From positions 1 to 27,495 of the IMG/VR virus record IMGVR_UViG_3300008116_000214: 27,495 nucleotides of DNA; one strand, written 5' to 3'. Positions within the stretch are counted from its first letter, which is position 1. Each line of letters begins with the position of its first letter. A program made the position numbers and the translations under genes. The notes under the pieces were generated by a model. The model searched no databases, was not told the origin of the DNA, and saw only the letters and a list, made by a program, of their open reading frames with translations. This document shows, in pieces, positions 1 through 27,495 of this stretch. This stretch comes from a virus.

Positions 1-1
1 T

Positions 2-190
2 GATACCGCAACCCGTGGAACATGGGGCGATATCAATAAAGAAAAAGCAATCATCATACATCTGCCAGCAGGAACAGGTAACTGCAAGTTAGTCTTTGTA
101 GATATCAAAGAAGGCTGGAAAGGTGTAGAGTTTGCAATGAAAGTAAGAAAATGGCGAGACCAGAAAGGTCTTGCTACTCCATTCGAATAG
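2..190 (+). CDS. C-terminal end of an unknown early protein (partial)
   Basis: An open frame enters from the left edge and ends at TAG 188-190, giving the last 62 residues of a protein. The fragment begins DTATRGTWGDINKEKAII and ends KGLATPFE; it is rich in Lys, Gly and Trp, with alternating hydrophobic stretches (LVFVDI) that suggest beta strands. No family is recognised. It sits 7 bases before the next start codon in the same direction, so it is almost certainly the upstream member of the early operon. Being close to helicase and primase genes, a role in DNA metabolism is possible, but that is position-based inference only. Confidence 0.6.
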   Translation, partial: DTATRGTWGDINKEKAIIIHLPAGTGNCKLVFVDIKEGWKGVEFAMKVRKWRDQKGLATPFE

Positions 191-197
191 GAAAAAT

Positions 198-647
198 ATG
201 TCACACTCAGAAGCACCAATCAGTATCACAGTCAAGACAGCAGCAGGTAGTTTAGTAACAGTTCGTGCACAGCATGGAGAAGAACTAGACCAGACAGTTG
301 CAAATGGATTAGATGCAATTGTTTCTGCTACAACAGAACTAGAACGCGCTATTCGTGGCGCATCAGCACCAGCAGTAACAACACAATCAGTTGCTGCATC
401 TCTTGGTGGAACTGTAATCGAAACGGGAACAACAATTCCTGCACAAGAGTATGCACAACCATCAGTTGGCGGACGCAATTGTCCTCATGGAAAGATGACA
501 GCCATTCAAGGAATGGGCAAGGATGGGAAACCATACAAGGGATACTTCTGCCCAGCACCAAAGGGTGCATTCGATAAGTGTAAGAACCAATACATTCAAA
601 TGAAAGACATGGAGTGGAATACCTTCGTGCCAGAGCAGGTTAAGTGA
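198..647 (+). CDS. Small protein with C-terminal Cys/His cluster, replication operon
   Basis: A 149-residue protein starting at ATG 198, chosen because AGGA lies five bases upstream; the frame is open further back to a TTG at 171, but that would overlap the preceding gene. The N-terminal half (SITVKTAAGSLVTVRA) looks like a beta-rich fold followed by a helix (residues 30-55) and an Ala/Thr-rich linker. The C-terminus holds C95, H97, C118 and C128, spaced like a small zinc-binding module, around GKPYKGYFCP. The same general CPHG...GYFCP layout is familiar from uncharacterised actinophage proteins. It overlaps the ATPase gene by four bases (GTGA). A single-strand DNA-binding or helicase-accessory role would fit but is unproven. 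Confidence 0.75.
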   Translation: MSHSEAPISITVKTAAGSLVTVRAQHGEELDQTVANGLDAIVSATTELERAIRGASAPAVTTQSVAASLGGTVIETGTTIPAQEYAQPSVGGRNCPHGKMTAIQGMGKDGKPYKGYFCPAPKGAFDKCKNQYIQMKDMEWNTFVPEQVK

Positions 648-1456
648 AAACTTTAAGACGCTCAATTAGTAAAGCAGAAGTGGGTGGCGAACCATTGCCA
701 CCCGCTTTTGCGGCTTTTGAACGGGCTGGAATTATATTACGCAGAGCAGAGGTGACAGTTATTGCAGGCACCCCAGGTGCAGGTAAGTCATCAGTTGCTT
801 TAGCAATTGCAGCCAGAACAAAACATCCAACGCTTTACTTCAGTGCAGATACAAATGCACACACAATGGCAATGCGTTTAGTTGCAATGTCTGGTCATAT
901 GACACAGACAGCAGCAGAACAATTGCTCAAGCGTGACCCAGATAAAGCACACGAATTACTACAATTAAACAATCATTTATTCTGGTCATTCGAATCTACA
1001 CCTACACTCAAGGACTTAGATGATGAAGTCTCAGCCTTTGAAACTGTATGGGGTAGAAGTCCAACCCTTATTGTTGTAGACAACTTAATGGATATAGCAA
1101 TGGATGGACATGAGGAATTTCAAGGCATGCGTGCAGCCATGAAAGAACTAAAGTATTTAGCACGAGATACTAATGCAGCGGTATTAGTATTACACCATAC
1201 TAAAGAAGGCTTTGAAGGCTTTCCGTGCCAGCCACGGTCAGCAATTCAGGGATTAGTCAATCAGATACCAGCAATGGTATTGACAATTGGACAGATGAAA
1301 CAAGGCGATGACACATACCTATGTGTGGCGCCAGTTAAAAATAGATACGGGCGTGCAGACCAAACAGGTAGTAACTATGTTAGTCTTTCATTTAATCCAG
1401 ATTCTATGTACTTAGATGATGTTCCAATTAGATATGCTCAGGAAGGTATGATGTGA
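644..1456 (+). CDS. DnaB-like RecA-fold ATPase (putative replicative helicase)
   Basis: A 270-residue single-domain P-loop ATPase. The Walker A motif GTPGAGKS is at residues 42-49, Walker B is the hydrophobic strand ending in D in LIVVDNLMDI (about 145-155), and VLVLHHTKE near residue 185 matches the conserved strand and His seen in DnaB/RepA-type RecA folds. It is shorter than cellular DnaB (about 450 aa) and lacks the N-terminal primase-interacting domain, as in many small phage or plasmid helicases. Start is GTG 644, overlapping the previous stop as GTGA; the end overlaps the nuclease gene in the same way. Neighbouring primase halves support a replication-fork role: ATP-driven unwinding or loading. 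A recombinase-like or helicase-loader function is the main alternative. Confidence 0.85.
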   Translation: MKTLRRSISKAEVGGEPLPPAFAAFERAGIILRRAEVTVIAGTPGAGKSSVALAIAARTKHPTLYFSADTNAHTMAMRLVAMSGHMTQTAAEQLLKRDPDKAHELLQLNNHLFWSFESTPTLKDLDDEVSAFETVWGRSPTLIVVDNLMDIAMDGHEEFQGMRAAMKELKYLARDTNAAVLVLHHTKEGFEGFPCQPRSAIQGLVNQIPAMVLTIGQMKQGDDTYLCVAPVKNRYGRADQTGSNYVSLSFNPDSMYLDDVPIRYAQEGMM

Positions 1457-1797
1457 GTAATCCAGCCAAGCGTAAAGGCAGTAAAGCAGAAGCAGATGTA
1501 GTCAAGTGGCTTAAGGCAAACGGCTATCAGTATGCAGACCGCAGAATTGCAGGTGCACAGTTAGACAAAGGTGATATCAGCGGAGTCAACGGTGTAACAA
1601 TTGAAGTCAAAGACCATGTGCGTTTAGACCTCAGCGCTTGGGTAAAAGAACTAGAAGTTGAAATGAAAAATGACAGTGCATGGACAGGTACCGTTCTACA
1701 CAAACGTAAAGGCAAATCAAATGTAGATGAATGGTACTGTACTATGCCTGCATCAGTATGGCTCAAACTAATAAAGGAGATAATGAATGTGGATTAA
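1453..1797 (+). CDS. Holliday-junction-resolvase-like PD-(D/E)XK nuclease
   Basis: A 114-residue protein with the layout of small archaeal/phage Hjc-like or VRR-NUC-like nucleases: a basic N-terminus (PAKRKGSKAEADVVKWL) carrying E13 in the first helix, then GDISG with D41, and the catalytic strand IEVK with E51 and K53. These give the E...D...E-x-K set that binds metal ions and cuts branched or structured DNA. Start is GTG 1453, overlapping the ATPase stop. The C-terminal part (TVLHKRKGKSN) resembles the strand-turn region that follows the active site. Position between helicase and primase suggests resolution of replication or recombination intermediates; the exact substrate cannot be read from sequence. 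Confidence 0.75.
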   Translation: MSNPAKRKGSKAEADVVKWLKANGYQYADRRIAGAQLDKGDISGVNGVTIEVKDHVRLDLSAWVKELEVEMKNDSAWTGTVLHKRKGKSNVDEWYCTMPASVWLKLIKEIMNVD

Positions 1798-1845
1798 AAT
1801 GCAACTCCTTTTATTATTACAACAAGAGATTCAAGGATTGTTGCT

Positions 1846-2223
1846 ATGGATAAGCACAGTATTGCTGCTTACCTAGAATACTTAGGAGCCAGCCTGCCAT
1901 CAGTTGGGCACGGCTGGCGCAAGATAAAGTGCCCGTTCCATGATGATGGACATGCGTCTGCTGGTATTAACTTTGATGACCAGCGATTTAAATGTCACGG
2001 TTGTGGAGTAGGTGGAGATGTGTACGATTTAATTATGTATAAGGAAGGAGGTAACTATCGTGAGGCTGTCCAATTCGCAGAGGCAATTTCTCCTACAGGC
2101 AACACAAGAGTATACAAAAAACATACACATGGCAACGGAGTATCTAATGACACGCGGCTTATCGGTCGCAGAAGTGCAACCGTTTCATCTCGGAGTAGTC
2201 AAGGACGCTCTTCCAGGTCATGA
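1846..2223 (+). CDS. DNA primase, N-terminal CHC2 zinc-finger part
   Basis: This 125-residue frame encodes the DNA-template-binding zinc finger of a DnaG-type primase. C29-P-F-H32 and C50-H-G-C53 form the canonical CHC2 site, and the following GDVYDLIMYKEGGNYREAV matches the helix that normally ends this domain. AAGGA at 1833-1837 precedes ATG 1846. Recognisable primase sequence ends near residue 82 (about base 2091); the rest, rich in Ser, Arg and Thr, looks like out-of-frame reading. The catalytic TOPRIM half continues in the next frame (2060-2686), so a single-base shift near 2091-2129 would join them into one primase of about 280 residues. As it stands this part could not make RNA primers on its own. 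Confidence 0.8.
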   Translation: MDKHSIAAYLEYLGASLPSVGHGWRKIKCPFHDDGHASAGINFDDQRFKCHGCGVGGDVYDLIMYKEGGNYREAVQFAEAISPTGNTRVYKKHTHGNGVSNDTRLIGRRSATVSSRSSQGRSSRS

Positions 2224-2686
2224 ACAATACAGAGGTAGACTTGCTATTCCATATGTAACACCATCTGGAATAGTAGATATTAGATTCCGTAGTATGCACG
2301 GAGAAGACCCTAAGTATATGGGTATGCCAGGTGCAAAGACAAGTATGTACAATGCACAAGCAGTACTAACAGCCAATGATTATATCTGTGTCACCGAAGG
2401 TGAGATAGATTGTATGACTGTAGTTGCTAAGACAGGACATCCAGCAGTTGGCATTCCAGGTGCCAACAATTGGAAGCCATACTATGCAAAGATACTAGAT
2501 GATTTTGAAACAGTAATTATCCTTGCAGATGGTGATGCACCAGGCTTAGAGTTTGGTAAGAAGGTAAGTAGAGAGTTGGGTAATGTAAACATTATTCAGA
2601 TGCCAGAAGGTCACGATGTAAATAGCATCGTGTTAGAACAAGGAGCGGAGTTTATAAATGAGCGAATCAGAAAATGTATCCAGTGA
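2060..2686 (+). CDS. DNA primase, catalytic TOPRIM part
   Basis: A 208-residue frame containing the DnaG-like core: YLMTRGLSVAEVQPFHLG (residues 28-45) is the usual segment before the catalytic domain, YRGRLAIPYVTPSG follows, and the TOPRIM fold shows TEGEIDCM with E113 and D117 and ADGDAPG with D157 and D159 as metal ligands. It would synthesise RNA primers at the fork. The first 23 residues are an out-of-frame reading of the zinc-finger gene and have no primase character. Two starts are possible: GTG 2060, eight bases after an excellent Shine-Dalgarno (AAGGAGG, 2045-2051), or ATG 2129. The frame is +1 relative to the zinc-finger part. Its end overlaps the next gene by 29 bases. Confidence 0.8.
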   Translation: MRLSNSQRQFLLQATQEYTKNIHMATEYLMTRGLSVAEVQPFHLGVVKDALPGHEQYRGRLAIPYVTPSGIVDIRFRSMHGEDPKYMGMPGAKTSMYNAQAVLTANDYICVTEGEIDCMTVVAKTGHPAVGIPGANNWKPYYAKILDDFETVIILADGDAPGLEFGKKVSRELGNVNIIQMPEGHDVNSIVLEQGAEFINERIRKCIQ

Positions 2687-2954
2687 TATCTGGGAGTACA
2701 TCAAAAACAATCCTAAAATTGTAGGACTACCTATTGCAGGTGACACAGCATTAGATGTATTAAATGCAATGAGAGATGTGCATGATAAGATTCTAGATAA
2801 TCCAGAGGTAGCAGCAGATATGCTGACTATGCTTGCAGGATTAATTCTATCTACAACACAAGGTAATGCTAAAGAAATATTAGATGAAGTTATAGTAGCC
2901 AGTGCAATGCACGAGTTCGACAGTGGAGTTAAGGGAATCCTCAATGAAAAATAA
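2658..2954 (+). CDS. Small acidic helical protein, unknown
   Basis: A 98-residue protein starting at ATG 2658, with AAGGAG about 13 bases upstream, inside the end of the primase gene. Composition is acidic and strongly helical (DVLNAMRDVHDKILDN, EVAADMLTMLAGLILS), with one hydrophobic helix that looks amphipathic and not membrane-spanning. No motif or family is recognised. It overlaps the following DUF1599-like gene by 11 bases. Small helical proteins beside primase genes often act as adaptors or inhibitors of host proteins, but nothing in this sequence shows that. Confidence 0.7.
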   Translation: MSESENVSSDIWEYIKNNPKIVGLPIAGDTALDVLNAMRDVHDKILDNPEVAADMLTMLAGLILSTTQGNAKEILDEVIVASAMHEFDSGVKGILNEK

Positions 2955-3234
2955 TACAGATGCAGAACAAATAACAGATGAATTATTAACAATTTTATTT
3001 AAGAAGCATGCTGACTACGGTCCGTTAAACATAGCCCATGCCCCAGGCGGGGCAATGAATGGGCTGCGTGTCCGTATGCATGACAAGTTAGCCAGACTAA
3101 ATCATCTGGTAGATAAGGGCGACACGCCCAACTATGAAACAGTAGAAGATACCCTAGTAGACCTGGCTAACTATGCAATAATCGGACTATTGGTACAACG
3201 CGGACAATGGGAAGGCATTCCTAGCAAGGAATAA
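2944..3234 (+). CDS. DUF1599-like (nucleotide-modification-associated) protein
   Basis: A 96-residue protein from ATG 2944, with AAGGGA just upstream; an upstream ATG at 2902 in the same frame has no ribosome site and would overlap the previous gene much more. The pattern FKKHADYGPLNI, then RVRMHDKLARLNHL, then ETVEDTLVDLANYAIIGLL resembles the phage-enriched DUF1599 family, called nucleotide-modification-associated domain 1, which is all-helical and related in layout to MazG-type nucleotide pyrophosphohydrolases. Conserved acidic and Lys residues (H-D-K-L-A-R, E-D-T-L-x-D-L) could bind a nucleotide and metal. It may act on dNTPs during phage replication. The family call is from pattern memory; the reaction is inferred. 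Confidence 0.6.
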   Translation: MKNNTDAEQITDELLTILFKKHADYGPLNIAHAPGGAMNGLRVRMHDKLARLNHLVDKGDTPNYETVEDTLVDLANYAIIGLLVQRGQWEGIPSKE

Positions 3235-3235
3235 A

Positions 3236-3880
3236 ATGGATTATATAACTGAGTATGAGTCTGTTGTTACTAACATTGCTTCCGAGTACCATAAAAAATA
3301 CCCTATGGTAGAGACACAGGATATATCTCAGATACTTTGGATGTGGTTCGTTACTCATCCATCTAAATATAAAGAGTGGTCAGACCTTGAGCAAAAGGAT
3401 AAAGATAAACTTATAGCCAAGTCGCTTAGAAATGCAGCAATTACTTTCTGTGAAAAAGAAAAAGCAAAGGTAGTTGGCTATGAGTTCCTTGACCTTTACT
3501 ACTATGACGCAACAGTTATAGAAGCATTCCTTCCTTCAATCATCTCTGAATCATATGAGATTCCATCTAAGATTAAAGACCTTAACTTTAAGTTTGGTAA
3601 AGGTGAAACAACAGATGGTAATAACTGGCTAGTTCTCAGGTCAGACATAGCATCAGCATACTATCAGTTAGCAGAGGCTAAACAAAAAATTTTAAAAGTT
3701 AGGTTTTCAATGGAGAACTGCGAGTGGGATGTAATTGCACAGGAGATTGGTTCCACTCCAGAGGGAGCACGAAAGAAAGTACAGCGTGCTATTAGTTCTT
3801 TAATTAGAAATCTTGGTGGCTATCGTCCTTCTATGGAAGAAGACAGAGTAGAGATTGATAAGCCAGATGACTCAGAGTGA
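3236..3880 (+). CDS. Sigma-70-like factor / helix-turn-helix transcription regulator
   Basis: A 214-residue protein with a C-terminal helix-turn-helix typical of sigma region 4: residues 163-192 contain WDVIAQEIGSTPEGARKKVQ and then RAISSLIRNL, matching the 'is it expressed as L-G-x-S-x-x-x-V-x-x-x-x-x-R-A' pattern. An N-terminal helical block at about 27-75 (VETQDISQILWMWFV) resembles sigma region 2, which contacts core RNA polymerase and the -10 element. The middle (90-130) is weakly conserved. AAGGA lies five bases before ATG 3236. In an early phage operon opposed to a late one, a factor redirecting host RNA polymerase to late promoters is the simplest reading; a plain DNA-binding regulator is the alternative. 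Confidence 0.65.
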   Translation: MDYITEYESVVTNIASEYHKKYPMVETQDISQILWMWFVTHPSKYKEWSDLEQKDKDKLIAKSLRNAAITFCEKEKAKVVGYEFLDLYYYDATVIEAFLPSIISESYEIPSKIKDLNFKFGKGETTDGNNWLVLRSDIASAYYQLAEAKQKILKVRFSMENCEWDVIAQEIGSTPEGARKKVQRAISSLIRNLGGYRPSMEEDRVEIDKPDDSE

Positions 3881-4112
3881 CAAGGACATAAGAGATTTAC
3901 TGCACCCTACGGACTATAGCAAGTCTATGGATTTACGAGGGCAGAAGTTAGGTAACACCTGTGTCTGTGGCTGTGAGGTATTCATTGCACTCGTAGCATT
4001 TGACGAAAACAAAGAGATATGTTTTTATTTTCTTGATGGTGAGTGTGCAAGTTGTGGCTCTATGGTAAGCCTTCCATATCCAGATGATACAAATGAAGAG
4101 GACTGCGAGTAA
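3867..4112 (+). CDS. Small zinc-ribbon protein, unknown
   Basis: An 81-residue acidic protein beginning at ATG 3867, overlapping the end of the sigma-like gene by 14 bases; an in-frame TTG at 3855 is less likely. Two cysteine knuckles are visible: C32-V-C34-G-C36 and C60-A-S-C63, separated by a beta-rich stretch (FIALVAFDENKEICFYF). This spacing is that of a zinc ribbon, used for binding nucleic acid or RNA polymerase. The C-terminus is acidic (DDTNEEDCE). No specific family is recognised. It is the first of a group of small Cys-rich proteins that ends with the WhiB-like gene. Confidence 0.7.
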   Translation: MTQSDKDIRDLLHPTDYSKSMDLRGQKLGNTCVCGCEVFIALVAFDENKEICFYFLDGECASCGSMVSLPYPDDTNEEDCE

Positions 4113-4340
4113 ATGGAAAAGACATTACGGATATTAAAACAAGAGTCATACCTTGATGGGTACACAGATGCTAGAGAAATGATTGCAAAAGATATAGAAC
4201 TAGCACATCAGCAATTAGATTGTTGTCAGGTAGCAGTAGCCGTATGCTCTTGTGAGATGGCAATTAAGATAGCCAGAGGTGAATGGAAAGTAGAACAACC
4301 TATTCCATGGGAAGAAGTAAAGAAGGAGTTGAATCTATAA
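4113..4340 (+). CDS. Small helical protein, unknown
   Basis: A 75-residue protein whose ATG directly follows the preceding stop codon (TAA ATG) and whose own stop overlaps the next start as TAATG. A GA-rich site (GAAGAGGA) lies about ten bases before the start. The sequence is mostly helical, with a Cys-containing centre (LDCCQVAVAVCSCEM) holding four cysteines in a row of a dozen residues, which is unusual for a soluble helix, and an acidic C-terminus. No domain is recognised. The cysteine cluster could bind metal but lacks the spacing of a known ribbon. Confidence 0.65.
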   Translation: MEKTLRILKQESYLDGYTDAREMIAKDIELAHQQLDCCQVAVAVCSCEMAIKIARGEWKVEQPIPWEEVKKELNL

Positions 4341-4501
4341 TGCCATTATATGATTTTAAATGTGATTGTTGCACAGAAGTAATTGAAATTAACGAACCAA
4401 TACCACCAGCATGTGGGACTTGCGGTAATTTAATGGTGCGTATATGGTCGGCACCAGCAATACAATTTAAAGGTTCAGGCTTTTACTCAACAGGAGGATA
4501 A
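4340..4501 (+). CDS. FmdB-type zinc-ribbon protein
   Basis: A 53-residue protein starting at ATG 4340 within a TAATG overlap; an upstream in-frame ATG at 4283 would read the previous gene out of frame. It begins MPLYDFKCDCC, the hallmark opening of FmdB-family regulatory zinc ribbons, with ligands C8, C11, C25 and C28 (CxxC...CGTCG). The tail FKGSGFYSTGG is also typical of this family. FmdB proteins are small putative regulators; their targets are mostly undefined. Presence between other Cys-rich genes and WhiB suggests a regulatory role during infection, which is inference. Confidence 0.85.
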   Translation: MPLYDFKCDCCTEVIEINEPIPPACGTCGNLMVRIWSAPAIQFKGSGFYSTGG

Positions 4502-4777
4502 ATGTCAGACTACCCTCGATGGGAATCAACACCAGCATGTGCAGGAACAGACACAGAGTTATGGTTTAACGAGGATGACGAGCCAGGATATAGAGAGAAG
4601 AATTTATTACAGAAGATTTGTGCAGGTTGCGAAGTACGCAATCAGTGTTTAGACTATTCATTACGGCACAGTGTTATGGGATACTGGGCAGGTACTACAC
4701 CTAGAGAGAGGCAACGGTTGCGTAAGAAGTTAGGTATTGTTTCAGAACCTATCTATAGCGCATGGGATATAGCGTGA
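4502..4777 (+). CDS. WhiB-family iron-sulfur transcription regulator
   Basis: A 91-residue protein with the four cysteines that hold the [4Fe-4S] cluster of WhiB-like proteins: C13, C40, C43 and C49 (ICAGCEVRNQC), followed by the characteristic turn GYWAGTT (60-66; usually G-V/I-W-G-G) and a basic helix PRERQRLRKK that binds AT-rich DNA. WhiB proteins bind region 4 of the primary sigma factor and change promoter choice. Members occur in Actinobacteria and in actinophages (for example mycobacteriophage TM4), so this gene marks the host phylum. AGGAGG sits five bases before ATG 4502. In the early operon it may repress host genes or help superinfection exclusion, as reported for TM4; here that is inference. 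Confidence 0.92.
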   Translation: MSDYPRWESTPACAGTDTELWFNEDDEPGYREKNLLQKICAGCEVRNQCLDYSLRHSVMGYWAGTTPRERQRLRKKLGIVSEPIYSAWDIA

Positions 4778-5304
4778 TAAAAACATTGTACTCTTTAACA
4801 CCACAAGAAGAAGCCATTGCAGTTGAAGTAGGTTATCAAAGACAAAAGCCATATCTTGGCGACCCTACTCGCAATGTAAATTATTCAGAGGGAGATTTGT
4901 GGGAACTGTGGCAACATGCTGTTGCTGCTGGTAGTGAGTTGGCTTTTGCCAGAATGATTGGCAATACAGATTTTGTTCCTCACTTTAATAAATGGAAAAG
5001 TGAATTAGATATTCCTGGTCTTGGAGAAATCCGTTATACATTTAGTGACCAGCCTAAATTAAGATACACAAATAGAGATAATGATTCAGATGTATACATA
5101 CTAATGACTGATGGTATGCGTCATAAAACTAGACGCACTGGACCAGACTGGCTAGGTGTTCCATACAAAGCGGTTGGATGGTTATATGGTAGTCAATGTA
5201 AAGTAGATGCATTCAAGTACAATGAAAAATCTTGGTACGTTCCCGCAACCCAACTATCATCAATGAATACATTACCTTTGGAGTACAATGTCAAAACTAT
5301 CTGA
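4774..5304 (+). CDS. Conserved phage protein, unknown (possible nuclease-like fold)
   Basis: A protein of 176 residues if it begins at GTG 4774, which overlaps the WhiB stop as GTGA exactly as at 644 and 1453; ATG 4762 in the same frame would add four residues. Neither has a clear ribosome site. Sequence features are VNYSEGDLWELWQHAV, ELAFARMIGN, HFNKWKSELDIPGLGEIRYT, then a strand VYILMTDG and an aromatic C-terminal half (WLGVPYKAVGWLYG). The order acidic helix - E-x-R strand - second strand loosely recalls restriction-endonuclease-like folds, but no complete catalytic set is evident. It lies next to a genuine PD-(D/E)XK-type gene. Function unknown. Confidence 0.7.
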   Translation: MIKTLYSLTPQEEAIAVEVGYQRQKPYLGDPTRNVNYSEGDLWELWQHAVAAGSELAFARMIGNTDFVPHFNKWKSELDIPGLGEIRYTFSDQPKLRYTNRDNDSDVYILMTDGMRHKTRRTGPDWLGVPYKAVGWLYGSQCKVDAFKYNEKSWYVPATQLSSMNTLPLEYNVKTI

Positions 5305-5665
5305 CTTTGATATTGACCTATCAGTTGGTCATGACGGAGAAAATTTAGTCAAAGAACTACTCACTGGTGGTAGAACCATTGAAGTAAAGACAGATTTAAA
5401 ATGGAAAGATACTGGCAATGTTTATATTGAAACAGTATGCTGGTCACACAACAAAGAAGAGTGGTACCCATCAGGGCTATCAACTACAAAGGCTGAGTAC
5501 TGGGCATTCGTATTAGAAGGGGCAGTAGTGATGGTACCTACTGAAACTCTCAAGACTATTGTTACTATTAGAGGCAGGGCTATAGCCTGCAACATCCCAC
5601 CTAATCCATCTAAAGGCTATCTAATTAAGATTGAGGATATACTTAATGGGATAAAAGGTTTCTAG
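5288..5665 (+). CDS. PD-(D/E)XK-superfamily nuclease-like protein
   Basis: A 125-residue protein with E18 in the first helix (HDGENLVKELL), the strand TIEVKTD providing E32 and K34, and an acidic site E48 in YIETVCW after a conserved TGN turn. That order matches a compact restriction-endonuclease-like core as in phage Hjr or RecB-type nucleases, though the usual separate Asp before E-x-K is not obvious, so activity is not assured. GGAG lies five to eight bases before ATG 5288. It is the last gene of the early operon and stops about 20 bases before the terminator hairpin. Likely roles are processing of replication intermediates or degradation of host DNA. Confidence 0.65.
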   Translation: MSKLSDFDIDLSVGHDGENLVKELLTGGRTIEVKTDLKWKDTGNVYIETVCWSHNKEEWYPSGLSTTKAEYWAFVLEGAVVMVPTETLKTIVTIRGRAIACNIPPNPSKGYLIKIEDILNGIKGF

Positions 5666-5683
5666 GAACCACCTAGAAAACAG

Positions 5684-5730
5684 AAAAACCCCCGCTCTGG
5701 TATGGGGAAGACCAGGACGGGGGTTATCTG
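5684..5730. terminator. Bidirectional terminator between convergent operons
   Basis: AACCCCCG (5687-5694) pairs perfectly with CGGGGGTT (5718-5725), and CTGGT (5697-5701) pairs with ACCAG (5711-5715), with a T-G wobble and one C/A mismatch between, closing a nine-base loop. On the minus strand the stem is followed by TTTTTCTG, a classic intrinsic terminator for the late operon. On the plus strand the tract after the stem is only TTATCTG, so termination of the early operon is probably weaker; a second small inverted repeat (GGGG 5739-5742 / CCCC 5751-5754) lies just downstream. The 100 bases 5666-5765 contain no gene. Confidence 0.85.
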
Positions 5731-5765
5731 CTGTCTACGGGGCGACTAGACCCCTTAAATCGGTA

Positions 5766-5972
5766 TTATTCTGAGCCTATTCCGTATTGCTTTTCATTCT
5801 TATCTGCCCATTTAGCCAATGGGGCAGCCAATGCGCCGATTAGTACTGCGTATTCTGGGCGCATATCTGTGAGTAGTGCGATACCCATAGTGATAGCAGA
5901 GGCAAAGACTGCACGAAGATAGGACTTCATTGCTGCAATCTCCTTGGCGCTGAACTTAAATACGTTCTTCAT
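5766..5972 (-). CDS. Holin-like small membrane protein
   Basis: A 68-residue protein with two hydrophobic stretches, about residues 20-35 (AVFASAITMGIALL) and 41-55 (YAVLIGALAAPLAKW), joined by a short turn containing D and P, with charged ends (MKNVFKFSAKE, DKNEKQYG). This is the size and topology of class II phage holins, which open the inner membrane to let the endolysin through. AAGGAG precedes its start, which overlaps the endolysin stop (ATGA). It is the last gene of the late operon. The holin call rests on topology and its place beside the endolysin. Confidence 0.65.
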   Translation of the reverse strand: MKNVFKFSAKEIAAMKSYLRAVFASAITMGIALLTDMRPEYAVLIGALAAPLAKWADKNEKQYGIGSE

Positions 5973-6418
5973 TTATTCTCCTTCTTAGGTAAAGGTTTAG
6001 GAACCTTAGCCTTTACTTTATTTACTAGAGTCGGCTCACCTAGCCATGGGAACCATGGTGATGTGTCGTTTCCACAAGTATCCTTGATGGAAATATGTAT
6101 GTGTTTATTGTGCGGATTGGAACCCGTATATTCTCTATCACCTTTTTCAGATGACCAGATTTTTCCTTTAAAGATTAAATACTTAACACGTCTATCAGAC
6201 TTAAGATGTTCATAGACTTCGTGGCAGTTAATGCCACCCAATGTATCGTGCGTTAAGTCTACTGCAAATCCACTATTGTGGTCTGAGTTAGGGTTCTGCT
6301 TGATGTGCTCTTTAGATGGAAGCAGACCGTCAGATGCCTTCAGCCTCTTCGGTCTCAACGCTGTTGCCTGTCGAAGCACAGACTTTGCAGCAGGAGTCGC
6401 AGTCTTGGCAATAATCAT
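5969..6418 (-). CDS. Endolysin, M15-type peptidoglycan peptidase
   Basis: A 149-residue protein with an exact S-x-H-x-x-G-x-A-x-D zinc signature at residues 45-54 (H47 and D54 as ligands) and a second site KHIHIS at 105-110, H108 being the third ligand. This is the VanY / L-alanyl-D-glutamate peptidase fold of family M15, used by many phages to cut peptide cross-links of the cell wall. There is no signal peptide, so export would need the holin. The C-terminus (KVKAKVPKPLPKKENK) is Lys/Pro-rich and may bind the wall. It lies between two small membrane proteins, a standard lysis cassette. Confidence 0.85.
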   Translation of the reverse strand: MIIAKTATPAAKSVLRQATALRPKRLKASDGLLPSKEHIKQNPNSDHNSGFAVDLTHDTLGGINCHEVYEHLKSDRRVKYLIFKGKIWSSEKGDREYTGSNPHNKHIHISIKDTCGNDTSPWFPWLGEPTLVNKVKAKVPKPLPKKENK

Positions 6419-6424
6419 TGTCCC

Positions 6425-6622
6425 TCATTTCTTCTGCATCATAATCTGATATAGAATTTCTACTTTTTCCTCAAGCCTAATGACAGAATCTTTTAAACTT
6501 GTTCCAGAATTTGGTTTAAGTTCATATAGATAATGTTTAACTAGCCATCTTACTGAGCCAGCAAATGCTGTGACGATAGCAATGATGGCAACAAGTAGTG
6601 ATGCCCAGTTAGCAAATGTCAT
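6425..6622 (-). CDS. Small membrane protein with coiled-coil tail (holin or lysis accessory)
   Basis: A 65-residue protein with one N-terminal membrane segment (about residues 6-28, ASLLVAIIAIVTAFAG) followed by an aromatic/basic stretch and a charged heptad-like C-terminus (VIRLEEKVEILYQIM). Its start overlaps the stop of the 666-aa tail gene as TAATG, and it ends six bases before the endolysin start. Position and topology suggest a second holin, an antiholin or a spanin-like accessory; actinobacteria lack a typical outer membrane, and mycobacterial-type phages often carry paired small membrane proteins. No family is recognised. Confidence 0.6.
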   Translation of the reverse strand: MTFANWASLLVAIIAIVTAFAGSVRWLVKHYLYELKPNSGTSLKDSVIRLEEKVEILYQIMMQKK

Positions 6623-8622
6623 TATACTGTCCTAATAGTTATCTCAATGACCCCGCCAAACCCATCAAAGCGCTTGTCGGGTGGTGTCATACGGGTGAAT
6701 GTTACTTCTTCTATGATTGCTTGACGTGACTCTGCGGTAGATAAATCTTGCCAAGTAATAACGTCACCAGATTCTTCAATCTCTTCTAGTAGCGCAATAC
6801 GGGTAGATGCTCTGCCCTCATAGCCAATCATTGTGTTGTATCTATCTGTCTCTACATCAAAGCAGTAGACAGGAAAGCGCATTACGCGCTGACGTGGTGT
6901 AGCAATAGTTGCCTTTGCCTGATAGCCCTTAAATACAGGACCCTTTGTATTGTCATCTGCATCACGACTTAAGACAAACTTGTAAGCAACATACTCTTGA
7001 GCAGTTGCGGGTGTAGATGTGGTTACTTCTACTGGAGTAATGTCTGCATCGTATGTAATGTGGTCATACTCTGTGCCGTTCTTATCTACAGTTTCTAGTA
7101 CCATAGAGCCATAGGTAAAGTCACCGCGTCCAAGAAGACGCTTGAAGTTTTTAGGTTCAAGTGTTCCGTAACGGATGTTACCTGTGGTTATGTAGCCAGA
7201 TGAAATCAATGTGCTGGCATCTTCAATGTAGATATAGCCATCAGTTGAATTAGCGTATGCAGTACAGAATGCAATTCTGTCTCGGACAGATGGGTCATTG
7301 TTTCCAATGAATGCACAAGATGTAGTCTTATGTCCTGATACACCAGAGTAATAAACATCATTTGCGTAGGCAAAGCGTAGAGTTTCTAGTTCATTACCTA
7401 GGTCAATACGGATAAGCCCTGGCTCACCAGCCACAGAGGTGGCACACCATACATAGTGGTCACGAGCAGCAAAGTCATAGCAAGGCTGAGTTGTTTCTAC
7501 AATCAGCGGACCATAGTTAATTGAACCATCTTGGTCAGATACCACTGCAGCACGGATACCTTTGTTAGTACCAATCATCATATAACCAAGGTAGTAGTAA
7601 ATCTTGTGGATAATCTCGCCTACTGGCATCTCTGCTGCTGTTACTGCAGATGTCAGTGTTGGCATTACACCAGCAGTTGAAAGAGTAAACTTCTGGATAG
7701 AAGATTGTATGCCGTTATATCCAGCGATATAAATGGCAGGACCAGATGCTGTAATAGATGTGTATACGTGAGTAGTTGATGGGTGTGTGAATACTAGGTT
7801 GGGTGTAGACGCTGCTGCTGTTGCAGATTCATATACTTTATTGTCAGCGCAGATAACTAAGCGGTCTTTGACATACTCCATAGTGGCATTAGAAACTACC
7901 TGTGAGTTATCAAATACTTTAAATTCATCTGCAGTACTAGCACTTGAACCAGTCAGTGGCTTACCGTATACAGTAAATTTTGTGCCAGCAGATGTTACGT
8001 TAGTAGCCCAGTATGCTTTAGTACCGTCATCACAGGCTGCATAGACTGGATAGACACCAGCACCAGCGTTGTAATCTACAAAGTGAGTTACTGTTCCGTC
8101 TGCTGCAATCTTGTCTAGGTCGTATCCATCGTGTAGCAATACGCCCTTTGTTGTGTTCCACATAATGGAACGCAGTTGTTGGAATGCACGACCATTAGAT
8201 TCAACTGAACCAGTTGTGTTGTGCCCTTGAGTGCAGGAGTTAAGTAGAGTTACCTCTCCCTTAGTCCAGACGTTAACACCTTTGCTATCAGCAAATCGGT
8301 AGTGTCCATTCTCATCAGTAGTTGCTGGGTCATAGAAATTAATGCCGTCACCCGAGTGAAATGACATCTGACTTCTAATCCACCAACCAGTGAGAGATTG
8401 CTCTCCAGGCTCTGCGCCATTATCAAACTGGTCTTTCTTAAAGGGTGCAGTCTGACGGATATATGGACGTGCATCATTGATTGCGTAGATGAATGGAAGA
8501 CCACCCACTGCTACATCATAAGCAACATCAGTGTTCTGCCAGATGGCAGTAGATGAAACTACACCTACGTCAACTGCAATCGCACGTTCGGCACGACCTT
8601 CGGTAATATCACGACCAGCCAC
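6622..8622 (-). CDS. Minor tail / virion protein, beta-rich, 666 aa
   Basis: Starts at GTG 8622 with GGAG a few bases upstream. The N-terminus (AGRDITEGRAERAIAVDVGV) is followed by a segment rich in Gly, Trp and Phe (SFHSGDGINFYDP) and then many short strands with regularly spaced G, Y, T and W (VYPVYAACDDGTKAYWATN, ASGPAIYIAGYNG), as in a beta-propeller or other repeated beta domain running to about residue 430. The C-terminal third (EPKNFKRLLGRGDF onward) is a different beta-rich domain. No enzymatic motif is seen. Position after the fibre genes and before lysis suggests a tail knob, hub or distal receptor-binding component. The general family is familiar in actinophage genomes as a minor tail protein; function is inferred from position. 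Confidence 0.65.
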   Translation of the reverse strand: MAGRDITEGRAERAIAVDVGVVSSTAIWQNTDVAYDVAVGGLPFIYAINDARPYIRQTAPFKKDQFDNGAEPGEQSLTGWWIRSQMSFHSGDGINFYDPATTDENGHYRFADSKGVNVWTKGEVTLLNSCTQGHNTTGSVESNGRAFQQLRSIMWNTTKGVLLHDGYDLDKIAADGTVTHFVDYNAGAGVYPVYAACDDGTKAYWATNVTSAGTKFTVYGKPLTGSSASTADEFKVFDNSQVVSNATMEYVKDRLVICADNKVYESATAAASTPNLVFTHPSTTHVYTSITASGPAIYIAGYNGIQSSIQKFTLSTAGVMPTLTSAVTAAEMPVGEIIHKIYYYLGYMMIGTNKGIRAAVVSDQDGSINYGPLIVETTQPCYDFAARDHYVWCATSVAGEPGLIRIDLGNELETLRFAYANDVYYSGVSGHKTTSCAFIGNNDPSVRDRIAFCTAYANSTDGYIYIEDASTLISSGYITTGNIRYGTLEPKNFKRLLGRGDFTYGSMVLETVDKNGTEYDHITYDADITPVEVTTSTPATAQEYVAYKFVLSRDADDNTKGPVFKGYQAKATIATPRQRVMRFPVYCFDVETDRYNTMIGYEGRASTRIALLEEIEESGDVITWQDLSTAESRQAIIEEVTFTRMTPPDKRFDGFGGVIEITIRTV

Positions 8623-8630
8623 GTTACTCC

Positions 8631-8678
8631 TTAATTAAATGTATTTGTTTTAGTGCAGTTACCGCAGTCTTTACACAT
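8631..8678 (-). CDS. Micro-ORF, 15-residue Cys-rich peptide
   Basis: ATG at 8678-8676 lies in a TAATG overlap with the preceding stop codon and runs 15 codons to TAA 8633-8631, just before the GGAG ribosome site of the next gene. The peptide is MCKDCGNCTKTNTFN, with a CxxCxxC knuckle. The frame exactly fills the gap between the two genes, and the coupling pattern is the same as for every neighbouring gene. The cysteines could bind a metal or thiol, but a non-coding spacer that happens to be open is possible. It is very short, so confidence is modest. Confidence 0.4.
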   Translation of the reverse strand: MCKDCGNCTKTNTFN

Positions 8679-8890
8679 TAGCCGAGAATAGTTTTTAGTT
8701 CATCTTCGGTTAAACCGAGTCGAGCCAATAGCGCAACTTTCTTTGCTTCTTGCTCAGCCTTTGCTTCGGCATAAGCCTTAGCAGCCTTTTCAGCATCTAA
8801 GCGCGCTTTTGTTTCTTCTTTTGTTTCATCGCGCTCAATATCTACGATTTCCCCTGTTTGAATGTTGTGTGTGCGTTCTGTTATTTTCAT
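8678..8890 (-). CDS. Small charged helical protein, possible tail-fibre chaperone
   Basis: A 70-residue protein from ATG 8890; a longer frame back to 8944 would overlap the fibre gene. It starts MKITERTHNIQTGEIVDIER and continues as a long Ala/Glu/Lys helix (residues 25-55) ending in LLARLGLTEDELKTILG. The layout, a short beta start and a charged helix with a small C-terminal helical hairpin, is common in proteins encoded directly after tail fibres, some of which act in fibre assembly. Only one base separates it from the 256-aa fibre gene. No family is confirmed. Confidence 0.65.
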   Translation of the reverse strand: MKITERTHNIQTGEIVDIERDETKEETKARLDAEKAAKAYAEAKAEQEAKKVALLARLGLTEDELKTILG

Positions 8891-8891
8891 G

Positions 8892-9662
8892 TTATGCCGC
8901 GCTTCCATATACATAGACTGTTCCGCCTGTAAAACTTCCAGCAAGAGTCAGAACGGAAATACTTGTTACTGCCGCGCTTCCTCTGTAAATTCCTTGAATA
9001 TTGTAGCCTAGCCAAGCACCACCACCATTAACTCTTATATCTTTCCAGCCTGTAGATTTTCCGCCGTTAATATACATTGCGCCGTAAGAAGCGTTTGAAC
9101 CGCTTGTGTCACCTTGTGCAAATGGTATAACTGTGTTTCCTGTTGCACTTGTCCATTGAACATTGTAATTTTCACTGCTTTGAGCATATTTTGGAGATTG
9201 TCCAGCATAATAATAATTGCTTGCTGTATCTGTGTTTATTTGAAAACAGTGAAATGGATAACTTGTTGAGTTAGTAGTTGCGCTAATAACTATAACCATA
9301 ATTTTATCTATTCCGCTAATACCCGAAACAGTTGTCGTTGAGCCTGATAAAGCCGTTCCACCTGTATTAAGTAGAGAATAACTTGAACTTGCACCGCCTA
9401 CAGAAGCCCATTTTAAACCAGTAGCAGTAGTAGAGTCTGCAGTAAGTACAGTATCGTTAGCACCTACAGCAAGACGAGCAACAGTATCTGCTGCAGTAGC
9501 AGCAATGATGTCACCTTTAGCATCTACAAGAGTAGGGTTAATGGCTGTAGCCTGTGTGATGTAGTCAGGATGTCCGTGTGTACCAGTACCGATTGGATAC
9601 CACACATTGTCTGTAGCATCCCAGGCATAGCCTGGTCTAGGGGTATTGCTTATGGTCGCCAT
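8892..9662 (-). CDS. Tail-fibre-type protein, 256 aa
   Basis: The N-terminal 90 residues (PRPGYAWDATDNVWYPIG, then DAKGDIIAATAADTVARL) are a module seen at the front of many phage fibre and receptor-binding proteins. The C-terminal part, from about residue 95, is rich in Ser, Thr, Gly and Tyr with short strands (NTVIPFAQGDTSGSN, VNGGGAWLGYNIQGIYRG) and is probably a trimeric beta domain that touches the host surface. GAGGAG precedes the TAATG start. It is the third of three fibre-type genes in a row and does not share the jelly-roll domain of the other two, so it may offer a different receptor specificity. Confidence 0.7.
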   Translation of the reverse strand: MATISNTPRPGYAWDATDNVWYPIGTGTHGHPDYITQATAINPTLVDAKGDIIAATAADTVARLAVGANDTVLTADSTTATGLKWASVGGASSSYSLLNTGGTALSGSTTTVSGISGIDKIMVIVISATTNSTSYPFHCFQINTDTASNYYYAGQSPKYAQSSENYNVQWTSATGNTVIPFAQGDTSGSNASYGAMYINGGKSTGWKDIRVNGGGAWLGYNIQGIYRGSAAVTSISVLTLAGSFTGGTVYVYGSAA

Positions 9663-9802
9663 TAGTTATTCTCCTCTAGGTACTTAAGGTATGCCTGATA
9701 ATCAGAGTTGGCTGGGTCTTTAGGAATAGAACAGACTGCACCACTTTCATCAGTGCGTCTAATCATAAAACCTTCTTCAAGTTCTTCGTATGTATATGTC
9801 AT
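9662..9802 (-). CDS. Small acidic protein between fibre genes (46 aa)
   Basis: AGGAGA lies six bases before ATG 9802 and the frame runs 46 codons to TAA 9664-9662, overlapping the next start as TAATG. The product begins MTYTYEELEEGFMIRRTDES and ends in a helix YQAYLKYLEENN; it is strongly acidic. The stretch with PKDPANSDYQAYL resembles segments found near the ends of phage fibre proteins. Its strong ribosome site, coupling and lack of shadow gene argue that it is real. It sits between two fibre genes and may be a fibre chaperone, a fibre cap or a small subunit; none of these is shown. Confidence 0.7.
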   Translation of the reverse strand: MTYTYEELEEGFMIRRTDESGAVCSIPKDPANSDYQAYLKYLEENN

Positions 9803-9810
9803 AGTATCTC

Positions 9811-10866
9811 CTAGAATTCTGCGCTTGCGGTCCAGTTACAAAAAACAAATCTTACTGCAGCAACTGTCATATTTGATGCTCCAGAACTTTTAATAACAAA
9901 AGCAGAATCATTTGTTCGCCAAGCATCTGCTGTATTTGCAACATAATCAGTACCATTGTTATCTGATGCACGATTAGTAGTTCCATTATATGAATAAGTT
10001 GTTATTGTTGGACTCACTCTTTTTGTTACTGCAAATTTAACTAACTGCCAAGTTTCACCAGGAATAATTGTTCCATTAGGAAACCACATTTCACCTGAGT
10101 TAGCAGATGCACCAGGGGTTAATGATTGAGCAATAGATTTTTCAAAGTACCGTTGACACGCAGCAAGTTCACCCTGGATAGTTCCAGTGGCTGTTTCAAA
10201 TGGAGTGGCTACTGAACCTAGTTCTACTTGCACACCCCAAACATCAAGTGTAAAGGTGCTATTGACTGGAAGCCAAAAACGCAAACCCATATAACCAGAG
10301 TGTGTTGTTCCAATAGTTTTACCACTAATGGAAGGAACTGTTGTTGTGTATGTAAACCTTTGCCAAGAAGTTGTTATTGAAAAATTTGTATTAGCAAGGT
10401 CTGTAGAAACCGCACCGCTTGGTGAGCCGCCAGCGCCAAAGTCTTGTTCTAGATTAAGTCTTACTAAAGACATACTAGATGCTGCTTTAGCCCAGAACGA
10501 AATAGTTACTGTTTGACCAGCATAGGTTCTAACATCTTCCATACGGTTTTGGAATAGATTATATGTACCACCAGAACCAGCAACTGATTGTGCGAAGCGA
10601 TAGAAAAAGGCACCTTCATATCCTGCTACAGGTGCGCCACCAGGAGTAAATGCTTGTTGGCTTACAGTACGAGTAGCACCACTTCCGTCCCAAACCACTG
10701 ACCATCTATCGGCTGCAAAGGAACCAGTAGCAGGGTTACTAAAGGAAGTACCACGCTGCCATATTCTGAAGTCACCATTAATGATGGCGTTCTTACCTGC
10801 AATGTTAGGAGATACTGGACCACCACTAGCAGTCTGTGTGTCTGCCGTGTTTCTTGAACGAGCCAT
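9811..10866 (-). CDS. Tail-fibre protein with carbohydrate-binding-like jelly roll, 351 aa
   Basis: A short N-terminus leads at residue 22 into IINGDFRIWQRGTSF, the start of a jelly-roll domain resembling family 4/9-type carbohydrate-binding modules (ADRWSVVWDG, TISFWAKAA, FTLDVWGVQVELG). The domain ends near residue 242 at GELAACQRY, followed by a further beta-rich tail ending in TASAEF. The same domain, in the same order, forms the C-terminus of the 1012-aa fibre two genes upstream, so the pair are paralogues. The protein probably binds host surface sugars. AGGAGG precedes ATG 10866 by about nine bases. Missing is any N-terminal attachment region like that of the large fibre. Confidence 0.75.
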   Translation of the reverse strand: MARSRNTADTQTASGGPVSPNIAGKNAIINGDFRIWQRGTSFSNPATGSFAADRWSVVWDGSGATRTVSQQAFTPGGAPVAGYEGAFFYRFAQSVAGSGGTYNLFQNRMEDVRTYAGQTVTISFWAKAASSMSLVRLNLEQDFGAGGSPSGAVSTDLANTNFSITTSWQRFTYTTTVPSISGKTIGTTHSGYMGLRFWLPVNSTFTLDVWGVQVELGSVATPFETATGTIQGELAACQRYFEKSIAQSLTPGASANSGEMWFPNGTIIPGETWQLVKFAVTKRVSPTITTYSYNGTTNRASDNNGTDYVANTADAWRTNDSAFVIKSSGASNMTVAAVRFVFCNWTASAEF

Positions 10867-10867
10867 A

Positions 10868-11011
10868 TTAGTTGCCTCCTAGTTGTCGTGCTTGCATTTC
10901 ATCATAGGTTGACTTAAGCATCGAGGTAAATTCACCGTTGCCACGGTCAATAATGGCGTGAGTTTCTACTCCGCCTAATGTTTCGATTTCAATAAAGGTT
11001 ACATTTTCCAT
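10868..11011 (-). CDS. Small protein between fibre genes (47 aa)
   Basis: AGGAGA precedes ATG 11011 by seven bases and the frame runs 47 codons to TAA 10870-10868, one base before the next start. The product, MENVTFIEIETLGGVETHAI followed by a central GNGEFTSM turn and a C-terminal helix, is mixed alpha/beta and slightly acidic. No family is recognised, but its good ribosome site, tight spacing and the matching gene at 9662-9802 support it. It could assist folding of the upstream 1012-aa or downstream 351-aa fibre; this is inference from position. Confidence 0.7.
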   Translation of the reverse strand: MENVTFIEIETLGGVETHAIIDRGNGEFTSMLKSTYDEMQARQLGGN

Positions 11012-11020
11012 TTTTATCTC

Positions 11021-14000
11021 CTATAGTTCTGCATTAAAGCCAATAAAAGCACTTAATGAGTTATTTGCTAATAGGCGCGCAGTTCTACCATTTGTTAGAC
11101 CTGAAGTATTTGCTTGAAAAACGATGTTATTGTTAGGAGAAGTTGCCCCACCTGCACTTATAGTAAAACTGCTAACTGCATTAAGTGCGCCACCTATAGC
11201 CTCTTGAATAGCCATATTAGAAAAATCTATAGAAGTAGGGAAAACTCGCATATAAGAAGGTATGCTAATAGACATTAACGCTGTATTTGGTCCATCTGAA
11301 TAACCTAAAGCAAATAATGTAAAAACGTTGCTAGCGCTGTTGGCTCTCCAGTAATACCTTTGGCAAGCAGCCAATTCTCCCTGAATATTTCCTGTTGCAG
11401 TTTGGAAGGCTGTGGCGTTGGAACCTGCTTCTAGTTGCATACCCCAGAAATCACAGGTCATTGTTACACCAGTTGGCATAGCAATGCGAATCTGTAAGTT
11501 TGAGTTTGTTCCAATAGTCACGCCTGACATAGAAGGCAGTGCGACAGTCATTGTGTATCTTGCCCAAGAGGTTGTAAGAGTTGCGCTTCCTACTGTAGTT
11601 GTAACAGTTGAAGAACCACCAGTTGATTGTTGATAAGCATAAACAGTTAACGCTCTTGAAGCGTCTGCTTTAGCCCAGAAAGAAAATGTAACTGTTTGAC
11701 CAGATAATGTTCTAATATCTTCTAGGCGTGTACTAAGGGCTTGAATTGTATTACTTGTACCTGCAACAGATGTGTTCCAACGAAGAAAGTAAGTTCCTTC
11801 GTATCCAGCAATAGGTGCGGTTCCTGGTGTAAATGTTTGCTGGCTAATTGTTCGTGTAAAACTTGTTCCGTCTAACTCTACAAACCAACGGTCTGCAGTA
11901 TATGTTGCATTTGCAGGGTTTGAGAAACTTGTGCCACGCTGCCAAATACCAAAGTCACCGTTGATAATTTTGTTTTTACCAGCAGCAAAGTTGTTAGTGT
12001 TAGCCTGGAAAGCATTGTTAACAGCAGACTGAGTGTAGGTATCAGTAGTTGCAATCTGCAGTGGGCAGATAACTTCTACAATATCTCCAGCCACAGTAGC
12101 AGTAGCAAGTGTAATACTTGTGCCGTTAGTTGCTGTGTACTCAGAACCAGAGCGAGAGAGTAGTACACCGTTAAGGAATACTTGTTCATATCCTGGGCTG
12201 TAAGCCAATGGGATTGAGTAGTCATCATTGCCTGTAAGTACTGTAGTACCTGCAGCAGGTTGTTCAGTCCAGCGTGTGACTACAGTTGTAGGCGCAGTGC
12301 CATCTGTGTCAATCCAGATTTGTCCATCTTGTGGGGATACTGGTTCTGTTGGTTGTGCAAGAGCGCCAGCAACGTTGCCCCAAGAAGAAGTTGTTCCATC
12401 AGTAGTTAAGAACTTACCTGTGTTACCAGTCTGTGATGGAACCACATATTGAGTTGAGTCAGTAGCAACCAAAGTCTTATTTGATGGAATTGTAGTTCCA
12501 TTGATAGATGTAGCAGTAGCCACACCAAGCACAGGAGTAATCAGAGTTGGAGTGTTATCCATTACAAACTTAGAACCAGTACCAGTCTGAGATGCAACAG
12601 ATGTTACATTACCTACAGATGTGATTGGACCAGTCAAGTTGCTTGGGGCAACTACTGTTGTATCTACATAGTTCTTAGTTGCTGCATCTTGTGCAGATGA
12701 AGGGTCTCCAAGACCAGTTACTTTGTTGGTACCCATTGCTAGGTTGCCAGTCATTGTTGAGCCTGACTTAAGAACTACTGTGTCTGAGAAGTTTGCTGTA
12801 TCTGCAAGAGCAGCAGCAATCTCATTAAGAGTATCAAGTGTTGCTGGAGCACCATCAATAAGGTTGTTGATTTGAGTATCAACATATGCCTTTGTTGACG
12901 CATCTGTATTATCTGTAGGTGTAGCAAGGTTTGTAATCTTCTGGCTATTAGCAGATACGCTGCCAGTAGGAGCAGCCATCTGGTCTAGACGATTTGTACG
13001 AACCGCTGTATTGAAATCAGAAATGGTAGATGCTGTCTGTGTTCCTGTGTGGTTAGCACGGGCTAGTGGGTCTGTAGCCAACTTAGATAGTTCAATACCT
13101 GCAGCAGTTGCAATATCAGCATTGACTACTGAGTTAGTAAGGTTAAGTTTGCCATATCCAATTTGAGCAGATGTATTAATATCAGCATTAACAATAGTGC
13201 CATCTAGAATCTTGGCAGATGTTACTGCTCCGTCTGCTAGGTCTCCAGCAACAATAGTGCCATCAGCAATCTTAGCCGAAGTAATCGCGCTATCAGCAAT
13301 ATCACCAGTAGCAATAGTTCCGTCAAGAATCTTTGCTGAGGTAATTGCTCCATCGGCAATATCTCCTGCAACAATTGTTCCGTCTGCTATCTTTGCGCTA
13401 GTAACTGCTGAGTCAGCAATCTTTCCTGTGGTTACTGCAGTTGGGGCTAGTTTGCCCTCTGTGACTGATAGGTCATCAATCTTAGTTGTGCCTACAGCAC
13501 CAGTTGCAATCTTACCGCTTGTGATAGCAGAGTCTGCAATGTCGCCAGTAGCAATTGTAAGGTCTGCAATCTTGGCAGATGTAATAGCGCTGTCAGCAAT
13601 CTTGGCTGTTGTAACGTTAGCATCTGTAATCTTTGCAGTTGTTACAGCGTTAGATGCAAGCATTGTAGTTGATACGTTGCCAGTGCCAGTTGATAGAGTT
13701 ACGTTAGCAATAGTCAACCCGTGAGCAGTTGTAGTATTTTCAATATGATTATTGGCTTCACGGTAGTCGCGACCAATAGCCATATGACGAACTACTGCAC
13801 CAGCAGAGTGAGTCTGACCAGTAGAGCCATCAATACCACGAACGATAGTTAGTGTGTTAGTACTGACGGCGGTGACATCTACAATTTCTTCAAGTGCTGT
13901 ATCTGGGTCAATTACTACTGTAAAGGTTTCACCAGCGGAGATTGTTACACCACCTAGTAGGGCAGAACCTGACACAACAGTGGCAGATGTACCGCTTGAT

Positions 14001-14059
14001 GTGAGTGCACCTGTCAGCGTAGTTTGCTGAGAGCGTGAGGAGTATTTTCTAGTTGTCAT
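11021..14059 (-). CDS. Large tail-fibre protein, 1012 aa
   Basis: Domains in order: N-terminal beta module, 1-110, with SSGTSATVV and VRGIDGSTGQTHSAGAVV; a run of in-register ten-residue repeats, 131-300, expected to form a trimeric or beta-helical shaft; linker modules 330-470 containing the phage-fibre motifs TDASTKAYVDTQI and DAATKNYVDTT; a beta region 560-670 (DGQIWIDTDGTAP, EQVFLNGVLL); and a C-terminal jelly-roll receptor-binding domain from 695 (IINGDFGIWQRGTSF) to about 905, plus a beta tail ending FIGFNAEL. The N-terminus presumably attaches to the tail and the C-terminus to the host. AAGGA precedes ATG 14059. The central repeats also create a long open frame on the other strand that is not a gene. 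Confidence 0.8.
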   Translation of the reverse strand: MTTRKYSSRSQQTTLTGALTSSGTSATVVSGSALLGGVTISAGETFTVVIDPDTALEEIVDVTAVSTNTLTIVRGIDGSTGQTHSAGAVVRHMAIGRDYREANNHIENTTTAHGLTIANVTLSTGTGNVSTTMLASNAVTTAKITDANVTTAKIADSAITSAKIADLTIATGDIADSAITSGKIATGAVGTTKIDDLSVTEGKLAPTAVTTGKIADSAVTSAKIADGTIVAGDIADGAITSAKILDGTIATGDIADSAITSAKIADGTIVAGDLADGAVTSAKILDGTIVNADINTSAQIGYGKLNLTNSVVNADIATAAGIELSKLATDPLARANHTGTQTASTISDFNTAVRTNRLDQMAAPTGSVSANSQKITNLATPTDNTDASTKAYVDTQINNLIDGAPATLDTLNEIAAALADTANFSDTVVLKSGSTMTGNLAMGTNKVTGLGDPSSAQDAATKNYVDTTVVAPSNLTGPITSVGNVTSVASQTGTGSKFVMDNTPTLITPVLGVATATSINGTTIPSNKTLVATDSTQYVVPSQTGNTGKFLTTDGTTSSWGNVAGALAQPTEPVSPQDGQIWIDTDGTAPTTVVTRWTEQPAAGTTVLTGNDDYSIPLAYSPGYEQVFLNGVLLSRSGSEYTATNGTSITLATATVAGDIVEVICPLQIATTDTYTQSAVNNAFQANTNNFAAGKNKIINGDFGIWQRGTSFSNPANATYTADRWFVELDGTSFTRTISQQTFTPGTAPIAGYEGTYFLRWNTSVAGTSNTIQALSTRLEDIRTLSGQTVTFSFWAKADASRALTVYAYQQSTGGSSTVTTTVGSATLTTSWARYTMTVALPSMSGVTIGTNSNLQIRIAMPTGVTMTCDFWGMQLEAGSNATAFQTATGNIQGELAACQRYYWRANSASNVFTLFALGYSDGPNTALMSISIPSYMRVFPTSIDFSNMAIQEAIGGALNAVSSFTISAGGATSPNNNIVFQANTSGLTNGRTARLLANNSLSAFIGFNAEL
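13160..13669 (-). repeat. Tandem 30-bp coding repeats (decapeptide shaft)
   Basis: Seventeen consecutive ten-codon units lie in register from residue 131 to 300 of the large fibre. The consensus is roughly [ST]-[AG]-[KD]-I-[AL]-D-[GS]-[TA]-[IV]-[TV], for example SAKIADGTIV, AGDIADGAIT, SAKILDGTIA, TGDIADSAIT. Units at residues 221-290 come in near-identical 20-residue pairs, giving a higher-order 60-base period. The regular Ile/Val spacing suggests a stacked beta shaft. Long near-identical DNA units of this type can recombine and change repeat number, which would alter fibre length. Confidence 0.8.
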
Positions 14060-14068
14060 TCAGGTTCC

Positions 14069-14986
14069 TTATCTACCGTAATGAGCGCGGGGCGGATACT
14101 GTTGTTGTTGCGATAAAGTTTCTTCTGCTAAACGCTGAGTAAACAAAGCGTAAATCTGTTTTGTTGCTGTCTGTGATGCACCGTATGGACGCTTGCTATC
14201 TGTCTCATCAGCCTGTGGGCTAACCTGAGCAGCACGTGCTGGGTCAAGGAATGAGAGCAAACGATAGATAGAGCCAAGAACTACTACATCTTTGCAAGAC
14301 TCTGGTAGTCCAGTCACTGTTGTAAAGACATCAGTGTTAGCACTAAACGCTGCTGGGGCTGTTGCATAGGTAACCTTGACTGTTCTGCCAGGTGTAATGT
14401 AATCACCAATAGTTACTGTCTGTGCTCCCGCACCCCAAGTGGCAACATCTGGAAACGCGTCAAAGTCAAATCGCTTAACGCGAATCCATTCTTTAGATGG
14501 TCCTACTTCTTGCCAGTGCATTGTAATAATATTTTGTATGTTTAAGTTATCTAATTCGTATGTAGTTACTGCAGCATTGTATGTAAATGTAGTCTGCTTA
14601 ACAGCAAAGATGCTGGCTCCGATTGCTCGGATTGTGTCATTGATAGCACGCTTTACTACAAAGCGTGGGAATGTAGGAGCAATAGTTACTTTGCTATCTG
14701 CTGTGTGAGTTGCTGCTGTTGTGCCTAAATAGCCACGTCCGTAAGGAGCAACTGTTGCTGTGTTAGCGACACGGTCATATGAATCTACCCATAGCAACTC
14801 TTCGTCAATCTCAACGATACCCTTGCCCAAAGAGTCAGTAGAACCTAGGCTAAGGACTAGCGGAGACGCAGAGGAAGAAGTAGTTGTTGTTACGGCAGAA
14901 GACAGATAGGTTGTGCGGTCTTGCTGAAATGTATAACCAGATAGATTAATGAGAACTTCATCAATCATATTAGATAGGGTAGTCAT
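14069..14986 (-). CDS. Probable neck/tail adaptor protein, 305 aa
   Basis: The N-terminus (TTLSNMIDEVLINLSGYTF) is a helix found in phage adaptor proteins, followed by a beta insert at 45-100 (IVEIDEELLWVDSY, RGYLGTTAATHTADSKV) and a helical/beta body with ...PESCKDVVVLGSIYRLLSFLDP near residue 230. The layout recalls head-to-tail adaptor or tail-tubular-A-like proteins in short-tailed phages: membrane-free, mixed fold, about 200-300 aa. TAATG couples it to the 88-aa gene. The beta insert resembles the N-terminus of the large fibre encoded just after it. Family assignment is tentative. Confidence 0.6.
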   Translation of the reverse strand: MTTLSNMIDEVLINLSGYTFQQDRTTYLSSAVTTTTSSSASPLVLSLGSTDSLGKGIVEIDEELLWVDSYDRVANTATVAPYGRGYLGTTAATHTADSKVTIAPTFPRFVVKRAINDTIRAIGASIFAVKQTTFTYNAAVTTYELDNLNIQNIITMHWQEVGPSKEWIRVKRFDFDAFPDVATWGAGAQTVTIGDYITPGRTVKVTYATAPAAFSANTDVFTTVTGLPESCKDVVVLGSIYRLLSFLDPARAAQVSPQADETDSKRPYGASQTATKQIYALFTQRLAEETLSQQQQYPPRAHYGR

Positions 14987-15252
14987 TATAGAGTCCTTAA
15001 TGCGTCAACCGCAGATTTGCCAGTAGTTCCAGCAAGTTCATTGCAAACACCATTCAAGTCTTTAAAGGCTGATGGCTGGCGAGATGAACTAACTTTGTAG
15101 TTAAGTGCACCAATGATGCCCTTACCTGCAGTTCCAGCCCACTTGTTTGCAGCACCCTGCTCATCAAGAAACGCAGTTCTTACAGGATATGTTCCGCCAT
15201 TAGCCAGACGATTAAGTTCGGCACATAACGTACTACCAGCAGTACCAGGCAT
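14986..15252 (-). CDS. Small virion-operon protein with internal repeat, 88 aa
   Basis: Two similar segments can be seen: NKWAGTAGKGIIGALN (about residues 36-51) and NELAGTTGKSAVDALR (about 71-86), each preceded by a helix with a conserved Leu and Asn (LCAELNRLANG; LNGVCNELAG). The duplication suggests a two-fold or dimer-forming small structural protein. GGGAGA lies just before its start, and both ends overlap neighbours in TAATG fashion. Its place before the adaptor and fibre genes suggests a minor virion component; no enzymatic motif is present. Confidence 0.65.
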   Translation of the reverse strand: MPGTAGSTLCAELNRLANGGTYPVRTAFLDEQGAANKWAGTAGKGIIGALNYKVSSSRQPSAFKDLNGVCNELAGTTGKSAVDALRTL

Positions 15253-15929
15253 TATTCTCTCCCTTTAGTCATTGCATTGTAATAATGTTCATCAAACGAG
15301 AACCGTTTCATATGTGGCACGGTTGCTCCCGTGTCACACCAGACCTCTACGCCAGCCTTATCGCATAGCGCAAAGAAATATATATCTTCACCAATGAAAG
15401 TCTTTTCAGTTCCAGCCTCTGCAAACATTGCTACGTCAGGAACATTCTCGACTATTTTTTCTACAACGCTTCTGTGCATAAGGACAAAACCCATACCAGC
15501 AGCGCTGACTTTTATAAACTTATCTTTAGGTAACGGATGTATAGGAGAGATACCTATAATCCCGTCTTTCTCTGCAAACTGAAATACTGTTGGTGTAGGA
15601 ACCATTAAAGGTTCCTCTGGGTTTTTAGTTGTAAAGTAAACGCCAGTAACAATAGGATGCTTCTTGGCATCCTTCTTGTTCCACAGTCTTAAGAAGTTTT
15701 CTGGACTGATTACTACATCTGAGTCTACCCAGAGTAGCCAGTCCGATTTGTTCTTTTCGTACCAATATCTAATAACGTACTCACGTTGCCTAGCAATCTG
15801 ATTACCAGAACTACGGATAGTTGATTCAAACTTTATACCTGACTTAAGGAGTACATCTGTAACTCCCTGCATAAACTTGCCATCAACCATTCCGTTATCG
15901 CACCAAGCGATAGATACTGTCTCTTGCAT
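15252..15929 (-). CDS. Glycosyltransferase, GT-A fold
   Basis: A 225-residue protein with the features of a family-2-like GT-A enzyme: VSIAWCDNGMVDGKF at the start, a nucleotide-binding region, the metal-binding D-x-D in LLWVDSDVVI (D69, D71), a loop SAAGMGFVLMHRSVV (143-156) as in processed acceptor sites, GEDIYFFALCDKAG (180-193) carrying the putative catalytic acidic pair, and H206 near the end. It transfers a sugar from a nucleotide donor to an acceptor. Situated within the virion gene block, it may decorate capsid or tail proteins, or alter host surface sugars to block superinfection. Substrate is not readable from sequence. AGGGGA precedes ATG 15929 by only one or two bases. Confidence 0.75.
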   Translation of the reverse strand: MQETVSIAWCDNGMVDGKFMQGVTDVLLKSGIKFESTIRSSGNQIARQREYVIRYWYEKNKSDWLLWVDSDVVISPENFLRLWNKKDAKKHPIVTGVYFTTKNPEEPLMVPTPTVFQFAEKDGIIGISPIHPLPKDKFIKVSAAGMGFVLMHRSVVEKIVENVPDVAMFAEAGTEKTFIGEDIYFFALCDKAGVEVWCDTGATVPHMKRFSFDEHYYNAMTKGRE

Positions 15930-15943
15930 TGTCCCCTGCTTTC

Positions 15944-16099
15944 TTATTTCTTCTTAGCCCTAGCGTTGTCTACTAGATTTGGATAAGGTCGTCCAGCCTT
16001 CTTAGCCATTGCTTTCGCCTTGGTCTTCTGTGCTGGAGTCAATGGTGTTGATTTCTTATTAGGGTTCTTCTTATCCCAGAATGCTTTCTTCTTCACCAT
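15944..16099 (-). CDS. Tiny basic protein, 51 aa
   Basis: ATG 16099 overlaps the end of the preceding gene by seven bases and the frame runs to TAA 15946-15944. The product starts MVKKKAFWDKKNPNKKST and is about one third Lys and Arg, with a helix PAQKTKAKAMAKKAG in the middle and RPYPNLVDNARAKKK at the end. No family is assigned. It is the last of five consecutive lysine-rich genes; DNA binding or charge neutralisation in the capsid is a plausible but unproven role. Confidence 0.7.
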   Translation of the reverse strand: MVKKKAFWDKKNPNKKSTPLTPAQKTKAKAMAKKAGRPYPNLVDNARAKKK

Positions 16100-16350
16100 T
16101 TCACCTTGTCTGCCCAGTACGCAGCAGACATCTTGCCCTTGGCAATGTTCTTTGCGTGACGTGCTTTGAATGAAGCCTGACGTGCCGTTGGCTTTCTGTC
16201 ACCAGTAACACCCTGTTGCCCAAAACGAATTGTCTTAACCTTATTACCCTCTTTAGCCACAACTATGTGTGACTTCTTAGGATGGTTAGGAGTACGCTTT
16301 GGCTTGTTAAAGCCAGAAACTCCTGCTCGTTTTAATCTAGGGTCTGTCAT
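16093..16350 (-). CDS. Small basic protein, 85 aa
   Basis: Residues begin MTDPRLKRAGVSGFNKPKRT and the rest is very basic and polar (HPKKSHIVVAKEGNKVKTIR, RQASFKARHAKN, SAAYWADKVKW). The pattern GVSGFNKPKRTPxHPxKSH with a KGKMSAAYWADKVKW ending is one I associate with a conserved uncharacterised phage family, DUF6321-like, but I cannot verify it here. TAATG overlap with the 70-aa gene. Composition suggests nucleic-acid or virion-surface binding. Confidence 0.7.
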   Translation of the reverse strand: MTDPRLKRAGVSGFNKPKRTPNHPKKSHIVVAKEGNKVKTIRFGQQGVTGDRKPTARQASFKARHAKNIAKGKMSAAYWADKVKW

Positions 16351-16562
16351 TATTTAACAAACCTGCCACCTTGCCAGGTGTATCTTTTACCCTTATATGT
16401 TCCACTGTATACATTAGGGTCTTTGTCAGTAAACTGATTTTCTGGTTTTACATAAGCCAGAGTTGCTTTATCAATATTTAATTGCTCATATGATGTTGGA
16501 CTTGGTGCTGGCTTTGGCTTTGCAGTAATCTTTGGTTTAGGCTTAGGTTTTGGAGTTGCCAT
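16350..16562 (-). CDS. Small Lys/Pro-rich protein, 70 aa
   Basis: The first 25 residues are almost entirely Lys, Pro and Ala/Thr (ATPKPKPKPKITAKPKPAPS), likely unstructured, followed by a short ordered region (YEQLNIDKATLAYVKPEN) and a C-terminal TYKGKRYTWQGGRFVK. Both ends overlap neighbours by TAATG. Low complexity makes family assignment impossible; a role in binding DNA or polyanions is suggested only by charge. Confidence 0.65.
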   Translation of the reverse strand: MATPKPKPKPKITAKPKPAPSPTSYEQLNIDKATLAYVKPENQFTDKDPNVYSGTYKGKRYTWQGGRFVK

Positions 16563-16825
16563 TATTTCTTCTTTCTGTTTAAAGTTTTCTTGTCGTTATA
16601 GCCCTTGATGATTACATCAGCATCTGATGGAATACCCTTTTTGTTCTTGCTTGGAGGGCGCTTGCCCTCTTTAAGAAAGTCATTAAGACCTTTTGGCTTT
16701 GGCTTTAACTTCTTAGGCATAGCAACTGGGTTGCCACGTGTCATATCTTTCTTAGGCATAGCAACTGGAGTACCCTTTAAACGCTGCCTAGGCATTGCAG
16801 ATGGCTTCATTCCCTTTTGTGCCAT
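16562..16825 (-). CDS. Small basic protein, 87 aa, with repeat
   Basis: Two copies of a short motif appear: KGTPVAMPKK and RGNPVAMPKK (about residues 17-26 and 30-39), followed by a Lys-rich tail (KLKPKPKGLNDFLKEGKRPP) with one predicted strand-rich patch DADVIIKGYNDK. The net charge is strongly positive. TAATG overlaps join it to both neighbours. Function is unknown. Confidence 0.65.
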   Translation of the reverse strand: MAQKGMKPSAMPRQRLKGTPVAMPKKDMTRGNPVAMPKKLKPKPKGLNDFLKEGKRPPSKNKKGIPSDADVIIKGYNDKKTLNRKKK

Positions 16826-16968
16826 TACTTCTTTTTCCCCATCTTCTTAATCATTCCGCGCTTGGCTGTCTTCTTGACCATTTTTTTGCCAGTCTTTTTG
16901 GCTTCCATCTTTGCCATAGCCATACCTTTTGATGTGTATGGAAATTCCTTCATTCCTACTTTTGGCAT
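16825..16968 (-). CDS. Tiny basic protein, 47 aa
   Basis: ATG 16968 and stop TAA 16827-16825, overlapping the next start as TAATG; GGGAG lies eight bases upstream. The product opens MPKVGMKEFPYTSKGMAMA and ends in a Lys-rich helix (KMVKKTAKRGMIKKMGKKK). Proteins beginning MPKVG-K-x-F/Y-P-Y-T are familiar in phage capsid-gene neighbourhoods. No function is known; composition suggests DNA or capsid binding. It is the first of the five basic genes. Confidence 0.7.
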   Translation of the reverse strand: MPKVGMKEFPYTSKGMAMAKMEAKKTGKKMVKKTAKRGMIKKMGKKK

Positions 16969-16969
16969 T

Positions 16970-17275
16970 TTATACTCCCAGTTCTTTCATTACTTCGGCT
17001 GTCTTGGTATTTATATCTCTTGCTTTAGGCATAGTGTCTGCATCATAGGCTCTGCCCAAAGTCTCTGATGCTTTATGCGCCTCTTCAACATGGCGCATGG
17101 TTGTACCTGCTGGTTGTATACCTTGTGCTCTAGCATCTCGATATGCAGCCAATTCAGCATTCCATTTTTTATCTGGAACGTCCCGCTTAGCATCTCCAGA
17201 GTTCATCTGAAGACTTAAACCTTTACATCCAAAACAACCTTCAACATAGGTTGGATGCGCTTCCCAGTGTTTCAT
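16970..17275 (-). CDS. Small protein with Cys pair, 101 aa
   Basis: ATG 17275 is chosen because AGGGGAT lies just upstream; the longer frame to 17353 overlaps the preceding gene. The N-terminus has MKHWEAHPTYVEGCFGCKGL, with C15 and C18 in a CxxC pair after a His, and the remainder is helical and charged (WNAELAAYRDARAQGI; MRHVEEAHKASETLG; NTKTAEVMKELGV). A single CxxC could bind metal with the upstream His but is incomplete as a zinc finger. Sits between capsid gene neighbours and the basic cluster; function unknown. Confidence 0.65.
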   Translation of the reverse strand: MKHWEAHPTYVEGCFGCKGLSLQMNSGDAKRDVPDKKWNAELAAYRDARAQGIQPAGTTMRHVEEAHKASETLGRAYDADTMPKARDINTKTAEVMKELGV

Positions 17276-17282
17276 ATATCCC

Positions 17283-17552
17283 CTACTGCGCTGTAAAGTT
17301 TGCTTCTGTAATCCCAACATTGCCAGCAATAAGTGCTGCCTTAGTTGCTTCACTTACTATGTGGTTTCTACCGCCTAGGTAAACTTCTTCGTAATCATTC
17401 AAGTCTTCATCTAGAAGATATCTGGCTTGATGATATGTTCCATTATGTTTGACTATTGTTATACCTCTGTCTAACTTGTAGAAGTAGAACAAGCGATGTC
17501 CACCTGCTGGTCCTTCACGGACTGTTGGTGTTTTAAAAACATACTCTGTCAT
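17283..17552 (-). CDS. Small beta-rich protein after capsid gene, 89 aa
   Basis: GGAGGA precedes ATG 17552. The sequence begins MTEYVFKTPTVREGPAGGHR and is strand-rich (LFYFYKLDRGITIVKHNGTY, RYLLDEDLNDYEEVYLGGRN) with a short helix toward the end. Its position directly after the capsid gene and the beta-rich pattern suit a capsid decoration or head-completion protein, but no signature identifies one. The 61-base gap from the capsid stop contains a hairpin at 17576-17603. Confidence 0.65.
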   Translation of the reverse strand: MTEYVFKTPTVREGPAGGHRLFYFYKLDRGITIVKHNGTYHQARYLLDEDLNDYEEVYLGGRNHIVSEATKAALIAGNVGITEANFTAQ

Positions 17553-17575
17553 GCGTCCTCCTCAATGGACTTACT

Positions 17576-17603
17576 GATAGACAGGGATTGCTCCCTGCCT
17601 ATC
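17576..17603 (-). other. RNA hairpin downstream of capsid gene
   Basis: GATAG (17576-17580) pairs with CTATC (17599-17603) and CAGGGA (17582-17587) pairs with TCCCTG (17592-17597) around a four-base loop, with one A/C mismatch. In the minus-strand transcript the stem follows the capsid stop codon by about ten bases. There is no T-run after it, so it is not a normal terminator; it may slow exonucleases, attenuate, or mark a processing site that makes capsid mRNA more stable than its neighbours. Confidence 0.6.
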
Positions 17604-17613
17604 CGTCAATCAA

Positions 17614-18567
17614 TTAAGCGATTGATGAACCTGATTCGATTCGGTATAGAGCCTCTTCGCGGTAGCGAGCAAAGCCGAGTACGCCGTACCAACCCATTGG
17701 GCGATGACGCATCAACTTGTCAACTACTGGTCCGATGACTGTGTGTGGTTCTTCAGCAACTGCTTCTGCCATTGCTTGCTGTCCAGCAAGAATAGTGCGG
17801 TATACGCGAGCAGATGAAGCACCGTCTGTTGCATTGTAAAGACGTGGAGACTCTACGAAGTATGCACCTTCGTATGTTCCAATCTCTCCTGCCCAGATGC
17901 GGTCTTGTGCAGAACCGTATTGGTTAGGAAGCAACCAACCTGCTGAGCCTGTTTCGGCGCGGAGGTCGTGTGAAACTTCTGGGTGGATACCACACCAGTA
18001 GAGTGAGCCCTTGCGAGCAACTGCCTTGTTAGCACGGAGTTTTGCAACTGCCTTGCGTAGGTTAGCAGATGATAGTGTTGCAGCAGCGGTAACTGTTGCT
18101 GTTGATGTTGCTGTTGAACCTGAGTAGATTACGTTTGAACCGCCACGCAATGTTGCCATTGCTACAGCGTCAATAGAATCTGCAAGGTTGAATGCAATGA
18201 TGTTAGCAATTGCTGGGTCTACATCAGCAAGGCTGAATAGTTCAAGCGCACGTGTTACCAACACTGAGTTACCGTACTCGTTAAGAGTAATGGTTACAGA
18301 TGTTGGTGTTGATAGTGCTACTGAATCTGGGTCAGCATCTTCTGTTAATGCAGTTGTTGCAATTGATAGGTCAACGTACTTCTGTAGAACTACTGTTGAA
18401 CCTGGGATTGATTGGCGTGCTGGACGCTTGTCTGCGACTGAACGAATAAGTGGTTCAGAACGGAGAGCAAACTCCAAAAGGCGGTCATAAGCCTTTTGAA
18501 CTAGACCAGCCGCACCAACTGTACCTCCGAGAGTGGAGGAACCTGTGGATGTATAGGCATTAGCCAT
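17614..18567 (-). CDS. Major capsid protein, HK97-type fold
   Basis: A 317-residue protein with the composition and order of HK97-fold capsid proteins: an N-terminal arm (YTSTGSSTLGGTVGAAGLV), an E-loop/P-domain region with long helices (YDRLLEFALRSEPLIRSVAD), a central VTITLNEYGNSVLVTRALE strand-helix typical of the N4-gp56-like group, and an A-domain rich in Ala/Gly to the C-terminus. It forms the shell around the genome. GGAGG lies directly upstream of ATG 18567, and the mRNA could fold so that this site is displayed in a loop. The gene before it encodes the scaffold, the usual partner. No protease domain is present. Confidence 0.8.
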   Translation of the reverse strand: MANAYTSTGSSTLGGTVGAAGLVQKAYDRLLEFALRSEPLIRSVADKRPARQSIPGSTVVLQKYVDLSIATTALTEDADPDSVALSTPTSVTITLNEYGNSVLVTRALELFSLADVDPAIANIIAFNLADSIDAVAMATLRGGSNVIYSGSTATSTATVTAAATLSSANLRKAVAKLRANKAVARKGSLYWCGIHPEVSHDLRAETGSAGWLLPNQYGSAQDRIWAGEIGTYEGAYFVESPRLYNATDGASSARVYRTILAGQQAMAEAVAEEPHTVIGPVVDKLMRHRPMGWYGVLGFARYREEALYRIESGSSIA

Positions 18568-18570
18568 GTT

Positions 18571-18586
18571 GTCACCTCCAAGTGAC
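18571..18586 (-). promoter_or_regulatory. Hairpin presenting the capsid-gene ribosome site
   Basis: GTCAC (18571-18575) and GTGAC (18582-18586) form a five-base stem around CTCCAA; read in the transcript, the loop is TTGGAG and the stem begins GTGAC, so the Shine-Dalgarno GGAGG is split between loop and stem. It lies four bases before the capsid start codon and may tune translation initiation of the most abundant phage protein. Stem length is modest, so stability is uncertain. Confidence 0.45.
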
Positions 18587-18601
18587 TAGGAACTATGAAT
18601 G

Positions 18602-19078
18602 TTATTGTGAGCGAAGGAAGTCAATGAGTTCTTCTGCGCTCTGAGCGTTTTCTAATCTCATTGTTAATTCATCTGCTCGTTCAGGGGTCATAGCATTCTG
18701 AGTTACAACATCTTGCTGCCTTAAGGTTGCTCGATTAAGTTGCTGCTCTTCATTTACTGGCTCTTCAACTTTTAATCCGAATAAGTCAGCGTTATCATCG
18801 AGCCAGTTTGCAACTGACTCCTCGTTAACATCTTCCAAATCCTTCATAATAAGTCGCGCTGCCTTAGCATTGACGCCCTTCTTTTCTAGGACTTCTTTGA
18901 CAGTACGCTCACGCTGCACCTTGGATAAACCCTCAAGTTGCTCTGTGAGTTCTTTGATACGCTTCTCGTCAGCACGCTTGGCTTTACGTAACTTCTTTAA
19001 CAAGTCACCGCCATCGCCTGCAGAGGTTTCTGTATCTAGGTCGTCTTCGTCTTCTTCATCCCAGTAGTTGTTGCTCAT
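18602..19078 (-). CDS. Capsid scaffolding protein
   Basis: A 158-residue, strongly acidic protein lying immediately upstream of the capsid gene in transcription order. The N-terminus is an Asp/Glu-rich tail (WDEEDEDDLDTETSAGDGGD), followed by a coiled coil (about residues 25-60: LRKAKRADEKRIKELTEQLE), and a C-terminal helical region ending in AEELIDFLRSQ. This charge pattern and size fit internal scaffolds that guide procapsid assembly and then leave or are digested. No protease is present nearby, so exit through capsid holes is likely. The upstream ribosome site (GGGTGGA) is weak, which is odd for a protein needed in bulk. Confidence 0.7.
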   Translation of the reverse strand: MSNNYWDEEDEDDLDTETSAGDGGDLLKKLRKAKRADEKRIKELTEQLEGLSKVQRERTVKEVLEKKGVNAKAARLIMKDLEDVNEESVANWLDDNADLFGLKVEEPVNEEQQLNRATLRQQDVVTQNAMTPERADELTMRLENAQSAEELIDFLRSQ

Positions 19079-19202
19079 AGCAACTGTCCACCCTTCTATT
19101 CGTTGTTAGTCGCAAGCCTCAGTATCCAATCGGGGAATTGGGCTGGCTCTTGCTACCAGTCTTATACGCTGGCGGGGCTGGTTGGTCCGCTCAGGATTCT
19201 TA
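19079..19202 (-). promoter_or_regulatory. Gene-free leader upstream of scaffold gene, with hairpin
   Basis: This 124-base gap is the largest in the late operon and is visibly richer in G and C than its surroundings. It contains the inverted repeat CCAAT (19126-19130) / ATTGG (19137-19141) around a CGGGGA loop, and several CCAG/CTGG segments that could pair. On the minus strand TATAAG (19166-19161) could be a -10 element, though no good -35 lies at the right distance. No Shine-Dalgarno-led ORF fits. It probably holds an internal late promoter, an RNA processing site or a structured leader for scaffold-capsid mRNA. Confidence 0.35.
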
Positions 19203-20546
19203 TTAGATTAAGCCAGATGTTCCTGTGCTTAATGAGCCACGTGTTACACCAGACTGACCAGAGAAGGAAGCAATCTCTTTCTCTGCTAGACGCTGGCGCT
19301 TACGCTGTGCAGAGGCGAGACCCTTGAAGGTCTCTTCTTCTGCCATACCTTGTGTGTATTTAATTCCTTCTTCTTTGTAGATGTCTCCCAGTTTTGATGC
19401 AGTAGGTAGGATGTCTGCAATAGTTGCATATCCCTTACGTGCTGTCTCTAGGTCTACTCCATACTTGGCAAGTTCTTCTGCTGATGCAACATTGGAAGTA
19501 AGTCCCTGTGCAAAGGCTGATGTTCCGATTTCAGCAGATGTAACCTTCTCTTTAAGACGTGGAAGATTCTCTTTAGGATTCAAGAAGTATCCAACTAAGT
19601 CTTCATCTGTAATGTTATAGAAAGAACGGAGAGTAGATTTAACCGCTGGGTCAGCATTGGTAACTCTATCTACGACAGTACTAATTCTGTCTTTAAATTC
19701 AACTGCTGAAATATCAGCACCAATTGCTGCAGCCAATTTAGCCTGACGGGCAACACGGTCTGTGCCAAAGTATCCAGCCTGACCGTATGCCTTAAGAGTC
19801 TCTGAGTAAGAGTTCTCTAGTGCTAGGTACTCAGCCTCTGATAGTACGTTTAGTCCAGCCTTAAGACGCATCTGGTTTCCAGCAAAACGTGTCTGGTATG
19901 CAGGTGTCTGCTTGAGTAGAAGTGTTGCTTGGTTTACACCAATGTCATCCTTCATGTAGCCCTCAATAGTTGAGGCTAAATCTTCTAGACCGTACTGTGC
20001 AAAAATATCTTTTAGCAAAGCAAAGGCATCTCTGCGGTCAGCATCTGCCTGTACTTGTGCTGGTGTTTTTCCACCTATAGGAGAGTCTTCTTCTACTATA
20101 TCTGAACCGCCAGTACCGCCACCAGTATCAGTACCGCCACCAGATGGTGCACCACCTGCACCCTCTGGAAGTGTTCCTGTTTGTGCGTTATAACCCATTG
20201 ATTTAAGAACATCTTTTAGCGCACTGTTAGCGTCTTGCGCTCTTGCTAATAATGTTTTTGCTTCTGCTATTTTTGCTTTATTGCCTGACTTTGTGGCTTT
20301 AGCCAAAGCATCTTTTGCCTGTGAGATACCGTAGTTAGAATCTTTAAGAGCCTTCTGCGCATAGTTGCTATCTACTTTAGAAGTATCTGCAAGGGATGCT
20401 TTGTATGCATTAGATATGTCAGTAGAACTAATTGTTGTTTTCTTAGGCAAAACGTCTGCAACTTTTTTACTAACTGCATTGGCTTTATTAACAGCAGCCT
20501 TCTTGGCTGCCATATCTTTATCTGTTCTATCGTATGCGCCAGCCAT
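19203..20546 (-). CDS. Probable internal virion protein, 447 aa
   Basis: Begins MAGAYDRTDKDMAAKKAAVN with a helical, Lys/Ala-rich N-terminal third (SQAKDALAKATKSGNKAKIA), then a Gly-rich linker (PSGGGTDTGGGTGGSD) near residue 140, then a large helical region with conserved-looking segments (YGLEDLASTIEGYMKDD, ALENSYSETLKAYGQAGYFG). The end is Ser/Gly-rich (GVTRGSLSTGTSGLI). No catalytic motif is seen. The start is in a TAATG overlap with almost no ribosome site, so it is likely made by translational coupling. Together with the 1771- and 404-aa genes it probably forms internal or ejection proteins; the linker and terminal tails suggest flexible packing. Confidence 0.6.
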   Translation of the reverse strand: MAGAYDRTDKDMAAKKAAVNKANAVSKKVADVLPKKTTISSTDISNAYKASLADTSKVDSNYAQKALKDSNYGISQAKDALAKATKSGNKAKIAEAKTLLARAQDANSALKDVLKSMGYNAQTGTLPEGAGGAPSGGGTDTGGGTGGSDIVEEDSPIGGKTPAQVQADADRRDAFALLKDIFAQYGLEDLASTIEGYMKDDIGVNQATLLLKQTPAYQTRFAGNQMRLKAGLNVLSEAEYLALENSYSETLKAYGQAGYFGTDRVARQAKLAAAIGADISAVEFKDRISTVVDRVTNADPAVKSTLRSFYNITDEDLVGYFLNPKENLPRLKEKVTSAEIGTSAFAQGLTSNVASAEELAKYGVDLETARKGYATIADILPTASKLGDIYKEEGIKYTQGMAEEETFKGLASAQRKRQRLAEKEIASFSGQSGVTRGSLSTGTSGLI

Positions 20547-21760
20547 TATGCCATCAATCCGAATGACTTGAGAATCTCATTGGCATAACCAGATGCTTCT
20601 TCTCGTGCATTCTTTGTAGTAGCCCAACGTGGGTCTTTCTTTAATCGTTTCTGGAAATCAGTAAAACTCATAACTCCTGGCTTACCGTCATTGCGTAGTG
20701 CAGCCTGAACATCTGGGTCAAATGGGTCAATAGCATTATCTGGCATCTCAAGAATCTGTCCCTTGTAATATGCGTACTGATTTGCAATGCTCTTGATATC
20801 CATACCATCGTCAATAGACTGCGCTAAGTTTGAGTACATAGCCTTAGACATTGTTTTAATAGATTGCTTCTGAGCATCTAGGCTGCCAGTTGTTAGTGTT
20901 CCGCCTGGCTTCATGCCAGACATAACTTTCTCTAGTGCATCCTGTGTACTAAGGCGAACGCCATAGTTTGTTGCATAGGTTTTAAGTTCTGAGATGTTCT
21001 GAGCAATCTTGCCGTTACCCTTGGCTACATCCTCAAGGGCTGTGCCACGAACAGATGGCATAACTACATCACTCATAATACGTGCATAGTCATCTTCATT
21101 AAGAAGAGAGCCTGAAGACTTGGATACTCCGCCACTGGTTGTAGTCTTGATACGAGCAGTCTTTTGCTCTTTGATTACACGGTTGTAGAAATCCTTCTTC
21201 TCAGCAACAGTTGCTTCACGTCCAAGCATATCTGTCACGAAAGAGTCAATCATCTGGGCAGCATCAGTCTTAGTAATTTCCTGAGCGGTAATTGAAGGAC
21301 CGCCAGATACATAACTCTGCTTACTACCTAGCCAAGTAGAAAATGGAGTAAGTTGCGTCCTGCCTTCAATCTGAAAGCCTTCAATCATTTCGATGCTGTG
21401 GTCATTTGCTGCATCTTTAATGGCACCAGTAAAAGCAGATTCGCTCTTTGTGATGTAGTCCTTTTCGGACATGAAACCTCTTGTATAAAGAAGGCTACGA
21501 AGTTCTTCTGGACGTCCTTTAAATTCTTTCTTTATTGCAACAACTATTTGGTTAGTATCTGCTGGAGACCAGTCTTTTCCATTTGGCTGTACATAAAGAA
21601 ACTTAGCGTAGGCATCTCCCCTTGTACCTGGCGCTGTAATGATTCTGCGATTATACTCATTAAAAGAAATTATATATTCTGGCGTTTCACCAAAGGACTT
21701 ATTAAGGTCTCTATATTCTGGATTAACAAGGTTTGGATTACCTAAAACTTTATCAACCAT
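20546..21760 (-). CDS. Probable internal virion protein, 404 aa
   Basis: A protein with few hydrophobic stretches and many charged residues; segments such as NKSFGETPEYIISFNEYNRR at the N-terminus and TDAAQMIDSFVTDMLGREAT in the middle suggest a helical fold, with Ser/Gly-rich linkers (TTTSGGVSKSSGSLLNE). No membrane segments and no recognised enzymatic motif. GGAGG precedes the TAATG start. Situated between the giant 1771-aa and 447-aa proteins, it is likely the middle member of a virion-internal set. Unknown function. Confidence 0.6.
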   Translation of the reverse strand: MVDKVLGNPNLVNPEYRDLNKSFGETPEYIISFNEYNRRIITAPGTRGDAYAKFLYVQPNGKDWSPADTNQIVVAIKKEFKGRPEELRSLLYTRGFMSEKDYITKSESAFTGAIKDAANDHSIEMIEGFQIEGRTQLTPFSTWLGSKQSYVSGGPSITAQEITKTDAAQMIDSFVTDMLGREATVAEKKDFYNRVIKEQKTARIKTTTSGGVSKSSGSLLNEDDYARIMSDVVMPSVRGTALEDVAKGNGKIAQNISELKTYATNYGVRLSTQDALEKVMSGMKPGGTLTTGSLDAQKQSIKTMSKAMYSNLAQSIDDGMDIKSIANQYAYYKGQILEMPDNAIDPFDPDVQAALRNDGKPGVMSFTDFQKRLKKDPRWATTKNAREEASGYANEILKSFGLMA

Positions 21761-24700
21761 TATTTGCCTCCAGTTCCTGCTGATATTGTGTCTCTTGAAT
21801 ATTGGTTAAGCAATCCAGTAAAAATAATTCTGTTTGCTTCTTTAACTGCTGGGCTTACCTTTGATAGTTCGCCAAGTATTCCTGTAATTCTTTCTTTCTC
21901 TGCAGCCTTACGGTCAGCAAAATCTGAGAATCGTGCTGCTGTTTTATCTTCTGCAAGGGCTTTGAAGCCAGCAATCTCCGCAACTGCTAGGCTCATAAGT
22001 GAACGAGTCTTCTTATCAATAGGTGTATTAGTGCTGTTGATAGCCTCACCTAAAGCCTTGAACATTACATTCAATTCTCCGCGACCTTTTCCAGAACCAC
22101 CAATTTCTGCATCTAAAAACGGATTAGATATTAGAAGTGCAGATTTATTCTTGGCTGCAGTATCAATTGCAATTTTGCGATTGATATACGACATAGGAGT
22201 TTTTAATTTGTTATTTAAATCTTCTTCAATAGCAAAGTATTTTTGACGGTCCTCTGCTACCTGAACGCTATCTAAATACTCTTCAAAAGAAGGCTGAGAA
22301 ATTAAACCCTCTGACTCCATCCATGCATATACATCTGGGTTGTACTCTCCAGAGTTAGGTGCAAATAGGTAGCCAATTTCTTTGTAAGTATTTAGGAATA
22401 ACTTATTATCCGTAGACCATTTCTTTAGTTCGTCAGTCTTGCTAATGAAGACTTTAAACTCTTTAGTATTGCGAGGAACGATATACGCTAACTTGCCTGG
22501 GTTCTTGCCAGTAAAGATTGCAACTGCCTGGTCAAAGGCGCTTCCAATATCATCACCTTGACTTTCCAAAACACCATTATAGATGTCCCAGAACTCACCC
22601 TTCCATGAAGATATGCCAGTCTTCTTGATAAAGTCTGGCAATCCCTTTTCATCACGGATAGTTGGTTGTCCTGGAGAAATCTGACCAAGTAAATTTCTAC
22701 TGATAATAATGCTGTGAGCAGATAACTTTAGTTTCTTTAGATAGTCACTCTTCTGTTCAACTGTTGCATTAGTTGGCAGCGCATTACCAAATGCTTGGTG
22801 ATAAGATATAGCCTGTAATACTGCTGTGCTCTTCTGACGGTCTAGTTCTGCTGGACTAACAGTACTTATTACACTGTCAAGAAACATAGGAACAATAGCA
22901 GTGCGGAGTGAAATTCTATCTCCGAACTGACCTAAAGCAAGACTGTCAAATTTTTCTGAGAACTTAGTTGCTCTTGGCGCAATTTCTTTCTCAATAGAAT
23001 CTGGAAGAATCTTAGGAAGTTCACGCAATATTCCCTTAATTGCAAGAACGGATACAGATGCAAAAGGTCCTGCAAGTGCTGGTTGACCAGCATCAGGAGA
23101 GAAGGATGGGTTAATCAGTCTTAACTTAAGAGTTAAGTTATCAAATGTAGGAACTTGCAGTGCTGGGTTTCCTGTTAGTCCACGTAGCACTGGCTCAATA
23201 GCATTGTTAATAATCGTGTCAGTTGGGAACATAATGTACTGGTCGCCACGCTCATCTGTATATACATCTCCAGATGCTTCTAGTCCTTGATTAAGTAGAC
23301 GCATTCTGTATATAGTCTGCAAAGGCTTCTTTGTATATAGACGATATACACGGCGATAGAAGTCTTCTGTTGCGCGATAGAAGCGACCGACTGAGCGAAT
23401 AGATACAGCAAGATTAGTTTTAATTGCTGGGTTATCTACGTACTCAATAACTCTTTCTATTGCATCCCGTATTGCCATCTCAGTAACCTGTGCTTCAGCG
23501 TGCTCTTTAGCACGGGCACGCAAGACTTTATCTGGAATATTTGGAGTATTCTCTTTAGCCTGGGCGTAGTAACGGTCAGCAAACTTCTTCTCATATGGAG
23601 CAAAGGTTTGTAGGTTTTTATTGTAGAAAATTTCAACTGCTGGTGTGCGGTAAAAACCAGTTACGGTTGCATCCATTACATCCATAGTCCAGTTCTGCCA
23701 CTTTTCATACATACCTTGCCAACCACTTACTTCTTCGAATATCTGCATATCTTTTTCTGGACCGATATTCTTTAGACGTGTCATGATATTTACTGAAGGC
23801 AAATGGTCAATCGTTGCATCTTGAAACTCTTTAAATGTAATACTTGCTGCAGCATTAGCCCAAGAATTTGGAGCCAGTACTTCATCTTGATTTGCTTTGC
23901 CAACAATTGCAACACGCTTAGACTTAACTAAATCAAATAGTTTTTGATTAAAAGATTCTGGACCACCATGAAATGTATTGCGCATATCAATAAGCATTGC
24001 TTCTACGTGAATACGTGCAATGTCAACTTCTGTATTGCCTATTTGACGCCAGTAAACCGTGCTGCTAAACAAAGAATTAAAAGCCTTCGCCACCTCTGGG
24101 TTAGAGATGATGTATTCACCTTCGTAACCACCAGGTATACGCTCTACACCCATATCTTTTAGGATTCCATCACGAGCGCGTAGGAAATCTGAATCAGTTT
24201 TTAATGCACCGTTGCGAAAGAAAGCATTAACTGGATTTAATGTTACGCCTTCTGCAACCTTTTCAGAGTTGTAAGGAAAACGGATAGACCAGTTATCAAA
24301 GTGAGCAATGCTTACGGCTCTCTTAGAAGCCTTGCGCACATCTAATTCTGTATATCTTGAACCTTGTTCAAGTCCTAGTTCTTTGAGTGCTGCTGTCTGA
24401 GTAGATGACACAATTGCTTGGTCAATGTAGTCAGCATCAATGCGACCAGTTAAATTTGATTTAGCACCTACGGAGTTAACCATAGAATCAAGATATGTAG
24501 GGCTGTGCTTCATTAAGCGCTTGAGACCATCCCATGCTTCTTTGCTTAGTGTATCTCCATAGATTTCTTGAGTACGCTCAACGGTTGCATCCATAACCAT
24601 TCTTTGATGCACTTCGCCAAGGGTAACTTCTCGCTTCATCTTTACGCTTAAATCATCGGCAATAGATTGCAGAATATCTCTACGCTCTGCGCCAGAAATC

Positions 24701-27075
24701 TTTTTTGTAGGGTCTAATTTAGGAAACATTCTTGGAATGCGATAAGGAATTCCTTTTATTTTTCCAGATTTACCAGGATAATAAAATCCTCGCTTATACA
24801 TACCCTGAGTTGTTTTAGAACCAGTAATTGTTTCAGTTGCTTTTCTAACGCCACGTCCACCAAAAACAAAATCACGAAGAAGATATGTTGGATGTGCAAA
24901 GTAAGCAAAGAATGATTCATCTACTGCGCTTCGTTGTCCGAGGCGAGGAAATAGTGTATGCGTTGTCCAGAAATCTGTAAACTTACGCACAGCATTATTG
25001 CGTGTAGCACCGCCCACAAAATTAATAAAGTTAAACTTTTCTGCAAGTTTAGAACCAGATGCTACCTGATAAATATCATCAAATGGTAGTGGAGCAATAC
25101 TGTTTGCTACCTGTGATGGCTCAACAATACCACGACTTGATTGATAAGCCACATCATTTTCGTAACGAACGCCACTCTTATGAAGTAATCCAACAAGGCT
25201 GCGTGGAATTTCGCTACGAACAGTAGAGAACATACCAGCCTTCTCGTTGAAGGTAGAACTTAATATCTCATCCATCAACTGTTCGCCACCTGCGTTACCG
25301 TGTAACCCAGCCTTAACCATTATGCCAGCGTAAAGATTACGAACCATTGTTAATTGAATCTCTGGAGATTCGTTAAGAAATGCCTCGGCAAAAGCATCAG
25401 CATTTGCTTGCGGCATAGCAAGATTTGCTAGGTTTCTAACATCATTTATGGTTTTAATTGCATCTTCTCCATAAACAATACGTCCTGGAGCAAGGGAGCC
25501 TAGTGTCTGAATTTTTTGCAGAGCCTCTTGAGCCTTAGATACATTAGCATCTAACTCAAAGAGTTGACTTAACTCTGGATTGATAAGACCTTCTTCTCTA
25601 TCTGCAACCTTCTTTAAGATTTCAGTAGTTGTTTTTAATCTCTTTTGACCAGATGCAATGATTTCTTCTGTAGTAGCAGTTGATGGAGATGGGTCAAAGA
25701 TACTCTTTGCTGTTCTGTTTAGTGCAGATGAAAGAACTCTTGAACGTCTGGCAACTGGAATACCATTACGGCGATAAGAAACGCCATCTACGCGACCAGT
25801 CATAAGCAAGCCAGCATCGTCATTATCTGTGAAGAATTTCTTTGCGCCCTTCGCGTCAAAGGCTTCGTACTTTGCTAGTTGTTTAATAACACCTAATTCT
25901 GCCCACTCAGGAAAGTCATTACGTATTTCTCTGTAGATTAAACCGCGTCCCATTTCGGTTGGCTCATCAGCATATCGTTTAATAACTGGACCAAGTTGCT
26001 TATCCCAAAGGGTAACTACATCCTTCTGCTTAAACACCCAGTCCATGCCAGCATCTAAGCCTTGTCTTTCTGCAACAAATGAAAACTGGTCAGCAAGTTT
26101 TTGTCCGCGACTTTTAAATCCACCAAAACGAGAGATTGCTTCTGGAAGACTAGCCTTAACTCCAGCGTATGCACCTGTTGTACCCTTAAGGATTGGACCA
26201 ATACCCACATATGAAAGAGGGTCAATCATTAATTGATAGGTTGCATCTATAGGAGTAGAAACCATCTTTTTTGCACGTAGCAAACCTTTAGGTGTTGCCA
26301 TGTCAATTCCAGCAAACTTTAATAGTTTGTAGGACCAAGAATTCTTATCAACATTTGGGTCCGCTAGAACCCAACTCTCAACTCTGTCGCGACCTGGGCT
26401 AAACTGTGCACCCTGCTTAATTTCCTGAAGCATTTCGTTGAATTTCTTAGGGTCATCGCCCATCATAATGAGCGCTTCAGTCATTTCTGCGTCTACACCT
26501 TTGCCGTATAGGCTAATAGATTCTCCTGGTGTACGTCCCTCTGCTAAACCGCGAGCAAGGGCAACCTTTGCTGCGCCATACTTTTGCTCGTATGTTGCAA
26601 CACGACTCCAGTCCCATGAGTTCTTGCCATCAAAAGCATCCTTAAGTAATTGCTTAGAAAAAGGCTTGTCCTGAGAAAGTTGTTTAATACCAGTTCCTAC
26701 TGTATTTAAAGTCTTTCCATAAACTTCTGCTGTTTTAAAACCAGCAATAATTGGGCTAAAAAATAGTTCTGCTGATTTAGTTAAAGCCTTACCAGCACCC
26801 TGAATAGCCTTTCCTACCAAACTTTGCTCTGGCTGAAATCTTTTTTCTTTAGGAAATAGACGATTAATATCTGCTTGAACAGTTGGGTCTAGTTTAAGAA
26901 AGTCTTTACGAGAACTTTCTTCACTCATCTTTAAAAGTTTTTGAGCAGACTTATATGTATAAGACATTTGTTCAATAACTTTTTGCTGGTCAATTGGAAG
27001 GTTGGCATCGATAGCAGCCTTATAAATATTAGGGCTAATCTCTCCAACAACTGGACTTAGAGGTACCTGAGCCAT
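21760..27075 (-). CDS. Giant virion protein, 1771 aa (internal/ejection-like)
   Basis: The largest gene in the window. Mostly helical with stretches recalling membrane-active helices near residues 100-125 (AELFFSPIIAGFKTAEVYG). Notable segments: HPTYLLRDFVFGGRG (about 725) and, in the C-terminal half, VGRFYRATEDFYRRVYRLYT and GDQYIMFPTDTIINNAIEP (about 1250-1290). No peptidase, lysozyme, kinase or transferase signature is recognised, and there is no signal peptide. It has no ribosome site and relies on TAATG coupling. In podoviruses a protein of this size is typically an internal protein that enters the cell with the DNA or forms a trans-envelope channel (T7 gp16, N4 virion RNA polymerase as size comparisons); some large injected proteins of other phages are multi-domain 'polyvalent' proteins. 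Which of these applies is unknown. Confidence 0.65.
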   Translation of the reverse strand: MAQVPLSPVVGEISPNIYKAAIDANLPIDQQKVIEQMSYTYKSAQKLLKMSEESSRKDFLKLDPTVQADINRLFPKEKRFQPEQSLVGKAIQGAGKALTKSAELFFSPIIAGFKTAEVYGKTLNTVGTGIKQLSQDKPFSKQLLKDAFDGKNSWDWSRVATYEQKYGAAKVALARGLAEGRTPGESISLYGKGVDAEMTEALIMMGDDPKKFNEMLQEIKQGAQFSPGRDRVESWVLADPNVDKNSWSYKLLKFAGIDMATPKGLLRAKKMVSTPIDATYQLMIDPLSYVGIGPILKGTTGAYAGVKASLPEAISRFGGFKSRGQKLADQFSFVAERQGLDAGMDWVFKQKDVVTLWDKQLGPVIKRYADEPTEMGRGLIYREIRNDFPEWAELGVIKQLAKYEAFDAKGAKKFFTDNDDAGLLMTGRVDGVSYRRNGIPVARRSRVLSSALNRTAKSIFDPSPSTATTEEIIASGQKRLKTTTEILKKVADREEGLINPELSQLFELDANVSKAQEALQKIQTLGSLAPGRIVYGEDAIKTINDVRNLANLAMPQANADAFAEAFLNESPEIQLTMVRNLYAGIMVKAGLHGNAGGEQLMDEILSSTFNEKAGMFSTVRSEIPRSLVGLLHKSGVRYENDVAYQSSRGIVEPSQVANSIAPLPFDDIYQVASGSKLAEKFNFINFVGGATRNNAVRKFTDFWTTHTLFPRLGQRSAVDESFFAYFAHPTYLLRDFVFGGRGVRKATETITGSKTTQGMYKRGFYYPGKSGKIKGIPYRIPRMFPKLDPTKKISGAERRDILQSIADDLSVKMKREVTLGEVHQRMVMDATVERTQEIYGDTLSKEAWDGLKRLMKHSPTYLDSMVNSVGAKSNLTGRIDADYIDQAIVSSTQTAALKELGLEQGSRYTELDVRKASKRAVSIAHFDNWSIRFPYNSEKVAEGVTLNPVNAFFRNGALKTDSDFLRARDGILKDMGVERIPGGYEGEYIISNPEVAKAFNSLFSSTVYWRQIGNTEVDIARIHVEAMLIDMRNTFHGGPESFNQKLFDLVKSKRVAIVGKANQDEVLAPNSWANAAASITFKEFQDATIDHLPSVNIMTRLKNIGPEKDMQIFEEVSGWQGMYEKWQNWTMDVMDATVTGFYRTPAVEIFYNKNLQTFAPYEKKFADRYYAQAKENTPNIPDKVLRARAKEHAEAQVTEMAIRDAIERVIEYVDNPAIKTNLAVSIRSVGRFYRATEDFYRRVYRLYTKKPLQTIYRMRLLNQGLEASGDVYTDERGDQYIMFPTDTIINNAIEPVLRGLTGNPALQVPTFDNLTLKLRLINPSFSPDAGQPALAGPFASVSVLAIKGILRELPKILPDSIEKEIAPRATKFSEKFDSLALGQFGDRISLRTAIVPMFLDSVISTVSPAELDRQKSTAVLQAISYHQAFGNALPTNATVEQKSDYLKKLKLSAHSIIISRNLLGQISPGQPTIRDEKGLPDFIKKTGISSWKGEFWDIYNGVLESQGDDIGSAFDQAVAIFTGKNPGKLAYIVPRNTKEFKVFISKTDELKKWSTDNKLFLNTYKEIGYLFAPNSGEYNPDVYAWMESEGLISQPSFEEYLDSVQVAEDRQKYFAIEEDLNNKLKTPMSYINRKIAIDTAAKNKSALLISNPFLDAEIGGSGKGRGELNVMFKALGEAINSTNTPIDKKTRSLMSLAVAEIAGFKALAEDKTAARFSDFADRKAAEKERITGILGELSKVSPAVKEANRIIFTGLLNQYSRDTISAGTGGK

Positions 27076-27482
27076 TAGTACCCGCTATCTTCAAGTGCCC
27101 GATAAAGTAATTCTGAATCTCCTGTTGGGTCATACTGCGCAATATCACGGATTATAGAAAGAACAGATTGCTGTGAATTAGGAAGTCTTCCCATTGCCTG
27201 TGAACCAGCACCAGCACCCATATCAATACCAGATGTAACTGGTTCATTAGGACGCATTGTTGGTGCAAACAACTCTGTTGGCATTTCCTGTTGTGGGAAT
27301 GGATTGCCAGCCATAGGTGCACTTACTTGGTTTGAGTAGGTTTCTTGTCCTTGTCCGTATGGAAGTCCTGGGATGTAAGTTGCAGCCTGTGTTGGTCCCC
27401 CGTCAGTACGCTTAGAAAGAGCGCCAGGACCTGAAACTGCTGCTGGGTTAGACGGCGCACGATATCCTCCGCGTTGAGCCAT
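27075..27482 (-). CDS. Small unstructured virion-operon protein, 135 aa
   Basis: Rich in Gly, Pro, Gln, Ala and Ser, with a mostly unstructured first 100 residues (RGGYRAPSNPAAVSGPGAL, PMAGNPFPQQEMPTELFAP), then a short helical end (QSVLSIIRDIAQYDPTGD, ELLYRALEDSGY). Such sequences often follow portal genes and act as flexible linkers or assembly factors. AGAGGA lies a few bases before ATG 27482, itself in a TAATG overlap with an upstream gene. No family is recognised; the short C-terminal helix may be the ordered, interacting part. Confidence 0.6.
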   Translation of the reverse strand: MAQRGGYRAPSNPAAVSGPGALSKRTDGGPTQAATYIPGLPYGQGQETYSNQVSAPMAGNPFPQQEMPTELFAPTMRPNEPVTSGIDMGAGAGSQAMGRLPNSQQSVLSIIRDIAQYDPTGDSELLYRALEDSGY

Positions 27483-27495
27483 TATTCATCCTCTT
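27482..27495 (-). CDS. Last codons of an upstream late gene (partial)
   Basis: A stop codon (TAA at 27484-27482) overlaps the following start as TAATG and is preceded in frame by codons for Glu-Asp-Glu. Since every late junction uses this overlap, this is most likely the end of the previous gene, perhaps portal, but only a few codons are visible and nothing can be said about its identity. Confidence 0.35.

Follow-up and report, generated by a model that had tools for sequence, protein, structure and literature searches.

We find that the DnaG-type primase of a virus record from IMG/VR (IMGVR_UViG_3300008116_000214; all 27,495 bases were analysed and are referred to here as the window) is very probably, at about 90%, made as two separate polypeptides, the second of which (ORF2) would be translated from an internal Shine-Dalgarno (SD) sequence and GTG start codon of its own. 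This reading rests on selection, and is our interpretation of a split gene, its conservation among relatives, a selected start site and a stretch that codes in both frames, each of which is documented in the sequences. A two-gene layout for this primase is already known from annotation, where it looks ordinary but is poorly explained. The present analysis adds evidence that ORF2 is translated separately, with an internal start, and brings to light a set of misannotations; for a widespread replication gene, the choice among a frameshift, a mutation and two genes appears to be settled.

Two halves of a DnaG-type primase

All primase, helicase and resolvase features described below lie on the plus strand. 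ORF1 (1846-2223; 125 aa from an ATG) encodes the zinc-binding-domain (ZBD) subunit. It matches the Pfam family Zn_ribbon_DnaG (1.3e-11), PHROG 360 'DNA primase' (1.5e-26) and the solved ZBDs 2au3 (7.3e-8) and 1d0q (7.3e-6). Its CHC2 zinc ligands C29, H32, C50 and C53 (1930-2004), which an earlier sequence-only reading of the window had picked out, are invariant in 40 aligned ORF1 relatives. ORF2 (2060-2686; 208 aa from a GTG) lies in frame +1 to ORF1 and encodes the catalytic subunit, the RNA-polymerase/TOPRIM domain (RPD), with matches to Pfam Toprim_2 (6.8e-8), PHROG 849 'DNA primase' (1e-45) and PDB DnaG profiles (down to 2.5e-15). The TOPRIM residues E113 (in EGE) and D157/D159 (in DGD), at 2396-2536, are invariant in 42 aligned ORF2 relatives. 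An AlphaFold2 (AF2) model begun at the GTG is confident throughout (pLDDT 93.9), and in Foldseek it matches the DnaG catalytic core 1dde (E 1.8e-11, TM 0.79) and T7 gp4, 1nui (E 1.3e-8). At 208 aa, ORF2 ends just past the catalytic core and lacks the C-terminal helicase-binding domain. By homology, ORF1 and ORF2 are the two halves of one DnaG-type primase; coordinates and family matches bear out the earlier placing of the TOPRIM half in a second, +1 frame that overlaps the first by 164 bases (2060-2223).

The boundaries of the two domains were set by two independent lines, selection and predicted structure. The AF2 model of ORF1 is ordered up to residue ~82 (nt 2091), its last helix being predicted at residues 71-81 (2056-2088), and residues 85-125 are modelled as disordered; selection, presented below, ends at the same place, in agreement with the proposal that primase-like sequence leaves the first frame near 2091. 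The same proposal had the second frame take over at 2117-2129, which is too late: ORF2 aligns with mycobacteriophage primases from residue 2, its first helix is predicted at residues 5-19 (2072-2116) and selection sets in at its start codon, so that the catalytic half begins at 2060-2072.

The primase belongs to a replication cluster. A DnaB-like helicase of ~270 aa (644-1456; PHROG 243, 2.2e-70; DnaB_C, 7.7e-12) appears to consist of the ATPase domain alone, a family search having found no match to the DnaB N-terminal domain in it; a helicase in which only the ATPase domain is matched thus adjoins a primase without a helicase-binding domain. It is followed by a RusA-like Holliday junction resolvase (1453-1797; PHROG 244, 2.6e-22), and the order helicase-resolvase-primase recurs in Streptomyces phages. 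A possible 25-aa ORF at 1799-1876 overlaps the start of ORF1 by 31 nt, and Streptomyces phages also have a small gene directly before ORF1. A near-identity search of phage records with the whole window gave no match. The window carries a WhiB gene (4502-4777, from a Pfam-type family search) and its relatives are largely confined to actinophages, which suggests that the host is an actinobacterium, probably a freshwater one.

Selection on the internal start and on both frames

The SD sequence AAGGAGG (2045-2051) lies within ORF1, 8 nt before the GTG at 2060-2062, where the sequence-only reading had located it. ORF1-silent sites within the SD have changed 3-5 times each, against a mean of 11.9, and the spacer varies freely. 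One silent site of the SD is A in 80 of 85 relatives, although GGA makes up 25% of the Gly codons in the window's genes. The T of the start codon is likewise silent in ORF1, yet it is kept in 85/85; C never occurs as the first base, and relatives start with GTG, TTG or ATG but not CTG. In D29-like phages, the ORF1 codon that lies over the ORF2 start is TTT in 42 of 54 sequences and TAT in 10; elsewhere in their ORF1, TTC outnumbers TTT by 109 to 9 and TAC outnumbers TAT by 169 to 0. A strong SD at a workable spacing is found in varied coding contexts, whether ORF1 reads KEGG, EEEV or EGT there or has already ended. The SD and the ORF2 start codon are therefore under selection inside ORF1, the pattern expected of overlapping genes with internal initiation.

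By script and inspection, NTG stands at the ORF2 start in about 139 of 153 distinct start regions, and about 12 have ATC (L083, L095, L099, L102, L110, L144 and L096) or ATT (L128, L089, L201, L202 and L205) in its place. The distance to the SD is 5-6 nt in eleven of these and 9 nt in one (Espresso, L096). In the D29-like set, eight of the 10 sequences with TAT are ATC/ATT cases, and TAT is rare elsewhere; this bias gives a hint that ORF2 may start at AUC. In S. aureus, the non-canonical starts AUU and AUA occur with extended SD motifs and lower initiation (PMC13009471), a precedent that makes ORF2 starts of reduced efficiency plausible. The recurrence of AUC/AUU at this position lends itself to tests of initiation at weak codons with an extended SD. 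C. acnes phages have ATG at the ORF2 start but no clear SD.

In a +1 overlap, the third positions of ORF1 codons are second positions in ORF2, and those of ORF2 codons are first positions in ORF1, so that each frame leaves a different substitution signature. We counted changes by parsimony on trees of 85 freshwater-type (the window's group), 54 D29-type and 24 Streptomyces-type distinct sequences; sites are taken as independent in these counts, and each tree comes from the same DNA. At the ORF2 start, ORF1-silent changes per site fall from 11.9 to 2.1 in the window's group (p 2e-7), and from 9.8 to 5.2 (p 0.008) and 1.8 to 0.7 (p 0.01) in the other two sets. Conversely, ORF2-silent changes in the window's group amount to 3.7 per site in 2060-2091 versus 10.5 downstream (p 3e-5), and they are low over the first 32 nt in the other sets as well (p 0.011 and 0.009), beyond which they reach the level of ORF2-only sequence. 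Both frames are thus under purifying selection in 2060-2091, a stretch in which ORF1 helix 71-81 is encoded and ORF2 helix 5-19 begins, and past 2091 the overlap is detectably coding in ORF2 only.

The rest of ORF1 is a disordered, basic C-terminal tail (2092-2223; pLDDT about 39) without detectable selection in the window's lineage, where ORF2-silent changes run at the ORF2-only rate. The length or openness of the tail and its basic charge were within chance expectation in the freshwater and Streptomyces-type sets and in slight excess of it in the D29-like set; charge on its own exceeded expectation only in two C. acnes phages. A conserved GRR motif in the tail was considered as a sign of selection and rejected, as ORF2-silent changes occur there at the full rate. 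As no selection is seen on the tail in two of the three sets, these give no sign that ORF1 needs to be translated as far as its stop.

Spread of the split and alternative explanations

Whether related phages share the split, the check that the sequence-only reading had proposed, was examined in viral contigs, phage records and bacterial genomes, and its statement that other actinophages have a similar split primase layout proved correct. ORF2 has matches in 80 viral contigs, at identities of 66-100%, and the same +1 split recurs in the contigs that hold both halves; an offset repeated in this way across related contigs puts the split far beyond chance. One relative, L136, seemed to have a different relative frame (2), but was rejected as an exception, since the match to the zinc-finger pattern lay in a wrong frame. 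ORF2 relatives occur in 1,495 public phage records, mostly of Mycobacterium, Streptomyces, Propionibacterium/Cutibacterium, Rhodococcus and Gordonia phages; two genes named DNA primase are usually annotated in these records, and those sampled are split. The halves are homologous and adjacent, and ORF2 starts at the conserved place. The split also occurs at 15 loci in actinobacterial genomes (Mycolicibacterium, Streptomyces, Amycolatopsis and others), which probably sit in prophages, while distant ORF2 matches outside the actinobacteria lie within long single ORFs of 600-730 aa. The split is an old arrangement, common to well over a thousand phages.

Some public records of these genes are wrong. 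The record of D29 (L082) starts gp57 at 2669, whereas a start at the conserved TTG, 2495, would add 58 codons, including the first predicted helices. ORF2 is annotated similarly short in TarsusIV, an ATC-bearing phage, and in Marcell and phiHau3. In MissWhite (L084), Serenity (L097) and YGP2 (L092), the DNA contains the zinc-finger half, for which no gene is annotated. In the open literature, covered mainly through open-access papers, split or frameshifted actinophage primases appear as annotations only: Rhodococcus phage WC1 is annotated with 'two DNA primases' (PMC10986025) and Kampy with 'DNA primases' (PMC4626039).

R4-like Streptomyces phages (54 similar records) have a non-overlapping form, in which the ORF1 stop is followed by an SD and a TTG start after a gap of 13 or 14 nt. 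TrvxScott and Salutena have ORF2 in relative frame 1, and Diane, Caelum, Sentinel and R4 have it in relative frame 2; as the frame varies with the gap, a fixed frameshift cannot join these genes, and obligatory frameshifting is ruled out in R4-like phages on the strength of their gene layout. The non-overlapped ORF1 tails of Diane and Caelum are homologous to the tails of Streptomyces phages that have the overlap (the score is reached in 0-9 of 2,000 shuffles). An origin of this form by tandem duplication was rejected, the Diane ORF1 tail and ORF2 start having no DNA similarity.

Three explanations of the split had been left open: two subunits, a programmed +1 frameshift and an indel. The first is favoured by the conservation of the SD and start codon, by coding in both frames from 2060 onward and by the varying relative frames of the non-overlapping R4-like genes. 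In the second, a single slip within the overlap would give a fused ZBD-RPD primase, with or without free ORF1 protein. In its favour, a single DnaG polypeptide is matched by both halves, relatives with an overlap have ORF2 at +1 to ORF1, and the +1 frameshift site of prfB also has an SD-like motif upstream. Several observations nevertheless make a frameshift very unlikely. Selection on the ORF2 frame begins at the GTG and not at a slip site downstream, and ORF1 is constrained for a further 32 nt; ORF1-silent sites are held in 2060-2091, which argues against a slip at 2091-2129, since this would free them. The start codon and SD are conserved at ORF1-silent sites. No conserved slippery motif was found among the relatives, and AAAAAA at 2116-2121 occurs in only 9/85, so that the A6 run is not a signal. 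The start codon directly adjoins a stop in the ORF2 frame in several relatives, and one freshwater contig (L018) carries an in-frame ORF1 stop just before the SD (~2965-2985), by mutation or sequence error, with ORF2 intact. In addition, the predicted helices at 2056-2088 and 2072-2116 share 17 nt, and a ribosome that shifts once could not make both whole.

A mixture, in which mostly separate subunits are accompanied by a small, regulated amount of frameshift-fused primase, is compatible with the sequences, for recoding at a low level may leave little trace. We consider it highly improbable: a conserved recoding signal was not found among relatives, the fusion would miss part of a helix, and in R4-like phages no fixed-frame event could yield such a product. 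That a one-base indel in the A run, through assembly error or mutation, broke a single-frame gene is next to impossible, for although A6 is a plausible error site and the frames differ by one, contigs from other metagenomes that match at 100% (L001-L003) are identical across the run, relatives without it carry the same split, as do the sampled members of about 1,490 phage records with ORF2 relatives, and both frames are under selection.

A proposed mechanism and comparison with known primases

For two separately made subunits, we propose that ribosomes would initiate independently at the ORF1 start and at the internal ORF2 site. Stop-restart coupling is unlikely, because a ribosome ending ORF1 would do so 164 nt past the ORF2 start. 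The ~32 nt of 2060-2091 would serve twice, for the final helix of the ZBD protein and for the opening helix of the RPD protein, and the remaining overlap would encode ORF2 and, passively, a disordered ORF1 tail. Given the biology of the domains and their constant adjacency, the two proteins presumably act together: the ZBD may recognise the template and hold the 5' end of the primer in trans for the RPD, beside the adjacent helicase, and the strength of initiation may set the ZBD:RPD ratio. Primase subunits reportedly regulate primer synthesis in trans, to go by the title of Corn et al. 2005. Tentatively, and at somewhat less than even odds, we envisage a tripartite primosome, with ZBD, RPD and helicase ATPase as separate proteins, in which the ZBD works in trans only and the ratio is tuned by the start codon, down to AUC/AUU.

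DnaG and T4 gp61 have a flexible link between their ZBD and RPD; in T4, the template DNA lies between the two domains, which both dock on the helicase (PMC10359460). The gp61 linker has been proposed as a measuring device, but changes in its length had little effect (PMC10359460). A natural ZBD/RPD pair without a linker would allow a direct test of ZBD-RPD cooperation and of whether the linker measures primer length.

Among the nearest known counterparts are the pairs of D29 (gp58/gp57), Nedarya (gp63/gp62), UhSalsa (gp49/gp48) and the Streptomyces phage Whatever (gp38/gp39), which have the same halves, +1 overlap and internal SD and start, and are homologous to the window's pair throughout at amino-acid identities <60%. 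R4, Diane, Caelum, TrvxScott, Salutena and Sentinel have the same two proteins, the helicase-resolvase-primase order and an SD before TTG, but differ in that their genes lie 13 or 14 nt apart without overlap. Bacterial DnaG resembles the window's primase in its CHC2 ZBD, TOPRIM catalytic core and fold (1dde); DnaG, however, is one polypeptide with a C-terminal helicase-binding domain, whereas the window would have two polypeptides and lacks that domain. The ZBD, RPD and helicase ATPase of the window match the domain set of T7 gp4, which holds all three in one chain, and T4 gp61 likewise has a compact ZBD and RPD, joined by an 18-residue linker (PMC10359460). Where gp4 and gp61 are single chains, the window would thus deploy three separate proteins, a ZBD, an RPD and a helicase.
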